From Nitrospirota bacterium (lineage in GTDB: Bacteria; Nitrospirota; JACRHL01), in the NCBI GenBank assembly GCA_016212085.1, contig JACRHL010000019.1, positions 124,001 to 188,000 on the forward strand: 64,000 bases of DNA, written 5' to 3'. Within the stretch, counting starts at the first letter, position 1. Every line of letters starts with the position of its first letter. The notes under the pieces were generated by a model that saw only the letters and a list, made by a program, of their open reading frames with translations, ran no database searches and was not told the DNA's origin. A program made the position numbers and the translations under genes. This document shows positions 1 to 64,000 of the stretch, one piece after another.

Positions 1-2
1 GG

Positions 3-17
3 GCGACCGGCCGGTGA
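3..17 (+). CDS. 3' end of an upstream gene, possibly lptF
   Basis: Only four codons and a TGA stop (15-17) are inside the window, so nothing in the residues identifies the product. The suggestion of lptF rests only on context: lptF normally lies directly upstream of lptG with a very short gap, as here. Confidence 0.25.
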   Translation, partial: ATGR

Positions 18-21
18 CGCC

Positions 22-1107
22 GTGGGGGCGCCGGTGAACACCCTCATGCGCTACGTGGCCGCCGAGCAGCTGCGGATGCTGCTGCTCACCGTGGTGGGCC
101 TGGCCGGCGTGTACCTGTCCGTCGAGGCGCTGGACAAGCTGCGCCACTTCCTGTCCCAGGGGGTGGACCTGTTCACGGTGCTGGAGTACTTCGCCCTGGT
201 GGCGCCGCGCATGGTGGCCGACGTGGCGCCGTTCGCGCTGCTGGTGGCCACGGTGGTGGCGCTGGGCACCCTGTCGGCGCGCTCCGAGATCACCGCCATG
301 CGCGCCGCCGGGGTGGGGGTGCTCAAGGTGGTGTCGCCGCTGCTCCTGGTGGGGCTGCTCACCAGCCTGCTGCTGGGCTGGGGGAGCGTGGCCTTCATCC
401 CCCACGCCAACGCCCTGGCGGCCCGGGTGCTGGACCGGGCCGGGGCGGACGGCATGGCCGTGTTCTCCCGCGACAGCATCTGGTTCAAGGCGGCGGACGA
501 CACCGTGTTCGGCATCCGCAGCGCCGCGCCGGACGGCGCCACCATGTGGGGGGTGCGCATCATCCAGACCGGGCCCGACGGCCGCGTGGCGCACCTCACC
601 CAGGCGCTGCGCATGGACTATGCGGACGAGCGCTGGACACTGGTGAACGGCCGCCGTCTGGACGCCGCCGGCGACACCCTGCGCCTTATCCCGTTCGCCA
701 CCGCCCCCGCCCCCCTGGACCGCCCCCCGGCATCCCTGGGCGACGTGCGGGTGCCCCACGCCGAGCTGTCATCCGGCCGCCTGGCCGCCTACATCGCGCG
801 CCTCAAGGCCGACGGCTACGCGGCCCTGGACTACGAGGTGGAGCTGGCGCGCCGGGCGGCGTTCCCGTTCGCCTGCCTGGTCATGGTGCTGGTGGCCATC
901 CCCCACGGCATCACGCCGCCGCGCAGCCACAGCCTGTCCAAGGGCATCGGCATGAGCATGCTCATCGCCCTCGTGTTCTGGCTGCTATACTCCCTGTCAC
1001 TGGCCCTCGGGCGGGCGGCCATGCTGCCGCCGGAGGCGGCCGCCTGGCTGCCGCTGGCGGTGTTCGCCGCCTACGGCGCCAACCGCCTGCTGGCGGTGCG
1101 GCAGTAA
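22..1107 (+). CDS. lptG: LPS export permease LptG
   Basis: Inner-membrane permease of the LptB2FG transporter, which extracts lipopolysaccharide from the inner membrane and passes it to LptC and LptA. The 361 residues have the YjgP/YjgQ layout: three N-terminal membrane helices (about 16-36, 58-85, 98-125), a periplasmic jellyroll of about 135 residues, and three C-terminal helices (about 272-355). Length is normal for the family. The start is taken as GTG 22; ATG 46 in the same frame is an alternative that removes eight residues. No clear Shine-Dalgarno sequence precedes either, consistent with coupling to an upstream lptF. Its partners lptC, lptA and lptB are at 9599-11420, so the transporter genes are split over two loci in this window. 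Confidence 0.93.
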   Translation: MGAPVNTLMRYVAAEQLRMLLLTVVGLAGVYLSVEALDKLRHFLSQGVDLFTVLEYFALVAPRMVADVAPFALLVATVVALGTLSARSEITAMRAAGVGVLKVVSPLLLVGLLTSLLLGWGSVAFIPHANALAARVLDRAGADGMAVFSRDSIWFKAADDTVFGIRSAAPDGATMWGVRIIQTGPDGRVAHLTQALRMDYADERWTLVNGRRLDAAGDTLRLIPFATAPAPLDRPPASLGDVRVPHAELSSGRLAAYIARLKADGYAALDYEVELARRAAFPFACLVMVLVAIPHGITPPRSHSLSKGIGMSMLIALVFWLLYSLSLALGRAAMLPPEAAAWLPLAVFAAYGANRLLAVRQ

Positions 1108-1235
1108 CCCGGAACCACAGGAACACCCCCTTGGGCACATCCACCAACCGTCACGCCGCGCGGCATCCGGGCCATGGCGCCGGGACCGGCGCGGGATCAC
1201 GCGCCACGGCGCCGCGCGATGGGGGCGCGCGGCGG

Positions 1236-2897
1236 GTGAATGCCCCCCCCCGGCCGACCCCCCGCGGCCGCCTCCTCGGGCGCATCGTCCCGCTGGCCGC
1301 CGCCCTGCTCATGGCCTGGGCGGCCCCCGCCCTGGCCACCGGCGACGCCTTCACCCAGGACGACAACGGCGAGGTGTTCATCGCCGTGGCCCCGGTGCCC
1401 GGCGCCGGCACCCGCGTGCACGAGCAGCTGGCGGCGGTGCTGAACCGCACCATGGCCGACGCCCACTACCTGACCGGGCGCCTCTCGGTGCGCACCCTCG
1501 ACCAGCCCGTGGCCCCCGCCAACCTGGCCGACCCCGCCTTGGCCGAGGCCGTGCGCCAGGCCACCGGCGGCGCCACCTTCCTGGTGTGGGGCGACGCCCA
1601 GGACGACGGCGCCGTGTATTGGTACCTGGTGCACCTGTACGCCCTGGACCCGGCCTTCCAGTCGCGCCGGGCGGCGGGGCAGCGCCCCATCGTGCCCGTC
1701 ATCCACCGGCTGCCCGACTTCACCCCCGACGACCCCCTCAAGACCGCCTACGCGGTGCTGGGCGTCACCTACATGCGGCAGGACCGCTACGAGGCCGCGA
1801 ACCAGGTGCTGAGCGTGGTCAACGACTACCCGGAGCTGGGCCTGGAGGAGCGCCTGCCGGTGGTGTTCTTCCTGGCCCTGTCGGACCTGGTGCGCGGCGT
1901 GGGCATGGGCGACGCGGAGCTGACCGACCGCGCCCTGTTCCTGTTCGACACCGCCCTGCCGGTGATCCGCCAGAGCCGGAACCCGGAGCTGATCGGCGCC
2001 GCCATCCTGAACCGGGGCTTCGCCTACCAGCTGCACCCGACGCAGGGCGGCCCGGCCATGATCACCCAGGCCATCGCCTCGTTCGAGGCGGCGCTGCCGT
2101 ACTTTCCCGCCCAGCGCCTGCCGGCCATCCACGCACGCATCCTGCATCACATCGCCACCGCCGAGCAGCGCATGCCGGCGGACGCCACCGGCGCCCACCT
2201 GTTCCGGGCCATCGCCTTCTACAAGAAGGCCCTGGGCTACTGGAACCCGGACCTGCACCCGGACGCCTACCGCGGCGCCCTGCACAACCTGGCCCTGTGC
2301 TACCAGCGCCTGCCGGTGGGCGACCCGGTCCGCAACCAGCTCGCCGCCGTGGCCCTGTACCGGCGCATCCTGGCCATGCCGTCGCTGGCGCAGCGCCCGG
2401 AGATCCGCGCCGCCACCTGGGGCAACATGGGGCAGGCCTATCAGGCGCTGCCGCCGGACCGGCAAGGGCGCAACCTGTGGCTGGCCATCGCCGCCTACCG
2501 GGAGGCCCTGCGCTACTGGGACGCCAGCCGCGACCCCGCCCAGCACGGCCGCTTCCACCAGCTCACCGGCCAGGCCTTCCAGCAGATGCCCGTGGGCGAC
2601 CGGCGCGACAACCTGAGGCGCGCGCTGGCCCACTTCGACGCAGCCCTCAAGGTCACCCCGCTCGCGGCGGACCCCATGCAGCACGCCCTCATCCAGGTGA
2701 AGCGCGGCGTGGTGCTGGCGCAGATGCCGGCCCCCGGCGAGCGCCGCTCCCTCACCCTGGCGGCGGCCGCCTTCGAGGAGGCGCTCACGGTGCTGACGCC
2801 GGACAACCTTCCCTATTTCCACGCCAAAGTGGTACAAAACCTGGAGGCGGTGCAGGCCAGCCTGGCGGCCCTGAACGGCACCGGCGCCCCGCCCTGA
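1236..2897 (+). CDS. Exported TPR-repeat protein
   Basis: Predicted 553-residue exported protein of unknown role. From GTG 1236 the product begins with an Arg-containing n-region, a hydrophobic stretch (about residues 16-33) and an Ala-Leu-Ala signal peptidase I site before TGDAF. The mature part has an N-terminal region without an obvious domain and then many degenerate tetratricopeptide helices (about 165-545) with periodic A-Y-L and G/A-x-A-Y patterns. The frame stays open far upstream inside lptG, but only the 1236 start gives a signal peptide. TPR arrays normally bind other proteins, so a periplasmic scaffold is plausible. No partner can be named. A 128-bp gap separates it from lptG. Confidence 0.75.
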   Translation: MNAPPRPTPRGRLLGRIVPLAAALLMAWAAPALATGDAFTQDDNGEVFIAVAPVPGAGTRVHEQLAAVLNRTMADAHYLTGRLSVRTLDQPVAPANLADPALAEAVRQATGGATFLVWGDAQDDGAVYWYLVHLYALDPAFQSRRAAGQRPIVPVIHRLPDFTPDDPLKTAYAVLGVTYMRQDRYEAANQVLSVVNDYPELGLEERLPVVFFLALSDLVRGVGMGDAELTDRALFLFDTALPVIRQSRNPELIGAAILNRGFAYQLHPTQGGPAMITQAIASFEAALPYFPAQRLPAIHARILHHIATAEQRMPADATGAHLFRAIAFYKKALGYWNPDLHPDAYRGALHNLALCYQRLPVGDPVRNQLAAVALYRRILAMPSLAQRPEIRAATWGNMGQAYQALPPDRQGRNLWLAIAAYREALRYWDASRDPAQHGRFHQLTGQAFQQMPVGDRRDNLRRALAHFDAALKVTPLAADPMQHALIQVKRGVVLAQMPAPGERRSLTLAAAAFEEALTVLTPDNLPYFHAKVVQNLEAVQASLAALNGTGAPP

Positions 2898-2918
2898 CAC
2901 CTCGGGAGACAAGCCACC

Positions 2919-3104
2919 ATGCCCCTGGACGAAACCCTGCGCGCCGTGCTCGCCTGCCCCCGCTGCAAGCAGGCACTGGACTACCGGCCAAGGCCGGAGA
3001 CGCTCGACTGCGCGCCGTGCGGCCTGCGCTTCCGGGTGGACGACGGCGTCCCCATCCTGCTCATCGACGAGGCGGAGGCGATCCGCCCCGCACCCGCCGG
3101 GTGA
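2919..3104 (+). CDS. Trm112/YcaR-like zinc-ribbon protein
   Basis: Short 61-residue protein of the Trm112 (UPF0434, YcaR-like) family. It has two cysteine pairs, C-P-R-C near the start and C-A-P-C in the middle, which should form a small zinc ribbon. The tail V-D-D-G-V-P-I-L-L matches the family's C-terminal signature. In eukaryotes and archaea Trm112 activates methyltransferases; the bacterial role is not settled. A GGGAG ribosome site (2904-2908) precedes ATG 2919. Family members often neighbour lpxK or kdsB, but here the neighbours are a TPR gene and pfkA. Confidence 0.82.
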   Translation: MPLDETLRAVLACPRCKQALDYRPRPETLDCAPCGLRFRVDDGVPILLIDEAEAIRPAPAG

Positions 3105-3174
3105 CACCCATTCTGCCGGGGCGCCGCCCCGATCCAACCACAAGGGCCATGGGCCATCTGGAGCAACGGACAAG

Positions 3175-4275
3175 GTGAAAAAGGTAGGCGTACTGACCGG
3201 CGGGGGTGACTGTCCCGGCTTGAACGCGGTGATCCGCGCCATCGTCAAGAGCGCCGAAAAGCGTTACGGCTGGGAGGTGATCGGCATCGAGGACAGCTTC
3301 GAGGGGCTGATCCGCTCCGGCAAGACCCGCGTCATGACCTCGTACAACATCCGCGGCATCCTGCCCCTGGGGGGCACCATCCTGCACAGCTCGAACAAGG
3401 CCAACCCGTTCGAATACGTCGATCCCGACGATCCGGCCGCCGGCCCCCGGGACATGAGCCGCACGGTGCTGCAAAACTTCGGCACCTGGGGGCTGGACGC
3501 CCTGATCGCCATCGGCGGCGACGGCACCAACCGCCTGGCGGCGCGCCTGTTCGACATGGGCCTGCCGGTGGTGGGCGTGCCCAAGACCATCGACAACGAC
3601 CTGCGCGCCACCGACGTGACCTTCGGCTTCAACACCGCCGTCACCACCGCCACCGAGTGCCTGGACAAGCTGCACACCACCGCCGCCAGCCACCACCGGG
3701 TGATCGTGGTGGAGGTGATGGGCAGGTACACGGGCTGGATCGCCCTGGAATCGGGCCTGGCCGGCGGCGCCGACGTGATCCTGATGCCCGAGATCCCCTA
3801 CGACATGGACGCGGTGGTCCACAAGATCCTGGAGCGCGCCAAGCTGGGCAGCGGCTTCTCCATCGTGGTGGTGGCCGAGGGGGCGAAGCCCAAGGGCGGC
3901 GGCGTGGTGGTGCGGGAGAAGGGCGGCAAGGGCAAGGGGCTGGACCGGCTGGGCGGCGTGAGCATCCGGGTGGGCGACGAGATCGCCGAGCGCACCGGGG
4001 TGGACGTGCGCGTCACCGTGCTGGGGCACATCCAGCGCGGCGGCTCCCCCACCCCGTTCGACCGCAACCTGAGCACCCGCTTCGGCGCCAAGGCTATGAG
4101 CCTGGTGGCCAAGGGGCAGTTCGGGCACATGGTCTGCCTGAAGGGGCAGGACGTGACCTCGGTGCCCATCCACGACGCCATCACCGACTACAAGTGGGTG
4201 CCGCTGGAGTCGGGCGCGGTGCTGACCGCCGAGGCCATCGGCATCTGCCTGGGGCGCTTCACCCAGTTCCCGTAG
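3175..4275 (+). CDS. pfkA: 6-phosphofructokinase (PfkA family, group III type)
   Basis: Phosphorylates fructose 6-phosphate to fructose 1,6-bisphosphate. The 366-residue protein shows the nucleotide loop G-G-G-D-C-P-G-L-N near the N terminus, G-G-D-G-T (114-118) and P-K-T-I-D-N-D (136-142) with the catalytic Asp. Donor specificity is partly readable. The residue equivalent to E. coli 104 is Gly117, as in ATP enzymes; PPi enzymes have Asp. The residue equivalent to 124 is Lys137, as in PPi enzymes and the mixed group III ATP enzymes. ATP is therefore the likelier donor, but PPi is not excluded. Start is GTG 3175, 70 bp after the zinc-ribbon gene. Confidence 0.93.
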   Translation: MKKVGVLTGGGDCPGLNAVIRAIVKSAEKRYGWEVIGIEDSFEGLIRSGKTRVMTSYNIRGILPLGGTILHSSNKANPFEYVDPDDPAAGPRDMSRTVLQNFGTWGLDALIAIGGDGTNRLAARLFDMGLPVVGVPKTIDNDLRATDVTFGFNTAVTTATECLDKLHTTAASHHRVIVVEVMGRYTGWIALESGLAGGADVILMPEIPYDMDAVVHKILERAKLGSGFSIVVVAEGAKPKGGGVVVREKGGKGKGLDRLGGVSIRVGDEIAERTGVDVRVTVLGHIQRGGSPTPFDRNLSTRFGAKAMSLVAKGQFGHMVCLKGQDVTSVPIHDAITDYKWVPLESGAVLTAEAIGICLGRFTQFP

Positions 4276-4317
4276 CCGATCGGATTCCCCGACCCCATAC
4301 ACCGACAAGGAGGTCCC

Positions 4318-5046
4318 ATGCCTAACCCCGTCCGCCGCCTGGCCCTGGCCCTGGCCCTGTGCGCCGCCGTCCCCGCCGCCACCCTGCACGCCGGCACCGA
4401 CATCGACCTGGGCGCCATCGGCCAGCCCGCCTTCGCCACCTTCGCCGAGGAGATCGGCGTGGCCACCGCCTACAACCCGGTGAGCCCGGCGGAACCCCTG
4501 GGCACCCTGGGCTTCGACATCGGCGTGTCCGCCACCCTGGTGGACATCGACAACGGCGTGTGGAACCAGGCGGTGGCGGGGGCCGACGCCCCATCGAGCC
4601 TGGTCATCCCGCGCATCCAGGCGCGCAAGGGCCTGCCGTTCGGCATCGACGTGGGGGTGAGCTACATCTCCGTGCCGTCGTCCAACGTGGCCGTGTGGGG
4701 CGGCGAGCTGCGCAAGGCCATCCTGGAGGGCGGCGCCGCCACCCCGGCCGTGGCGGTGCTGGCCCACTACAGCGCCCTGTCCGGCGTGGACGACCTGGAT
4801 TTGACCAGCTACGGCGTGGACCTGGGCATCAGCAAGGGCGTCCTGTTCCTCACCCCCTACGCCGGCGCCGGCATGCTGTGGTACAGCGCCGACCCCAAGG
4901 TGGGCGGGCTCACCAAGGTGGACGACTCCGCCGCCCGCGGCTACGTGGGCGTGAGGATCACCCCGTTCCCCGTGCTCAACCTGGTGGCCCAGGCAGACCT
5001 CGGCCCCGTCACCGGCTACACCCTGCGCGTCAATCTCGGGTTCTGA
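4318..5046 (+). CDS. Predicted outer-membrane beta-barrel protein
   Basis: 242-residue exported protein. A signal peptide (about 1-25, ending A-T-L-H-A before GTDID) is followed by alternating amphipathic strands rich in Gly, Val and Tyr and a C-terminal Phe, the usual signature of an outer-membrane barrel recognised by BamA. It resembles small YfaZ-like barrels in layout, but I cannot assign a named family. A strong AAGGAGGT ribosome site (4307-4314) fixes the ATG 4318 start and suggests high expression. It stands alone between pfkA and uppS. Confidence 0.7.
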   Translation: MPNPVRRLALALALCAAVPAATLHAGTDIDLGAIGQPAFATFAEEIGVATAYNPVSPAEPLGTLGFDIGVSATLVDIDNGVWNQAVAGADAPSSLVIPRIQARKGLPFGIDVGVSYISVPSSNVAVWGGELRKAILEGGAATPAVAVLAHYSALSGVDDLDLTSYGVDLGISKGVLFLTPYAGAGMLWYSADPKVGGLTKVDDSAARGYVGVRITPFPVLNLVAQADLGPVTGYTLRVNLGF

Positions 5047-5244
5047 CCCCGAAGGCGCGCAAGGCCGCCCATGGCCTTCGGCGCCGGCCCGTCCCAGGGC
5101 CGGAGGGGCACCATCATGGGGATCCGGCACGCGGGGGCCGCCGTGCGCCCCGTTGGCATCCGGCGGCCCCGCCGGTGTAAACTGATGGGCCGCCACGCGC
5201 CCCCTTTTCCGGCGCGCCGGCACCGCACCCGAACACGGACCCCC

Positions 5245-6045
5245 ATGGCGAATTCGCTCGCACAACCGGCCACCGCCCCGGCCGATGCCGAGGCCCAGGC
5301 GCTGCTCGCGCGCATCGACCGCGCGCGCCTGCCGCGCCACGTGGCCATCATCATGGACGGCAACGGCCGCTGGGCCCGCCGCCAGGGCAAGAGCCGCATC
5401 GAGGGCCACCGGGCCGGGGTGAAGAGCGTGCGCGAGACCGTCACCGCCTGCCGCGAGCTGGGGGTGGAGGTGCTCACCCTGTACGCCTTCTCCATGGAGA
5501 ACTGGCAGCGGCCGCGTCTGGAGGTGCGCGCCCTGATGCGCTTCCTGAACGAGTTCCTGGAGCGCGAGCTGGCCACCATGCAGGACAACCACATCCGCCT
5601 GGCCACCATCGGCCGCACCGAACGCCTGCCGGACGCCGTGCGCGCCACCCTCGACCGGGTGATGGCCGCCACCGCCGCCAACACGGGCATGACCCTGGTG
5701 CTGGCCCTGGCCTACGGCGGCCGCGCCGAGCTGACCGACGCCGTGCGCGCCATCGCCCGCGAGGTCAAGGCCGGCACCCTGAACCCGGACGCCATCTCCG
5801 AGGCCACCATCAGCGCCCGCCTGGACACCGCCGGCCTGCCCGACCCGGACCTGATGATCCGCACCAGCGGCGAGACGCGCATCAGCAACTACCTGCTGTG
5901 GCAGATGGCCTACACCGAGTTCCACTTCACCCCGCTGTTGTGGCCGGAGTTCCGCCGCCCGGCCCTGTACCGGGCCATCCTCGACTACCAGGGGCGGGAG
6001 CGGCGCTTCGGCCTCACCGGCGAGCAGGCCGCCCACGGCGCCTGA
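5245..6045 (+). CDS. uppS: Isoprenyl transferase (undecaprenyl diphosphate synthase)
   Basis: Makes undecaprenyl diphosphate, the lipid carrier for peptidoglycan and O-antigen, by cis addition of isopentenyl units. The motif H-V-A-I-I-M-D-G-N-G-R-W, with the catalytic Asp, lies near residue 35. E-G-H-R-A-G, the T-L-Y-A-F-S-x-E-N-W block and the C-terminal D-L-M-I-R-T-S-G-E-x-R-I-S-N motif are all present. The ATG at 5245 gives 266 residues with a short extension before the conserved core. The frame is open upstream to 5071, but that extension has no family similarity. First gene of uppS-cdsA-dxr, the usual lipid and isoprenoid arrangement. Confidence 0.95.
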   Translation: MANSLAQPATAPADAEAQALLARIDRARLPRHVAIIMDGNGRWARRQGKSRIEGHRAGVKSVRETVTACRELGVEVLTLYAFSMENWQRPRLEVRALMRFLNEFLERELATMQDNHIRLATIGRTERLPDAVRATLDRVMAATAANTGMTLVLALAYGGRAELTDAVRAIAREVKAGTLNPDAISEATISARLDTAGLPDPDLMIRTSGETRISNYLLWQMAYTEFHFTPLLWPEFRRPALYRAILDYQGRERRFGLTGEQAAHGA

Positions 6046-6115
6046 GCGGCGGCATGTCCACCGGCGCCATGCGGATCGGCTCCCCCCCCATGAACCAGAC
6101 CGGCCACACCCTCCC

Positions 6116-6910
6116 ATGATCGGCAAGGAACGCCTCATCACCGCCGCGTGGGCCCTGCCGCTGCTGGCGGCGGCCCTGGTCTACCTGCCGCCGGCGGGCA
6201 TCGCCGGCCTGGTCGCCCTGGCCGCCGCCACCGGCCAGTGGGAGCTGTACCGCTTCCACTTCAAGGGGCGTCTGCCCGCCTTCGCCTGGGCCGGCTGCGC
6301 CGTGGGCGCGCTGGTGGTGCTGGGGGGGCTGTCGGGCCCCAACCCGCTGCTGCCGATGGCCGCCGGAACCGCCGTGATCCTGGTGCTGCGCATGGGTGCC
6401 GAGCGCCCCATGGAGAGCGCCCTGGCCGAGGCCGCCGTGGTGGTGCTGGGGGTGGCCTACGTGGCCCTGCTCCTGTCCCACGTGGTGCTGCTCGCCGGGG
6501 CCGAGGAGGGGGTGCGCTGGCTGTTCTTCCTGCTGCTGGTCACCTGGGCCAACGACGCCGCCGCCTACTACATCGGCTCCCGCCACGGGCGCACCAGTCT
6601 CACCGCCGTGAGCCCCAACAAGACCGTGGAGGGCACCCTGGGCGGCATCGCCTGCTCGGTGGCCGCCGCCTACCTGGGGCTGCTCTTCGTGCCCGGCCTG
6701 GACGGCTGGGATCCGCTGTGCATCGGCCTGCTGCTGGGCGCCCTGGCCCTGCTGGGCGACCTGGCCGAGTCGCTGTTCAAGCGCGGCGCGGGGGTGAAGG
6801 ACGCCAGCACCCTGATCCCCGGCCACGGCGGCCTGATGGACAAGCTGGACGCCTTCCTGTTCACCGCCCCCGGCCTGTACTACTACCTGTCCCTGGTGGT
6901 GTGGCGCTAA
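6116..6910 (+). CDS. cdsA: Phosphatidate cytidylyltransferase
   Basis: Integral membrane enzyme making CDP-diacylglycerol from phosphatidate and CTP, the branch point of phospholipid synthesis. The 264 residues form about eight hydrophobic segments. The C-terminal family signature runs from S-P-N-K-T-V-E-G through G-D-L-A-E-S-L-F-K-R to K-D-A-S-x-L-I-P-G-H-G-G-L-M-D-K-L-D. Start is ATG 6116, 70 bp after uppS; dxr follows after 16 bp. Confidence 0.95.
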   Translation: MIGKERLITAAWALPLLAAALVYLPPAGIAGLVALAAATGQWELYRFHFKGRLPAFAWAGCAVGALVVLGGLSGPNPLLPMAAGTAVILVLRMGAERPMESALAEAAVVVLGVAYVALLLSHVVLLAGAEEGVRWLFFLLLVTWANDAAAYYIGSRHGRTSLTAVSPNKTVEGTLGGIACSVAAAYLGLLFVPGLDGWDPLCIGLLLGALALLGDLAESLFKRGAGVKDASTLIPGHGGLMDKLDAFLFTAPGLYYYLSLVVWR

Positions 6911-6926
6911 GCCCGCGAGACTCCGC

Positions 6927-8105
6927 ATGAACCGCAAGCGCATCACCATCCTCGGCGCCACCGGCTCCATCGGCAAGAGCGCCCTCGACATCGTGGCGCG
7001 CCACCCGGAGCGCTACCGGGTGGTGGGCCTGGCGGCGGGGCGGGACGATGCCGCCCTGGCGGAGCTGGCCCTGCGCTTCGCCCCGGAGCAGGTGGCCCTG
7101 GGCGACGCGGCCGCCGCCGAGCGCCTGGCCCGCCGCCTGGGCAACAAGGGCCCCCGCGTGCTGGGCGGCGCCGCCGGCGTGAGCGTGCTGGCGGCGGCCC
7201 CGGCCGACCTGGTCATCTGCGGCATCGTGGGCGCCGCCGGATTGATGTCCACCTTCGCCGCCGTGGAGGCGGGCAACGCCATCGCCCTGGCCAACAAGGA
7301 GAGCATGGTGTCCGCCGGCGCCCTGCTGGTGGCGGCGGCCCAGGCCAGCGGCGCGCGCATTTTCCCCATCGACAGCGAGCACTCGGCCATCTTCCAGTGC
7401 CTGGAGGCGGGCCGCCGGGAGGATCTGGACCACATCGTGCTCACCGCCTCCGGCGGGCCGTTCCGCGCCACGCCGCTGGAGGCGCTGCGCCACGTCACCC
7501 CGGAGCAGGCGGCGCGCCACCCCAACTGGGACATGGGGGCCAAGGTCACCGTCGACTCCGCCACCATGATGAACAAGGGCCTCGAGGTCATCGAGGCGCG
7601 CTGGCTGTTCGACCTGACGCCGGAGCGCATCCGGGTGCGGGTCCACCCGCAGAGCATCGTGCACTCCATGGTGGCCTTCCGGGACGGCTCGGTGATCGCC
7701 CAGATGGGCACGCCGGACATGCGCCCCCCCATCGCCTATGCCATGAGCTACCCGGAGCGCCTGCCCACCGGGGTGGCGGCGCCGGACTTCGCCAAGCTGG
7801 GCCCCCTCACCTTCGAGGAGCCGGACACCACGCGCTTCCCGTGCCTGGAGCTGGCGTTCGCCGCCACCCGCGCCTGCGGCACCCTGCCGTGCGTGCTGAA
7901 CGCCGCCAACGAGGTGGCGGTGGCGGCATTCCTGGCGGGGCGCATCGGCTTCATGCAGATCCCGGAAACCGTCGCCCGGACCATGGCGGCGCACACGGTG
8001 CGGCCCCTCACCGACCTGGCCGGGGTGCTGGAGGCGGACGCCTGGGCCCGCGCCCACGCCGCCCGGCTGATCGGCGAGCAGCCGGCGCGCATGGGGGCCG
8101 GCTGA
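6927..8105 (+). CDS. dxr: 1-deoxy-D-xylulose 5-phosphate reductoisomerase
   Basis: Second enzyme of the MEP isoprenoid pathway; it converts DXP to 2-C-methyl-erythritol 4-phosphate with NADPH. The N-terminal G-A-T-G-S-I-G dinucleotide loop, the A-L-A-N-K-E-S block, the metal-binding I-D-S-E-H-S-A motif and the M-N-K-G-L-E-V-I-E-A segment are intact. Length, 392 residues, is normal. In many proteobacteria rseP and bamA follow directly. Here the run stops and mobile-element copy 1 begins 8 bp after the stop codon, so the ancestral cluster appears interrupted. Confidence 0.96.
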   Translation: MNRKRITILGATGSIGKSALDIVARHPERYRVVGLAAGRDDAALAELALRFAPEQVALGDAAAAERLARRLGNKGPRVLGGAAGVSVLAAAPADLVICGIVGAAGLMSTFAAVEAGNAIALANKESMVSAGALLVAAAQASGARIFPIDSEHSAIFQCLEAGRREDLDHIVLTASGGPFRATPLEALRHVTPEQAARHPNWDMGAKVTVDSATMMNKGLEVIEARWLFDLTPERIRVRVHPQSIVHSMVAFRDGSVIAQMGTPDMRPPIAYAMSYPERLPTGVAAPDFAKLGPLTFEEPDTTRFPCLELAFAATRACGTLPCVLNAANEVAVAAFLAGRIGFMQIPETVARTMAAHTVRPLTDLAGVLEADAWARAHAARLIGEQPARMGAG

Positions 8106-8112
8106 TGGAAGA

Positions 8113-8255
8113 GGGTACCTCCAATAACCGTCGCGAGCGGCGTGAGTGCAAGGCGGACGGAGCGGAGAACCCGAGACATATCATGGCGATAGGCGATGGT
8201 TCGAGCACCGCTGGGCGCAGCAATCAGGACGCGCAGCAGGGTATTAGAGGTGCCC
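8113..8255 (+). mobile_element. MITE family A, copy 1 (short class)
   Basis: Non-coding 143-bp element. The left end GGGTACC is a variant of GGGCACC, and the right end reads GTATTAGAGGTGCCC. Flanking tetranucleotides AAGA (8109-8112) and AAGC (8256-8259) match at three of four positions, so its duplication has partly decayed. The interior has the family features GTGCAAGGCGG, the TATC-ATGGC-GATA hairpin and GGTTCGAGCACCGC. Its right end places AGAGG about 10 bp before ATG 8261. Confidence 0.85.
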
Positions 8256-8260
8256 AAGCC

Positions 8261-8725
8261 ATGCCCAAGGCCGATCGCCTGTCCACCCTGCGCGCGCTGC
8301 TTTCCGGCGTGCGCACCGCCAGCCTGTCCACCCTCGACCGGGGGGCGCCGTTCGGGTCCATGGTGCCGTTCGCGTGGGACCCGGCGGGGCGGGCGCTCAT
8401 CCACGTCAGCGCCCTGGCGCGCCACACCCGCCACCTGGAGGCCGACCCGCGCGTGGCCCTGCTGGTCACCGAGACGGACGGGCCCGGCAAGAACCCCCTG
8501 GCCCTCCAGCGCGCCTGCCTCACCGGCACCATGCGCAAGGTGGCGCGCGGCACCCCGGCCTATGAGGCCGCCAAGGCGCTGTATGTGGCGCGCTTCCCCG
8601 GCAGCGCCATGGTGTTCCAGCTCCCCGACTTCACCTTTTACACCCTGGCGCCGGAGGCCATCCACCTGGTGGCCGGTTTCGGGCAGGCCTTCGCCATCGA
8701 CCCGGCGGAACTGGCCGGGGCCTGA
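8261..8725 (+). CDS. Pyridoxamine 5'-phosphate oxidase-like split-barrel protein
   Basis: 154-residue protein of the FMN-binding split-barrel superfamily, most like the N-terminal barrel of HugZ-type heme-utilisation proteins (A-S-L-S-T-L, G-x-P-F-G-S-M-V-P-F-A, H-T-R-H-L-E-A-D-P-R-V-A-L-L-V). It lacks the C-terminal DUF2470 domain of full HugZ, so heme degradation is uncertain and a generic flavoprotein role is equally possible. The ATG at 8261 is chosen because MPKADRL starts the domain. The ribosome site is the AGAGG inside the right end of mobile-element copy 1, so its present translation signal is element-derived. Confidence 0.75.
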   Translation: MPKADRLSTLRALLSGVRTASLSTLDRGAPFGSMVPFAWDPAGRALIHVSALARHTRHLEADPRVALLVTETDGPGKNPLALQRACLTGTMRKVARGTPAYEAAKALYVARFPGSAMVFQLPDFTFYTLAPEAIHLVAGFGQAFAIDPAELAGA

Positions 8726-8835
8726 TCCACGCCTCCCCGGCCGGGGGCGTTTGGGGTTAGAATGATGCCCGAGGGACCGCGGCCGGGCCACCACCCCGCG
8801 CCAGCACCCGCGCCAACGCCCCGACGGAGCGCCTC

Positions 8836-9561
8836 ATGACCAAGAAAATACTCGTCCTGCAACAGGTCCCCCATGAGGGGCCGGGCACCCTGTTCGGCGC
8901 CATCCGCCGCGCCGGCGCCAACGCCGAGGTGGTGCCCGCCTACCTGGACGGGGCGGCCATCCCCACCGGCCTCGCCCCCTATGCGGGCATGGTCATCCTG
9001 GGCGGCCCCATGAGCGTCAACGACATCGACTCCGACCCGCCCCGCGCCGCCCAGCTGCGCCTGGTGGAGGAGGCCCTGGCGCAGGACTTTCCCACCCTGG
9101 GCGTGTGCCTGGGGGCGCAGCTCATCGCCCTGGCCGCCGGGGCGCGGGTGTACCGGGGCGACGCCCCGGAGATCGGCTGGTTCACCGTGAACACCAGCAT
9201 GGAAAGCGCCGCCGACCCGCTGTTCTCCAACCTGCCGTCGCCCCTGCCCGTGTTCCAGTGGCACGGCGAGGGGTTCGACCTGCCGGAGGGGGCGGTGCAC
9301 CTGGCCAGCTCCCCGGCGTTCCCGCACCAGGCGTTCCGCATCGGCCAGAACGTGTACGGCCTCCAGTTCCACGTGGAGATGGAGGCGCACATGATCAAGG
9401 AGTGGATGGCCGAGAACGCCGACGACCTCACCCACAACGCCGGCAAGGTGGACCTGGCCGACCTGGCCCGGGACAGCGCTGCCCGCTGCGGGCAGGTGGC
9501 CGAGGCGGGCCTGCCCATCGTCGAGCGCTGGCTGGCGCTGGCCCTCGGCCACGCCCGGTGA
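8836..9561 (+). CDS. Class I glutamine amidotransferase-like protein
   Basis: 241-residue stand-alone type 1 glutamine amidotransferase domain of the GMP-synthase-like group. The nucleophile elbow G-V-C-L-G-A-Q-L and the Q-F-H-V-E histidine block supply the Cys-His pair expected for glutaminase activity, and L-G-G-P-M-S-V-N-D is the usual N-terminal motif. No synthetase partner is adjacent, so the ammonia acceptor is unknown. Such proteins are often annotated GMP synthase-related, and some family members act on gamma-glutamyl compounds. Start is ATG 8836. Confidence 0.85.
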   Translation: MTKKILVLQQVPHEGPGTLFGAIRRAGANAEVVPAYLDGAAIPTGLAPYAGMVILGGPMSVNDIDSDPPRAAQLRLVEEALAQDFPTLGVCLGAQLIALAAGARVYRGDAPEIGWFTVNTSMESAADPLFSNLPSPLPVFQWHGEGFDLPEGAVHLASSPAFPHQAFRIGQNVYGLQFHVEMEAHMIKEWMAENADDLTHNAGKVDLADLARDSAARCGQVAEAGLPIVERWLALALGHAR

Positions 9562-9598
9562 GCGGGCGCGCCGCCACCCATCCGCCGGGGAGCCGCCC

Positions 9599-10165
9599 AT
9601 GGGGCGCCTGACCCTGCTGCGCCGCCTGCTGCTCACCGCCGCCACCCTGGGGCTGGTGGTGATCGTCGGCCTGGTGGCCCAGCGCGCCGCGCTGCTGGGC
9701 CAGGGGGACGACAGCGCCGAGTGGCGCATCGAGGCCGACGTGGCCCTCACCGGCTTCCGCCTGGACCAGGTGGGCGAGGAGGGGATGGAGCTGCGCCTGT
9801 CCGCCGCCGGCGCGCGCCTCACCGAGGAGGCGCGCCGGGTGGACGCGGAGGGGCTCGACCTGATCGTCTTCAAGGACGGCCTGGAGGCCCTGCGCCTCAC
9901 CGCCGACCGGGGCGACCTGGAGCTGGACAGCGGCACCATCAGCGTGCGCGGCGACGGTGCCCCGGCCACCCTGACGGTGGCGGGCGGCCCCACGGTGACC
10001 GCCCCCGCCATGATCTGGAACCCGGACGACCGCACCGTGCGCACCCAGGGCGGCGCCGCCATCACCGGCCAGGGCCTGCTCGCCACCGGTGCCACGGCCG
10101 TGGCCAGCCTGGCCGACGAAAGCGTGCGCCTGAGCGGCACGGTGGAGGTGACGTGGACGCGCTGA
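9599..10165 (+). CDS. lptC: LPS export protein LptC
   Basis: Bitopic inner-membrane protein that receives LPS from LptB2FG and hands it to LptA. One N-terminal membrane helix (about 8-30) is followed by a periplasmic jellyroll (G-M[10 protein letters not shown], then repeated strands). 188 residues is the normal length. It lies immediately upstream of lptA, which it overlaps by 13 bp, consistent with one transcript lptC-lptA-lptB. Confidence 0.88.
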
Positions 10166-10701
10166 CCCTCCGCCCGTCCACCCGCGCGGCGGGCGTGGCG
10201 CTGGCCGCCGGCCTGCTGCTGGCCGCCACCCTGGCGCCGTGCGCCGCCGCCCAGGTCGGGCCTTCCGGCGGCGCCCCCGCCCAGGGCGCCCGGCAGACCC
10301 TGACCGCCAGCGGCGGCCCGGTCACCATCCACGCCGACGCGATGGCCTTTTCCGGCAAGGCCCGCACCGTCACCTTCACCGGCGCCGTGCGGGTGGAGCA
10401 GGACGGCATGACCCTGGCCGCCCAGCGCATCGAGGTCACCCTGGAGGACGACGGCCCGGCCGGCGCCCAGGGCATCCGCCACATGGTGGCCACGGGCGAC
10501 GTGCACTTTGCCCAGGGGGAGCGCCAGGCCACCGCCGGCAGCGCCGAGTACGACCCGGCGGCGCAGACGGTGACCCTGGCCGACGGCCCCCGGGTGACCG
10601 ACGGCGGCATGGCGGTGGCCGGCGAGCGCATCACCATCCACCTGGTGAGCGGCGAAAGCACCGTGGAGGGCGGCGTGTTCACCTTCCAGGAGACCCGCTA
10701 G
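10153..10701 (+). CDS. lptA: LPS transport periplasmic protein LptA
   Basis: Soluble periplasmic bridge protein carrying LPS between LptC and the outer-membrane LptDE complex. The GTG at 10153 gives 182 residues with a signal peptide (hydrophobic core about 14-30, A-A-A cleavage region). The OstA-like fold follows with [21 protein letters not shown] and repeated G-x-A-x-Y-D strand blocks. It overlaps lptC by 13 bp and its stop TAG shares a base with the GTG of lptB, so the three genes are translationally coupled. Confidence 0.88.
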
Positions 10702-11420
10702 TGCCGCTGGAGGCCACCCACCTCAAGAAGTGCTACGGCGGCCGCGAGGTGGTCAGGGACGTGTCGCTCACCGTGGGCGCCGGCGAGGTGGTGGGGCTGC
10801 TGGGCCCCAACGGCGCCGGCAAGACCACCGCGTTCTACATGGTCATCGGCCTAGTGGGGCCGGACGGCGGCCGGGTGACCCTGGGCGGCGCCGAGATCAC
10901 CCGCCTGCCCATGTACCTGCGCGCCCGCCAGGGCATCGGCTACCTGCCCCAGGAGCCATCCATCTTCCGCAAGCTCAGCGTGGGCGGCAACCTGGACGCG
11001 GTGCTGGAGAACATGCCCCTGGAGCGCCACCAGCGCACCGCCCGACGCGACGAGCTGCTGGAGGAGTTCTCCCTGGGGCACCTGGTGGACGCCAAGGCCT
11101 ACACCCTGTCCGGCGGCGAGCGGCGCCGGGTGGAGATCGCCCGCGCCCTGGCCTCGGCGCCGCGCTACCTGCTGCTCGACGAGCCGTTCGCCGGCATCGA
11201 CCCCATCGCCGTGGCCGACATCCAGGTGATCGTGGAGCGCCTCAAGAAAAAAGGCCTGGGTGTCCTGATCACCGACCACAACGTGCGCGAGACCTTGCAA
11301 ATTACCGACCGTGCCTACATTATTTATCAAGGCACCATTCTTGAATCGGGCACGCCCGGCGAGGTGGCCGCCAGCGAGCGCGTGCGGAGCATCTACCTGG
11401 GAGAGAAGTTCACGCTTTAG
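10701..11420 (+). CDS. lptB: LPS export ABC transporter ATPase LptB
   Basis: Cytoplasmic ATPase powering LPS extraction through LptFG. All ABC motifs are present: Walker [11 protein letters not shown]-loop in Y-L-P-Q-E-P, signature L-S-G-G-E-R-R-R, Walker B L-L-L-D-E-P-F, and the switch His in T-D-H-N. 239 residues is the family norm. GTG 10701 overlaps the last base of the lptA stop codon. Confidence 0.96.
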
Positions 11421-11496
11421 CGGGCCGTGGCAGAAAGCCGATAAATTGAACATGCCAAGCTGAGCATCTCGCCGGAACGGCGTCTGGATACCCGAT

Positions 11497-12969
11497 ATGA
11501 AGCTTACCCTCCGCCCCATACTCACCCAGAAACTGGTGATGACCCCCCAGTTGCAGATGGCCATCCGGCTGTTGCAGCTGTCGCGCCAGGAGCTGGAGCA
11601 GGCCATCGATCAGGAGATGATGGAGAACCCCACCATGGAGGAGGCCGGGCTCGACGAGGAGGTCGGGGCCCCGGAGAGCGACACCGAAACCCGCTTCGAA
11701 CCCGCCCCGGCGGAACGGATCGAGGACATCCCCGCCCCCGCCGCCAGCAAGGACGACCAGACCGCCGAGGAGCTGGGCTACAAGTGGGAGGAGTATTTCT
11801 CCCAGTCCGAGATGAGCGACGGCCGCGACTTCGGCGGCGCCGCCAGCGTCCCCGACGAGCTGCCCGGCTACGAGCAGACCCTGGCCAACTCCGCCAGCCT
11901 GCTCGACCATCTGGAATGGCAGCTGCACCTGAGCCACCTCTCCGAGCGCGAGATGGCCATCGGCGGGGAGATCATCGGCAACATCGACGACAACGGCTAC
12001 CTGCGCTCCGAGATCACCGAGATCGCCGCCGTCTGCGGCGAGCCGGAGGCCGACGTGGAGCGGGTGCTCGAGGTGATCCAGGAGTTCGACCCGGCGGGCG
12101 TCGGGGCGCGCAATCTCAAGGAGTGCCTGCTGATCCAGATCTCCCAGCTCGATCTGGAGGACTCCACCGTGGAGCGCATCATCGAGCACCACCTGGAGGA
12201 TCTGGAGCGCCGCCGCTACCCGCAGATCGCCCGCGCCCTCAAGGTCACCCCGGAGGAGGTGTTCGAGGCCTCCAAGGTCGTCGAGGGGCTGGAGCCCAAG
12301 CCCGGCCGGCCGTTCACCACCACCCAGAACTTCACCATCACGCCCGACGTGTACGTGGTGCCGGTGGACGGCGAGTACCGGGTGCTGCTCAACGAGGAGG
12401 GCATCCCCCGGCTGCGCATCAGCCCCTATTACCGGAAGATGCTCGCCAACCGCGACGCCGCCCCCACGGAGGCGCGCGAATACCTGGACGGCAAGCTGCG
12501 CTCGGCGCTGTGGATGATCAAGAGCATCGAGCAGCGCAACCGCACCATCGTCAAGGTGGCGGAGAGCATCGTCCGCTTCCAGAAGGATTTCTTCGATCAC
12601 GGCGTCAGCCACCTGAAGCCGCTGATCCTGAAGCAGGTGGCGGACGACATCGACATGCACGAGTCGACCATCAGCCGCGTGACCACCAACAAATACATGC
12701 ACACGCCCCACGGCATCCTCGAGTTGAAGTTCTTCTTCAACAGCGGGCTGTCGCGGGTGAGCGGCTACGGCGAGGAGGTGTCCTCGGTCACCGTGCGCGA
12801 GATGATCCGCGTCCTGGTGGCCGACGAGGACCCGCAAAAGCCGCTCAAGGACCAGGAGATCGTCAAGATCCTCAAGGCCCGCAACGTGGCGGTGGCCCGG
12901 CGCACGGTGGCGAAGTACCGCACGGAGCTGTCGATCCCGCCCTCCAACCGGCGCAAGCGTCCGTTTTGA
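11497..12969 (+). CDS. rpoN: RNA polymerase sigma-54 factor
   Basis: Alternative sigma factor for -24/-12 promoters, requiring AAA+ activators. Region I at the N terminus is Gln/Leu-rich (T-Q-K-L-V-M-T-P-Q-L-Q-M-A-I-R-L-L-Q-L), followed by an acidic linker (about 45-100), the core-binding domain, and the C-terminal RpoN box A-R-R-T-V-A-K-Y-R. 490 residues is complete. Order after lptB is the classic lptB-rpoN-hpf arrangement. No sigma-54 activator was recognised in the window. Confidence 0.97.
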   Translation: MKLTLRPILTQKLVMTPQLQMAIRLLQLSRQELEQAIDQEMMENPTMEEAGLDEEVGAPESDTETRFEPAPAERIEDIPAPAASKDDQTAEELGYKWEEYFSQSEMSDGRDFGGAASVPDELPGYEQTLANSASLLDHLEWQLHLSHLSEREMAIGGEIIGNIDDNGYLRSEITEIAAVCGEPEADVERVLEVIQEFDPAGVGARNLKECLLIQISQLDLEDSTVERIIEHHLEDLERRRYPQIARALKVTPEEVFEASKVVEGLEPKPGRPFTTTQNFTITPDVYVVPVDGEYRVLLNEEGIPRLRISPYYRKMLANRDAAPTEAREYLDGKLRSALWMIKSIEQRNRTIVKVAESIVRFQKDFFDHGVSHLKPLILKQVADDIDMHESTISRVTTNKYMHTPHGILELKFFFNSGLSRVSGYGEEVSSVTVREMIRVLVADEDPQKPLKDQEIVKILKARNVAVARRTVAKYRTELSIPPSNRRKRPF

Positions 12970-13085
12970 GCCACCCCGCTTCAGGCATCCGTCCCCCAGG
13001 TGGCAACCACCCCGTCCGGCGCGGCACCGGCCCGGGCTGTGTAATCCTGCCGCGGAACGCTCACCCAACCTGATAGGAGCGCATC

Positions 13086-13418
13086 ATGCAAGTTGACATC
13101 ACCGGCAAGCAGATGGACATCACGCCCGCCCTGCGGGACTACGTCAATACCAAGGTCAACAAGGCCGAGAAGTATCTGCACCGGGACTACGGCGTGCAGG
13201 TGATCCTCGATGTGAACAAGCTCATCCACACCTGCGAGGTCATCGTGAACGTCAAGGGCGGCCGCATCACCGCCAAGGAGCATGGGGAGGAGATGTACGC
13301 CTCCATCGACCTGGCGATGGACAAGGTGGAGCAGCAACTGCGCAAGTACAAGGAGAAGCTCTCCCACCACAAGGGCGGCCAGTCCATGGCCGAGGTGGCC
13401 CTGCAAACCGAGAGCTGA
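13086..13418 (+). CDS. hpf: Ribosome hibernation-promoting factor (short HPF/YfiA)
   Basis: Binds the 30S decoding centre and promotes inactive ribosome dimers in stationary phase. The 110 residues contain the single S30AE domain (I-T-G-K-Q-M-D-I-T-P-A-L-R-D-Y-V and the acidic-to-basic helix D-L-A-M-D-K-V-E-Q-Q-L) and no long C-terminal dimerisation domain, so this is the short form. A ribosome site GATAGGAG precedes ATG 13086. It follows rpoN as usual; ptsN, often next, is absent and rapZ follows directly. Confidence 0.93.
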   Translation: MQVDITGKQMDITPALRDYVNTKVNKAEKYLHRDYGVQVILDVNKLIHTCEVIVNVKGGRITAKEHGEEMYASIDLAMDKVEQQLRKYKEKLSHHKGGQSMAEVALQTES

Positions 13419-13443
13419 CGCGGCCCGTCCCGTTTCTGCCCAA

Positions 13444-13470
13444 GCCCCCGCCGGCCCCGCCGGCGGGGGC
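13444..13470 (+). other. Hairpin between hpf and rapZ
   Basis: Perfect 11-bp inverted repeat GCCCCCGCCGG (13444-13454) / CCGGCGGGGGC (13460-13470) with loop CCCCG, 16 bp before rapZ. No U-run follows, so it is more likely an RNA-processing or stability element, or partial attenuator, than a complete terminator. Confidence 0.45.
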
Positions 13471-13485
13471 GCCACCCACCCCCCC

Positions 13486-14409
13486 ATGAACCAGCAGCCG
13501 GCAGCGGCCGCCCCGCCGGGCGGCGCCATCAACTTCCTCATCCTCACCGGCACCTCCGGCGCCGGCAAGAGCCACGCCCTCAATTTCCTGGAAGACATCG
13601 GCTTCTTCTGCGTCGACAACCTGCCGCTGGGGCTGCTCACCCAGTTCGCCGACCTGTGCGCCCGCTCCAGCCCGCCCCTGTCGCAGGTGGCGCTGGTGAT
13701 CGACGTGCGCGAGCGCGCCTCGCTGGATGCCTCGGGCACCCTCATCCAGTCCCTGCGCGGCGCCGGCCACCGGGTGGAGACCCTGTTCTTCGATGCGGAC
13801 GACGCGGTGCTGATCCGGCGCTTCTCGGAGACCCGCCGCCCCCACCCCCTGTCGCCGGACGGCAGCGTGTCGGAGGGGCTGGCCAAGGAGCGCCGGCGCC
13901 TGGAGCCCCTGCGCAACACCGCCGATCGGCGCGTGGACACCTCCGCCTATTCGGTGCACGACCTCAAGGCCTACCTTCAGCGCCACTACGGCGGCGCCGA
14001 GGACGCCAAGCAGTTGACGATCTCGCTGGTGGCGTTCGGCTTCAAGTTCGGCGTGCCCCTGGAGGCGGACCTGCTGTTCGACGTGCGCTTCCTGGCCAAC
14101 CCGCACTTCGTCCCGGAGCTGAAGCCCAAGACCGGCGAAAGCGACGACGTGCGCGACTACGTGATGGCCGACCCGCGCAGCGAGGGCGTGATCCGGCGCA
14201 TCAACGACCTGCTTGCGTTCACCATCCCCGAGTACGAGCACGAGGGGCGCAACTACCTCACCATCGGCGTGGGCTGCACCGGCGGCAAGCACCGCAGCGT
14301 GGTGGTGGCGCGGGCGCTGGCCGAGCGCCTGACCGCCGCCGGCCACCGGGTGGAGCTGCGCCTGCGCGACGCCCACGGCGCCTCCCCCGGGGCCAACCAC
14401 CAGCAATAA
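13486..14409 (+). CDS. rapZ: RNase adapter / nucleotide-binding protein RapZ
   Basis: P-loop protein of the YvcJ/RapZ family; in E. coli it senses glucosamine 6-phosphate and directs RNase E to the small RNA GlmZ. The N-terminal Walker A reads G-T-S-G-A-G-K-S, with D-N-L-P at the next conserved block. The C-terminal RNA/GlcN6P-binding half shows F-G-F-K-F-G and G-C-T-G-G-K-H-R-S-V. ATG 13486 gives 307 residues. Whether a GlmZ-like RNA exists here cannot be seen, so the name is by family rather than proven function. Confidence 0.92.
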   Translation: MNQQPAAAAPPGGAINFLILTGTSGAGKSHALNFLEDIGFFCVDNLPLGLLTQFADLCARSSPPLSQVALVIDVRERASLDASGTLIQSLRGAGHRVETLFFDADDAVLIRRFSETRRPHPLSPDGSVSEGLAKERRRLEPLRNTADRRVDTSAYSVHDLKAYLQRHYGGAEDAKQLTISLVAFGFKFGVPLEADLLFDVRFLANPHFVPELKPKTGESDDVRDYVMADPRSEGVIRRINDLLAFTIPEYEHEGRNYLTIGVGCTGGKHRSVVVARALAERLTAAGHRVELRLRDAHGASPGANHQQ

Positions 14410-14455
14410 CCCGCGGCCCGCCGCCGCGCCCACCCAGCGTTCAAGGACGAACGAC

Positions 14456-15100
14456 ATGTCCACCTTTGTCGTTGGAATCAGCGGCGCCAGCGGCGCCATC
14501 TACGGCATCCGCCTGGTCCAGGCGCTGTCTTTTCATGGCCACCGCCTGCACGTGGTGTTCTCCGCCACCGCCCGCTCCATCGTGCACGACGAGACCGGCA
14601 TCGACCTGGGGCCCACGCCGGACAGCGCCCACGCCGCCCTGACCGCCTACCTCGGGGCCCAGGGCCGGGCGCCGGGCGCCGGCGAGCTGACCGTGCACGG
14701 CGAGCGCAACCTCTACAGCGCCATCGCCTCCGGCAGCGTGCCCACCGACGGCATGGTGGTGGCGCCCGCCTCCATGAAGACCGTGGCGGCCATCGCCCAC
14801 GGCTACGCGGACGGCCTGCTCACCCGCGCCGCCGACGTGCACATCAAGGAGGGGCGGCCGCTGGTGCTGGTGCCGCGCGAATGCCCCCTGTCGCCCATCC
14901 ACCTGGAAAATCTGTTAAAACTGTCACGCCTGAACGGGGTACGCATCGTGCCCGCCATGCCCGCCTTCTACACCGCCCCCCGGTCGGTGCTGGAGCTGGT
15001 GGATTTTGTCGTGGCACGGATATTGGATTCCATCGCCCCTGGAATCGAATGGAGCCCCCGTTGGCAAGGCGCTGGGGGAACGCGCCCGGCCGACCGATAA
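14456..15100 (+). CDS. ubiX: Flavin prenyltransferase UbiX
   Basis: Makes the prenylated FMN cofactor used by UbiD decarboxylases in ubiquinone synthesis. The 214-residue protein begins with the flavin-binding G-I-S-G-A-S-G-A-I-Y-G motif and carries the conserved S-x-P-T-D-G-M-V-V-A-P-x-S-M-K-T and L-V-P-R-E-C-P-L-S-P-I-H-L-E-N blocks. No ubiD neighbour is in the window. Start ATG 14456, 46 bp after rapZ. Confidence 0.94.
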   Translation: MSTFVVGISGASGAIYGIRLVQALSFHGHRLHVVFSATARSIVHDETGIDLGPTPDSAHAALTAYLGAQGRAPGAGELTVHGERNLYSAIASGSVPTDGMVVAPASMKTVAAIAHGYADGLLTRAADVHIKEGRPLVLVPRECPLSPIHLENLLKLSRLNGVRIVPAMPAFYTAPRSVLELVDFVVARILDSIAPGIEWSPRWQGAGGTRPADR

Positions 15101-15203
15101 GGAATGTTGTGGGAAGGAACCCGTCAACCACGCCGGCACTGGACGCCGGTTGCGCCGCGGGCGCGCCGAAAATGCCCAAAAATAGCACACAACCTGTGGA
15201 TTG

Positions 15204-15234
15204 TTCGACCTTTTCAAATTTTACCGGGTACAAT
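15204..15234 (+). promoter_or_regulatory. Possible promoter for the pil operon
   Basis: The 182-bp gap before pilM holds an A/T-rich tract unusual for this genome, ending in TACAAT (15229-15234), a good -10 hexamer, 49 bp before the pilM start. The best upstream hexamer TTCGAC (15204-15209) has 19-bp spacing, so the -35 assignment is weak. Confidence 0.4.
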
Positions 15235-15282
15235 CCCGCTCGGAACGCCGCGCACGGGGCGGCCCAGGGGAGTTAGCCAAGG

Positions 15283-16341
15283 ATGTTGTTGGGCAGACTG
15301 CAACCGGTGATCGGCCTCGATGTGGGCTCCAGCGCCATCAAGATGGTGCACCTGTCCGAAAAGGGCGGGGAGTACACGCTGGAACACTACGGCGTGCGCG
15401 AGCTGGACCCGGACGCCATCGTCGACGGCGCCGTGATGGATGCCGGCCACGTGGCCGACACCATCCGCGCCCTGTTCGACGCCAGCAAGCTGCGCGGCCG
15501 TCAGGTGGCCATCTCGGTGGCGGGCAACTCGGTGATCGTCAAGAAGATCCACGTGCCCATCATGAGCGCCGACGAGCTGGCGGAAAGCATCTCGTGGGAG
15601 GCGGAACAGTACATCCCCTTCGAGATCAACGATGTCCACCTCGACTTCCACATCGTGGAGGCCGCCGACGAGTCCACCCCCTCCGGCAAGATGCCGGTGC
15701 TGCTGGTGGCCGCCAAGAAGGAGCGCGTCAGCGAGCTGGTCACCCTGGTGCAGGAGGCGGGCCTCAAGCCCATGGTGGTGGACGTGGACGCCTTCGGCCT
15801 GGAAAACATCTTCTGCACCAACTACGGCGTGGGTGACCGGGTGACCGGGCTGGTGAACATCGGCGCCTCGGTGATCAACATCAACATCCTCCTCCAGGGC
15901 ATGACCGCCTTCACCCGCGACATCTCCATGGGTGGCGACCGCTACACGGAGGACATCCAGAAGGCCCTCAACATCAGCTTCGCCGAGGCGGAGCGGGCCA
16001 AGCGCGGCGAGGCCATCGAGGGCATCGACCCGGAGCACGTGCTGGCCATGATGCAGCGCACCGGCGGCGAGATGGCCGCCGAGATCGGCCGCACCTTCGA
16101 CTATTTCCGCACCACCTCCCAGGTGGGCCAGGTGGACAAGGTGCTGCTGTCCGGCGGCGCCAGCCGCGCCGCCGGGTTGCAGGAGCAGATCGCCGAGCGC
16201 CTGGGCCTGCCGGTGCAGATGCTCAACCCCTTCGAGCACATCCACATGGGCAAGGGCATCGACACCGCCCGCCTGCACGACGTGGCGCACCAGCTGGGCG
16301 TGGCCGCGGGCCTCGCCACGCGCCGGGTGAACGACCGATGA
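15283..16341 (+). CDS. pilM: Type IV pilus assembly protein PilM
   Basis: Actin-like cytoplasmic ATPase of the pilus alignment complex; it binds the N-terminal tail of PilN. The FtsA-like signature V-I-G-L-D-V-G-S-S-A-I-K-M-V lies at about residues 7-20. The second nucleotide-binding block V-N-I-G-A-S and the L-L-S-G-G-A-S motif are present. 352 residues is normal. First gene of a tightly packed pilM-N-O-P-Q run whose neighbours overlap by 4 bp. Confidence 0.96.
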   Translation: MLLGRLQPVIGLDVGSSAIKMVHLSEKGGEYTLEHYGVRELDPDAIVDGAVMDAGHVADTIRALFDASKLRGRQVAISVAGNSVIVKKIHVPIMSADELAESISWEAEQYIPFEINDVHLDFHIVEAADESTPSGKMPVLLVAAKKERVSELVTLVQEAGLKPMVVDVDAFGLENIFCTNYGVGDRVTGLVNIGASVININILLQGMTAFTRDISMGGDRYTEDIQKALNISFAEAERAKRGEAIEGIDPEHVLAMMQRTGGEMAAEIGRTFDYFRTTSQVGQVDKVLLSGGASRAAGLQEQIAERLGLPVQMLNPFEHIHMGKGIDTARLHDVAHQLGVAAGLATRRVNDR

Positions 16342-16901
16342 TCCGCATCAACCTGATCGCCAGGAAGCGCGGCGCCTCCACCAAGCGGGCGATCGACTTC
16401 CGCAACTTCCTGGTGGGCGTCGGCGCCGCACTGGGGCTGGTGGTGGTGGCCGGGGTGGTCGCGTCGTTGCTGCTGGGCGTCCGCATCGCCGACCTGGAGG
16501 CGCAAAAGAGCGACGCGGAGGCCGACCTCAGGATGTTCAAGGACAAGGCGGCGCAGATCGCCAACTTCGAGACGGACCGCAAGAATTTCCAGGACAAGAT
16601 CGCCGTCATCCAGGAGCTGCGCGGCAACCAGTCGCAACCGGTGATCCTGCTCGACCAGGTGGCCCGCCAGATGCCCGAGCGCGCCTGGCTGACGCGCATG
16701 GAGGCCAAGGGCCCCGAGCTGACCATCGTCGGCCGCGCCATGGGCAACTCGGACATTGTCGAGATGATGCGCCGCTTCAAGGCCATCGAGGTGCTGGACG
16801 GCCTGCAACTGGTGGAGTCGCGCCGCATGACCGACAAGGACCTGTCCGCCTACGAGTTCACCCTCACCGGCCGGCTGGTGCAGCGGAGGGCGGGGTCATG
16901 A
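16338..16901 (+). CDS. pilN: Type IV pilus assembly protein PilN
   Basis: Bitopic inner-membrane protein of the alignment complex. The short cytoplasmic tail M-I-R-I-N-L-I is the conserved PilM-binding motif. A membrane helix follows (about 27-51), then a coiled-coil (about 52-95) and a ferredoxin-like periplasmic domain. 187 residues is typical. Overlaps pilM and pilO by 4 bp each. Confidence 0.94.
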   Translation: MIRINLIARKRGASTKRAIDFRNFLVGVGAALGLVVVAGVVASLLLGVRIADLEAQKSDAEADLRMFKDKAAQIANFETDRKNFQDKIAVIQELRGNQSQPVILLDQVARQMPERAWLTRMEAKGPELTIVGRAMGNSDIVEMMRRFKAIEVLDGLQLVESRRMTDKDLSAYEFTLTGRLVQRRAGS

Positions 16902-17521
16902 ACTGGCTGAGGAAGCTCTCCCGTGGCCGGCGCAACGCCCTGGGCGCCGGGGTGGTGCTGCTGGTGGCGGTGCTGGTGGCCAACCTGGTCTACCTGCCCC
17001 GGCAGCGCCAGATCGGGACGCTGGAGGCCGACGTGGCCCAGATCAACAGCGAGCTGACCATCTATCAGGCCAAGGTGCGCAAGCTCGACACCCTGCTGAC
17101 GGAGAACGAGCGCCTGGGGCGCCTGCTGGAGGAGCAGCGCCAGCAGCTCCCCGAGGAGCAGGAGGTGGCCAACCTGCTCAAGCAGGTGACCGACCTGGGC
17201 ACCCAGGCCGGCCTGGTGTTCCGCCTGTGGCGCCCCGGCGCCGCGGTGCCCGCCGAGTCGGGCATGTACCAGGAACTGCCCGTGCAGGTCGAGGTGACCG
17301 GCAGCTACCACCAGGTAGGCCTGTTCTTCGAGCAGGTGGCGGGCCTGTCGCGCATCGTCAACATCTCGAACGTGATGATCTCCCCCGACACCGGCGGCGG
17401 CGGCATGCTGGCCAAGTTCACCGCCACCGCCTTCGCCGCGCCGCCGCACCCCGAGGGCGACGGCACGGCGGACCCCAAGGCCAAGGGCAACGCCGCGGCC
17501 AAGCCGGGGAGGAAACCATGA
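16898..17521 (+). CDS. pilO: Type IV pilus assembly protein PilO
   Basis: Partner of PilN in the periplasmic part of the pilus platform. One membrane helix near the N terminus (about 16-33) is followed by a coiled coil with regular E/Q/L heptads (about 40-90) and a ferredoxin-like domain. The 207 residues end in a Lys/Pro/Ala-rich tail. The stop TGA overlaps the ATG of pilP as ATGA. Confidence 0.93.
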   Translation: MNWLRKLSRGRRNALGAGVVLLVAVLVANLVYLPRQRQIGTLEADVAQINSELTIYQAKVRKLDTLLTENERLGRLLEEQRQQLPEEQEVANLLKQVTDLGTQAGLVFRLWRPGAAVPAESGMYQELPVQVEVTGSYHQVGLFFEQVAGLSRIVNISNVMISPDTGGGGMLAKFTATAFAAPPHPEGDGTADPKAKGNAAAKPGRKP

Positions 17522-18093
17522 GTAGGGCGCGTACCCCCATGATGTTCCGTGCCCTGCTCACCGCCGGCTGCCTGCTCGCCGCCACCGCCCACGCGGGCGA
17601 CCCGATCCCGGCACCCCAGGGTACCCTGGCCGACGCCCTGGCGGTGCAGCCGGGACCGCGCGACATGGCGCCCACCCCGGCGGCCATGCCCCGGCCCGTG
17701 GCGGCCACCGCCCCCGTGGCGGAAGGGGCTGCCCCCTACCCCTACCCCTACCAGGCGCACGGCGTGCGCGACCCGTTCCTGCCCCCGGTGGAGGTGCGCG
17801 GCAGCCAGGCGGGCGACGGGGCCAACCTGCCGGACCTGGAACGCTACCCGCTGGGCGACTTCAAGCTGATCGGCATCGTCTGGAGCAGCAACGCCAAGGC
17901 GGCCATGGTCTCCACACCCGACGGCAAGGGGTTCACCGTGCGTGCCGGCACCCGCATCGGCGACAGCAACGGCACCGTGCGCCGCATCACCCAGGATGCC
18001 GTGATCGTCGAGGAGCTCCGCACCGACGTGTTCGGCGAACGCAAGAAATTCGAAACCGTCCTGGCGTTACGGCCGGAGGAGGTCATTCCATGA
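17518..18093 (+). CDS. pilP: Type IV pilus assembly lipoprotein PilP
   Basis: Inner-membrane lipoprotein linking PilNO to the PilQ secretin. ATG 17518 overlaps the pilO stop. The N terminus has a hydrophobic segment with T-A-G-C near residue 19, an acceptable lipobox though Thr at -3 is unusual. A long Pro/Ala linker (about 28-80) leads to the beta domain with R-D-P-F-L-P-P and L-x-Y-P-L-G-D-F-K-L-I-G, the PilP signature. 191 residues. Confidence 0.9.
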   Translation: MSRARTPMMFRALLTAGCLLAATAHAGDPIPAPQGTLADALAVQPGPRDMAPTPAAMPRPVAATAPVAEGAAPYPYPYQAHGVRDPFLPPVEVRGSQAGDGANLPDLERYPLGDFKLIGIVWSSNAKAAMVSTPDGKGFTVRAGTRIGDSNGTVRRITQDAVIVEELRTDVFGERKKFETVLALRPEEVIP

Positions 18094-19406
18094 AGTTCAT
18101 CCGCATACTCCTGGCCAGCCTCGCGCTGTACGCGGCCGCTCCGGCCCTTGCCGCGAACGACGTGGCGCTGCCCAGGTACACGGGCGACAAACTCTCCCTC
18201 GACTTCCAGGACGCCCCGATACGGCAGATCCTGCAACTCATCGCCGACGTGTCCGCCAAGAACATGGTCATCGGCGAGGATGTCAGCGGCAACATCACCC
18301 TCAAGCTCAAGCGCGTGCCGTGGGACCAGGCGCTGGACATCGTGCTGTCCATGCACGGCCTGGGCAAGGTGGAGGAGGGCAACATCATCCGCGTCAACAC
18401 CCTCACCAACATGGCGCGCCAGCGCGACGAGGAGGGCCGCGTGAAGGCCACCCAGACCCGCGCCGAGGACCTGGTCACCCGCGTGGTGAGCGTGAACTAC
18501 AACACCGCCGAGGCGTTGCAGAAGACCATCTCCGGCAGCGGCAACTTCCTTTCCGAGCGCGGCCAGGTGAGCGCCGACGCGCGCACCAACAGCCTCATCA
18601 TCCGCGACGTGGAGAGCAGCATCGGCCAGGTGGTGGCCCTGGTGAAGGAGCTGGACTCCCCCACCCCGCAGGTGACCATCGAGGCGCGCATCGTGCAGGT
18701 GCGCCCCACCTTCAACCGCAACCTGGGCATCCAGTGGGGCGGCGGCTTCACCGCCTATAACGGCAACAGCTCCCTGGCGGTGCAGGGCATCAATCCCGGC
18801 GGCACCCAGCCGGGGCTGGGCGTGTTCTCCCCCGACTTCGCCATCAACCTGCCCACCGCCGACGCGGTGGCGGGGGTGGGGGTGAGCTTCGGCCGCCTGA
18901 TCGGCAGCCCCCTGAGCCTCGACCTGCGCCTCTCCGCCGGCGAGAGCCAGGGCCTCACCAAGATCGTCTCCACGCCCAAGGTGACCGTGCTCGACAACCA
19001 GACCGCCAAGATCGAGCAGGGCGAGAGCATCCCCTTCCAGACCCTCTCCCAGGACGGCACCCAGACCACCTTCCACGAGGCCAACCTGGCCCTGGAGGTG
19101 ACGCCGCACATCACCGGCGACGGCAAGGTGTCCATGGAGATCAAGGTGGCCAAGAACCTGCCCGGCGAAAGCCGCTCCGCCGCCGGCCCCTCCATCCTCA
19201 AGCGCGAGGCCAACACCCACGTGCTGCTGGAGGACGGCGAGACCACGGTCATCGGCGGCATCTTCGAGCGCACCCAGGTGGATTCGTCGCAGAAGGTGCC
19301 GTTCCTCAGCAAGATCCCCATCCTGGGCGTGCTGTTCAAGAACAACTCGAAGCGGGACGACACGGAGGAACTGCTCGTGTTCATCACCCCGCGCATCGTG
19401 AAGTAG
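18090..19406 (+). CDS. pilQ: Type IV pilus secretin PilQ (short form)
   Basis: Outer-membrane secretin through which the pilus emerges. After a signal peptide (about 1-24) come an STN/N0 domain (L-S-L-D-F-Q-D-A-P-I-R-Q-I-L-Q-L-I-A), one N1-type domain ending in R-T-N-S-L-I-I-R-D, and the secretin domain (V-T-I-E-A-R-I-V-Q-V, V-L-D-N-Q-T-A-K-I-E-Q-G, and the C-terminal P-I-L-G-V-L-F-K). At 438 residues it is much shorter than the usual 650-750: the N-terminal AMIN peptidoglycan-binding domains are absent. The reading frame is intact, so this is a true short form, not a truncation. Confidence 0.93.
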   Translation: MKFIRILLASLALYAAAPALAANDVALPRYTGDKLSLDFQDAPIRQILQLIADVSAKNMVIGEDVSGNITLKLKRVPWDQALDIVLSMHGLGKVEEGNIIRVNTLTNMARQRDEEGRVKATQTRAEDLVTRVVSVNYNTAEALQKTISGSGNFLSERGQVSADARTNSLIIRDVESSIGQVVALVKELDSPTPQVTIEARIVQVRPTFNRNLGIQWGGGFTAYNGNSSLAVQGINPGGTQPGLGVFSPDFAINLPTADAVAGVGVSFGRLIGSPLSLDLRLSAGESQGLTKIVSTPKVTVLDNQTAKIEQGESIPFQTLSQDGTQTTFHEANLALEVTPHITGDGKVSMEIKVAKNLPGESRSAAGPSILKREANTHVLLEDGETTVIGGIFERTQVDSSQKVPFLSKIPILGVLFKNNSKRDDTEELLVFITPRIVK

Positions 19407-19415
19407 GTTGCCGCT

Positions 19416-19931
19416 ATGCAAGGCCACACCCACCCCGTTTCACACTCCCTGCTGCGCCGCGTGGGCCTGGCCGGCGTGCTCGTGGCGGCCCTTTCGGGCT
19501 GCGGCGGCGGCTCCACCGCCTGCCACGAGTGCGTGATCGTACCCCTGGGCAGCACCGACGGCCCCAGTTTCGACGTGGGGCCCGGCGGCGCGGCGGGCCT
19601 GGGCGTCGTGGGCGGCATGGGCTTCGTGGTGCAGACCTCCGCCAGCAACCCGATCCCGGTGGCCGGCGCCACCGTCAGCCTGTGGTCCGGCGGCACCTTC
19701 GGCCCGGCGGTCATGTATACGGACGTGACCCAGACCACGCCCGCGGGCGGTTCCGATTTCCTGGAGCTGAAGACCGACGACCACGGCAACGTGCGCGTCT
19801 ACCCCTCCGCCACCGTCGGCGGCTGCGGCAGCGTCACCACCGACCAGACCGGCTCCTGGTCGGTGACCGCCGCCACCAGCAACGATCAAACCAGCGTCGT
19901 CTCCACCGTCAACCTCAAGTGCGCGCCCTGA
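19416..19931 (+). CDS. Small predicted lipoprotein of unknown function
   Basis: 171 residues with a signal peptide ending in the lipobox L-S-G-C (Cys near residue 29). The mature part is Gly/Thr/Val-rich with four further cysteines, suggesting disulfides, and looks like an all-beta Ig-like or carboxypeptidase-regulatory-type domain (P-V-A-G-A-T-V-S-L-W). I do not recognise the family. It starts 9 bp after pilQ and ends just before aroK, so it is probably co-transcribed with the pilus genes and might assist the secretin. That link is inference from position. Confidence 0.65.
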   Translation: MQGHTHPVSHSLLRRVGLAGVLVAALSGCGGGSTACHECVIVPLGSTDGPSFDVGPGGAAGLGVVGGMGFVVQTSASNPIPVAGATVSLWSGGTFGPAVMYTDVTQTTPAGGSDFLELKTDDHGNVRVYPSATVGGCGSVTTDQTGSWSVTAATSNDQTSVVSTVNLKCAP

Positions 19932-19938
19932 CGCCCCG

Positions 19939-20463
19939 TTGCCGCGCCTGTTCTTGACCGGCTTCATGGCCGCGGGCAAGAGCGCCGTGGGCCCGCGCGC
20001 GGCCCACGCGCTGGGCTACGCCGTGGTGGACCTGGACCGGGAGATCGAGCATCAGGCGGGCCGGCCCATCCCCCAGATCTTCGCCGACGACGGCGAGGCG
20101 GCCTTCCGCGACCTGGAGGCCGCCGCCCTGGCCACCGCCGCCACGCGCGAGAATTGCGTTATCATCACCGGCGGCGGCTGCGTGATCCGCGCGGACAACC
20201 GCCGCCTCATGGCACGATCGGGCCATGTGGTGTGCCTGTGGGCCACCCCCCACGCCATCGTGCGCCGCACCCGCCGGGGCCGCACCGGCCGCCCGCTGCT
20301 GGACGGGGCCAAGGCCCCCCTGGAGCACGTGACGGCCATGCTGGCGGAGCGGGAGGCGTTCTACCGCGAGTGCCACCACATCGTCGACACCACCGGGCGC
20401 ACCGTCGAGGCCGTGACGGCCGAGGTGGTGCGCCTGCACCGGGAAGGGGCATGGAAAAGGTAA
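19939..20463 (+). CDS. aroK: Shikimate kinase
   Basis: Phosphorylates shikimate at O-3 in the chorismate pathway. The P-loop is G-F-M-A-A-G-K-S, D-L-D-R-E-I-E gives the shikimate/Mg-binding Asp, and G-G-G-C-V-I is the next family motif. R-T-R-R-G-R-T-G-R-P-L-L forms the lid. The reading frame begins at TTG 19939, which gives the normal short N terminus before the P-loop; no ATG is available. It overlaps aroB by 13 bp, the standard aroKB pairing downstream of pilQ. Confidence 0.94.
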   Translation: MPRLFLTGFMAAGKSAVGPRAAHALGYAVVDLDREIEHQAGRPIPQIFADDGEAAFRDLEAAALATAATRENCVIITGGGCVIRADNRRLMARSGHVVCLWATPHAIVRRTRRGRTGRPLLDGAKAPLEHVTAMLAEREAFYRECHHIVDTTGRTVEAVTAEVVRLHREGAWKR

Positions 20464-21527
20464 CCGTTCCGCTCGGCGCCCGCGCCTACGACATCCTCAT
20501 CGGCCACGGCACCCTGCCCACGCTGGGCCAGGCCGTGGCCGCCACGGGCCTCGAGGGCCGCTGCGTGGTGGTGACCAACCCCACCGTGGGCGCCCTCTAC
20601 GAGCAGCCGGTGCTGGCCGCCCTGACGGCCGCCGGCTTTTCCGCCAGCGTGTGCCGCGTGCCCGACGGCGAGCGCTTCAAGACCGCCAAGTGGCTCGGCC
20701 GCATCCACGACCACCTGCTGGAGCAGGGGCTGGACCGGCACGGCTTCATCGTGGCCCTGGGGGGCGGCGTGGTGGGCGACATGGCGGGGTTCGCCGCCGC
20801 CACCTTCCTGCGCGGCATCCCGTTCGTGCAGGTGCCCACCACCGTGGTGGCCCAGGTGGATTCGTCCGTGGGCGGCAAGACCGGCGTCAACCACCCACGG
20901 GGCAAGAACCTCATCGGCGCCTTCCACCAGCCGCGCCTGGTGTTCATGGACATGGCGGTGCTGGCCACCCTGCCCCGCCGCGAGCTGCTCGCCGGCATGG
21001 CCGAGGTGATCAAGTACGGCGTGATCGCCGACCGGGCCTTCTTCGACTACCTGCGCGGGCACGTGGCCGCCATCCTGGCCCTCGACCCCCAGGTGATGGC
21101 CCGGGTGGTGGGGCGCTGCTGCGCGATCAAGGCCCAGGTGGTGGCGGACGACGAGACCGAGACCAGCGGCCGCCGCGCCATCCTCAACTACGGCCACACG
21201 GTGGGCCACGCCGTCGAGGCGGTGACCGGGTACCGCCGCTACAAGCACGGCGAGGCGGTGGCCATGGGCATGGTGGCCGCCGCACGCATCGCCCACAAGC
21301 TGGGGCGGCTGGATGCGCGCGCGGTGGCCGCGCAGGTGGATATTTTGGAGGCCTTCGGCCTGCCCGTCGCCCTGCCCCGGGGGATGGACCCGAACAGGGT
21401 GGTGGCCGCCCTGGGGCACGACAAGAAGGCCGCCCAGGGCCGGGTGAAGATGGTCCTGGCCAGTGCCATCGGCCAGGTGGAGCTGGTGCCCCTGGCGCCG
21501 GACGAGATCGGCCGCCTGCTGGCCTGA
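20451..21527 (+). CDS. aroB: 3-dehydroquinate synthase
   Basis: Second enzyme of the shikimate pathway, NAD- and Zn-dependent. ATG 20451 gives 358 residues. G-G-G-V-V-G-D-M-A-G-F-A-A and P-T-T-V-V-A-Q-V-D-S-S-V-G-G-K-T-G-V-N form the nucleotide/substrate site. E-V-I-K-Y-G and the N-Y-G-H-T-V-G-H-A metal ligands are intact, followed by K-H-G-E-A-V-A-x-G-M. Confidence 0.97.
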   Translation: MEKVTVPLGARAYDILIGHGTLPTLGQAVAATGLEGRCVVVTNPTVGALYEQPVLAALTAAGFSASVCRVPDGERFKTAKWLGRIHDHLLEQGLDRHGFIVALGGGVVGDMAGFAAATFLRGIPFVQVPTTVVAQVDSSVGGKTGVNHPRGKNLIGAFHQPRLVFMDMAVLATLPRRELLAGMAEVIKYGVIADRAFFDYLRGHVAAILALDPQVMARVVGRCCAIKAQVVADDETETSGRRAILNYGHTVGHAVEAVTGYRRYKHGEAVAMGMVAAARIAHKLGRLDARAVAAQVDILEAFGLPVALPRGMDPNRVVAALGHDKKAAQGRVKMVLASAIGQVELVPLAPDEIGRLLA

Positions 21528-21721
21528 ACCGGCCCCGGCTCGGGACCGGCGCGGCGCACGCCGAATAGATACGTTGTGGCAAAAGGTGGCGGGGCCCGTT
21601 TTGCCGTTTTCCATTTACGGTGTATCTTGAAAAGGCGGAGCGGTCGCACACCCTACCCCGGCGGCCCTGGACACGCCACCTTCAACACGCCTTGCATCGG
21701 ACGCGTTTTTTCCTGATCCCC

Positions 21722-23599
21722 ATGCGTACAAACGGCCTCGGGCATTGGCCCGCCGGGTTGCGTGCCGCGCTGCTGGCCGCGCTGCTGGCGGGCTGCGGCG
21801 GCAGCGGCGGCGGCACCGTGTTGCAGGCCGCCGGCGCCCTGTGCGGCGGGCTGGTGTCCATCCCCAAGCCGCAGGCGGGCGACAGCCTGGCCAAGGCCGG
21901 CTTCAAGTGGGAGCGGCTGGCCCCGGCGGGGGCGCCGCCGCCCGTGCTGGCCGGCGGCGCCGCCTACGAGCCCCGGCCCCAGTCCAAGGCCCTGCGCGCG
22001 GTGGGCGGCGCCAGCGCCTGCGCCAACCTGAACATCACCGGCAACGCCGACGGCCAGCCGTTCACCATGGGCGGCACCGTCACCTACGAGGACCGGCTGT
22101 ACAACGCCAACGGCTTCACCGGCGCCAGGCCGTCCAAGCCGGTGCGCGGCGCCACCGTCGAGGTGGTGCGCTGCATCGACGGGGTGACCCTGGCCACCGG
22201 CGCCACCGGCCAGAACGGCGCCTTCAGCGTCACCGCCACCAACCCCGCCAGCTCCCCCGCCGGGGTCTATGTGCGCGTGCTGGCCGACGCGGCGGTGGCC
22301 GACGCCTACCACGCCCGCGTCACCGACCACCAGTCGGTGCTCTACGCGGTGGCCCACAGCGCCGTGGACGAGCGCACCGGCGGCAGCTTCCTCACCCAGA
22401 ACCTGCACGCCACCGAGGCGCTGGGGGTGGGCGGCGCCTTCAACATCCTCGACGTGACCCAGACCGGCCTGGAATACGTGGACGCGGGCCTGGGCATCGC
22501 CGCCCCCGGCCTGACCGACCTCACCCTGGTGTGGAGCGAGGGCATCACCGCCGAGACCGTGTTCAACCCGACCACCCATACCATCACCCTGGTCTCCAGC
22601 GCCTTCGACACGGACGACTACGACGACATGGTCATCATGCACGAGGTGGGGCACTTCATTGCCGACCAGGTCTCCCAGGACGACTCGCCGGGGGGCATGC
22701 ACATCCTGGGCGACACCACCCAGGACGCGCGCCTGTCCTGGTCGGAGGGGTGGGGCAACTTCTTCGCCTCCGCCGGCAACGACCGCACCACCTATGTGGA
22801 CACGGACGGGACCAGCGGCTGGCTGATCTCCTTCGACCTGGAGACGCGCCGCATCACCGGCACCACCGCCACCATCGGCACCGGCGCCACCAACGAGCTG
22901 GGCGTGGCCGCCACCCTGTGGGACGCCCTGGACAGCCCCCTCTCCGACGGCAGCGAGGACCAGTCCGACCTGGGGCCGGGCCCGGTGCTGGGCGCCCTGG
23001 CCGACCTCAAGGGCATCACCCAGAGCGTCGATTTCGGCCGCTACGTGGGCAAGCTGCGCGCCTACATGCAGAACGCCCAGGAGATGGCCAACTTCGCCCA
23101 GGCCGCCTCCCTCCAGGGCATCGCCGTGGCGGTGGACGCGGGCGACCCCGACCTGCCGGGAAACGGCACCCTGGCCGGCGCCAGGCCCATCACCACGCCG
23201 CTGCCGGGAGCGTCGCGGGTGGTCAACGCCAACCTGGCGTTCGACGCCACCGGCGCCAGCAAGGACGAAGACCTGTTCCAGGTCACCCTGAGCGCCGGGG
23301 TCTCCTACTCCATGTGCACCTTCAACCTGGCGGACGGGGCCGACACCGCCATCGACCTGCTGTCCGCCGGCGGCACCGTGGTGGCCGCCAACGACAACTA
23401 CAACGGCCAGACCTACTCGGCCGGGTGCGGGGGCGCCTTCGCCTGCCCCGCCAACGACACCACCACCCTGGCCTCGTCGGTCACCGTCGTCCCCGGCGCC
23501 GACGCCAGCTACTACGTGCGCGTCAAGCGCGCGGCCGGCGCGCCGCCGTCCGCCGGGCTGTTCGGCGCCTACAGCCTCATGATCGCCGCCACGCCATAG
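21722..23599 (+). CDS. Predicted gluzincin-type metallopeptidase lipoprotein
   Basis: 625-residue surface or periplasmic lipoprotein. The signal peptide ends in L-L-A-G-C (Cys near residue 22), followed by a Gly/Ser linker. A carboxypeptidase-regulatory-like beta domain lies at about 95-195. The peptidase core has H307-E-V-G-H311 and, 31 residues on, W-S-E342-G-W-G-N-F-F, which fits an HExxH plus Glu zinc site. The C-terminal region (about 500-625: D-E-D-L-F-Q-V-T-L and Y-Y-V-R-V-K-R) resembles a pre-peptidase C-terminal (PPC) domain. ATG 21722 is chosen because it starts the signal peptide; the upstream in-frame extension is not signal-like. Substrate unknown. Confidence 0.7.
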   Translation: MRTNGLGHWPAGLRAALLAALLAGCGGSGGGTVLQAAGALCGGLVSIPKPQAGDSLAKAGFKWERLAPAGAPPPVLAGGAAYEPRPQSKALRAVGGASACANLNITGNADGQPFTMGGTVTYEDRLYNANGFTGARPSKPVRGATVEVVRCIDGVTLATGATGQNGAFSVTATNPASSPAGVYVRVLADAAVADAYHARVTDHQSVLYAVAHSAVDERTGGSFLTQNLHATEALGVGGAFNILDVTQTGLEYVDAGLGIAAPGLTDLTLVWSEGITAETVFNPTTHTITLVSSAFDTDDYDDMVIMHEVGHFIADQVSQDDSPGGMHILGDTTQDARLSWSEGWGNFFASAGNDRTTYVDTDGTSGWLISFDLETRRITGTTATIGTGATNELGVAATLWDALDSPLSDGSEDQSDLGPGPVLGALADLKGITQSVDFGRYVGKLRAYMQNAQEMANFAQAASLQGIAVAVDAGDPDLPGNGTLAGARPITTPLPGASRVVNANLAFDATGASKDEDLFQVTLSAGVSYSMCTFNLADGADTAIDLLSAGGTVVAANDNYNGQTYSAGCGGAFACPANDTTTLASSVTVVPGADASYYVRVKRAAGAPPSAGLFGAYSLMIAATP

Positions 23600-23676
23600 C
23601 GGGCGCCCCCCGCGGACAGACGGCGCGCGCGGGGGGATGCCTTGCGGGCCTGTTCAATAAAAGACGATATTCACAA

Positions 23677-23820
23677 GGGCACCTCTATTAACCGTCGCGA
23701 GCGCCCCGAGTGCAAGGCGGACTTAAGCGTAGAACCCGAGACATATCATGGGGATAGGCGATGGTTCGAGCACCGCCCAACGCAGCAATCGGAGCGCGCA
23801 GCAGGTTAATTGAGGGGCCC
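23677..23820 (+). mobile_element. MITE family A, copy 2 (short class)
   Basis: 144-bp element, left end GGGCACCTCTATTAACC, right end GGTTAATTGAGGGGCCC (three changes from the consensus end). Flanked by a perfect 4-bp direct repeat ACAA (23673-23676 and 23821-23824). The interior contains the TATC-ATGGG-GATA hairpin and GGTTCGAGCACCGC. It occupies the gap between the metallopeptidase gene and rrf2. Confidence 0.9.
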
Positions 23821-23922
23821 ACAAGACGACCTTCGGCGGGCGCGTGTCCGGCATTGTGCCGAAAGGGCCCCAAATGACACGTTTCCAACATCCCCCTTGA
23901 GGCCCGCCCCGGCCACGCCGAT

Positions 23923-23951
23923 AAAAAAGCCGCCGCGCGCGCGGTTTTTTT
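23923..23951 (+). terminator. Terminator-like palindrome upstream of rrf2
   Basis: A6 (23923-23928), the self-complementary CCGCGCGCGCGG (23933-23944) and T7 (23945-23951). The GC core plus T-run could stop transcription from the left before the rrf2 promoter. The stem can only form with a small loop, so strength is uncertain. Confidence 0.4.
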
Positions 23952-23974
23952 CCAGCCGACCCGCCATGACCGCC

Positions 23975-24003
23975 TTGACACTTCCGGCCCCGCCGGATAA
24001 AAT
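23975..24003 (+). promoter_or_regulatory. Sigma-70-type promoter for rrf2-aprA-aprB
   Basis: TTGACA (23975-23980), 17-bp spacer, TAAAAT (23998-24003): a near-perfect housekeeping promoter, rare in this GC-rich background. It starts transcription about 25-30 bp before the rrf2 GTG, so the rrf2 leader is very short. Confidence 0.8.
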
Positions 24004-24025
24004 TCCGTACTAATTCGATCGGAAT
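24002..24025 (+). promoter_or_regulatory. Candidate operator over the rrf2 promoter
   Basis: Inverted repeat ATTCCG (24002-24007), 12-bp spacer, CGGAAT (24020-24025), overlapping the -10 edge and transcription start. Rrf2 dimers bind palindromes of about this span, so repression of its own operon by the adjacent regulator is a reasonable inference. Confidence 0.45.
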
Positions 24026-24033
24026 ACTGCAAC

Positions 24034-24465
24034 GTGAAATTCTCCGCCCGCTCCCAATACGCGCTCGAAGCCATGCTGGCCCTGACCTCCGCCCAGGGCG
24101 GAAGCCCCATCCAGGTGCGCAACATCTCCCGCGAGCACGGCATCCCGGTGCGCTTCCTCGAACAGATCATGGCCGCCCTGAAGAAGGCCGGCCTGGTGAA
24201 AAGCATCCGCGGCGCCCGGGGCGGCTACCTGCTGGGCCACGAGCCCGCCACCATCCAGGTGGCGCAGATCCTCCACGCGGTGGAGGGCCCCATCCGCGAG
24301 GAGGTCACCGTGGGCGCCCAGCCCGCCGCCACCCAGGTGGTGCAGGCCCTGTGGGGCGACGCCCAGGACGCGGTGCGCACCCTGTTCGAGGGCATCTCGC
24401 TGGACGAGCTGGCCAAGCGCAAGGAGCACCTGGAAGGCGCCCGCTCCCTGATGTACCACATCTAA
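24034..24465 (+). CDS. Rrf2-family transcriptional regulator, cysteine-less
   Basis: 143-residue winged-helix regulator: M-K-F-S-A-R-S-Q-Y-A-L-E-A-M-L at the N terminus, recognition helix in I-P-V-R-F-L-E-Q-I-M-A-A-L, wing in G-A-R-G-G-Y-L-L. Fe-S members such as IscR and NsrR carry three cysteines in the dimerisation loop; this protein has none, so it should not bind a cluster. That makes it closer to CymR, which controls sulfur metabolism through protein contacts with cysteine synthase. It lies 26 bp before aprA behind a strong promoter, so it probably regulates the apr genes. Start is GTG 24034. Confidence 0.9.
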   Translation: MKFSARSQYALEAMLALTSAQGGSPIQVRNISREHGIPVRFLEQIMAALKKAGLVKSIRGARGGYLLGHEPATIQVAQILHAVEGPIREEVTVGAQPAATQVVQALWGDAQDAVRTLFEGISLDELAKRKEHLEGARSLMYHI

Positions 24466-24491
24466 CCCCGATCCGCCCCACGAGGAACCCG

Positions 24492-26258
24492 ATGGAACGC
24501 CCGGAACTCCAGACCATCAACCGCATCACCCACGAGAGCGACGTGCTCATCATCGGTGGCGGCACCGCCGGCTGCATCGCCGCGGCGGAGCTGAAGGAAA
24601 AGTATCCGCACCTGTCGGTGAACATCGTCGAGAAGGCCCACGTGGACCGCTCCGGCTGCCTGGCGGCGGGCATGAACGCCATCAACGCCTACCTGAACCC
24701 CGGCGAGACCCCGGAGAGCTTCGTCAAGTACGTGCGCTACGACTCCTGCGGCCTGATCCGCGAGGATCTGGTGAAGTCCATGGCCGAGCTGTTCGAGTAC
24801 TCGGTGAAGAAGGTCGAGGCGTGGGGCCTGCCCATCCTGTGCGACGACAACGGCAACTACGCGCCGCGCGGCCGCTGGAACATCAAGATCAACGGCGAGA
24901 GCCTGAAGCCCATCCTGGCCAAGGCCGCCCGCGACGCGGGGGCGGGCATCTACAACTGGGTGGTGGTCACCAGCCTGCTCATGGACGGCGAGCGCTGCGC
25001 CGGCGCCGTGGGCTTCTCGCTGCGCACCAACACCTTCTACGTCTTCAAGGCCAAGGCCACCATCATCGCCACCGGCGGCGCCGCCGGCCTGTACAAGCCC
25101 AACAACGCCCACGACGCCCAGCACAAAACCTGGTACTCGCCGTTCAACAACGGCGCCGGCTACGCCATGGGCATCCGCAAGGGCGCCGAGATGACCTCGT
25201 TCGAGATGCGCTACGTGGCCTTGCGCACCAAGGACGCCATCGCCCCCACCGGCACCCTGGCCCTGGGCGTGAACGCCCCGCTGGTGAACAGCAAGGGCGA
25301 GAAGTTCATGCAGACCCGGTACGCCCACCTGGGCGGCGACGGCGCCCCCACCCCCTACCGCGCCTACGGCCCCATCCAGGAGGTGAAGGCCGGCCGCGGC
25401 CCCTGCTACCTGGACACCACGCACATCTCCGATGAGCAGTCGCGCCAGCTCAAGGCGGCGTACCTCGACATGTACCCCTCCCAGGTCCTCTACTGGGCCG
25501 CCAACGACATCGACCCCGCCCATCACCCGGTGGAGGTGCAGACCACCGAGCCCTACATCGTGGGCGGCCACTGCCAGGGCGGCTACTGGATCGACAACGA
25601 CCGCCGCACCACCATCCCCGGCCTCTACGCCACCGGCGACGTGGCGGGCGGCGCCCCGTTCAAGTTCGTGTCCGGCTGCTGGGCCGAGGGCATCCTGGCG
25701 GCGCGCCACGCGGGCGGGTGGGTGGACGGGGTGGCCACGCCCCAGGTGGACCACCTCCAGATCGAGCGCGAGTACCAGCGCACCTTCGACCCCCTGTTCA
25801 ACTACGGCAAGGTCAAGTTCGGCGTGCGCCCCTACGACATGGAGGTGCGCATGCAGAAGATCATGGAGGAGTACGCCGGCGGCACCTCGCAGAACTACGA
25901 GATGAACGAGGAGCGCCTGCAACTGGCCCGCAAGTACATGGACCAGCTCCCCGCCCAGTTCGACCAGCTGGTGGTGGCCGACATGCACGACCTGATGCGC
26001 GCCCACGAGGTGATGGACCGGGTGACCGTGGGCCAAGTGCTCATCGAGCACCTCATGGCCCGCAAGGAGACCCGCTGGCCCTCCTACCAGACCCGCACCG
26101 ACTACCCGGAGCGCGACGACCTGAACTGGCTCAAGTTCGTCAACACCCGCATGGACCCGGCCACCGGCAAGGTCGAGGTGCTGTTCCGCCCCTACGAGCA
26201 GATCGTCGAGGGCGACCGCTACCACCCGGGCCACAAGCCCCGGCCCGCCGCCAAGTAG
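24492..26258 (+). CDS. aprA: Adenylylsulfate reductase, alpha subunit
   Basis: FAD subunit of dissimilatory APS reductase, interconverting APS and sulfite plus AMP. The FAD loop I-I-G-G-G-T-A-G-C-I-A-A-A-E-L starts about residue 18. N-A-I-N-A-Y-L-N, F-E-M-R-Y-V and the second FAD block G-L-Y-A-T-G-D-V-A-G-G-A-P are intact. ATG 24492 (after GAGGAACCC) gives 588 residues, slightly shorter than many homologues (610-660). With aprB and sat adjacent, and no assimilatory cys genes, the role is dissimilatory, most likely sulfite oxidation. Electron-acceptor partners (AprM or Qmo) are not in the window. Confidence 0.97.
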   Translation: MERPELQTINRITHESDVLIIGGGTAGCIAAAELKEKYPHLSVNIVEKAHVDRSGCLAAGMNAINAYLNPGETPESFVKYVRYDSCGLIREDLVKSMAELFEYSVKKVEAWGLPILCDDNGNYAPRGRWNIKINGESLKPILAKAARDAGAGIYNWVVVTSLLMDGERCAGAVGFSLRTNTFYVFKAKATIIATGGAAGLYKPNNAHDAQHKTWYSPFNNGAGYAMGIRKGAEMTSFEMRYVALRTKDAIAPTGTLALGVNAPLVNSKGEKFMQTRYAHLGGDGAPTPYRAYGPIQEVKAGRGPCYLDTTHISDEQSRQLKAAYLDMYPSQVLYWAANDIDPAHHPVEVQTTEPYIVGGHCQGGYWIDNDRRTTIPGLYATGDVAGGAPFKFVSGCWAEGILAARHAGGWVDGVATPQVDHLQIEREYQRTFDPLFNYGKVKFGVRPYDMEVRMQKIMEEYAGGTSQNYEMNEERLQLARKYMDQLPAQFDQLVVADMHDLMRAHEVMDRVTVGQVLIEHLMARKETRWPSYQTRTDYPERDDLNWLKFVNTRMDPATGKVEVLFRPYEQIVEGDRYHPGHKPRPAAK

Positions 26259-26288
26259 GCCCACACACCCGCAAGCACGAGAGACCCC

Positions 26289-26672
26289 ATGCCCGTCATC
26301 GTCGATCCCGATCTCTGCAACGGCTGTTACAACTCCAAGCAGCCCCCCTGCGTGCGCATGTGCCCCGGCGACCTGATCGTCAAGGACTTCCAGACCAACC
26401 AGGCCTACCTGAAGTACGTGGACGACTGCTGGGACTGCCTGCCCTGCGTGAAGGCCTGCCCGGAGGAGGCCATCCGCTTCCAGCTCTCGTACCAGATGGG
26501 CTTCTACAACGCCTCGCTGCAACCCCACGTGCACAAGGACCGCCAGCACATCACCTGGACCAGCGTGGACTGCAACGGCAAGGTGGAGGAGTTCCAGATC
26601 CGCACCAAGGTGCTGCCCGTGGCCCTGGACGAGAAGATCGAGGGCGAGACCACGCCCGACTTCTCCATTTGA
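26289..26672 (+). CDS. aprB: Adenylylsulfate reductase, beta subunit
   Basis: Electron-transfer subunit with two [4Fe-4S] clusters. Eight cysteines are visible in two groups: Cys10, Cys13, Cys21, Cys25 and Cys47, Cys50, Cys53, Cys57. The longer spacing in the first group is characteristic of AprB. The C-terminal tail that wraps AprA is present but short: 127 residues against about 145-165 in many homologues. Start ATG 26289, 30 bp after aprA. Confidence 0.96.
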   Translation: MPVIVDPDLCNGCYNSKQPPCVRMCPGDLIVKDFQTNQAYLKYVDDCWDCLPCVKACPEEAIRFQLSYQMGFYNASLQPHVHKDRQHITWTSVDCNGKVEEFQIRTKVLPVALDEKIEGETTPDFSI

Positions 26673-26680
26673 TTCCATTC

Positions 26681-26856
26681 GCATCCAAAAAACGCGGCTT
26701 TTGGATGCTCCGGGCGAGCTGGTTACACATCGCTTCCGAAAAATGCGATTTTCGGAAGCTCCGGGCGTTCCGGCGCCCGAGCGGGATTGTTTGGCAATCG
26801 CCTCCAAAAAGCGTGGTTTTTGGAGGCTCCGGGCGCGTTCCGCGCCCGAGCGGCAC
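26681..26856 (+). repeat. Three homologous hairpin units between aprB and sat
   Basis: The 354-bp aprB-sat gap holds three related perfect hairpins: GCATCCAAAA (26681-26690) / TTTTGGATGC (26699-26708); GCTTCCGAAAA (26732-26742) / TTTTCGGAAGC (26749-26759); GCCTCCAAAAA (26800-26810) / TTTTTGGAGGC (26817-26827). Each is followed at once by TCCGGGCG. After units 2 and 3 there is a second GC-rich hairpin (CGGGCG/CGCCCG and GGGCGCG/CGCGCCC). Stem sequences differ between units but pairing is kept. No further gene is visible in 26857-27026. Confidence 0.85.
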
Positions 26857-27026
26857 CGTGTGCCGCTTGGTTTGGATTGGCCTGCGCGTGCGTGCCCGCG
26901 TACCGCTGGTGGATTGGCGGCGTGTGTAGGCCAATCCCGGAACAGGTTTGACGCCCTGGCCCAAACGGGTCGGGCGGCGTGAATTTTGGAACTTATCGAA
27001 CCCCTTAACCGATTAGGTTTTCTGAC

Positions 27027-28187
27027 ATGACCACGAACATCGCCCCCCACGGCGGCACCCTCATCAACCGCATCGCCCGCGGCCACGAGCGCGAGTCCCT
27101 GGCCGAGAAGGCCAGGACCCTCGTCCACGTGCCCCTCGCCAGCCGCGAGGTGTCCGACCTGGAGATGATCGCCACCGGCGCCATGAGCCCCCTCACCGGC
27201 TTCATGACCCAGGACGACTACCTGCCGGTGGTGGACACCATGCGCCTGAAGAACGGCCTGCCCTGGTCGCTGCCGGTCACCCTGAGCGTGGCCGACGACC
27301 TGGCCCCTACCCTTAGGCCCGGCCAGCGGATCACCCTCACCGGCGCCGGCCTGCCCCTGGCGGTGATGGACGTGGTGGACGTGTACCGGCGCGACAAGCG
27401 CAAGGAGGCGCTGGAGGTCTACCGCACCGATTCCGAGGCCCACCCCGGCGTGGCCAAGGTGTACGAGCAGACCGACTGGCTGGTGGGCGGCCCCATCACC
27501 CTGTTCGCCCGCCCGCCCCACGAGACCTTCCTGAACTACCGGCTGGACCCGGAGGAAACCCGCGCCATGTTCCGCGAGAAGGGCTGGAAGCGGGTGGTCG
27601 GCTTCCAGACCAGGAACCCCATCCACCGCGCCCACGAGTACATCCAGAAGTGCGCCCTGGAGACGGTGGACGGCCTGCTGGTGCACCCCCTGGTGGGCGA
27701 CACCAAGTCCGACGACATCCCCTCCACCGTGCGCATGGAGTGCTACGAGGCGCTCCTGTCCCGCTACTACCCCAAGGACCGCACCGCCCTCACCGTGTTC
27801 CCCGCCGCCATGCGCTACGCGGGCCCGCGCGAGGCCATCTTCCATGCCATCGTGCGCAAGAACTACGGCTGCACCCACTTCATCGTGGGCCGCGACCACG
27901 CGGGGGTGGGCGACTACTACGGCACCTTCGACGCCCAGTACATCTTCGACGAGTTCGAGCCCGACGAGCTGGGCATCACCCCCATGTTCTTCGACCACTC
28001 GTTCTACTGCAAGGCGTGCGAGGGCATGGCCAGCTACAAGACCTGCCCGCACGACGCGGAGCACCACACCATCCTGTCGGGCACCAAGGTGCGCGCCATG
28101 CTGCGCGACGGCATCGAGCCCCCCCACGAGTTCACCCGCCCGGAGGTGGCGCAGATCCTCATCCACCACATGATCAAGAAGCCGTGA
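27027..28187 (+). CDS. sat: Sulfate adenylyltransferase (ATP sulfurylase), dissimilatory type
   Basis: Interconverts APS plus pyrophosphate and ATP plus sulfate; with AprAB it completes sulfite oxidation to sulfate with substrate-level ATP formation, or the reverse in sulfate reducers. The 386-residue homo-oligomeric Sat type carries [11 protein letters not shown], the G-R-D-H-A-G-V-G-D motif, and the Cys-containing C-K-A-C-E-G-M-A block before the C terminus. It lies 354 bp after aprB behind structured repeats, so its expression may be uncoupled from aprBA. Confidence 0.97.
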
Positions 28188-28194
28188 CACATCC

Positions 28195-28227
28195 GCGCCC
28201 CGCGCCGGACACGCCGGCGCGGGGCGC
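28195..28227 (+). terminator. Hairpin downstream of sat
   Basis: Perfect 14-bp inverted repeat GCGCCCCGCGCCGG (28195-28208) / CCGGCGCGGGGCGC (28214-28227), loop ACACG, 7 bp after the sat stop. No T-run follows, so it is either a weak intrinsic terminator or a 3'-end stabiliser. Mobile-element copy 3 starts 14 bp later. Confidence 0.5.
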
Positions 28228-28241
28228 GGCGCATGACAATG

Positions 28242-28407
28242 GGGCACCTCTATTAACCGTCGCGAGCGGTCCCTAGTGCAAGGCGCCCCGAGCGGAGCGG
28301 CACCGTTACGCCGTGGAGAGCCCGAGACATATCTGGGAGATAGACAAGGGTTCGAGCCCCGCCTTGGCGCAGCAATCGGGGCGCGCAGCAGGTTAATAGA
28401 GGTGCCC
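28242..28407 (+). mobile_element. MITE family A, copy 3 (long class, perfect ends)
   Basis: 166-bp copy with perfect 17/17 terminal inverted repeats GGGCACCTCTATTAACC / GGTTAATAGAGGTGCCC. Perfect 4-bp target duplication AATG (28238-28241 and 28408-28411). Internal pairing: GCGCCCCGA (28283-28291) with TCGGGGCGC (28376-28384), CAAGGCG with CGCCTTG, and hairpin TATCT-GGG-AGATA. The right duplication supplies the ATG start of the next gene, and AGAGG in the right end lies 6 bp before it. Confidence 0.93.
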
Positions 28408-28408
28408 A

Positions 28409-30454
28409 ATGGAAATTGTGGTCATATCCGTCGCCGCGCTGGCGCTCTTTCTCGCGGCGCTCCATGGCTGGGGCCGGCTGGTCGCCCGTGCCGCCGGCCA
28501 AACCCCGCCGGATTCCTGGGCGTTCACCGCCCTGATCGGAATGGTGACCTGGGGCGCCATCGGTGGACCGCTCAACGTGTTCGGCCTGGCCCGCGGCCCG
28601 GCGCTCGACGCCATGATCGTGCTGGGCCTGCTGCCAACCGCCTGGTTCCTGTTCGGCGCCGCGCGCGGCGTACCCGGCGTCACCCATATCGTCCGGGCAT
28701 GCCTTGGGCCCAACCGGAACCGCCTCATCGACTGGTTGCCACGGCTGATCGTGTGGAGCGCCACGCTCCACGCAATCGCCACGCTGCTGCCGACGGACCG
28801 GTTCAACTTTGTCGACGACCTCCAGAAGTACGCCCCCCAGCCTTACCAGATGCTGGCGGCCGGAACCCTTGGGGGCAACCCGTTCGACAACCTCGGGCTG
28901 CACAGCCTGGGCCTCCAGGCCTACTTCCAGGCGTTCCTGCTGAACCATGCGCCGTACGTGTACGTCAACGGCTTCGACACCGTGCTGTGTCTGCTGCTGG
29001 CGGGGCTGATGCTGGACGACCTGGGCCGCCGCGCGGGCGTCGGGGTGGTGGTGCGTTGCCTGGCCGTGGTGACGCTGGTGTGGATCAACCCCCAGTACGT
29101 CAACACCTCTTCAGTCTACTCCAGCACCGTGTGCATGGTGGGCATGGCCTATGCCGCCGTGATGCTGGGGGAGGCGCTGGCCGCCGGCGCCATCCGGGCC
29201 ACCGCCGCGTGGGCGGTGCTGCTGGGGGCGACCGGCGCCATCCTCACCGCCCTGAAGATAACCATGACCCCGTACGCGCTGGCGTTCATCGTGCTGTTCC
29301 TGGCGGCGGGCCTGGCGCGCCGGGAACAGTGGCGCGGTACGGCGCTCGCGTCGGCCGGGGCACTGCTGGGCGGCGCGGCCGTGCTACAGCCGTGGCTGTT
29401 CACCTATCCCCACAGCTATGTGACGCTGCTGCTGGGCAACCTCGGGAGAGCCCGCGAAAAAATTTCCCAGGCCAGCGCGGCCAATAACCTGTTCGAGCAG
29501 GCGGCTCCGGCGAAACATGCCCACGCGGAAGGCATCCTGGGCAAGCTGAGGCTGCTGTTTTCCAGTGACACCACCTATTTCGGGCATCACTTCCTCGAGT
29601 ACGGCATCATCGCGGTGGCGGCGTTGGCGCTTGCCCTGCTGGCACTCCGGGCCCTGCTCTCCCGGCGCCGTGCCGGGAACGGCGCATACCTCGCGGTGGC
29701 CGTGGCCGCCGGCATCAGCGGTGCCCTGTATTTTCTGGCGATCCCTTACGTCTTCCCGGTCCCGCACAAGGGATTCCGCTACCTTGCCCCGTTACTGGTC
29801 GTGCTCCTGCCCCTGTGCGCCCTGAGCTACCTGGGGGGCGTGGCGCGGCCCGGCCTGGGGGTGGCGGACAGCCGCCGCCATACGCTCCGGTCGACCGCCG
29901 TCGTCGCTTTGCTGGCCCTGGTCACGGCCATGTTCACGGAGCGCTACGTGGCCCGGGTGGTCCAGCTCAACCATCACCGCTCCATGTATTCCAATCCCAC
30001 CCCCGAGTGGGTGACCGCTTACCTCCACAAGCTCTTCAGCCCGAACACGCGCGCGGCCATCCGTGGCGTTCAGGCGCGGACCCGCCCCGGCGAGGGCATC
30101 CTGGCGCGCATATCGATGCCCGTCCACCTGGATTTCGAGCGCAACCCCATCCACACCATCCCCGACCCGGGCTATTCACTGCTCTGGCTCAAGGTCTCCG
30201 TCGACCAGGGCCCGGAAGAGCTGCTCCGAACCCTTCGGGAGACCGGCATCGGCTACGTCCTGTGGGAATACAACGGGGTCGGCGTGTTCAGCAACACGCG
30301 CCTGCCGGAAAACCCCGAGCGGGTGTTCGGCGACGTCCCGCAGTGGCAACGGGTGGCGGGGTTCAACCGGCAACTCGTCACCCTGGCGCGCACCCACCAG
30401 GTGCTGTTCGATAATGGCCGGGTGATGCTGATCCGCCTGACGCCGCCGGCATAG
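28409..30454 (+). CDS. Large polytopic membrane protein, GT-C-like
   Basis: 681-residue integral membrane protein with about 11-12 hydrophobic helices spread through residues 1-520 and a soluble C-terminal region (about 540-681). The first long loop has F-V-D-D-L-Q-K-Y, an acidic pair at the position where GT-C glycosyltransferases keep catalytic Asp residues, so a lipid-linked sugar transferase is possible but not proven. No family is recognised with confidence. The ATG at 28409 lies within the AATG target duplication of mobile-element copy 3, and the ribosome site AGAGG is inside the element. Its native promoter must now lie upstream of, or within, the insertion. Confidence 0.7.
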   Translation: MEIVVISVAALALFLAALHGWGRLVARAAGQTPPDSWAFTALIGMVTWGAIGGPLNVFGLARGPALDAMIVLGLLPTAWFLFGAARGVPGVTHIVRACLGPNRNRLIDWLPRLIVWSATLHAIATLLPTDRFNFVDDLQKYAPQPYQMLAAGTLGGNPFDNLGLHSLGLQAYFQAFLLNHAPYVYVNGFDTVLCLLLAGLMLDDLGRRAGVGVVVRCLAVVTLVWINPQYVNTSSVYSSTVCMVGMAYAAVMLGEALAAGAIRATAAWAVLLGATGAILTALKITMTPYALAFIVLFLAAGLARREQWRGTALASAGALLGGAAVLQPWLFTYPHSYVTLLLGNLGRAREKISQASAANNLFEQAAPAKHAHAEGILGKLRLLFSSDTTYFGHHFLEYGIIAVAALALALLALRALLSRRRAGNGAYLAVAVAAGISGALYFLAIPYVFPVPHKGFRYLAPLLVVLLPLCALSYLGGVARPGLGVADSRRHTLRSTAVVALLALVTAMFTERYVARVVQLNHHRSMYSNPTPEWVTAYLHKLFSPNTRAAIRGVQARTRPGEGILARISMPVHLDFERNPIHTIPDPGYSLLWLKVSVDQGPEELLRTLRETGIGYVLWEYNGVGVFSNTRLPENPERVFGDVPQWQRVAGFNRQLVTLARTHQVLFDNGRVMLIRLTPPA

Positions 30455-30559
30455 TCGGCGCGGTCCCGGCCGCCGGGCGCACGCCCGACCGCGGCATACG
30501 CGAGGCGCCGCCCTGTTTTATGGCCGCGCCACCCGCTATCATTCCAGTCAGCAACCCTT

Positions 30560-30725
30560 GGGCACCGCTATTAACCGTCGCGAGCGGTCCCTAGTGCAAG
30601 GCGCCCCGAGCGGAGCGGCACCGTTACGCCGCGGAGAGCCCGAGACATATCTTGCCGATAGGCGCGGGTTCGAACACCGCCTTGGTGCAGCAATCGGGGC
30701 GCGCAGCAGGTTAATAGAGGTGCCC
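30560..30725 (+). mobile_element. MITE family A, copy 4 (long class)
   Basis: 166-bp copy: left GGGCACCGCTATTAACC (one change), right GGTTAATAGAGGTGCCC. Perfect target duplication CCTT (30556-30559 and 30726-30729). The interior is nearly the same as copy 3, including GCGCCCCGA/TCGGGGCGC pairing, TATC-TTGCC-GATA and GGGTTCGAACACCGCC. The remaining gap sequence 30455-30555 shows no gene. Confidence 0.92.
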
Positions 30726-30748
30726 CCTTGACGGAAAACAGGGAACCC

Positions 30749-32068
30749 ATGGCCACACCCCGAACCGCCCTCCGCCGCGCCGCGCCGCCGGCCCTGCTGC
30801 TGGCCCTCACCCTGGCCGCCTGCGGCGGGGGCGAGGTCGCCAGCTTCGTCGCCACCATCGCCCGCGTGTCCCTGGACCCGTTCGGCTTCCAGGCCAACGG
30901 CGCCAGCACCCAGGCCGCCATCACCCCGGACGGCCGGTACACGGCCTTCACCTCCGCCGCCAATAACCTGCTCGTCAGCGACACCAACGGCGTGGCCGAC
31001 GTGTTCCGGTACGACCGGCTGACGGACACCCTCGCCCGCGTGTCGGTGAACAACGCCGGCTTCGCCGGGAGCGGCGCCAGCGGTTCCCCGGCCATCAGCG
31101 CCGACGGCAGGTACGTGGCCTTCATGTCCCTGTCGGCCCTGGTGAACACCGACACCAACGGCGTGGCCGACGTGTACCTGCGCGACACGCTGGCCGGCAC
31201 CACCACCCGCGTCTCCCCGGACGTGTTCGACGGCCCCGCCGACGGCGCCAGCGACGCCCCGGCCATCAGCGCCGACGGCAAGTACGTGGCCTTCGCCTCC
31301 CTGGCGTCGGACCTGGTGGCGGGCGACACCAACGGCGTGGCCGACATCTTCCTGCGCGATACGTTGGCCGGCACCACCACCCGCATCTCCGTGGACACGG
31401 CGGGCACCGACGCCAACGGCCCCAGCCGCGCCCCAGCCATCAGTGCCGACGGCGGGCTGGTGGCCTTCGAGTCCGACGCCAGCGACCTGGTGACCGCCGA
31501 CGGCAACGCCGTGGCCGACGTGTTCCGGCGCGATACGGTTTCCGCCACCACCGCCCGCGTCTCCGTGGACACGGCGGGCACCGACGCCAACGGCCCCAGC
31601 CGCGCCCCAGCCATCAGTGCCGACGGCGGGCTGGTGGCCTTCGAGTCCGACGCCAGCGATCTGGTGACCGGCGACGGCAACGCCGTGGCCGACGTGTTCC
31701 TGCGTGACACGGCGAGCGGCACCACCACCCGCCACTCCGTGAACGACCTGGGCGGCCAGGCCAACCAGCCCTCGCGCCACCCGGCCTTGAGCGGTGACGG
31801 CACGGTGCTGGCGTTCGTCTCCGGCGCCTCCAACCTGGTGGACGACGACAGCAACGGCACCGCCATCGACGACCTGTTCCTGCGCTATCCGGCCACCGCC
31901 ACCACCGTGCGCGTGACCGACGGCCGCTTCGGCCAGGCCAACGGCGCAAGCGCCGCCCCGGTCTTGAACACGGACGGCACGGTGCTGGCCTTCGAGTCCG
32001 CCGCCTTCAACCTGGTGACGAACGACACCAACGGCCTGGTCGACCTGTTCCGGGCCACGGTGCCGTGA
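30749..32068 (+). CDS. Beta-propeller (PD40/TolB-like) lipoprotein
   Basis: 439-residue predicted lipoprotein: signal peptide ending L-A-A-C (Cys near residue 28), then six to seven repeats of about 58 residues with the blocks A-I-S-A-D-G-x-Y-V-A-F-x-S, D-T-N-G-V-A-D-V-F and R-D-T. These are typical PD40 propeller blades, often calcium-binding through D-x-N-G. Two adjacent blades (about 31391-31564 and 31565-31738) are nearly identical in DNA, a recent 174-bp duplication. Start is ATG 30749; in-frame TTG 30728, placed 7 bp after the AGAGG of mobile-element copy 4, is an alternative adding seven residues. Function unknown; probably an envelope interaction protein. Confidence 0.72.
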   Translation: MATPRTALRRAAPPALLLALTLAACGGGEVASFVATIARVSLDPFGFQANGASTQAAITPDGRYTAFTSAANNLLVSDTNGVADVFRYDRLTDTLARVSVNNAGFAGSGASGSPAISADGRYVAFMSLSALVNTDTNGVADVYLRDTLAGTTTRVSPDVFDGPADGASDAPAISADGKYVAFASLASDLVAGDTNGVADIFLRDTLAGTTTRISVDTAGTDANGPSRAPAISADGGLVAFESDASDLVTADGNAVADVFRRDTVSATTARVSVDTAGTDANGPSRAPAISADGGLVAFESDASDLVTGDGNAVADVFLRDTASGTTTRHSVNDLGGQANQPSRHPALSGDGTVLAFVSGASNLVDDDSNGTAIDDLFLRYPATATTVRVTDGRFGQANGASAAPVLNTDGTVLAFESAAFNLVTNDTNGLVDLFRATVP

Positions 32069-32468
32069 GGATTGGCCGAACAGGGCCATCCACGCCCTGT
32101 TCAGCCCGAAACCGGAACGGTTTCCCGGCCGTTCCATGCCACCATCACCGCCGTGGCGGCGGCGCTGCCCGGGGCGCCGCCACGGGGCGCCGCCAGCGGC
32201 CCGCATGGTTTTGCTGGCGCTTTCGGCGTGGTTCGGTTATGATAAAAAGATTCCCGCCACGGCGGGGGCACCCTTTTGGGCCTTTCAGGTCACCTTCCCT
32301 TCACACGGATCCCTGTCTGGCAGCGTTCCGGCGCCACGTGGCGGCCGGCCCGTCGGGAACCTTGCGCGCGCCCTTGGCCACAACCGGCTCGCCGCCCGCA
32401 CACCAGGGTTTTTAAAATCCATCGCAAAAAAAATCCACCCGGTGGCAGGTGGAATGAGGATTCGATTC
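32069..32468 (+). other. 400-bp leader region upstream of the DEAD-box gene
   Basis: No convincing gene. TATGAT at 32238-32243 could be a -10 hexamer about 225 bp before the start codon, without a good -35. Long 5' leaders are common on cold-inducible helicase mRNAs, so post-transcriptional control is possible. The ribosome site GAGGA (32456-32460) lies 8 bp before GTG 32469. Confidence 0.4.
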
Positions 32469-34151
32469 GTGTCTTTTCAGCCTTTCGGGCTTGATGCGGC
32501 CCTGCTGCGCGCGCTGGACGCGTGCGGCTTCACGCATCCCACCGAGATCCAGTCCAAGGCCATTCCCGTGGCGCTCTCCGGGCGCGACCTGATGGCCTCG
32601 GCGCAGACCGGCACCGGCAAAACCGCCGCCTTCACCCTGCCCATCCTGAACACCCTGATGGCGCGCCCCAAGGGGCGTGGCAACGGCCCGCGCGCACTGG
32701 TGCTCACCCCCACCCGCGAGCTGGCCACCCAGGTGGCCGACGTGGTGCGCGACCTGGGGCGCTTCTGCCACGTCAAGCACGGCACCGTGGTGGGCGGCAT
32801 GGCCTTCGGCCCGCAGGAGCGCCTGCTGCGCGCCCCGCTGGACGTGCTGGTGGCCACCCCCGGCCGCCTCATCGACCACATGGAACGCGGCAACGTGGAC
32901 TTCACGCGGCTCGAGGTGCTGGTGCTGGACGAGGCCGACCGCATGCTCGACATGGGCTTCCTGCCCGCCGTGCGCCGCATCATCACCGCCACCCCGGCCA
33001 GCCGCCAAACCATGCTGTTCTCCGCCACCCTGGAGGGCGCCGTGCTGGATGTGGCCAAGAAGCACCTCAACAACCCGGAGCGGGTGCAACTGGCCGCCGC
33101 CAAGCAGCGCCACGCGGGTATCACCCAGTGGATGCACACGGCCAGCGGCGAGCCCCACAAGCGCGCCATGCTGGAGCACCTTCTGACCGACCGCGAGTTG
33201 TCGCAGGTGGTGGTGTTCACCGGCACCAAGTGGCGCGCCAAGAAGTTGGCCGCGCAGCTCGCCGAGCTGGGCCACGCCAGCGCCCCCCTGCAGGGCAACA
33301 TGACCCAGGCGGCGCGCCAGCGCACCGTGGACCAGATGCGCGCCGGCCGGGTGCGGGTGCTGGTGGCCACCGACGTGGCCGCCCGCGGCCTGGACGTGCC
33401 GGGCATCAGCCACGTGATCAACTACGACCTGCCCATGGTACCGGAGGATTACATCCACCGCATCGGCCGCACCGGCCGCGCCGGGGCATCGGGCATCGCC
33501 ATCTCCCTGGTGGTGCCGGGCGAGCGCCGCCTGCTGGCGGACATCGAGCGCCTCACCGGCCGCGCCGTGGAACGCCGCGACCTGGAGGGCCTGACCGGCA
33601 CCTGGCCGGCCAGTTCCGACGACGCGGACGAGCGCCCGCGCCAGCCGCGCCAACAGCGCCAGGCGCGCCAGCCCTTCCCCGGCCGGACCGACAACCGGGC
33701 CGGAAGCGGCCGGGGCGACCAGCGCGGCGAGGCCCCGCGCAACGGGCGCCGCGCCGAGGGCGCCGGCCAGGGCGGCTTCCGCGCCGGCAACGGCGGCGTT
33801 CGGAATGACGGCCAGGGCGGCCGCGCCGAGGGCTTCCGGGACGAGCGCCGCGACGCCAACGCCGGCGGCGGGTTCCGGTCCGGCAACGGCGGCTTCCGCC
33901 CCGGCGAGGGCCGGGGCGAGGGCGTCCGCAACGACGGCCGCGACAACAGCGCCGGCGGCTTCCGGACCGAGGGGCGGAGCAACCCGCCCGGCAACAGCGG
34001 CGGTTTCCGGGGCAACAAGCCCGGCAACGGCGGTGGCGGCTTCCGCGCCGGCGACGGCGGCGGTTTCCGCGCCAACAAGCCCGGCAACGCCGGCGGCAAC
34101 AAGCCGTTCCGGGGCAACCGCCAGGGCAGCGGCCGCTCGGCGGCCCGTTAG
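32469..34151 (+). CDS. rhlE: DEAD-box RNA helicase, RhlE type
   Basis: ATP-dependent RNA helicase for RNA remodelling (ribosome assembly, mRNA decay, cold growth). Motifs in order: Q motif F-x-H-P-T-E-I-Q, I A-Q-T-G-T-G-K-T, Ia P-T-R-E-L, Ib T-P-G-R-L-I-D, II D-E-A-D, III S-A-T, V A-R-G-L-D, VI H-R-I-G-R-T-G-R. GTG 32469 is preferred over ATG 32454 because V-S-F-Q-P-F-G-L matches the usual RhlE start and GAGGA is well spaced. The 560 residues include a C-terminal tail of about 175 residues made of R-x-G-G-F-R/N-G-G repeats, a disordered RNA-binding tail that may favour condensate formation. Confidence 0.94.
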   Translation: MSFQPFGLDAALLRALDACGFTHPTEIQSKAIPVALSGRDLMASAQTGTGKTAAFTLPILNTLMARPKGRGNGPRALVLTPTRELATQVADVVRDLGRFCHVKHGTVVGGMAFGPQERLLRAPLDVLVATPGRLIDHMERGNVDFTRLEVLVLDEADRMLDMGFLPAVRRIITATPASRQTMLFSATLEGAVLDVAKKHLNNPERVQLAAAKQRHAGITQWMHTASGEPHKRAMLEHLLTDRELSQVVVFTGTKWRAKKLAAQLAELGHASAPLQGNMTQAARQRTVDQMRAGRVRVLVATDVAARGLDVPGISHVINYDLPMVPEDYIHRIGRTGRAGASGIAISLVVPGERRLLADIERLTGRAVERRDLEGLTGTWPASSDDADERPRQPRQQRQARQPFPGRTDNRAGSGRGDQRGEAPRNGRRAEGAGQGGFRAGNGGVRNDGQGGRAEGFRDERRDANAGGGFRSGNGGFRPGEGRGEGVRNDGRDNSAGGFRTEGRSNPPGNSGGFRGNKPGNGGGGFRAGDGGGFRANKPGNAGGNKPFRGNRQGSGRSAAR

Positions 34152-34161
34152 CCCACAGCAA

Positions 34162-34208
34162 GGCACAAAAAAAGGCCGGGGAGTGGCTCCCCGGCCTTTT
34201 TTTGTGCC
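34162..34208 (+). terminator. Bidirectional intrinsic terminator after rhlE
   Basis: Perfect 22-bp inverted repeat: GGCAC-A7-GGCCGGGGAG (34162-34183), loop TGG, CTCCCCGGCC-T7-GTGCC (34187-34208). The A7 and T7 runs on either side of the GC core give a good terminator on both strands, ending rhlE on the plus strand and the Sel1 fragment on the minus strand. Confidence 0.9.
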
Positions 34209-34241
34209 CACACCATCACCGGGCATGGCCGGAACGTGCGT

Positions 34242-34433
34242 TCACGGCGTCTGCCGGAAGGGCTCCACGTAACGCCGCACGCACGTTTGAGCCCTGACGG
34301 CGCGCTCACGATCGTCCCGGCGCTGGCCGTCCCTGCCTTCGGCGTCGGACACGGCGAGCGCGTATTGCGCCTTGGGATCACCCCGCCGGGCCGCCCCGGC
34401 GAACCAACGCACCGCCGGCGCCACGTCACACCC
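34242..34433 (-). pseudogene. 3' fragment of a Sel1-repeat protein cut by MITE copy 5
   Basis: On the minus strand about 64 codons read A-V-R-W-F-A-G-A-A-R-R-G-D-P-K-A-Q-Y-A-L-A, half of a Sel1/TPR-like repeat (W-x-x-x-A-A-x-x-G-x-x-x-A-Q-Y-x-L), then run to a stop at 34242. The 5' side is replaced by mobile-element copy 5. The frame continues open into the element, so a short chimeric peptide from an ATG inside it (34523) is possible. No upstream Sel1 part is seen beyond the element. Confidence 0.55.
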
Positions 34434-34600
34434 GGGCACCTCTATTAACCGTCGCGAGCGGTCCCTGGTGCAAGGCGCCCCGAGCGGAGCGGCACCGCTA
34501 CGCGCGCGCAGAACCCGAGACATGTCATGGTGATAGGCGAAGGTTCGAGCACCGCTTTAGCGTAGCAATCGGAGCGCGCAGCAGGTTAATAGGAGTGCCC
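34434..34600 (+). mobile_element. MITE family A, copy 5 (long class)
   Basis: 167-bp copy, left GGGCACCTCTATTAACC, right GGTTAATAGGAGTGCCC (two changes). Perfect target duplication ACCC (34430-34433 and 34601-34604). The interior keeps CAAGGCGCCCCGAGCGGAGC and GGTTCGAGCACCGC. It lies within or at the edge of the Sel1-repeat reading frame. Confidence 0.92.
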
Positions 34601-34636
34601 ACCCAGCGCCGCATCAGTGCCGCTCCCCCGCCCGCG

Positions 34637-36127
34637 TCAGTGGTTGTTGCCCGCCTTCTTCCTGATCTTCCTCACGCCCCGGTGGGCCACGTACCAGGCG
34701 GTGAGGGCGCCGAACGGGATGAACAGGGCGGTGAGCACGGTGGACGTGCCGTCGCCGATCAGGTGCTGCTTCTCCATGCCCTTGAACAGGTAGCCGGCAA
34801 GGCCCGTCATGTAGTAGGTGATGACGATGATGGACAGCCCCTCGGCCAGCTCCTGCAAGCGGAGCTGGGTGGCGGAGCGGGTATCCAGGTTTTGCAGCAG
34901 CCGGGTGTTCTGCGCCTCGATCTTCATCTCCACGCGGGTGCGCAGGATGCTCGTCAGCGCCAGGATTTCCGCCTGCATGCGCCCCAGGCGGGCCATGAAC
35001 GCACGGTACTCGTCCACCACCGTCTCCACCCGCTCCAGGATGAGGGGGCCCAGCGGGTCGAACCCCTCCACCGGCTGCGCCTTCCAGGCCGCGAAGCCCT
35101 CGCGCACCCGCTCGCCATAGGGGAAGGTGGCCGACACCACGTGGTTGAAACGGCCGTTCAGGCGCACCACGTGGGCCAGCTCCACGGTCAGTTCCTTGAG
35201 CCAGCGCTCCATCTGCTCGCGGGTGGCGCCCTGGATGTCCTGGGTGAAGTCCTCGGTGCGGGCCGACAGGCCGTTCTCCATGCGGTGCACCCGCTGGATG
35301 CTCGCGCGCACCTCCGTGCGCGGGATCATGAGCAGGTGGTAGTAGTTCTCCACGCGGCCGATGTTGGCCACGGCGAACACCGCATGGTCGGACACCGCCT
35401 CCGGCGTGCCGCACACCACGTAGCGCTCGCGGCCGCCCACCGGCTCGTAGTTGGTATACACCGCCAGCTCGCCGCCCAGCACCCGGTTGCCGAAGCGGTT
35501 GCGGCACACGATGAGGTCGCACACCTCGCGCGGGTTCATGGGGCGGTCCACCACCGTCACGTCGAGGCAGGTGACCAGGGGCGGGATGCCGCAGTCGTGC
35601 AGATCGGGGACGATGGCCGCCATGGGCGCCTCAAGGGCATGGGTGGCGGCGCCGGTGAGGATGGCACGCACGAAGTAGTATTCCGTGTGCAGCTCCCAGG
35701 TGAGTTGCAGGTACACCCCCTCGTGGTCCATCAGATCGCCCCAGCCGTGGGCGTGGGCGTCGCCCAGGGAGCGCTGCCCGCCGGGGATGCCCAGACGGTC
35801 CAGCAGGGCGGCAAAGCGCCCCCGGATGACCAGCTCCGTCTCGTCCTCGTCGCGCTGATAGGCCACGTGGTGCACCAGCGCCGGGCCGTCGATGCGCTCC
35901 TGGGGCACCACCCCCAGCTCCTGGTGCACCTCCTCCACCAGCGAGAACGCACTGGCCTCGCACACGTCGATGCACACGGTGCACTCCGGCGGGCAGCGGT
36001 CCTGGTGGGTCATCACCACGCCGTCGCCGCGCACGGCCAGGATCTGCTGGGGGCAGGATGGCACGCAGGCAGGGCTGCCGCCGCACAGGTCGCAGCGCTC
36101 CTTGCGGAGCTGTATCGCCGTATCCAT
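34637..36127 (-). CDS. Ferredoxin-DUF3422 fusion membrane protein
   Basis: 496-residue protein. Residues about 10-60 form a ferredoxin-like module with two four-cysteine groups: C-D-L-C, C-V-P-S-C-P and C-P-P-E-C-T-V-C-I-D-V-C. The rest matches DUF3422: E-E-V-H-Q-E-L, W-E-L-H-T-E-Y-Y-F-V-R-A, M-N-P-R-E-V-C-D-L-I, then a long helical region and two C-terminal membrane helices (about 425-445 and 455-475) with a Lys/Arg-rich end. DUF3422 proteins are membrane proteins of unknown function, usually without Fe-S domains. The fusion suggests a redox or electron-transfer role at the membrane. Start ATG 36127; fmdB lies 36 bp upstream on the same strand. Confidence 0.75.
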   Translation of the reverse strand: MDTAIQLRKERCDLCGGSPACVPSCPQQILAVRGDGVVMTHQDRCPPECTVCIDVCEASAFSLVEEVHQELGVVPQERIDGPALVHHVAYQRDEDETELVIRGRFAALLDRLGIPGGQRSLGDAHAHGWGDLMDHEGVYLQLTWELHTEYYFVRAILTGAATHALEAPMAAIVPDLHDCGIPPLVTCLDVTVVDRPMNPREVCDLIVCRNRFGNRVLGGELAVYTNYEPVGGRERYVVCGTPEAVSDHAVFAVANIGRVENYYHLLMIPRTEVRASIQRVHRMENGLSARTEDFTQDIQGATREQMERWLKELTVELAHVVRLNGRFNHVVSATFPYGERVREGFAAWKAQPVEGFDPLGPLILERVETVVDEYRAFMARLGRMQAEILALTSILRTRVEMKIEAQNTRLLQNLDTRSATQLRLQELAEGLSIIVITYYMTGLAGYLFKGMEKQHLIGDGTSTVLTALFIPFGALTAWYVAHRGVRKIRKKAGNNH

Positions 36128-36163
36128 GGCTATCTCGCTCGGGGAAAAAAACGGACGCGGCCG

Positions 36164-36391
36164 CTACATGCCGCACATGCCGCCACCGCAACCGCCGCCC
36201 CCCATGCCGCAGGGGGGCATGGCCGGGGTGGAGCCGCCGGAGCCCATGCTGGGGGCGAAGGCGGAAAAACGCCGGGTGGCCCGGGCGGCGCCGCACTCGG
36301 GGCAGACCGCGTCATTGGGGTCGGCATTCATGGACTGCAACAGGGTGAAGCCGTGGCCGCAGCCGCCGCAGGTGTATTCGTAAAGGGGCAT
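36164..36391 (-). CDS. FmdB-family zinc-ribbon regulatory protein
   Basis: 75-residue protein starting M-P-L-Y-E-Y-T-C-G-G-C-G, with the second pair C-P-E-C: the FmdB (CxxC) zinc-ribbon family, named from a regulator of formamidase in Methylophilus. The C-terminal tail is a Gly/Met/Cys-rich sequence (C-G-M-G-G-G-G-C-G-G-G-M-C-G-M), which could bind extra metal. The ATG at 36391 starts the conserved domain; the longer upstream frame is not family-like. Probably co-transcribed with the ferredoxin-DUF3422 gene. Confidence 0.82.
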   Translation of the reverse strand: MPLYEYTCGGCGHGFTLLQSMNADPNDAVCPECGAARATRRFSAFAPSMGSGGSTPAMPPCGMGGGGCGGGMCGM

Positions 36392-36532
36392 GAAGCGCTG
36401 CCTCCATCCGTGAACCGTGGGTGACGCCGGGTGTGCCGGCACTGTACCACGCCCCTCCGGCGCCCCGCAAAGGCGGCGGGAGCGGGCATCCACCTTCCTT
36501 TAACCACGCCCGCTTGGGTTACAATACCCCCC

Positions 36533-37720
36533 ATGGATGAAATCATTTCCGTCACCGCCCGGGGCATCGACCGGGCCTTGCGCATCGGGCTGGGCCATTT
36601 CGACGAGGGCGAATACGAGCCGGCCCTGGCCGTGTTCGAGGAGGCCATCCGGCGCTACGGCCCGGACATGGGCCTCACCCGCTGGAAGGGCGTGACCCTG
36701 CGCCACCTGGGCCGCGTGCACGAGGCGGTCCGCGCCCTCGAGCTGTCGGCCACCGAGGCCACCACCGACTCCCTGTACGAACTGGCCCTGCTGCTCATCG
36801 AGGAAAACGTCGACGCGGAGCGCGGCTTCGACCTGCTCGAGGGGCTGTCGGCCCGGGGCGACATGCCCGCCCGCGAGTATCTGGCCCACCGCGCCTACGA
36901 GGACGGCCGCTTTGGCGAGGTGGTCACCCTGTCGCGCCTGCCCCGCCCCGAGGACGCCCGCGACGAGTGGCCCGACTGCGTGGAGTGCCTGGAAACCCTG
37001 GAGGGCATCGCCCTCACCGAGATGGGCCGCCTGGAGGAGGCGCGCTTCCACCTCAAGCGCGCCGCGCGCCTGAGCCCCAGTTGCGCCTCCCACATGACCA
37101 ACCTGGGGCGCGTGTACCAGATCCGCAAGCGTTACGCCCGCGCCCTCAAGTGCTACATGCGCGCCATGGAGCTGGACACGGACGACCCCATCCCGCAGAT
37201 GAACCTGGCCCACCTGTACGAGGAGATGGGCCGGGTGGACGCGGCGCGCAGCCTGTTCCAGTCCCTTTACGTGAACTGCGACCCGCAGGTGCCCGACACC
37301 GCCGTGCTGGAGGACTACGCCCGCTTCCTGGCCCGCCACGGCGAGGTGGACACGGCCATCAAGATGGTGGAGCGCACCCTCCAGAAGACCGAGGGCGAGG
37401 CCGCCGAGGACCTGGCGGCGTTCCTGGGCTGGCTGGCCCTGGACGGCGGCGACGCGCCCAGAGCCCGCGCCATCTGGGAGGACCAGGTGGCCAAGAACGT
37501 CACCGCCTTCGCCGCCCGCCACTACCTGGCCGGCCTGTGCGCCCAGGAGGGCGACGCGCCGCGCGCCCTGCAACTGCTGGACGAGGCCAGCGCCATCGAC
37601 CCCGTGGCCACCCGCAACTGGTGCACCCGCCCCGACGGCCAGGTGGAGGCCTGCTTCGAGAACGTCATGCACCTGGCGCGCTTCCGCACCCTGGCGGGGC
37701 TCGACGAGCGCCGCGGCTGA
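36533..37720 (+). CDS. Cytoplasmic TPR-repeat protein
   Basis: 395 residues without signal peptide. TPR pairs are visible at about 20-70 and 165-300 (A-L-A-V-F-E-E-A, A-R-F-H-L-K-R-A-A-R-L-S-P, A-L-K-C-Y-M-R-A-M-E-L-D, M-N-L-A-H-L-Y-E-E-M-G). A cluster of cysteines (C-V-E-C) sits between the arrays. ATG 36533 follows TACAAT (36520-36525), a likely -10 hexamer. Function unknown; 7 bp separate it from aat, so the two are probably co-transcribed. Confidence 0.72.
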   Translation: MDEIISVTARGIDRALRIGLGHFDEGEYEPALAVFEEAIRRYGPDMGLTRWKGVTLRHLGRVHEAVRALELSATEATTDSLYELALLLIEENVDAERGFDLLEGLSARGDMPAREYLAHRAYEDGRFGEVVTLSRLPRPEDARDEWPDCVECLETLEGIALTEMGRLEEARFHLKRAARLSPSCASHMTNLGRVYQIRKRYARALKCYMRAMELDTDDPIPQMNLAHLYEEMGRVDAARSLFQSLYVNCDPQVPDTAVLEDYARFLARHGEVDTAIKMVERTLQKTEGEAAEDLAAFLGWLALDGGDAPRARAIWEDQVAKNVTAFAARHYLAGLCAQEGDAPRALQLLDEASAIDPVATRNWCTRPDGQVEACFENVMHLARFRTLAGLDERRG

Positions 37721-37727
37721 GCCGGGC

Positions 37728-38315
37728 ATGGCCACGCGCCTGCCCTTCAACGCGGACCTGGTGATCCGCGCCTACATGCAGGGCATCTTCCCCATGGCCG
37801 ACGAGAACGGCGAGATCCGCTGGTACGCCCCGGACCCGCGCGCCATCATCGATCTCGACCGCTTCCATGTTTCCAGGCGCCTGGCGCGCACCGTCCGCCA
37901 GGGGCGGTTCGAGGTGCGCATCGACGCCGACTTCCACGGCACCGTCATCGACTGCTCCGGCCGCGACGAGACCTGGATCAGCGGCGACATCCTGCGCGTC
38001 TATACGGACCTGCACCGCATGGGCCTGGCCCACAGCGTGGAGTGCTGGCGGGACGGGGCGCGGGTGGGCGGCCTGTACGGCGTGGCCCTGGGCGGCGCGT
38101 TCATGGGCGAGAGCATGTTCAGCGCGCGGACCGACGCCTCCAAGGTGGCCCTGGTGGCCCTGGTGGAACGGCTCAAGGCGCGCGGCTTCACCCTGCTCGA
38201 CACACAGTTCATGACCCCCCACCTGGCGCGCCAGGGCGCCCACACCATCCCCCTGGCCGAATACCGGCGCCGGCTGGACCAGGCCCTGTCCCGGCACTGC
38301 CGCTTCGCGGACTGA
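37728..38315 (+). CDS. aat: Leucyl/phenylalanyl-tRNA-protein transferase
   Basis: Adds Leu or Phe to N-terminal Lys/Arg of proteins, making them ClpS/ClpAP N-degron substrates. The 195 residues contain G-I-F-P-M, W-Y-A-P-D-P-R-A-I, the S-V-E-C-W-x-D-G-x-x-V-G-G-L-Y-G-V-A-L-G block and G-E-S-M-F-S-x-x-x-D-A-S-K, all family signatures. No ClpS or ClpA gene is in this window. Start ATG 37728. Confidence 0.95.
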   Translation: MATRLPFNADLVIRAYMQGIFPMADENGEIRWYAPDPRAIIDLDRFHVSRRLARTVRQGRFEVRIDADFHGTVIDCSGRDETWISGDILRVYTDLHRMGLAHSVECWRDGARVGGLYGVALGGAFMGESMFSARTDASKVALVALVERLKARGFTLLDTQFMTPHLARQGAHTIPLAEYRRRLDQALSRHCRFAD

Positions 38316-38337
38316 CGGCGGGCCACCGGGCCGTGCC

Positions 38338-38606
38338 AGGGCCTGTCAACACAAAGGCAAAGGCGGCGACGGAGCCCATTTTTTTGTAAATCGAGGCGCA
38401 GCGCGCGGGCCGTACCGGCCATACGGGCAAGCGCTGCAACGCAGGGTTGCGAAAAAGTGGGCCCGTCCCTTCGGGTTGTGCCCCGAACGGCCCCATGCTG
38501 CGTTGCGCGTCGCTCATTCAGCTTAAGCTAAACCACGCTTCCGCGCGCCTTGCCTGGTACCGTTCGGGGCACAACGCCGCGCTTGCCATTTGTGTTAACA
38601 GACCCT
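38338..38606. mobile_element. Palindromic element B, MITE-like
   Basis: 269-bp non-coding element with 18-bp ends AGGGCCTGTCAACACAAA (38338-38355) and TTTGTGTTAACAGACCCT (38589-38606), complementary at 16 of 18 positions. Inside are nested palindromes: GTTGTGCCCCGAACGG (38475-38490) with CCGTTCGGGGCACAAC (38560-38575), a perfect 16-bp pair; and GCCCATTTTT (from 38374) with AAAAAGTGGGC (38452-38462). No clear target duplication is seen. The rest of the aat-kinase gap (38607-38811) holds no visible gene. Confidence 0.75.
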
Positions 38607-38811
38607 AGCGTCCCCTCGTGCAATCCGCATAATTCCTTATTATTTAAATAGTTCCGAACGCCGAAACGACCTTATTGGGTGACCGGGTGGGGGCACGTGC
38701 CACGTGCGCCGCCCACCACGGCAACGTATTGAGGTCGGGGCACGACGTTCCGCCGGTGGCGGATGACACACCGCGGTTCACCGCTGCCCCCGCCGCGATG
38801 GGGGAACCGCC

Positions 38812-40767
38812 ATGATCCATGAACCGCCCGAAGCGCCGGGCGACGCCCGCCGGCCAGTTGCCGCTCCGGCATCCCACCCGGCCGCCCCGGCGTTGACCCG
38901 CTGGCTCGCCGGCCGGTCCGACCGGGGGCGGGGTGCGCTGCTCATCGCCGTCATGGCCACCGCGTGCGTGGCGGTGGGGGCGGTCACCTTCCTCACCCTG
39001 TACCGGGCCGCCCTGGCGGAACAGCGCGCGCGCCTGCTGGAGCTTGCGGCCATCCAGGCCAGCCTCATCGACGCCATCGATCCGGCCACCGCCGCCTGGG
39101 GCGGCGCCTCCGCCCCGGTGGACCGCCTGGTCGCCGTGGCCCAGCACATGCGTGACGCCTACGGCCGCTTCCGGCATCCCACCGCGACCGGCGAGTTCGT
39201 GCTGGGCATGGGCGACGGCCAGCGCTTCACCATCCTGATGGTGAGCGAGACGGGGCGGCGCGCCGCGCCCGACGCCATGCCCATGGGGGCCCGCCTGGCG
39301 GAGCCCATGCAACAGGCACTGGCCGGACGCACCGGCACCCTGATCGGCCGCGATTTCCGTGGTGATACGGTGCTGGCCGCCCACGTCCCGATCCTGGCGG
39401 GAACCGGCGGCGGCATCCGTTTTGGCCTGGTGGCCAAGGTGGCCCTGGCGGAGATCCGGGCCCCCTACCTGCGCGCCGCCGGCACCAGCACGGGCGTTTC
39501 CCTGGTGCTGGTGCTGGGCGGCGCGCTGTTGTTCGCGAGCGTCAACCGCCAGATCATCGCCCGCCTCCGCGCCAGCGAAAGCAAGGTGCGCACCATCGTC
39601 GAGACGGCGGCGGACGCCATCGTCGCCCTCGACGCCAATGGGCGCGTAACCTGCGTCAACCCCGCCGCCGAGACCCTGTTCCTGCGCCCCGCCGCCGAAC
39701 TGCTGGGGCAGCCCGCCGAGGGCCTGATCGTCGGCGCCGCCGGCCCCGCCGCCACGTGGCCCATGCGCCACCGGCACAGCGGGCGCGGCGGACGGCGACG
39801 CATGATCCGGGGCGAGATGACCGGCCTGCGCAAGGGGCGGCGCCCGTTCGACGTGGAGCTGACCGTCTCCACGCCGACCGCGTGCGAGGCCTGCGAGGTG
39901 TTCGAGGGCCCCCGGCCGCCCGGCGATTCCACCGGCGGCTGCCACGCCCCGTGCTGGAGCACCATCCTGGTGGCGCGCGACATCACCCGCGCCAAGCTGG
40001 CGGCGCGCAGGCTGGTGCAAAAGCACCACGCGCTGGAGGCCAGCAACGCCGAACTGGCCGCCAAGCGGCGCGAGCTGGAGGGGTTCTACCACACGGTCTC
40101 CCACGAGCTGCGGACCCCCCTCACCGCCGCCACCGAATTTTCCAGCATCCTCGACGAGGGGCTGCTGGGCAGCCTGAACCCGGATCAGACCGAGGCGGTG
40201 CGCATTGTCGGCGCCTGTTGCCGGCAGATGGCGGTCATGATCGACGACCTGGTGGATGCCAGCCGCCTGGACAACGGCAAGCTCGCCCTGCACCGGCGGC
40301 CGGTCGCCGTCACCCTCCTGGCGCGCCAGATGGCGGACGAGCTGCAACCGGGCGCCACCCGCGCCGGCATCCAATTGATGGTGGACGCCGACGGCGATGC
40401 CGGGGTGGTGGAGGCGGACCCGGCCCGGCTGCGCCAGGTGCTGGGCAACCTGCTCTCCAACGCCCTCAAGTTCACCCCGCGTGGCGGCACCGTCACCATC
40501 CAGGTGGACCCGGCGCCGGACGGCGTGACGGTGCGCGTGGCCGATACCGGCCCCGGCATCCCGGAGGACAAGCTGGAGGCCATCTTCGAACGCTTCTACC
40601 AGACCGACGCCGTGCGCGACCAGGCCAAGGGCGGCCTGGGGCTGGGGCTGGCCATCAGCCGCGGCCTGGTGACGCTGCACGGCGGCCACCTCTCCGTGCA
40701 CAGCACGCCGGGGCAGGGCGCCACCTTCGCCTTCACCCTGCCCGCCGTCCCGCAACCGGTGGCCTGA
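38812..40767 (+). CDS. PAS sensor histidine kinase
   Basis: 651-residue membrane kinase. Membrane helices at about 42-65 and 222-245 enclose a sensor region of about 155 residues. A PAS domain follows (about 258-400; A-D-A-I-V-A-L-D-A-N-G-R-V). HisKA has the phospho-acceptor His431 in V-S-H431-E-L-R-T-P-L. HATPase_c has N-L-L-S-N-A-L-K-F-T-P-R-G-G, D-T-G-P-G-I-P and G-L-G-L-G-L-A-I-S. A Cys-rich loop (C-E-A-C-E-V-F ... G-C-H-A-P-C) inside the PAS region could bind metal or sense redox. Signal unknown. The response regulator at 40820-41212 is convergent, so partnership is likely but not from one transcript. Confidence 0.9.
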   Translation: MIHEPPEAPGDARRPVAAPASHPAAPALTRWLAGRSDRGRGALLIAVMATACVAVGAVTFLTLYRAALAEQRARLLELAAIQASLIDAIDPATAAWGGASAPVDRLVAVAQHMRDAYGRFRHPTATGEFVLGMGDGQRFTILMVSETGRRAAPDAMPMGARLAEPMQQALAGRTGTLIGRDFRGDTVLAAHVPILAGTGGGIRFGLVAKVALAEIRAPYLRAAGTSTGVSLVLVLGGALLFASVNRQIIARLRASESKVRTIVETAADAIVALDANGRVTCVNPAAETLFLRPAAELLGQPAEGLIVGAAGPAATWPMRHRHSGRGGRRRMIRGEMTGLRKGRRPFDVELTVSTPTACEACEVFEGPRPPGDSTGGCHAPCWSTILVARDITRAKLAARRLVQKHHALEASNAELAAKRRELEGFYHTVSHELRTPLTAATEFSSILDEGLLGSLNPDQTEAVRIVGACCRQMAVMIDDLVDASRLDNGKLALHRRPVAVTLLARQMADELQPGATRAGIQLMVDADGDAGVVEADPARLRQVLGNLLSNALKFTPRGGTVTIQVDPAPDGVTVRVADTGPGIPEDKLEAIFERFYQTDAVRDQAKGGLGLGLAISRGLVTLHGGHLSVHSTPGQGATFAFTLPAVPQPVA

Positions 40768-40819
40768 GCCCCCCCGCAAGCCGGCGGCGTTGCAGGGGCT
40801 GGGCCCACAAGGGGGCCGC

Positions 40820-41212
40820 TCAGGCGGCGCGGGGCGTCTGCGGGCCGTACCAGCGGTCCAATGTCTCGCGGATGGTGCGGACCAGCGCCGTGCCGTCATA
40901 CGGCTTCTGGATCACGTCCGAGGCGCCGTGCTCCATGGCGTACAGCCAGTTGGGGATATTGCCGTGGGCGGTGAGGAACAGCACCGGAATCTCGCCCGTC
41001 TCGCGCGAGGTGCGGAGCATGTCGAACACGGTGAAGCCGTTGCCATCGGGCATCATGATGTCCAGGATCACCAGGTCGGGGCAGCAGCGGGTCACCAGGT
41101 CCAGTGCCTCGCGCCCGGTGTGGGCGACGCTCACGTCGAACCCGGCGGCCGCCAGCCGCAGGTACAGGGCACGGGCGATGTCGCGGTCATCATCGGCGAC
41201 CAAAATCCGCAT
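40820..41212 (-). CDS. CheY-like response regulator
   Basis: Stand-alone receiver domain of 130 residues: acidic pocket D-D-D (7-9), phospho-acceptor Asp51 in V-I-L-D-I-M-M-P-D-G, conserved Thr in F-L-T-A-H and Lys in Q-K-P-Y. There is no output domain, so it acts through protein contacts or in a relay. It is convergent with the PAS kinase, 52 bp between stop codons, and is the obvious candidate target of that kinase. Confidence 0.9.
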   Translation of the reverse strand: MRILVADDDRDIARALYLRLAAAGFDVSVAHTGREALDLVTRCCPDLVILDIMMPDGNGFTVFDMLRTSRETGEIPVLFLTAHGNIPNWLYAMEHGASDVIQKPYDGTALVRTIRETLDRWYGPQTPRAA

Positions 41213-41692
41213 GGTCAGGTCTCCTCCTAACGTCCCTCCCCGTCAGCGACCCGAACGAACGCATTCCATACCTTTCTACATCGGTCGCCCGCACACCGCG
41301 CATGAGTGTTTTGGGGGTGGATTCCGGCCCGCCGGGCGCCCGCGCGGCCATGCGCCCGGCGCCGGACGGGCCCGTTACCGCCCGGCGCGCGGCCCGTCGA
41401 AAATCGACGGCTTTCAACGGGTTGAGGACGCCTTGAAACAAAATGTCGCCGCGCGTCACATCGCCTCTTGCGGGCTTGTGGCGGACTATGCTAGCGTGGC
41501 CCCAAACTCGACTCAGGCGAGCATGCGTTTTGACCCCTACCCCGTCCCTTTGGCCCACAAGGCTGGGAAGTGGTTTGGCCAAGCCGCGACATCCCGAAGG
41601 TCGAAATAGGCGCTGCCGCCCGGCTCCGCGTTTGGCCGGTCGGTGGTTATCTTGATTTCAGAGCGCATGATTGGATTAGGAGAGTCGAGTCG
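41213..41692. other. 480-bp intergenic region between divergent genes
   Basis: No convincing coding region. It must hold divergent promoters for the response regulator (minus) and the RNA-binding protein (plus); TATGCT at 41487-41492 could be a -10 hexamer for a long leader on the plus strand. The run from 41340 to 41400 is extremely GC-rich and self-complementary. The ribosome site AGGAG (41678-41682) belongs to the RNA-binding protein gene. Confidence 0.35.
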
Positions 41693-41986
41693 ATGAACAT
41701 TTATGTCGGCAACCTGCCCTACAACCTGACGGATGAGGAACTTCGCGAGGCATTTGCCGCATACGGCGATGTGTCCAGCGCGGCCATCATCATGGATCGC
41801 GACACCGGTCGGTCGAAGGGCTTTGCCTTCGTCGAGATGCCCAACGATGGCGATGCCGGGAGCGCCATCGAGGGCCTGAACGGCCAGCCGCTGAAGGGCC
41901 GCCCCCTGCGCGTCAACGAGGCGCGCCCGCGCCCGCCGCGCAGCGGTGGCGGCGGTGGCGGTGGCGACCGTCGCCCGCGCTACTAA
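41693..41986 (+). CDS. RRM-type RNA-binding protein, Gly-rich tail
   Basis: 97-residue single RRM protein: RNP2 I-Y-V-G-N-L near the N terminus and RNP1 K-G-F-A-F-V-E-M, then a tail R-P-R-P-P-R-S-G followed by seven glycines and a basic end. This is the bacterial cold-shock-inducible RRM family, like cyanobacterial Rbp proteins. A long leader and a strong terminator bracket it, indicating a short abundant mRNA. Targets unknown. Confidence 0.92.
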   Translation: MNIYVGNLPYNLTDEELREAFAAYGDVSSAAIIMDRDTGRSKGFAFVEMPNDGDAGSAIEGLNGQPLKGRPLRVNEARPRPPRSGGGGGGGDRRPRY

Positions 41987-42005
41987 GCGCGACGCGATTC
42001 GCATC

Positions 42006-42039
42006 GGGGCCGCACCGCAAGGTGCGGCCCCTTTTTTTT
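42006..42039 (+). terminator. Terminator of the RNA-binding protein gene
   Basis: Perfect 11-bp stem GGGGCCGCACC (42006-42016) / GGTGCGGCCCC (42021-42031), tetraloop GCAA, followed by T8. GCAA is a stable GNRA loop. A textbook intrinsic terminator. Confidence 0.95.
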
Positions 42040-42153
42040 GGGTGATCCCCAAGGGATACCGAAAACAATCCGTCAACCTCCCCCTCCCGCGCACCGACAA
42101 GGGGACACCCACCGGCAGCCCCGGACGGCCACCATCAAACCAGAGGGGGAGAC

Positions 42154-42558
42154 ATGATCGCGACCGACATGGTTCAGGAGAGCTTCGCGCGCTGCAACCT
42201 GAACGCGAAATTCATCGACGTGTTTTACGAGAACTTCCTGGCCAGCAACCCGATGTTCGCCGAGATGTTCGCCCATACGGACTTCAAGCAGCAGAAGGAA
42301 CTGCTGCGGCGGGGCATCTCCATGATGATCCTGTACGCCGACGGCAACGCGGTGGGGCGCCTGGCGCTGCAACGCCTGGGCAAGAGCCACGGCAAGCACG
42401 GCATGGGCATCCCGCCGGCCATGTACAACTTCTGGCTGGAGTCGCTCATCAAGACCGTGGCCCAGGTGGACCCGCGCTGGGACCACTACGTGGAAAAGCA
42501 GTGGCGCGACACCATGCAGCACGGCATCCGCCACATCATCGAGGAAGGCGAGAAGTAG
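42154..42558 (+). CDS. Single-domain globin
   Basis: 134-residue globin-fold protein: helix A V-Q-E-S-F-A-R-C, the C-D corner F-Y-E-N-F-L-A-S-N-P-M-F-A-E-M-F, and a His pair region L-G-K-S-H-G-K-H-G-M-G-I where the proximal F8 His should lie. It resembles the single-domain globins related to flavohemoglobin N-termini, but lacks reductase domains. Possible roles are NO detoxification, oxygen binding or sensing. It is monocistronic, between two terminators. Confidence 0.78.
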   Translation: MIATDMVQESFARCNLNAKFIDVFYENFLASNPMFAEMFAHTDFKQQKELLRRGISMMILYADGNAVGRLALQRLGKSHGKHGMGIPPAMYNFWLESLIKTVAQVDPRWDHYVEKQWRDTMQHGIRHIIEEGEK

Positions 42559-42588
42559 CCCCGCCCGCCGCGCCCGTTGCACAAAACC

Positions 42589-42627
42589 GAAAGGGGGCCG
42601 CCCCGTGACGGGGTGCGCCCCCTTTTC
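42589..42627 (+). terminator. Terminator of the globin gene
   Basis: Long stem GAAAGGGGGC-(C)-GCCCCG with CGGGG-(TG)-GCCCCCTTTTC around a TGA loop, ending in TTTT, 31 bp after the globin stop. One-to-two base bulges interrupt an otherwise paired stem. Confidence 0.85.
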
Positions 42628-42951
42628 GTTTCCGCCATTGACCGCCGCGGGCGCCCCGAGTGGCCCGGCGCCACCCCGGCGCGCGGATGATCCATCCCGT
42701 TCCCGGAGCGACCGCGCGCCACGGGCCGTTGAGCCATCGCGCCACGACTCCAGAAGGCGGCACCGCCGCCGGCCACACCCGCACCCTGTCCGGCAAAAGC
42801 CGCACCCGCTACAGACTGGACTTCCACCTGATCCCATCCGGCGTCATCATCCATTTGGATGATGGCCAATGCAAGGAAGACATCCAGAGCCAGCTCTTCA
42901 TCACCTACCCGTGGAACATGTTCTCCGTGAATAACCCGGCGTAGGGGGGGG
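42628..42951. other. Gap after globin; one doubtful ORF
   Basis: An open frame of 94 codons (42660-42944, plus) has no recognisable family. Its second half (R-L-D-F-H-L-I-P-S-G-V-I-I-H-L-D-D-G) is less GC-biased than its first half, so the 3' part could be the remnant of a real gene. I see no ribosome site and do not call it. Confidence 0.25.
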
Positions 42952-43041
42952 GTAGGTTGGGAAGAGCGGGGCGAAGCCCAACGGGGGGCGGCGCGTGTCC
43001 ATACATGCGCGTTGGGCTTCGTTGCACTCTACCCAACCTAC
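42952..43041 (+). repeat. Palindromic repeat C, copy 1
   Basis: 90-bp palindromic unit: GTAGGTTGGG (42952-42961) at the left, CCCAACCTAC (43032-43041) at the right, and internal GCGAAGCCCAAC paired with GTTGGGCTTCG. This belongs to a widely scattered REP/MITE-like type seen in many proteobacterial genomes. It cuts off the 3' side of the phage tail fragment and supplies its stop codon. Confidence 0.75.
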
Positions 43042-43202
43042 GAGCTGGTGGCGCGGGAGATACCCCGCACGCTCTCCTTGCGAACGCTCACCACCACCCG
43101 GTTGATGGCCATGGACGCGGCCTTGGGTACGGCCTTCTTCTGAACGCCGGTCAACCACCGCTCCGTGCGGCGGATATCGGCGGTGATGTTCAGGCCGATC
43201 AT
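43038..43202 (-). pseudogene. N-terminal fragment of a phage minor tail protein
   Basis: A 54-codon minus-strand frame starts at ATG 43202 and reads N-I-T-A-D-I-R-R-T-E-R-W-L-T-G-V-Q-K-K-A-V-P-K-A-A, like the first helix region of phage minor tail protein Z (GpZ-type) proteins, which are normally about 190 residues. It ends in a stop formed by the edge of palindromic repeat C, so the rest has been lost. This indicates a prophage relic. Confidence 0.55.
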
Positions 43203-43330
43203 GGTGTCCGGGAAAATGAAAAGACTCGCCGCAGCGGTCCACTTTATAGGGATGAGGGCTCCTTGTTCCCGTTATCACAAACGCGCACCGGTTTTCAACC
43301 GAGGCGTGAAAAAGTGTGGTAAAATGAACA

Positions 43331-43350
43331 TTGGTCGTGATTGCGACCAG
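43331..43350 (+). promoter_or_regulatory. Inverted repeat upstream of the NYN gene
   Basis: TGGTCG and CGACCA face each other across TGATTG at about 43331-43350, 10 bp after a TAAAAT -10-like hexamer (43320-43325) and about 40 bp before the NYN start. It could be an operator or a leader hairpin. No -35 hexamer is convincing. Confidence 0.4.
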
Positions 43351-43389
43351 CATTATCCCGGAACCCCGGGGCAATTACATGGAGGCTGT

Positions 43390-44001
43390 ATGAGAAAACC
43401 CCACCAGACAGCGGTTCTTATTGATGGAACCGCCCTGTATTTCCGAACAAAACAAGAACGGGGGGAGCGCTTGGATTACGCAGCGCTGGATCGGCACTTG
43501 CGTCAGAAATCCGGCGCAGAAGCTTTCCAGCCTGCGATTTTTTTCACCTCCTTCGATCCGGCCAACGAAGGCCAAACAAAATTCCACAATTTTCTCCGGA
43601 CACAACTTGGATGGCGTACCGAGGAAAGCCCCGTTTGGGAAGCTGACCCTGCGCTCAAAGATGCACCGGGTGATAGATCGGAGCGGCACAACGAGTTTAT
43701 CCGGTTCGACGCTCCGATTTCGTTTGCACTCGGACGGCTTGTCGAAAGTCGATCACGGATCGTCGTCCTAACAGATTCCTACGGTGTTCAGTCGTCTATG
43801 ACTGCGGCCTCAACCTACGGAAATGTCAAGGTAACCCTAGCATTTTTTGGTCGCCAACTCGACCCTAGGTGGCTTTCGGTTTTTAGACGGTCGAACAACC
43901 CGGTCGAATTTTGGGATTTGGACGATGCAAGCGCAGAATTGTTTGGACGGGAAGAAATCTCGGCAGAAATGTTGGGATCGGCGCTGTCTCATCTGCGCTA
44001 A
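43390..44001 (+). CDS. NYN-domain (PIN-like) putative ribonuclease
   Basis: 203-residue protein with the NYN nuclease signature A-V-L-I-D12-G-T-A-L-Y-F at the N terminus, a central S-R-I-V-V-L-T-D-S-Y-G strand-helix with a second acidic residue, and W-D-L-D-D-A near the C terminus. NYN proteins (LabA/DUF88, Limkain-like) are metal-dependent RNases. Base composition is clearly lower in GC than the flanks (A/T in wobble positions), indicating foreign origin. A GGAGG site lies 4 bp before ATG 43390; in-frame ATG 43324 is an alternative. It lies inside the repeat-bracketed island with a phage relic. Confidence 0.78.
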   Translation: MRKPHQTAVLIDGTALYFRTKQERGERLDYAALDRHLRQKSGAEAFQPAIFFTSFDPANEGQTKFHNFLRTQLGWRTEESPVWEADPALKDAPGDRSERHNEFIRFDAPISFALGRLVESRSRIVVLTDSYGVQSSMTAASTYGNVKVTLAFFGRQLDPRWLSVFRRSNNPVEFWDLDDASAELFGREEISAEMLGSALSHLR

Positions 44002-44118
44002 CGATACCGTTCAATAAGAAGGATAGGCGGCGATACCGCCGTCTATTCCCCGCACAGTACACGGTGTGCTGTGCAACTAAAATCGGGCATCCGCCCGGGA
44101 ATGATTGGAGAAAATGAA

Positions 44119-44343
44119 ATGACTACCGAAGACGAACCGGACAGGTTTTTTTCCGACATCCAACGCTTGGGTTTCGAGGTTAGCCACTTGCAAGGGCAAG
44201 GAGAGCTTTTGCTCTCCCACAGTGAAGGGGGTTGTGAGGCTAAATTTAAACTCACCAACCCGAACTGTTGCGAAGCATGCAAGGAAATTGCGTTGGCGAT
44301 TCGCGATATAACATCGAAACATCGACACAAGCGAGAGGCTTGA
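44119..44343 (+). CDS. Small hypothetical protein in the NYN island
   Basis: 74-residue acidic protein (T-T-E-D-E-P-D-R-F-F-S-D-I-Q-R-L-G-F-E-V) with a C-terminal N-C-C-E-A-C-K motif. I do not recognise a family. GGAG (44106-44109) lies 9 bp before ATG 44119; in-frame ATG 44101 is possible. Like the NYN gene it is lower in GC than the chromosome and follows it by 117 bp, so the two may have arrived together. Confidence 0.5.
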   Translation: MTTEDEPDRFFSDIQRLGFEVSHLQGQGELLLSHSEGGCEAKFKLTNPNCCEACKEIALAIRDITSKHRHKREA

Positions 44344-44438
44344 GGCTTGAGGGCGGCAGGAAGTTCATAGAGGGCAGCCTGCCGCCCTCCCCTTGCTGGG
44401 TAATCCCCCCTGAAATGAGTGGTGATCAGAAGTAGCCC

Positions 44439-44526
44439 GTAGGCTGGGCAGAGCCCCGCGAAGCCCAGCATCCACCCGGCCCCCGCCGTGGGGCGTTGGG
44501 CTTCATTGCATTCAGCACCAACCTAC
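44439..44526 (+). repeat. Palindromic repeat C, copy 2
   Basis: 88-bp unit in the same orientation as copy 1: left GTAGGCTGGG, right ACCAACCTAC, internal GCGAAGCCCAGC and GTTGGGCTTCAT. It is more diverged than copy 1. Together the two copies bracket 43042-44438. Confidence 0.7.
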
Positions 44527-44569
44527 ATCCGCCGGGTGGCCATCGAGCCGACCCGTCCCTGTATCTCTC

Positions 44570-44817
44570 TTGACGTGGCATAACAACCCGTTGCCATCCA
44601 ATTCACGCCCCTGGACCGTCTCGCGTTCCGATCCCCCCGCCACCCATCATGGCACCGCCACGCCCCTTGGAAGCCGAGACGCTCCAACGGAGGCAATGCA
44701 GCAAATAATGCATCATGGCACCGCCATGCCGCGTGGAAGCCGAGACCTATCATGGCGATAGGATAGGGTTCGAATACCCCCTGCGCGGCAATCGGGGGCG
44801 CGCGGCGGGTAACGGGG

Positions 44818-44824
<7 letters not shown>
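44570..44824 (+). mobile_element. Decayed MITE family A remnant and direct repeat
   Basis: 44740-44824 aligns with the right half of MITE family A: CGAGACCTATC-ATGGC-GATAGG, GGGTTCGAATACCCC, GCAATCGGGGGCGCGC and a degenerate right end GGTAACGGGGTTACCCC. The left half is not recognisable. Upstream, TCATGGCACCGCCACGCC and TCATGGCACCGCCATGCC, each followed by GTGGAAGCCGAGAC-like sequence, form a 70-80 bp direct repeat. The degenerate right end overlaps the clpB stop codon (44818-44820). Confidence 0.5.
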
Positions 44825-47394
<2,570 letters not shown>

Positions 47395-47527
47395 GGCTCC
47401 CCTTTCGGCATCCCTATGGTGGCGGAAACCGGGCCATCATGGCGCCGGCAGCCCGCGCGACTCAAAACCTTTGTTTAACCACCACGGGCGGCAGCGCAAG
47501 GGGATGCGCCGGACGGGGGATACGAAA

Positions 47528-47574
47528 CCGCCGGCCTCCCGCCCGCCATAATGAGGCGGGCGGGAGGCCGGCGG
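47528..47574 (-). terminator. Perfect 20-bp hairpin between hsp20 and clpB
   Basis: CCGCCGGCCTCCCGCCCGCC (47528-47547), loop ATAATGA, and its exact complement (47555-47574). On the minus strand it is followed by TTTCG, a weak U-tract. It probably terminates or stabilises the hsp20 transcript and separates it from clpB. No gene is seen in the rest of the 260-bp gap. Confidence 0.65.
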
Positions 47575-47654
47575 TCCGGCTCTCCCCAGCCATTTTTCCC
47601 TGGGGAACGCCGTTGGCGGTCAAGGGTTCCGCGCGGCGGGTTTTGGCCCTTCCG

Positions 47655-48155
47655 TCAGGCGGCCTTCACCTCGATCCTGCGGACCTCGCCCTCCGCCGCC
47701 TTGGCCTTGGGCATGGTGATGGTGAGCACGCCCTTGCGGAAGCTGGCGGCCACCTTGCCCGCCTCCACCTCCGCCGGCAGCGGGATCATGCGGCGGAACG
47801 CGCCGTAGTAGCGCTCGCCGTGGTAGGCGCCCTCCCTGGTCTCCGCCATCTCGGTCTTCTTCTCACCCTTGATGGTGAGGGTGTCCCCGCTCAGGGTCAC
47901 CTCGATGTCCTTCTCGTCCATGCCCGGCAGTTCCACGGTCACCCTCACCTGGGTGTCGGTCTCCGCCACGTCGGTGCGTGGCGAGAAGCCGCCCTGCCAG
48001 GACTCGGGCCAGCCCGTGGGCACCAGCGGGAAGCCCCGCCAGAACTCGTCGAACAGGCGGTTCATCTCCCGTTGCAGGGACACGAACGGGTGCGCCTCCT
48101 CGCGGCGCACCGGAACCTCCTTGCCTCCAAGGCGCATCATGTCGCGAATGGCCAT
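47655..48155 (-). CDS. Small heat-shock protein, Hsp20/alpha-crystallin family
   Basis: ATP-independent holdase chaperone of 166 residues. N-terminal arm F-V-S-L-Q-R-E-M-N-R-L-F-D-E-F; alpha-crystallin domain with V-T-V-E-L-P-G-M-D-E-K-D-I-E-V, G-E-R-Y-Y-G-A-F-R-R and A-S-F-R-K-G-V-L-T-I-T-M-P-K; a basic tail. ATG 48155 follows GGAGGTG with ideal spacing; the longer upstream frame is not family-like. It lies upstream of clpB on the same strand, matching their shared role in aggregate handling. Confidence 0.95.
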   Translation of the reverse strand: MAIRDMMRLGGKEVPVRREEAHPFVSLQREMNRLFDEFWRGFPLVPTGWPESWQGGFSPRTDVAETDTQVRVTVELPGMDEKDIEVTLSGDTLTIKGEKKTEMAETREGAYHGERYYGAFRRMIPLPAEVEAGKVAASFRKGVLTITMPKAKAAEGEVRRIEVKAA

Positions 48156-48382
48156 GGTCAACACCTCCTTCCCGATCAATGGGCCGTGGCGCGCCCCTTT
48201 CCCCATCCCGGCCCGGCTGGCGGAAATGTGTCCCCCGGCGCGGCCGGAGATGGGGTTCGCCCGCCACGGCGAAACAGCCCCGCCCACTCTTCTTTTTTAG
48301 CACCGCGAGCGGGCGCCGCCAATGCCAAAAGGCATCGATTTTTTTGGCGCCGCCGGCGCGGCCGGGGGGAGGATCGGGAAGA

Positions 48383-49393
48383 TCAGCCGGCGCGGGACAG
48401 GGCGCGGGCGGCCACGTCGGCCAGGGCGGCCAGGTGGTCGGGGCGGGTGTTCAGGGCGGGGATGTAGCGCAACCGCCCGCCCCCCTCCAGGGCGAAGGCG
48501 CGGGCGCAGCCCATGGCGATCTCCTCCAGCGTCTCCAGGCAGTCGGCGGCAAAGCCGGGGCAGACCACGTCCACGGCCTGCACCCCGTCCCCGGCCAGCC
48601 GGTCCAGGGTGGCGTCCGTATAGGGCTGCAACCACTCCTCGGGCCCGAAGCGCGACTGGAAGGTGAGGGTCCAGTCGCGCTCGGCAAGCCCCAGGCGCCC
48701 CGCCAGCGCCAGCGCGGTGGCCTGGCACTGGCCGAAGTAGGGGTCGCCCTTGGCGTCCCGGTAGCGCAGCGGCGTGCCGTGGAAGGAGATCAAGAGGTGC
48801 CCGCCCCGCCCGCCGCGCTCCCAGGCCTCGCGCACGCTGTGCGCCAGGGCGGCCAGGTAGCCGGGGTGATCGTGGTAGTCCGCCACCATCTCCCACGCCG
48901 GGCAGCCGGGCAGGCGCCGGGTGGCGGCCTTGAGGGCGTCCTCCACGCTCAGGGTGGTGGCGATGGAATACTGGGGGAACAGGGGCACCACCACCACCCG
49001 CGCGCAGCCCCGGTCACGCAGGTCCGTCAGGGCGTGGGCGATGGAGGGGTTGCCGTAGCGCATGCCCAGGGCCACCGGCGCGTCGCTGCCCCGGCCGCGC
49101 AGCACGGCGGCCACGCCCGCCGCCTGGGCCCGGCCGATGGCGAGCAGCGGCGCGCCCGCCTCGGTCCAGACCTTGCGGTAGAGGGCGGCGGAGCGCGCCG
49201 GACGGGTGCGCAGGATGATGCCGTGCAGGATGGGCAGCCACAGCCAGCGCGGCAGGTCCACCACCCTGGGGTCCGCCAGGAACTCGCGCAGATAGGCCTT
49301 GAGGGCCGCCGGGGTGGGGGCCTCCGGCGTGCCCAGGTTCACCAGCAGCACGCCGTCCGGCGCGCCGCGGGACGGGGGGGGGGAGTCGGGCAT
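48383..49393 (-). CDS. hemH: Ferrochelatase
   Basis: Inserts Fe2+ into protoporphyrin IX, last step of protoheme synthesis. The 336 residues contain L-V-N-L-G-T-P-E-A-P near the start, L-G-M-R-Y-G-N-P-S-I, the active-site His in L-L-I-S-F-H-G-T-P-L-R-Y and W-L-Q-P-Y-T, typical of HemH. No C-terminal 2Fe-2S cysteine motif. Last gene of the minus-strand run starting at ribBA, 25 bp after purS. Confidence 0.96.
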   Translation of the reverse strand: MPDSPPPSRGAPDGVLLVNLGTPEAPTPAALKAYLREFLADPRVVDLPRWLWLPILHGIILRTRPARSAALYRKVWTEAGAPLLAIGRAQAAGVAAVLRGRGSDAPVALGMRYGNPSIAHALTDLRDRGCARVVVVPLFPQYSIATTLSVEDALKAATRRLPGCPAWEMVADYHDHPGYLAALAHSVREAWERGGRGGHLLISFHGTPLRYRDAKGDPYFGQCQATALALAGRLGLAERDWTLTFQSRFGPEEWLQPYTDATLDRLAGDGVQAVDVVCPGFAADCLETLEEIAMGCARAFALEGGGRLRYIPALNTRPDHLAALADVAARALSRAG

Positions 49394-49418
49394 GGCGGGG
49401 GCGGGGCGCCGCCCGCCG

Positions 49419-49658
49419 TCAGGCGATCTCGATGGCGTAGTTCTCGATGACCGGGTTGGCCAGCAGCTCCTGGCACATGGCCTCCAGGTCCTTTTTGGCC
49501 TTGTCCGGGTCGGCGCCGTTCAGGTCCATCTCGATGAGCTTGCCCACGCGCACGTTGTCCACGCCCGCGTAGCCCAGGTTGTGGAGGGCGTGCAGGATGG
49601 CCTTGCCCTGGGGCTCAAGCACCCCGTGCTTGAAGGTGACGGTGACCTTGGCTTTCAT
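49419..49658 (-). CDS. purS: Phosphoribosylformylglycinamidine synthase subunit PurS
   Basis: 79-residue small subunit bridging PurL and PurQ in the multi-subunit FGAM synthetase. The sequence K-A-K-V-T-V-T-F-K-H-G-V-L-E-P-Q-G and V-D-N-V-R-V-G-K-L-I-E-M-D-L matches the family. Its presence means that a short PurL plus PurQ should exist elsewhere, unlike the single long PurL of most beta/gammaproteobacteria. Normally purQ follows; here hemH does. Confidence 0.94.
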   Translation of the reverse strand: MKAKVTVTFKHGVLEPQGKAILHALHNLGYAGVDNVRVGKLIEMDLNGADPDKAKKDLEAMCQELLANPVIENYAIEIA

Positions 49659-49689
49659 GATTATTACTCCTTAAGTTCCGCGCGGCCCC

Positions 49690-50397
49690 TTACGCTTCGC
49701 AGATGCGGCGGGCGACCTCGGCATACGCCTCCTCGATTCCGCCCAGGTCGCGGCGGAAGCGGTCCTTGTCCATCTTTTCGTTGGTGGCCATGTCCCACAG
49801 GCGGCAGGTGTCGGGGCAGATCTCGTCGCCCAGCAGCACCCGGCCATGGTACAGGCCGTACTCCACCTTGAAGTCCACCAGCCGGATGCCGCGCTCGGCG
49901 AAGAAGGCGGTGAGCAGGCCGTTCACCTTGCGGGTGGTCTCGCGCATGGTGTGCAGCTGCTCCGGGGTGGCCAGGTTCAGCATGAAGATGTGCTCGTCGC
50001 ACAGCATCGGGTCGCCCAGCGCGTCGGACTTGTAATAGGTTTCCACGATGGGGCGGGACAGCACGGTGCCCTCGTCCTGGCCGATGCGCTTGGCCAGGGA
50101 GCCGGCGGCCACGTTGCGGCCGATCATCTCGACCTTGATGATGTTCAGCCGCTTGCAGAGCATCTCGCGGTCGTTCAGGCGCTCCACGAAGTGGGTGTCG
50201 ATGCCGTGGTCCATGAGCATCCTGAACAGCCGCTCGCTGATCCGGTTGTTCATGATGCCCTTGGACGGGATGATGCCCTTCTTCTTGCCGTCGAAGGCGG
50301 TGGCCTCGTCCTTGAAGTACTGGATCACCTGGTCCGGGTTGTCGGTGGTGTAGAGGATCTTGGCCTTGCCCTCGTAGATCTTGTCGCGCTTTTCCAT
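49690..50397 (-). CDS. purC: SAICAR synthetase PurC
   Basis: Phosphoribosylaminoimidazole-succinocarboxamide synthase, joining aspartate to CAIR in purine synthesis. 235 residues: K-I-Y-E-G-K-A-K-I-L-Y at the N terminus, P-S-K-G-I-M-N-N, V-E-M-I-G-R-N-V-A-A-G-S-L and L-V-D-F-K-V-E-Y-G. The start ATG 50397 is 39 bp after the purB stop; purB performs a later step (SAICAR cleavage), so pairing is functional. Confidence 0.97.
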   Translation of the reverse strand: MEKRDKIYEGKAKILYTTDNPDQVIQYFKDEATAFDGKKKGIIPSKGIMNNRISERLFRMLMDHGIDTHFVERLNDREMLCKRLNIIKVEMIGRNVAAGSLAKRIGQDEGTVLSRPIVETYYKSDALGDPMLCDEHIFMLNLATPEQLHTMRETTRKVNGLLTAFFAERGIRLVDFKVEYGLYHGRVLLGDEICPDTCRLWDMATNEKMDKDRFRRDLGGIEEAYAEVARRICEA

Positions 50398-50436
50398 TGG
50401 GTTCCCTAAAGCTCCGCAAAGCCGTTCAAGGCAGAA

Positions 50437-51735
<1,299 letters not shown>

Positions 51736-51767
51736 GGTCCGTTGCCGTCGTGATGCGGGGGGGGGGG

Positions 51768-52211
51768 TCAGGAGACCTTGGTGGACAGATTCTCGCCGCC
51801 GGTGACCCGCGCCGCCTCCTCCCGGGCCACCCGGTCCAGGATGCCGTTCACGAAGCGGCCCGACTCCTCGCCGCCGAAGGCCTTGGCCATCTCCACCGCC
51901 TCGTCCAGGGTGACGCGCACCGGCACGTCGTCCACATAGAACATCTCGCACACGGCCAGGCGCAGCAGGTTGCGGTCCACCCGGCTCATGCGGTCCATGG
52001 TCCAGTTTTCCGCATAGCGGGCGATCACCTGGTCCAGCTCCTCCTGGTGGGCGCGCACCAGGTTGGCCAGGTCCAGGGCGTAGCGGCGCGCCGGCTCCGG
52101 CGCCTCGCTCACGTCCCAGAAGGCGGCCAGGGCCGTCTCGGACAGGGGGGTACGGTCCTGGGCGAAGAGGAGTTGCAGGGCGCTCTCGCGTGCCTGTCGG
52201 CGGATTCCCAT
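51768..52211 (-). CDS. nusB: Transcription antitermination factor NusB
   Basis: RNA-binding all-helical protein that joins NusE on boxA RNA in rRNA antitermination. 147 residues starting M-G-I-R-R-Q-A-R-E-S-A-L-Q-L-L-F-A, with L-R-L-A-V-C-E-M-F-Y and V-T-L-D-E-A-V-E-M-A-K-A-F-G-G-E-E-S-G-R-F-V-N-G-I-L-D typical. ribH-nusB is a common arrangement. Confidence 0.96.
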   Translation of the reverse strand: MGIRRQARESALQLLFAQDRTPLSETALAAFWDVSEAPEPARRYALDLANLVRAHQEELDQVIARYAENWTMDRMSRVDRNLLRLAVCEMFYVDDVPVRVTLDEAVEMAKAFGGEESGRFVNGILDRVAREEAARVTGGENLSTKVS

Positions 52212-52245
52212 CAGGAACGGAACCTTGCTTCTTTAGGAAAAAACG

Positions 52246-52707
52246 TTACAGGGCGCGGAACAGGTTGACCATCTCCACGGCGCCGCGCGCCGCGTCGAAG
52301 CCCTTGTTGCCCGCCTTGGTGCCGGCGCGCTCCACCGCCTGCTCGATGGTGTCGGTGGTGAGCACCGCGTTGATCACCGGCAGGCCGCTCTCCATGGACA
52401 CCTGGGCCAGCCCCTTGGTGACCTCGTTCGCCACGTGGTCGAAGTGGGGGGTGCTGCCGCGGATCACCGCCCCCAGGCCGATGATGGCGTCATAGTTGCC
52501 GGATGCGGCCATGCGCTTGGCGGTCACCGGCATCTCGAAGGCGCCCGGCACGCGCACCACGGTGATGTCGGCATCGGCCACGCCGCTGCGGATGAGCCCG
52601 TCCAGGCAGCCCTCCAGCAGGCGCTCGGTGATCAGGCTGTTGAAGCGCGACACCAGCAAGCCGTAGCGGCCGGTCCCGGTCAGCTTGCCCTCGACGATTT
52701 TCGGCAT
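52246..52707 (-). CDS. ribH: 6,7-dimethyl-8-ribityllumazine synthase
   Basis: Penultimate riboflavin enzyme, forming lumazine from the RibBA-derived butanone phosphate. 153 residues with [19 protein letters not shown], and [16 protein letters not shown] containing the catalytic His. Lies 19 bp downstream of ribBA, whose product it uses. Confidence 0.96.
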
Positions 52708-52726
52708 GCGGCGGCTCCCTTGTGGG

Positions 52727-53938
52727 CTAAACCTTGTTGAGCAGGTGCCCGAGCTTGTGTTTCTTGGCGGACAGGTACTTGCGGTTGTCGTCGCCGGGGG
52801 CGATCTCCACCGGCACCCGTTCCACCACCTCCAGCTTGTAGGCCCCCAGCCCCACGATCTTGCGCGGGTTGTTGGTCATCAGGCGGATCTTGCGCAGGCC
52901 CAGGTCCATGAGGATCTGCGCCCCCACCCCGTAGTCGCGCAGGTCGGGCTTGAAGCCCAGCTTCTCGTTGGCCTCCACCGTGTCCATCCCCTCGTCCTGC
53001 AGGGCGTAGGCGCGGATCTTGTTGGCAAGGCCGATGCCGCGCCCCTCCTGCTGCATGTACAGGATGACGCCGGTGCCATACTCCTCGATGGCGCGCATGG
53101 CGTAGCGCAGCTGGGCCTGGCAGTCGCAGCGCTGGCTGGAGAACACGTCGCCGGTCAGGCAGCCGGAGTGCACCCGCACCAGGGGCGTGCCGTGGCTGAT
53201 GTCGCCCTTCACCAGGGCCACGTGGTTGTCGTGGTCGATCTCGTTCTCGTAGACGATGGCGGTGAACTCGCCGAAGTCGGTGGGCAGCTTGGCGGTGGCG
53301 CAGCGCTTCACCAGGGTTTCGTTCTGGATGCGGTAGGCGATCAGGTCCTTGATGGTGACCAGCGGCAGGCCGTGCCGCCTGGCGTAGGGGAGCAGGTCGG
53401 GCACGCGGGCCATGGTGCCGTCGTCCTTCATGATCTCGCAGATCGCCCCGGCGGGCACCTTGCCCGCCAGCCGCGCCAGGTCCACCGAGCCCTCGGTCTG
53501 GCCGGCGCGGCGCAGCACGCCGCCCTTCACCGCCTTGAGCGGGAACACGTGGCCGGGGCGCACCAGGTCGTAGGGCAGGCAGTCGGGGTCGGCGGCCTTC
53601 TTGATGGTGACCGCCCGGTCGTGGGCGGAGATGCCGGTGGTCACCCCCTCGCGCGCCTCGATGGAGACGGTGAAGGCGGTGCTGTAGGGCGAGGTGTTGA
53701 CGCTGGCCATGGGCGGCAGTTGCAGGCGCTCCACCTGCGCCTCCTCCAGGCTCAGGCAGATCAGCCCGCGCCCCTCGCGCGCCATGAAGTTGACCGCCTC
53801 CGCGGTGACATCCTGGGCGGCCATCACCAGGTCGCCCTCGTTCTCCCGGTCCTCGTCGTCCACCAGGATGACCATGCGGCCCTGGCGGATGGCCTCGATG
53901 GCCTCGGGGATGGTGTTGAAGGGTGACGGATCGCTCAC
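52727..53938 (-). CDS. ribBA: Bifunctional 3,4-DHBP synthase / GTP cyclohydrolase II
   Basis: Supplies both riboflavin precursors. The N-terminal half (about 1-205) is dihydroxybutanone-phosphate synthase: [11 protein letters not shown]. The C-terminal half is GTP cyclohydrolase II with zinc cysteines in [17 protein letters not shown] and Q-Q-E-G-R-G-I-G-L. 403 residues, both sites apparently intact. It heads the minus-strand run; no FMN riboswitch (RFN element) is visible in the 148 bp before the mobile element at 54087-54240. Confidence 0.96.
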
Positions 53939-54086
53939 GGGATGTGGGGCACCGGAAAAAACGGGGTCAATGAACCGGGGGACTCGTACCGAACTGGTAA
54001 TTATCGGCCGCGCGCGCCGGCGCTGTCAAACCGGGGCCGCCGCAAGCCGGCCACGCGGGGGTCGCGGGGAACATGCCGGCACATCC

Positions 54087-54240
54087 GGGCACCTCTGGGC
54101 ACCTCTATTAACCTGCTGCGCGCCCCGATTGCTGCGTTGGGCGGTGCTCGAACCCTCGCCTATCACCATGATATGTCTTGGGTTCTGCGCTTAAGTCCGC
54201 CTTGCACTCATGGCGCTCGCGACGGTTATTAGAGGTACCC
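54087..54240 (-). mobile_element. MITE family A, copy 6 (inverted, duplicated end)
   Basis: Copy in opposite orientation to the others, 154 bp. Its plus-strand left end carries GGGCACCTCT twice in tandem (54087-54096 and 54097-54106). Taking the outer copy as the end gives a perfect target duplication ATCC (54083-54086 and 54241-54244). The other end reads GGTTATTAGAGGTACCC. The rest of the ribBA-DUF4388 gap has no visible gene. Confidence 0.9.
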
Positions 54241-54262
54241 ATCCCCGTGCCGGACGCGGGGT

Positions 54263-55189
54263 TTACGGCAGCGGCGCGCGGCCGAGGGCGGCCCACATGG
54301 CCACGCTGGCGCCCAGCGCCAGGGCGCCGGCCAGCCACCACAGGCGGGGCACCGCATGGCCCGCCGGGTGCGCCGCGTGCGCCGCATGCGCGTCCACGGC
54401 GGCGCAGGCGGCCGGCGGCATGCGCTGGACGCGGTTGATGCCGGCGGGCTGGGTGCCCGAAATGGGCTCCACCAGCGGCGCGTTGCCGGCGCGGGCGGGG
54501 CGCACCAGGCCCTGCCCCGCGTGCTGGGCCAGGATGCGGCAGGTCTCGAACAGCCCCATGGACAGGGCGCTCACCAGGGCGTTCACGTCGCGCAGGCCGT
54601 CCACCGCGTCGAGCACGGTGCGTTCGGCCTGGACCAGCGGCCGCGCGGGCCGCGCGTCATTCACCCGCTCGAACACCGCGTCGCCGCCGCCCACCACTTC
54701 GTGGATGGCGGGCCACTCGTCCACCCGGCGCGCCCCCTCCATGAGGATGAACTCCGTGTTCACGGGGGTGGTGTACTCGGCGTCGTAGTTCACCGGAACC
54801 CGCTCGAAGACATAGTCGCCGTCGTCCAGGAAGAACAGGTTGAGGGCGATCTCCTGGAGCTGGAACGACAGGGCGCGGGCGATGTCGGAATGGGTGACGA
54901 TGCCCATCTCCTCCAGCACCGCCCCCAGGTGGCGCGGCCGTTCCGCCTGCGTCGTCAGGGCCTTGGCCAGGGTCTCCCGGTCCAGGTAGCCCTGGCGCAC
55001 CAGGATCTCGCCCAGGCGCGGCGCGCCAAAGCCGCCGCAGTTGGCCTGCACCAGGCGGCCGTCCTCGAATCCCAGCACCCAGTCGCGCCCCTCGGCGCGC
55101 ACGGTGAGCCGGCCGCTCTTCCGTTGCAGGTGCAGCATCTGGATGATGTCGGCCGGGGTGAACTCCCGGAACGAACCCTTCAAGCCCAT
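54263..55189 (-). CDS. DUF4388-domain protein with C-terminal membrane helix
   Basis: 308 residues beginning M-G-L-K-G-S-F-R-E-F-T-P-A-D-I-I-Q-M-L-H-L-Q-R-K-S-G-R-L, the DUF4388 (PatA-N-like) signature found in two-component and gliding/pilus regulators. The middle (about 60-110) resembles the GspE/PilB N-terminal fold (L-G-E-I-L-V-R-Q-G-Y-L-D, L-G-A-V-L-E-E-M-G-I-V). A Pro/Ala/His linker leads to one C-terminal helix (about 283-303). It probably tethers a signalling domain to the inner membrane; a pilus link is inference. ATG 55189 is chosen at the domain start; in-frame ATG 55222 is an alternative. Confidence 0.75.
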   Translation of the reverse strand: MGLKGSFREFTPADIIQMLHLQRKSGRLTVRAEGRDWVLGFEDGRLVQANCGGFGAPRLGEILVRQGYLDRETLAKALTTQAERPRHLGAVLEEMGIVTHSDIARALSFQLQEIALNLFFLDDGDYVFERVPVNYDAEYTTPVNTEFILMEGARRVDEWPAIHEVVGGGDAVFERVNDARPARPLVQAERTVLDAVDGLRDVNALVSALSMGLFETCRILAQHAGQGLVRPARAGNAPLVEPISGTQPAGINRVQRMPPAACAAVDAHAAHAAHPAGHAVPRLWWLAGALALGASVAMWAALGRAPLP

Positions 55190-55412
55190 GGCTCCCTGGC
55201 TCCCTAAGGCGGCGGGCGGCAAGTCGCCCCCGCCCCCCCGTTATCGGCGTGCCCCGGGCGCATATTAAATATAGGCGCCAATCCCGCGCGCCGCCCGCCC
55301 GCCGCCGGGGCGCCCTTGACACCCGGCCGGGCGGACGCAAGAATCCCCCTCACGCCCGCTTTTCCCTTACTTTGTGCCCGCCACCGCGCGCCGCCAGCAA
55401 GAAAGGCCCCCC

Positions 55413-57110
55413 ATGTCCGTGCCTTCCGACATCGAGATCGCCCAGGCGGCGACCCTGCTGCCCATCACCGAGATCGCCAAGGGCCTCGGCCTCTCCGGGG
55501 ACGACCTGGAGCTGTACGGGAAGCACAAGGCCAAGGTTCACCTGGACGTGCTGGAGCGCCTGAAAAACCGCCCCGACGGCAAGTACATCGACGTGACCGC
55601 CATCACCCCCACCCCCCTGGGGGAGGGCAAGACCACCACCACCGTGGGCCTGGGCATGGGGCTGTGCCACATCGGCAAGAAGGCGGCCATCACCATCCGC
55701 CAGCCGTCCCTGGGGCCCGTGTTCGGCATCAAGGGTGGGGCCGCCGGCGGCGGCTATTCCCAGGTGGTGCCCATGGAGGACTTCAACCTCCACTTCACCG
55801 GCGACATCCACGCCATCGGCGCCGCCCACAACCTGCTGGCGGCCTTCATCGACAACCACCTCCACCACGGCAACGCCCTGGGGCTCGCCCCCCACTCCAT
55901 CACCTGGAACCGGGTGCTCGACATCTCGGACCGCGCCCTGCGCAACGTGGTCATCGGCCTGGGCGGCAAGATCGACGGCGTGCCCAGGGAGGCGCACTTC
56001 GACATCACCGTGGCCTCCGAGGTCATGGCCATCCTGGCCCTCACCACCAGCCTGGCGGACCTGCGCGCGCGGCTGGGGCGCGTGATCGTGGGCGCCACCC
56101 ACGACGGCCGCCCGGTGACGGCGGAGGACCTGGGCTGCGCCGGCGCCATGGCGGTGCTGCTCAAGGACGCCATCATGCCCAACCTGGTGCAGACGGTGGA
56201 AAACACCCCCGCCTTCGTGCACTGCGGGCCGTTCGCCAACATCGCCCACGGCAACTCGTCGGTGCTGGCGGACCAGATCGCCCTGAAGACGGCGGACTAT
56301 GTGGTGACCGAGTCCGGCTTCGGTGCCGACATGGGCATGGAGAAGTTCATGAACATCAAGTGCCGCCACTCGGGACTGAGGCCCGACGCGGTGGTGATCG
56401 TGGCCACCATCCGCGCCCTCAAGATGCACGGCGGCGTGGGCCGGATCGTGGCCGGCAAGCCCCTCACCGAAGACCTGCTCAAGGAGAACGTGGGCGCCGT
56501 GGAGGCGGGCTGCCAGAACCTGTTGAAGCAGATCGAGAACGCCCAGCAGTTCGGCGTGCCGGCGGTGGTTTGCATCAACGCCTTCCCCACCGACACGGAT
56601 GCGGAGGTGGCGGCCATCAAGCGCCTGTGCGCCGGCGTGGGGGTGGAGGCGGTCACCAGCACCCACTGGGCCCACGGCGGCAAGGGCGCCGCCGACCTGG
56701 CGCGGGCGGTGGTGGACGCGGCGGAGCGGCCCGGCAAGTTCCAGTTCCTGTACGCCGTGGAGGCGTCCATCGAGGACAAGATCCGCACCGTGGCCCAAAA
56801 AATCTACGGCGCCAGGGACGTGGACTTCGCCCCCCCGGCCAAGGCCGCCATCCAGCGGCTGGTGGCCCAGGGCCACGCCAACCTGCCCGTGTGCATCGCG
56901 AAAACCCACCTGTCCCTGTCCCACGACCCCAAGCTGCTGGGGCGGCCCGGCGGCTTCACCTTCCCCATCCGCGACATCAAGGTGAGCGCCGGCGCGGGCT
57001 TCCTCTACGCCCTGGCCGGCGACATCCGCACCATGCCGGGCCTGCCCAGCCGCCCGGCGGGCGAGAAGGTGGACCTGACGGCGGACGGGACGGTGGTGGG
57101 GCTTTTCTGA
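55413..57110 (+). CDS. fhs: Formate-tetrahydrofolate ligase
   Basis: Activates formate with ATP to 10-formyl-THF, feeding purine and methionyl-tRNA formylation or one-carbon assimilation. 565 residues; P-loop T-P-L-G-E-G-K-T-T-T-T at about residue 65, G-G-A-A-G-G-G-Y-S-Q-V-V-P-M-E, and F-A-N-I-A-H-G-N-S-S. ATG 55413 starts the conserved region. It is monocistronic here, with no folD neighbour. A 73-bp tandem repeat follows directly. Confidence 0.96.
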   Translation: MSVPSDIEIAQAATLLPITEIAKGLGLSGDDLELYGKHKAKVHLDVLERLKNRPDGKYIDVTAITPTPLGEGKTTTTVGLGMGLCHIGKKAAITIRQPSLGPVFGIKGGAAGGGYSQVVPMEDFNLHFTGDIHAIGAAHNLLAAFIDNHLHHGNALGLAPHSITWNRVLDISDRALRNVVIGLGGKIDGVPREAHFDITVASEVMAILALTTSLADLRARLGRVIVGATHDGRPVTAEDLGCAGAMAVLLKDAIMPNLVQTVENTPAFVHCGPFANIAHGNSSVLADQIALKTADYVVTESGFGADMGMEKFMNIKCRHSGLRPDAVVIVATIRALKMHGGVGRIVAGKPLTEDLLKENVGAVEAGCQNLLKQIENAQQFGVPAVVCINAFPTDTDAEVAAIKRLCAGVGVEAVTSTHWAHGGKGAADLARAVVDAAERPGKFQFLYAVEASIEDKIRTVAQKIYGARDVDFAPPAKAAIQRLVAQGHANLPVCIAKTHLSLSHDPKLLGRPGGFTFPIRDIKVSAGAGFLYALAGDIRTMPGLPSRPAGEKVDLTADGTVVGLF

Positions 57111-57111
57111 T

Positions 57112-57299
57112 TACAGTATCGCTGCGGGAAAGGCGTGGCTTTCCCTCGCTCCGCCGCATGCGCGGCGGGGCGCCCGTGGCGCCCTACAGTATCGCTGCGC
57201 GAAAGGCGCGGCTTTCCCTCGCTCCGCCGCATGCGCGGCGGGGCGCCCGTGGCGCCCTACAGTATCGCTGCGCGAAAGGTGCGGCTTGCGCTGGCTCCG
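57112..57299 (+). repeat. 73-bp tandem repeat, about 2.6 units
   Basis: Units start with TACAGTATCGCTGCG at 57112, 57185 and 57258. Each full unit contains three small palindromes: GGGAAAG-GCGTGG-CTTTCCC (or variant), CCGCCGC-ATGC-GCGGCGG and GGGCGCC-CGT-GGCGCCC. The third unit is cut after about 42 bp and is more diverged. It is located just after the fhs stop; the rest of the gap to 57427 shows no other gene. Confidence 0.88.
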
Positions 57300-57427
57300 T
57301 CGGTTCGGCACGCGACTCTGTTTCGGATATTTCGTTTATTGCGCTCGTTTCGGATAGCCGCTAGAATAGCCGAAGAGACGGCGATGGCCCGGGCATTTCG
57401 CCGCCATATGGGAGCGCAAGGAAAAAA

Positions 57428-57886
57428 ATGGGAAAGTCCTCCGTTTGTCGGCACGAGCCCGTGTCGTTGAGCGCCGCCGACGCGAAACTGGCCACGGAAA
57501 GCAGCCGCCTGCTGGCGGCGTGCCTTGGCAAGGGGGCCACGGCCCGCATCCGCGTGATTGACGGCGAAACGGACATCACCGTGCCCATCGCCGCCATGCA
57601 CCTGCTGGTGGAAATCCTGAGCCACATGGCGAAGGGCGACGCCGTCACCCTGGTCCCCCACAACGCCGAGCTCACCACCCAACAGGCGGCGGACCTGTTG
57701 AATGTTTCCCGCCCCTACCTGGTGAAGCTGCTGGAGGCCGGGAGACTGCCCTTCCACATGGTTGGCACCCACCGGCGCATCACGTTTCAGGATCTGATGG
57801 CGTATAAGGAACAGAGCCGCACGGACCGCAAACGGGCCTTGGACGATCTGGCGGCGTTGACCGAGGAATTAGGTCTGCGGGACTGA
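57428..57886 (+). CDS. Antitoxin with excisionase-type helix-turn-helix
   Basis: 152-residue protein whose C-terminal half is an excisionase/MerR-like DNA-binding domain: L-T-T-Q-Q-A-A-D-L-L-N-V-S-R-P-Y-L-V-K-L-L-E-A-G-R-L-P, then H-R-R-I-T-F-Q-D-L. The N-terminal half is a helical region typical of antitoxins paired with PIN toxins. It is immediately followed (4 bp) by the PIN gene, so it most likely neutralises the toxin and represses the operon. Confidence 0.85.
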   Translation: MGKSSVCRHEPVSLSAADAKLATESSRLLAACLGKGATARIRVIDGETDITVPIAAMHLLVEILSHMAKGDAVTLVPHNAELTTQQAADLLNVSRPYLVKLLEAGRLPFHMVGTHRRITFQDLMAYKEQSRTDRKRALDDLAALTEELGLRD

Positions 57887-57890
57887 CGGA

Positions 57891-58457
57891 ATGGCCAGTT
57901 TCGTGGCGCTTTACGACGCGTGCGTGTTGTACCCCAACACCACCCGCGACGTGTTGCTGTCACTGGCCGGCACGGACCTGTTCCGCGCCCGCTGGACTAA
58001 CCGGATCCACGACGAGTGGACGGCAAACCTCCTGCGCAACCGCCCCAACCTTGCGGACCGGGTTCCGCGCATCCGCGAACTCGTGGACGCCAGCGTTCCC
58101 GACTGCCTGGTCACCGGCTTTGAGGGTTACATCGACGGCCTGACCCTCCCCGATCCCGGCGACCGGCACGTGCTGGCGGCGGCCATCCGGTGCAATGCGG
58201 CCGTGATCGTCACCACCAACCTGAAGGATTTTCCATCCGAGGCGCTGGCGGCATACGGCGTGGAGGCCCAGCATCCGGATGACTTTGTACGGCATCTTCT
58301 CGACATATCCGCCGGCCAGGTGTGCGCCGCGCTGAGAAGGCAGCGCGAACGGCTCAAGAAACCCCCGCTGGCGGCGGACGAATTTCTCGCGCACCTCGCA
58401 TCGAAGGGGTTTACGACAACGGTGGCCTCCCTGGAAGGGTACGTCGACATCCTCTGA
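57891..58457 (+). CDS. PIN-domain toxin
   Basis: 188-residue PIN-fold nuclease: A-L-Y-D9-A-C-V-L-Y-P supplies the first acidic metal ligand, D-P-G-D-R-H-V-L-A-A-A-I the central acidic site, and V-T-T-N-L-K-D-F-P the last. A C-terminal helical extension (about 140-188) is usual for the VapC-like group paired with excisionase-type antitoxins. Expected activity is site-specific RNase, inhibiting growth unless bound by the upstream antitoxin. Confidence 0.87.
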   Translation: MASFVALYDACVLYPNTTRDVLLSLAGTDLFRARWTNRIHDEWTANLLRNRPNLADRVPRIRELVDASVPDCLVTGFEGYIDGLTLPDPGDRHVLAAAIRCNAAVIVTTNLKDFPSEALAAYGVEAQHPDDFVRHLLDISAGQVCAALRRQRERLKKPPLAADEFLAHLASKGFTTTVASLEGYVDIL

Positions 58458-58499
58458 CCGGGCCTGCCGGATCCCACCCACACCCGGCAACCGCCCCCC

Positions 58500-59063
58500 C
58501 TACTCGAAATCGAACGTCCACCCCACCGACACCATCGTGCTCTTCTCCCCCCTGGGCACGCCGCCGTCGCCCAGGTAGGTGCGGCGGGTCCAGCAGGCCC
58601 ACAGGGGTCTTAAACGCAGCATGGCGCCCCACTCGGCAAAGCCCTCGATGCCGATGACGGTGGTGCGCTCGTTGCCATCCGTGGAGTCGTCCACGGCGGC
58701 CACCAGCCCGCCCAGCGCCGCGTAGGGGGTCACCGGCAACGGCAGGGCCACCCCGGCGGAGCCCTCCACCCCGCTCCAAAGCTGCTGCTTGTCGGCGCTC
58801 ACGAACCACGCCCCGCGCAGCACCAGCCACGGGTCGCCGAAGGCCATCACCCCCACGCCGCCGGCCCCCTCGTCCCGGCGCGAGTCCGATTCGCCGAACA
58901 GGTACCAGGTGCCCCAGCCGTCCGCGTTTCCCTGCATGGCCAGGGGGCCCAGGACCCACTCGGCAAAATTCCTCCCCGCCTCGTCGGCGCGGGCGGGTGC
59001 CGCCCACAGGAGCAGGCAGGCGCACAGCAGGATCGGGAACGGGGAGGGACGAGAAATCGGCAC
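58500..59063 (-). CDS. Exported beta-barrel-like protein of unknown function
   Basis: 187 residues from GTG 59063: signal peptide with core P-I-L-L-C-A-C-L-L-L-W-A and cleavage after A-R-A, then alternating strands (G-W-G-T-W-Y-L-F-G-E-S, G-V-G-V-M-A-F, M-V-S-V-G-W-T-F-D-F-E). The C-terminal W-T-F-D-F-E lacks a strict terminal Phe but is otherwise barrel-like. No family recognised. It is convergent with the PIN gene and divergent from the Nudix gene. Confidence 0.6.
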   Translation of the reverse strand: MPISRPSPFPILLCACLLLWAAPARADEAGRNFAEWVLGPLAMQGNADGWGTWYLFGESDSRRDEGAGGVGVMAFGDPWLVLRGAWFVSADKQQLWSGVEGSAGVALPLPVTPYAALGGLVAAVDDSTDGNERTTVIGIEGFAEWGAMLRLRPLWACWTRRTYLGDGGVPRGEKSTMVSVGWTFDFE

Positions 59064-59156
59064 GGCGGTTACTCCGGCGCGCACGCTATCACACCGCCGC
59101 CACCCCGTCCATCCGGCGCCCGCCCATGCTGGACCACGCCGCGCCCGACCGGGATA

Positions 59157-59744
59157 ATGACGTTCATGAGCGACCACCCCGCAAGGCCCCCCCACCCCAC
59201 CGACGGCGACATCCTCGACGTGGTGGACGCCCACAACCAGGTGATCGGCCAGGCCACCCGCCGCGAGGTGCACGCACAAGGGCTGATGCACCGCTCCGTG
59301 CACGTGTTCCTGCTCAACCCCCACGGCCACCTCTACATCCAGCAGCGCGCGGCGGACAAGGACACCTTTCCCGGCGCCCACGACTCCTCCGCCGCCGGCC
59401 ATGTGGACGCGGGCGAGGGCTATCACGAGGCCGCCGCCAGGGAGCTTCGGGAGGAGCTGGGCCTCGCGCCGGGGCAGATCAGCCACATGATGCAGGTGGG
59501 CGAGCTGGGGGCCAGCGCGGAGAACGGCTGGGAGCACGTGCGCTTCTACCTGGCGCGCACCGGCCACACCCCGGTGCCCGACCCGGCGGAGGTGGCCCAC
59601 GGCGCCTTCTACCCCCTGGACCGGGTGGAGGACCTGATCGCCTCCCCCGCTTGCCACTTCGCCCCCACCTTCCGCATCCTCTACCTGTTCTACGCCACCC
59701 AGCTCGCCCCAAAAGTGGCCAGCGGCGAGATTTTCGGCCCCTGA
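59157..59744 (+). CDS. Nudix hydrolase, YfcD/IPP-isomerase-like
   Basis: 195 residues. The Nudix box G-H-V-D-A-G-E-G-Y-H-E-A-A-A-R-E-L-R-E-E-L is complete (GX5EX7REUXEE pattern). H-R-S-V-H-V-F-L-L-N and Q-Q-R-A-A-D-K-D-T-F-P-G match the YfcD/Idi-like subgroup. Substrate not predictable. ATG 59157 or in-frame ATG 59166 may be used. Confidence 0.9.
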   Translation: MTFMSDHPARPPHPTDGDILDVVDAHNQVIGQATRREVHAQGLMHRSVHVFLLNPHGHLYIQQRAADKDTFPGAHDSSAAGHVDAGEGYHEAAARELREELGLAPGQISHMMQVGELGASAENGWEHVRFYLARTGHTPVPDPAEVAHGAFYPLDRVEDLIASPACHFAPTFRILYLFYATQLAPKVASGEIFGP

Positions 59745-59859
59745 CCGGCCCCCCCTTGCCGCTGGCCGCCGCCGGGGCGCTTCGGGCATAATGCGCCCAC
59801 CCGCCGCTGGTGGCGGACGCCCCGCAACCGCCCCCCCAAACCGCCAAGGCAGACCGGCC

Positions 59860-60894
59860 GTGCCCACCCCCCCCGATCCCGCCCGCATCAAAGCCCTGCT
59901 GCCCGCCGGCGGCGATGTCACCCTGACCGCCCTGCCCGGCGACGCGGGCAACCGCCGCTACTTCCGGGTGTTCCAGGGGAACGCCACTTTCATCCTCATG
60001 CAGATGGCCGACCCGGAGGGCTTCAAGGCCAGCGAGGAGGCCACCACCGGCACCGTGGCGTCCGACGAGATCCCGTTCCTCAACATCCAGCGCCACCTGG
60101 AGCGGGCCGGGCTGCCCGTGCCCCGCGTGACCGGCACCGCCATGGAGCACGGCCTGATCCTGCTGGAGGACCTGGGCGACACCTCGCTCATGGCGGCCAT
60201 CCAGGCCGACCCGGCGCGGGCGGAAGGGCTGTACGGCGCCGCCATCGACCACCTGGTCGCCCTGCAACGGGCCAAGCTGGACGGCGACTGCCTAGCCACC
60301 CGCCGCGCCTACTCCGCCGAGCTGTTCATGTGGGAGTTCGGCCACTACCTGGAATACGGGGTGGAGGCGCTGCACGGCAAGAAGATCCCCGCCGCCACCG
60401 GCGCCGCCCTGCGCGAGCGGCTGTCGGGAATCGCCCGGGGCCTGGGCGCCCTGCCAACCGTGCCCGTGCACCGGGACTACCACTCCCGCAACATCATGGT
60501 GCGCCCCGACGGGAAACTGGGCATCATCGACTTCCAGGACGCCCTCATGGGCCCCGCCACCTACGACCTGGCCTCGCTGTTGTGGGACCCCTACGTGACC
60601 CTGCCCACGGGCCTCGCCGACCGCCTGGCGGCCCGCTACGCGGACGCGGCGCTGCCCCCCGTGGGGCCGCTCAGGGCGGACTTCGGGCGGCTGCTGGCCC
60701 TCACCGCCCTGCAACGGCTGCTCAAGGCCGCCGGGCGCTTCGTCTACATCGACCGGGTGAAGGGCAACCCGAATTTTCTGGCCGACGTGCCGGCGTGCCT
60801 GAACCGGGCCGCGCGCATCCTGGCGGGCGACCCGGCGCTGGCGCCGCTGCGCGAGCTGTTCGCCGCGCTGGAGCCGCGCCTGGGGGCGGGCTGA
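59860..60894 (+). CDS. amgK: N-acetylmuramate/N-acetylglucosamine kinase AmgK
   Basis: Phosphorylates MurNAc at the anomeric position in the peptidoglycan recycling route that bypasses de novo UDP-GlcNAc synthesis. Aminoglycoside-phosphotransferase fold: the kinase core H-R-D-Y-H-S-R-N-I-M-V and D-F-Q-D-A, with G-D-A-G-N-R-R-Y-F near the start. GTG 59860 gives 344 residues, close to characterised AmgK; in-frame ATG 59791 would add a low-complexity Pro/Ala extension. murU follows after 5 bp, which fixes the assignment. Confidence 0.9.
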   Translation: MPTPPDPARIKALLPAGGDVTLTALPGDAGNRRYFRVFQGNATFILMQMADPEGFKASEEATTGTVASDEIPFLNIQRHLERAGLPVPRVTGTAMEHGLILLEDLGDTSLMAAIQADPARAEGLYGAAIDHLVALQRAKLDGDCLATRRAYSAELFMWEFGHYLEYGVEALHGKKIPAATGAALRERLSGIARGLGALPTVPVHRDYHSRNIMVRPDGKLGIIDFQDALMGPATYDLASLLWDPYVTLPTGLADRLAARYADAALPPVGPLRADFGRLLALTALQRLLKAAGRFVYIDRVKGNPNFLADVPACLNRAARILAGDPALAPLRELFAALEPRLGAG

Positions 60895-60899
60895 CGGCC

Positions 60900-61649
60900 G
60901 TGGCGGCGCGGGTGGACACGGCCATGGTGCTGGCCGCCGGGCGCGGCGAGCGGCTGCGCCCCCTCACCGAGCGCGTCCCCAAGCCGCTGGTGCCCGTGGG
61001 CGGCCGGCCCATGGTGGCCCACGTGCTGGCGCTGCTGGCCCGCCACGGCATCACCCGCGTCCACATGAACACCCACCACCTGGGGGAGCGGCTCCCCGAC
61101 GCCCTGGGCGACGGACGCCGGTTCGGCGTGACCGTCACCTATCACCCGGAGGACGTGCTGCTGGGCACCGGCGGCGGCCTGCTGAACGCCCGGCACCACA
61201 ATCCCGAACTGGCGGACGGGCCGTTCGTGATGATCAACGCCGACGTGCTGTGCGACGTGGACCTGTCCGCCGTCATCGCCCGCCATCTGCAAACCGGCGC
61301 CCTGGCCACCCTGGTGCTGCGCCCCGATCCGGCGCAGGCGGCCTTCGGCATCCTGGCCTTCGACGATGGCGGGCGCATCCGCCGCTTTCTGGAGGTGGAC
61401 ACGGGCCCCGCCCCCCACGAGCGCATGTTCACGGGCATCCAGGTGCTGTCACCGGGGATCTTCCGCCTCATGCCGGACGGCGGGGCGTTCCCCATCACCG
61501 ACTGCTACAAGGCGGCCCTGAGGGCGGGCATGGCGCTTGCCGCCTTCGACCACGCCGGCTACTGGAACGACCTGGGCACCCCGGAGCGGCTCCTGAACGC
61601 CGAGGCGGACATCGCCGCCGGGCGCTTTGTCCCCCCCGTGGCGCCGTGA
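60900..61649 (+). CDS. murU: N-acetylmuramate-1-phosphate uridylyltransferase MurU
   Basis: Forms UDP-MurNAc from the AmgK product. Nucleotidyltransferase signature L-A-A-G-R-G-E-R-L-R-P-L-T-E-R-V-P-K-P-L at the N terminus, G-T-G-G-G-L, and I-N-A-D-V-L for metal binding. 249 residues from GTG 60900; GTG 60912 is also possible. The amgK-murU pair is linked to intrinsic fosfomycin resistance in pseudomonads because the route avoids MurA. Its stop overlaps the GTG of the next gene. Confidence 0.92.
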   Translation: MAARVDTAMVLAAGRGERLRPLTERVPKPLVPVGGRPMVAHVLALLARHGITRVHMNTHHLGERLPDALGDGRRFGVTVTYHPEDVLLGTGGGLLNARHHNPELADGPFVMINADVLCDVDLSAVIARHLQTGALATLVLRPDPAQAAFGILAFDDGGRIRRFLEVDTGPAPHERMFTGIQVLSPGIFRLMPDGGAFPITDCYKAALRAGMALAAFDHAGYWNDLGTPERLLNAEADIAAGRFVPPVAP

Positions 61650-62521
61650 CCGTGCCCGACGCCCTGGCGGGCCTGATCCTGGGCACCCTGGCCTCCGTGT
61701 GCTGGGGGGTGGCCGACTTCATCGCGCGGGGCGCCAGCCGCAAGGTGGGCGAGCACCTCACCCTGCTGGGGGTGCTGGCGGTGGGGGCGGTGGGGGTGGG
61801 CGGCTACGCCCTGCCCCGGGGGCTGGAATCCGTGGACGGCCGGGCCGCCCTGCTCATCACCATCACCGCCCTCATCACCCTGGTGGGCTATCTGGCCCTG
61901 TACCGGGCGTTCCGGGTGGGCATGCTCAGCGTGGCCTCGGGCATCGCCAGCTGCAACGCCATCATCCCGGTGATCCTGGCGCTGGTGCTGCTGGGGGAGC
62001 GGCCGCTGCCGTGGCAGTATGCGGGCATCGTGCTGGTGCTGGCGGGGGTGGTGCTGCTGTCCATGCGTGGATTCGGGCGCGGCCTGGGGCGGCAGGCGCC
62101 CCAGGGCCAGGCCCTGGGGGTGGCCCCGGCGCTCACCGCCATGACCCTGTTCGGCCTGGGGCTGTTCGGCATGAAGCTGTGCGTGAGCGCCGCCGGCCCC
62201 ACCACCGTGGCCCTGGCGGTGCGGGTGATCGGCGTGGCGGCGCTGGGGGCGTGGCTGCTTGCCGGCGGGCGGCTGGCGATGCCCCCGCGCGAGGTGCGCG
62301 GGGCGCTGATCGCCGCGGGGCTCCTGGACGCGGCGGCGTTCGTCTTCTTTTGCGAGGCGCTCACCCGCACCCTGCTGTCGCTGGTGGCGCCCATCTCCAG
62401 CACCATCCCGGTGGTCACCGTGGCACTGGCCTATTTTCTGCTGCACGAGCGGCTGCGCCCCAACCAGTGGGCGGGGCTGGCCATGGCCGTCACCGGCATC
62501 GCCCTGGTGGCCGCCGGCTGA
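61646..62521 (+). CDS. EamA-family permease (drug/metabolite transporter)
   Basis: 291-residue inner-membrane protein with ten hydrophobic helices arranged as two EamA repeats (about 5-140 and 150-290; internal similarity at the I-A-S-C-N-A-I-I-P-V-I-L-A-L and I-S-S-T-I-P-V-V-T-V-A-L blocks, each followed by E-R). GTG 61646 overlaps the murU stop (GTGA), with GTG 61652 as an alternative. Co-expression with amgK-murU suggests a wall-recycling or sugar-export link, but the substrate is not predictable. Confidence 0.88.
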   Translation: MTVPDALAGLILGTLASVCWGVADFIARGASRKVGEHLTLLGVLAVGAVGVGGYALPRGLESVDGRAALLITITALITLVGYLALYRAFRVGMLSVASGIASCNAIIPVILALVLLGERPLPWQYAGIVLVLAGVVLLSMRGFGRGLGRQAPQGQALGVAPALTAMTLFGLGLFGMKLCVSAAGPTTVALAVRVIGVAALGAWLLAGGRLAMPPREVRGALIAAGLLDAAAFVFFCEALTRTLLSLVAPISSTIPVVTVALAYFLLHERLRPNQWAGLAMAVTGIALVAAG

Positions 62522-62571
62522 CGGCGCGCTATACTCGTCCCCTGGCGGCGCACACGGCGGAGGCGTGATCG

Positions 62572-63207
62572 GTGGAAACCTGGTTCGACGGGCGATTGGT
62601 CAGCGAGTTCGTCACCTACTTCGTGGTGCTCGACCCGCTGGGCATGGCGCCCCTGTTCTGGGCCCTCACCCACAAGGGGTCGCGCCCCTACCAGGTGCGC
62701 ATGGCGCTGATGGGGGTGGGGCTGGCCACCGCCATGCTGCTGCTGTTCGCCTTCACCGGCAAGGGGATCCTGCTGACGTTCGGCATCTCCATGCCCGCGT
62801 TCCGCATCGCCGGCGGGCTGCTGCTGTTCCTGCTGTCCATCGACATGATCTTCGCCCGCCAGTCGGGCCTGCGCTCCACCACCGTGCGCGAGCAGGAGGA
62901 GGCCGCCCACCGGGAGGGCATCGCCGTGTTTCCGCTGGCGTTCCCGCTCATCGCCGGGCCCGGCGCGCTCACCACGGTGCTGCTGTTCTCGGAGCGGCCG
63001 CAGGGGCTGGTGGCGGCCCTGCCCAGCCTGGTGGTGATGCTGGTGGTGCTGGGCATGCTGCTGGGCTGCCTGCTGGCGGCGGACACCCTCATGCGGCGCC
63101 TGGGCGAAACCGGCGCCAACGTGGTGTCGCGCGTGCTGGGGCTGATCCTGGCGGCCCTGTCGGTGCAGTACGTGATCGACGGCATCAGGGACAGCCTGCT
63201 GCCCTGA
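62572..63207 (+). CDS. MarC-family integral membrane protein
   Basis: 211 residues with six membrane helices and the MarC/UPF0056 hallmarks V-V-L-D-P-L-G-M-A-P-L-F, G-I-S-M-P-A-F-R-I-A-G-G-L-L-L-F, and F-P-L-A-F-P-L-I-A-G-P-G-A-L-T-T-V. Function of the family is unknown; E. coli MarC is not a confirmed drug transporter. TATACT at 62530-62535 may be its -10 hexamer. Start is GTG 62572. Confidence 0.93.
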   Translation: METWFDGRLVSEFVTYFVVLDPLGMAPLFWALTHKGSRPYQVRMALMGVGLATAMLLLFAFTGKGILLTFGISMPAFRIAGGLLLFLLSIDMIFARQSGLRSTTVREQEEAAHREGIAVFPLAFPLIAGPGALTTVLLFSERPQGLVAALPSLVVMLVVLGMLLGCLLAADTLMRRLGETGANVVSRVLGLILAALSVQYVIDGIRDSLLP

Positions 63208-63315
63208 AGGCCCCCCCCTTCGCGCGCCCCCCTTTCCGCGCTTCTGCAAAACCCCTTATAGTTAGCGGAGTACCCTTTTCGCGGCGGGCCGGATGCCCCC
63301 GCCGATGGAGGCCCC

Positions 63316-63939
63316 ATGGACGCGGCACGCCACCCGCTCAAGGTTACCGTGTACTCGGACTACATCTGCCCGTTCTGCTACGTGGGCGACCGCCGCCTGC
63401 GCCGGCTGGCGGAACGCTTTCCCCTGGACATCACCTGGCGGCCGGTGGAGATCCACCCGGAAACCCCGCCCGAGGGCATGCCCCTGGAGCGGCTCGGCTA
63501 CCCACCGGAGGTGTGGGAGAAGATGATGGCGCACCTGGGCAACATGGCCGCCGAGGAGGGCATCGCCCTGGCGGAGCGCCACTTCACTACCAACTCCCAC
63601 AACGCCCTGCTGCTGGCGGAGGCGGCCCGCGAGCTGGGCGAAGAGGTGTTCGGGCGGGTGCACGAGGGGCTGTTCCACGCCTTCTTCTGCGAGGGGCGCA
63701 ACATCGGCGAGGCGGCCGTGCTGGCCGACATCGCCGTCCGGGCGGGCATGGCGCGGGAGGCCTTCGACCGGGCCCTGGCCGACCCCCGCCACGAGGACGC
63801 CCTGCGCGAGAACTTCGTGTCCGCCCGCCAGGACGGGGTGACCGGCGTGCCCACCCTGGTCATCAACGGCCACCGGGTGCAGGGGGCCGTGCCCCTGGCC
63901 AACCTGCTTTTGCTCGCCGAGGAACTGGTCGAGGGCTGA
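63316..63939 (+). CDS. DsbA-family oxidoreductase, FrnE-like
   Basis: 207-residue thioredoxin-fold protein with an inserted helical domain. The active site C-P-F-C lies in S-D-Y-I-C-P-F-C-Y-V-G, and the cis-Pro loop is G-V-T-G-V-P-T-L-V-I. No signal peptide, so it is cytoplasmic like FrnE (2-hydroxychromene-2-carboxylate isomerase-like) and not periplasmic DsbA. Start ATG 63316; ATG 63307 lies upstream in another frame. Confidence 0.92.
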   Translation: MDAARHPLKVTVYSDYICPFCYVGDRRLRRLAERFPLDITWRPVEIHPETPPEGMPLERLGYPPEVWEKMMAHLGNMAAEEGIALAERHFTTNSHNALLLAEAARELGEEVFGRVHEGLFHAFFCEGRNIGEAAVLADIAVRAGMAREAFDRALADPRHEDALRENFVSARQDGVTGVPTLVINGHRVQGAVPLANLLLLAEELVEG

Positions 63940-63943
63940 CCGG

Positions 63944-64000
63944 GTGGCCGCGATCCGCATCCAGCCCGCCCGGGCCGACGACATCCCGCGCCTCGCCGAG
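63944..64000 (+). CDS. Start of a GNAT acetyltransferase-like gene (cut by window end)
   Basis: Nineteen codons from GTG 63944 read A-A-I-R-I-Q-P-A-R-A-D-D-I-P-R-L-A-E, the typical first strand and helix of GNAT N-acetyltransferases (I-R-x-A-x-x-x-D-x-x-x-I). The gene runs out of the window, so the assignment is tentative. It begins 4 bp after the DsbA-family gene. Confidence 0.5.
   Translation, partial: MAAIRIQPARADDIPRLAE

Follow-up and report, generated by a model that had tools for sequence, protein, structure and literature searches.

Can a repeat that lands at a start codon supply the ribosome-binding site of the gene behind it, and is it made to do so? The repeat that raises the question, copy 3 of its family, is a palindromic MITE of 166 bp belonging to the long class (28242..28407, + strand), recognized by a 100% match to the query, its target site duplication (TSD) and a fold running end to end. 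It opens with the terminal inverted repeat (TIR) GGGCACCTCTATTAACC (28242..28258, +), which pairs in RNA with the right TIR GGTTAATAGAGGTGCCC (28391..28407, +), the right end being the exact reverse complement of the opening. TSD analysis places the left copy of a duplicated AATG at 28238..28241 (+) and the right copy at 28408..28411 (+). The latter holds ATG 28409, from which a 681-aa membrane protein with known homologs is read (28409..30454, +). Six nucleotides of the right TIR, GAGGTG (28399..28404, +), are complementary to the 16S anti-Shine-Dalgarno (anti-SD) sequence at an aligned spacing of 6 nt to this ATG; the anti-SD, GGATCACCTCCTT, is present in the genome.

An upstream start for the 681-aa protein is ruled out by an in-frame TAG inside the TIR (28397..28399, +), four codons 5' of ATG 28409. 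Three homologs, carried by relatives including two genomes of the same family, begin at query residues 2–4, and these homologs and the TAG in the TIR support ATG 28409 as the start. When starts are called without SD scoring, that of copy 3 shifts 9 nt inward to GTG 28418, but homologs favour ATG 28409. The nearest upstream stop is 54 bp away from the copy, and no sigma-70 promoter was found by consensus around it. The earlier note had claimed that copy 3 duplicated AATG together with the start codon of this gene, and sequence, TSD and homologs agree with it. The distances that it gave between the AGAGG motif and nearby start codons were also found again by direct reading: 6 nt from ATG 28409 in copy 3 (AGAGG at 28398-28402), 10 nt from ATG 8261 in copy 1 and 7 nt from TTG 30728 in copy 4. 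In the last case the spacing is right, but the gene probably does not begin with TTG 30728; the gene caller picked ATG 30749, which opens a lipoprotein-type signal sequence, MATPRTALRRAAPPALLLALTLAAC. The predicted lipoprotein (30749-32068) features beta-propeller (PD40) repeats, encoded by near-identical DNA repeats of 174 bp.

The window, i.e. the whole stretch of 64,000 nucleotides analyzed, hosts other copies of the element. Copy 1, of the 143-bp class (8113..8255, +), lies between the dxr stop, 7 bp upstream of it, and ATG 8261, 5 bp downstream. Copy 2 (144 bp, 23677..23820, +, TSD ACAA) is 213 bp away from the next start, copy 4 (166 bp, 30560..30725, +, TSD CCTT) 23 bp from its likely gene start. 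Copy 5 (167 bp, 34434..34600, +, TSD ACCC) sits in a convergent setting between two gene ends, copy 6 (144 bp, 54097..54240, - strand) adjoins an extra half-TIR, and a decayed copy without TIRs is found at 44736..44810 (+). Three tandem GC-rich palindromic units of 73 bp (57112-57330) bear no relation to the MITE.

TIR matches number 12 within the window, where 0.05 are expected, and 143 genome-wide, where the reversed control gave 0. The 2.7-Mb genome harbours at least 81 full copies and some partial ones, as tallied from stretches around TIR matches measuring 470 kb in all. Two size classes, of about 143 bp and 166 bp, can be distinguished; both feature 17-bp TIRs and lack a transposase gene. 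Target duplications are exact in 51 of the 81 full copies, measuring exactly 4 bp in 50 and corresponding to a longer match in one, and duplications of 5 bp were found in none. Their sequences vary among copies, while the element termini read GGG...CCC. Being short, multi-copy, bounded by near-perfect TIRs, flanked by TSDs of fixed length and devoid of a transposase gene, the repeats have the features of bacterial MITEs. At C23:2869-3147, C23:48192-48512 and C7:89386 in the source genome, G000, one copy interrupts the TIR of a second one, giving tandem or truncated arrays. No element-length matches were detected outside the source genome among 60 related genomes, homology was not found in plasmids and phages, and searching the literature for the TIR sequence returned unrelated papers only. 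The family is new but of a known type, that of palindromic MITEs related to IS5.

The IS5 connection comes from the TIR, which a scan of GTDB genomes located in several groups, among them Saprospiraceae, an alphaproteobacterium and Nitrospira, which shares its phylum, Nitrospirota, with the source of the window. Complete 1.3-kb insertion sequences encoding a 351-aa IS5-family transposase (NF033581/PF01609) lie at two Nitrospira loci (L132 and L147). The element at the former locus (L132:4446-5742) measures 1297 bp, is flanked by the TSD TATA and matches NF033581 with E=1.5e-80. Its left TIR is identical to that of the MITE over 17 bp, and both generate 4-bp TSDs; in contrast to the MITE, it is 1.3 kb long with a transposase gene, has an unrelated interior and shows 3 mismatches in the right TIR. 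Judged by the TIR shared with an autonomous element that carries an IS5-family transposase, the MITE qualifies as a probable non-autonomous IS5-family derivative. An autonomous partner was not found in its own genome, an assembly of 23 contigs several of which end in the repeat: tblastn gave only a weak 28% match, PF13586 transposases are missing, and the single PF01609 gene is of another IS5 type (NF033580), without a flanking TIR pair. A truncated IS5-type transposase gene of the NF033580 subgroup lies at C14:117948-118604 in G000.

Other TIR-bearing loci include MITEs of 111–241 bp, most of which have 4-bp TSDs; their interiors are unlike that of the present element. Such unrelated MITEs with the same TIR were found in Saprospiraceae (L123, L133, L136, L137, L145, L158), in an Alphaproteobacteria MAG (L127, L138, L151, L157, L165) and in Opitutales (L129). 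Nearly all the same-TIR MITEs of other phyla fold end to end as long hairpins, and the palindromic architecture seems to recur with the IS5 type of the TIR across phyla.

The location of the copies relative to genes was analyzed with a seeded, purpose-built Markov gene caller. Copies are intergenic in 80 of 81 cases, the remaining sequence being 84% coding. In tandem gaps, 32 copies are oriented stop-to-start and 25 start-to-stop (P=0.43). Starts at 5 bp or less from a copy are 8, against 5.9 expected from uniform landing in the same gaps (P=0.20); when starts are called without the SD bonus, start-abutting copies are 5 versus 5.6 expected. Stops at 5 bp or less are 15, versus 10.3–10.5 expected (P about 0.02–0.03), and in tandem gaps the upstream stop is found at a median distance of 27.5 bp, the downstream start at one of 123 bp (P=1.3e-4). 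Copies do not favour starts; they tend to lie close to stops.

Eight copies, copies 1 and 3 among them, take the place of the final bases preceding a predicted start. In 7 of these 8 start-abutting copies the SD match is improved relative to the reconstructed empty site; in 1 the two are equal. At copy 3 the SD score increases from 2.5 to 5.75, above the 90th percentile (5.0) of called genes, the median being 3. GAGGTG is well spaced at copies 1 and 3 and at three more predicted starts; an SD complement at useful spacing before a real start is found at copy 3, copy 1 and ispF, a gene described below. The supply of SD sequences is real enough as a by-product of the TIR at a minority of sites, and, by inference, it carries ispF. 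The motif is retained in 5 of 8 start-abutting ends, in 54 of 73 other start-facing ends and in 51 of 77 stop-facing ends.

The reading which best accounts for these data, to which a probability of roughly 0.7 is assigned, is that of a palindromic MITE moved by IS5, the TIR of which incidentally matches the anti-SD and serves some starts, copies landing at random and surviving in gaps. The non-autonomous element would be mobilized by an IS5-family transposase and would insert intergenically with a 4-bp duplication. The TIR end would read GAGGTGCCC for reasons of transposition, its match to the anti-SD being incidental. If a copy lands 0–5 bp ahead of a start, the start codon can survive thanks to the duplication, and the TIR would take the place of the native SD. 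Positions and orientation would reflect random landing, survival in gaps and some avoidance of 5' regions.

A single hairpin, at about -85 kcal/mol, is predicted for the consensus of the element. In 43 short and 31 long aligned copies, 94–95% of the pair cells are kept. Double-change cells are 48 in each class, versus 18.9 (short) and 19.8 (long) in shuffles, which ignore relatedness; structures slid by 1–3 columns, a control which does not ignore it, yet favours the given structure, pair in only 30–45% of the cells. The end-to-end stem-loop is backed by these compensatory changes. Inner TIR bases occur in matched variants (ATTAA/TTAAT, AAAAA/TTTTT, CAAAA/TTTTG, AATAA/TTATT; TIR columns 11–13 and partners), as if the two TIR ends were kept complementary. 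Covariation could be due to RNA function, to a need at the DNA level or to template-switch correction of the palindrome.

Folding has consequences for the SD motif, which in a read-through transcript is predicted to be paired with the left TIR in a 17-bp stem, which would shut it away at the base of a long hairpin. The predicted cost to open the SD at copy 3 is 19.4 kcal/mol, but 4.7 if the transcript includes no more of the element than its final 60 nt; the cost is 15–19 kcal/mol in 5 of the 8 start-abutting copies. We infer from these models that the hairpin forms in vivo and that the SD is put to use by either of two routes. Ribosomes terminating at the hairpin base may occupy the left arm and thereby release the right one, as at the ispD-ispF junction and possibly at dxr/copy 1. 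Alternatively, transcripts may start inside the element or be cut within it, as would be the case for copy 3, located 54 bp past the upstream stop.

Hairpins of comparable layout are known as mRNA elements. ERIC/IRU sequences, 127-bp enterobacterial imperfect palindromes, are likewise intergenic, in the 100–200 bp range, with the whole unit forming one long stem-loop, and the co-transcribed ERIC hairpin affects the mRNA (PMC2229807). The Correia/NEMIS repeats of Neisseria are also MITEs, come in two size classes and have TIRs forming a hairpin in mRNA (PMC2229807). By analogy, the hairpin may mainly control the decay or processing of upstream mRNA, a cut by RNase III or RNase E freeing the downstream SD. 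The long covarying hairpin, the copies located just past stops, the cheap opening of the 60-nt transcript at copy 3 and the ERIC and NEMIS precedents speak for this view, which is nonetheless doubtful, as proximity to stops is also expected from promoter avoidance, and the compensatory changes may stem from DNA rather than RNA. The element also differs from both families. ERIC/IRU repeats have TA-type termini and 7-bp TIRs (PMC2229807), whereas the MITE has mixed 4-bp TSDs, an IS5-type source and no sequence relation to them; Correia/NEMIS repeats differ in TA termini, TIRs of about 24 bp, an IHF site and a proposed processing by RNase III. In place of TA termini and a known consensus, GGG...CCC ends and mixed TSDs were found, and an Rfam scan of the window gave no match. 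MITEAba12 resembles the present MITE in being IS-derived, multi-copy and flanked by a regular TSD (PMC6382973), but its fold is weak, about -24 to -27 kcal/mol versus about -85 here, and IS5 is not mentioned in PMC6382973.

The preferred reading, a mobile element with an incidental SD, can be best appreciated outside the window, where a MITE (G000:C7:55853-55995; L089:3001-3143) separates ispD and ispF. The duplication is ATGA, of which TGA ends ispD and ATG starts ispF, both codons being restored. In two relatives of the same family, which provide a homologous rather than a same-species empty site, ispD and ispF overlap by 4 nt and the element is absent. IspF is single-copy in the genome, and alignment to its YgbB domain begins at residue 1; ispF must therefore be translated from the MITE junction, and the TIR is its best SD. 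The gene, part of the MEP pathway, is generally known to be essential. According to calculations, a ribosome terminating on ispD cuts the SD opening cost from 16.2 to 3.9–5.5 kcal/mol. The same calculation predicts no opening for start-abutting copies located 25–61 bp from the upstream stop, copy 3 included; the idea of opening by a ribosome applies only to ispD (0 bp) and copy 1 (7 bp), where the upstream stop touches the hairpin.

Since the element would fold itself out at its base, insertion into a stop/start overlap would regenerate both codons and leave them adjacent where the hairpin begins, and the ribosome ending ispD would sit on the left arm, freeing the SD in the right one. Translational coupling by RNA unfolding is documented, and NTGA overlaps are common (PMC12548453). 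At integron attC sites, an RNA hairpin limits downstream translation and upstream translation relieves the block (PMC8876359). Like the MITE, these sites are palindromic mobile-DNA ends located between genes (PMC8876359); unlike it, they are recombination sites of integron integrases rather than transposon copies, and an SD in the stem is not required. On such models, palindromic transposons might be transparent to translational coupling, the 4-bp duplication matching the NTGA overlap and coupling surviving a 143-nt insertion as at ispD-ispF, though this extension must be rated as quite improbable. The ribosome-binding site on which a housekeeping gene depends can come from the inverted repeat of a parasite, and ispD-MITE-ispF is a concrete, testable junction for how operons tolerate insertions.

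The same junction bears on the view that the copies are pure passengers, neutral junk next to genes that are dispensable or rely on leaderless, AU-rich or coupled initiation, with the SD match irrelevant. Positions fit random landing in gaps, many genes of this genome have a weak SD, as their median score tells, and read-through RNA has the SD engaged in strong pairing, but the affected housekeeping genes (ispF; RuvX; BamA-like, start less certain) need translation from those junctions, which makes this view unlikely.

That a ribosome-binding site evolved at the right end of the element, retained before starts in a preferred orientation to drive expression, as the earlier note proposed, has very little chance of being true and is largely refuted already as a general rule: the well-spaced GAGGTG motifs and the high score of copy 3 favour it, but orientation bias and start enrichment are lacking, copies lie near stops, start-abutting ends do not retain the motif better than other ends, the motif is buried in a hairpin that the note had not noticed, and identical TIRs are found in other phyla. 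Orientation being random and starts not enriched genome-wide, the recurrent position and orientation noticed in the window are a small-sample impression. The AGAGG motif is present at both ends, pointing outward, rather than at the right end only. Against a purpose-built signal, the TIR is also found at the ends of IS5-type elements and, in other phyla, of unrelated MITEs, among others in Saprospiraceae, a group generally known to make hardly any use of SD sequences. What holds of the proposed ribosome-binding site is the improved SD match at most start-abutting copies and the certain start of ispF; the hairpin-buried motif, not biased toward starts, is not a built-in, oriented translation signal. 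Tempting as it is to see in such repeats a signal made for the purpose, the genome-wide tally argues otherwise.

At the opposite side of genes, the first G of the element seems to complete the TAG stop (TA/GGG) of an abutting predicted gene in five copies of G000, which would supply the last base of the codon at C4:26453, C15:308715, C15:411570, C18:78604 and C23:231973.
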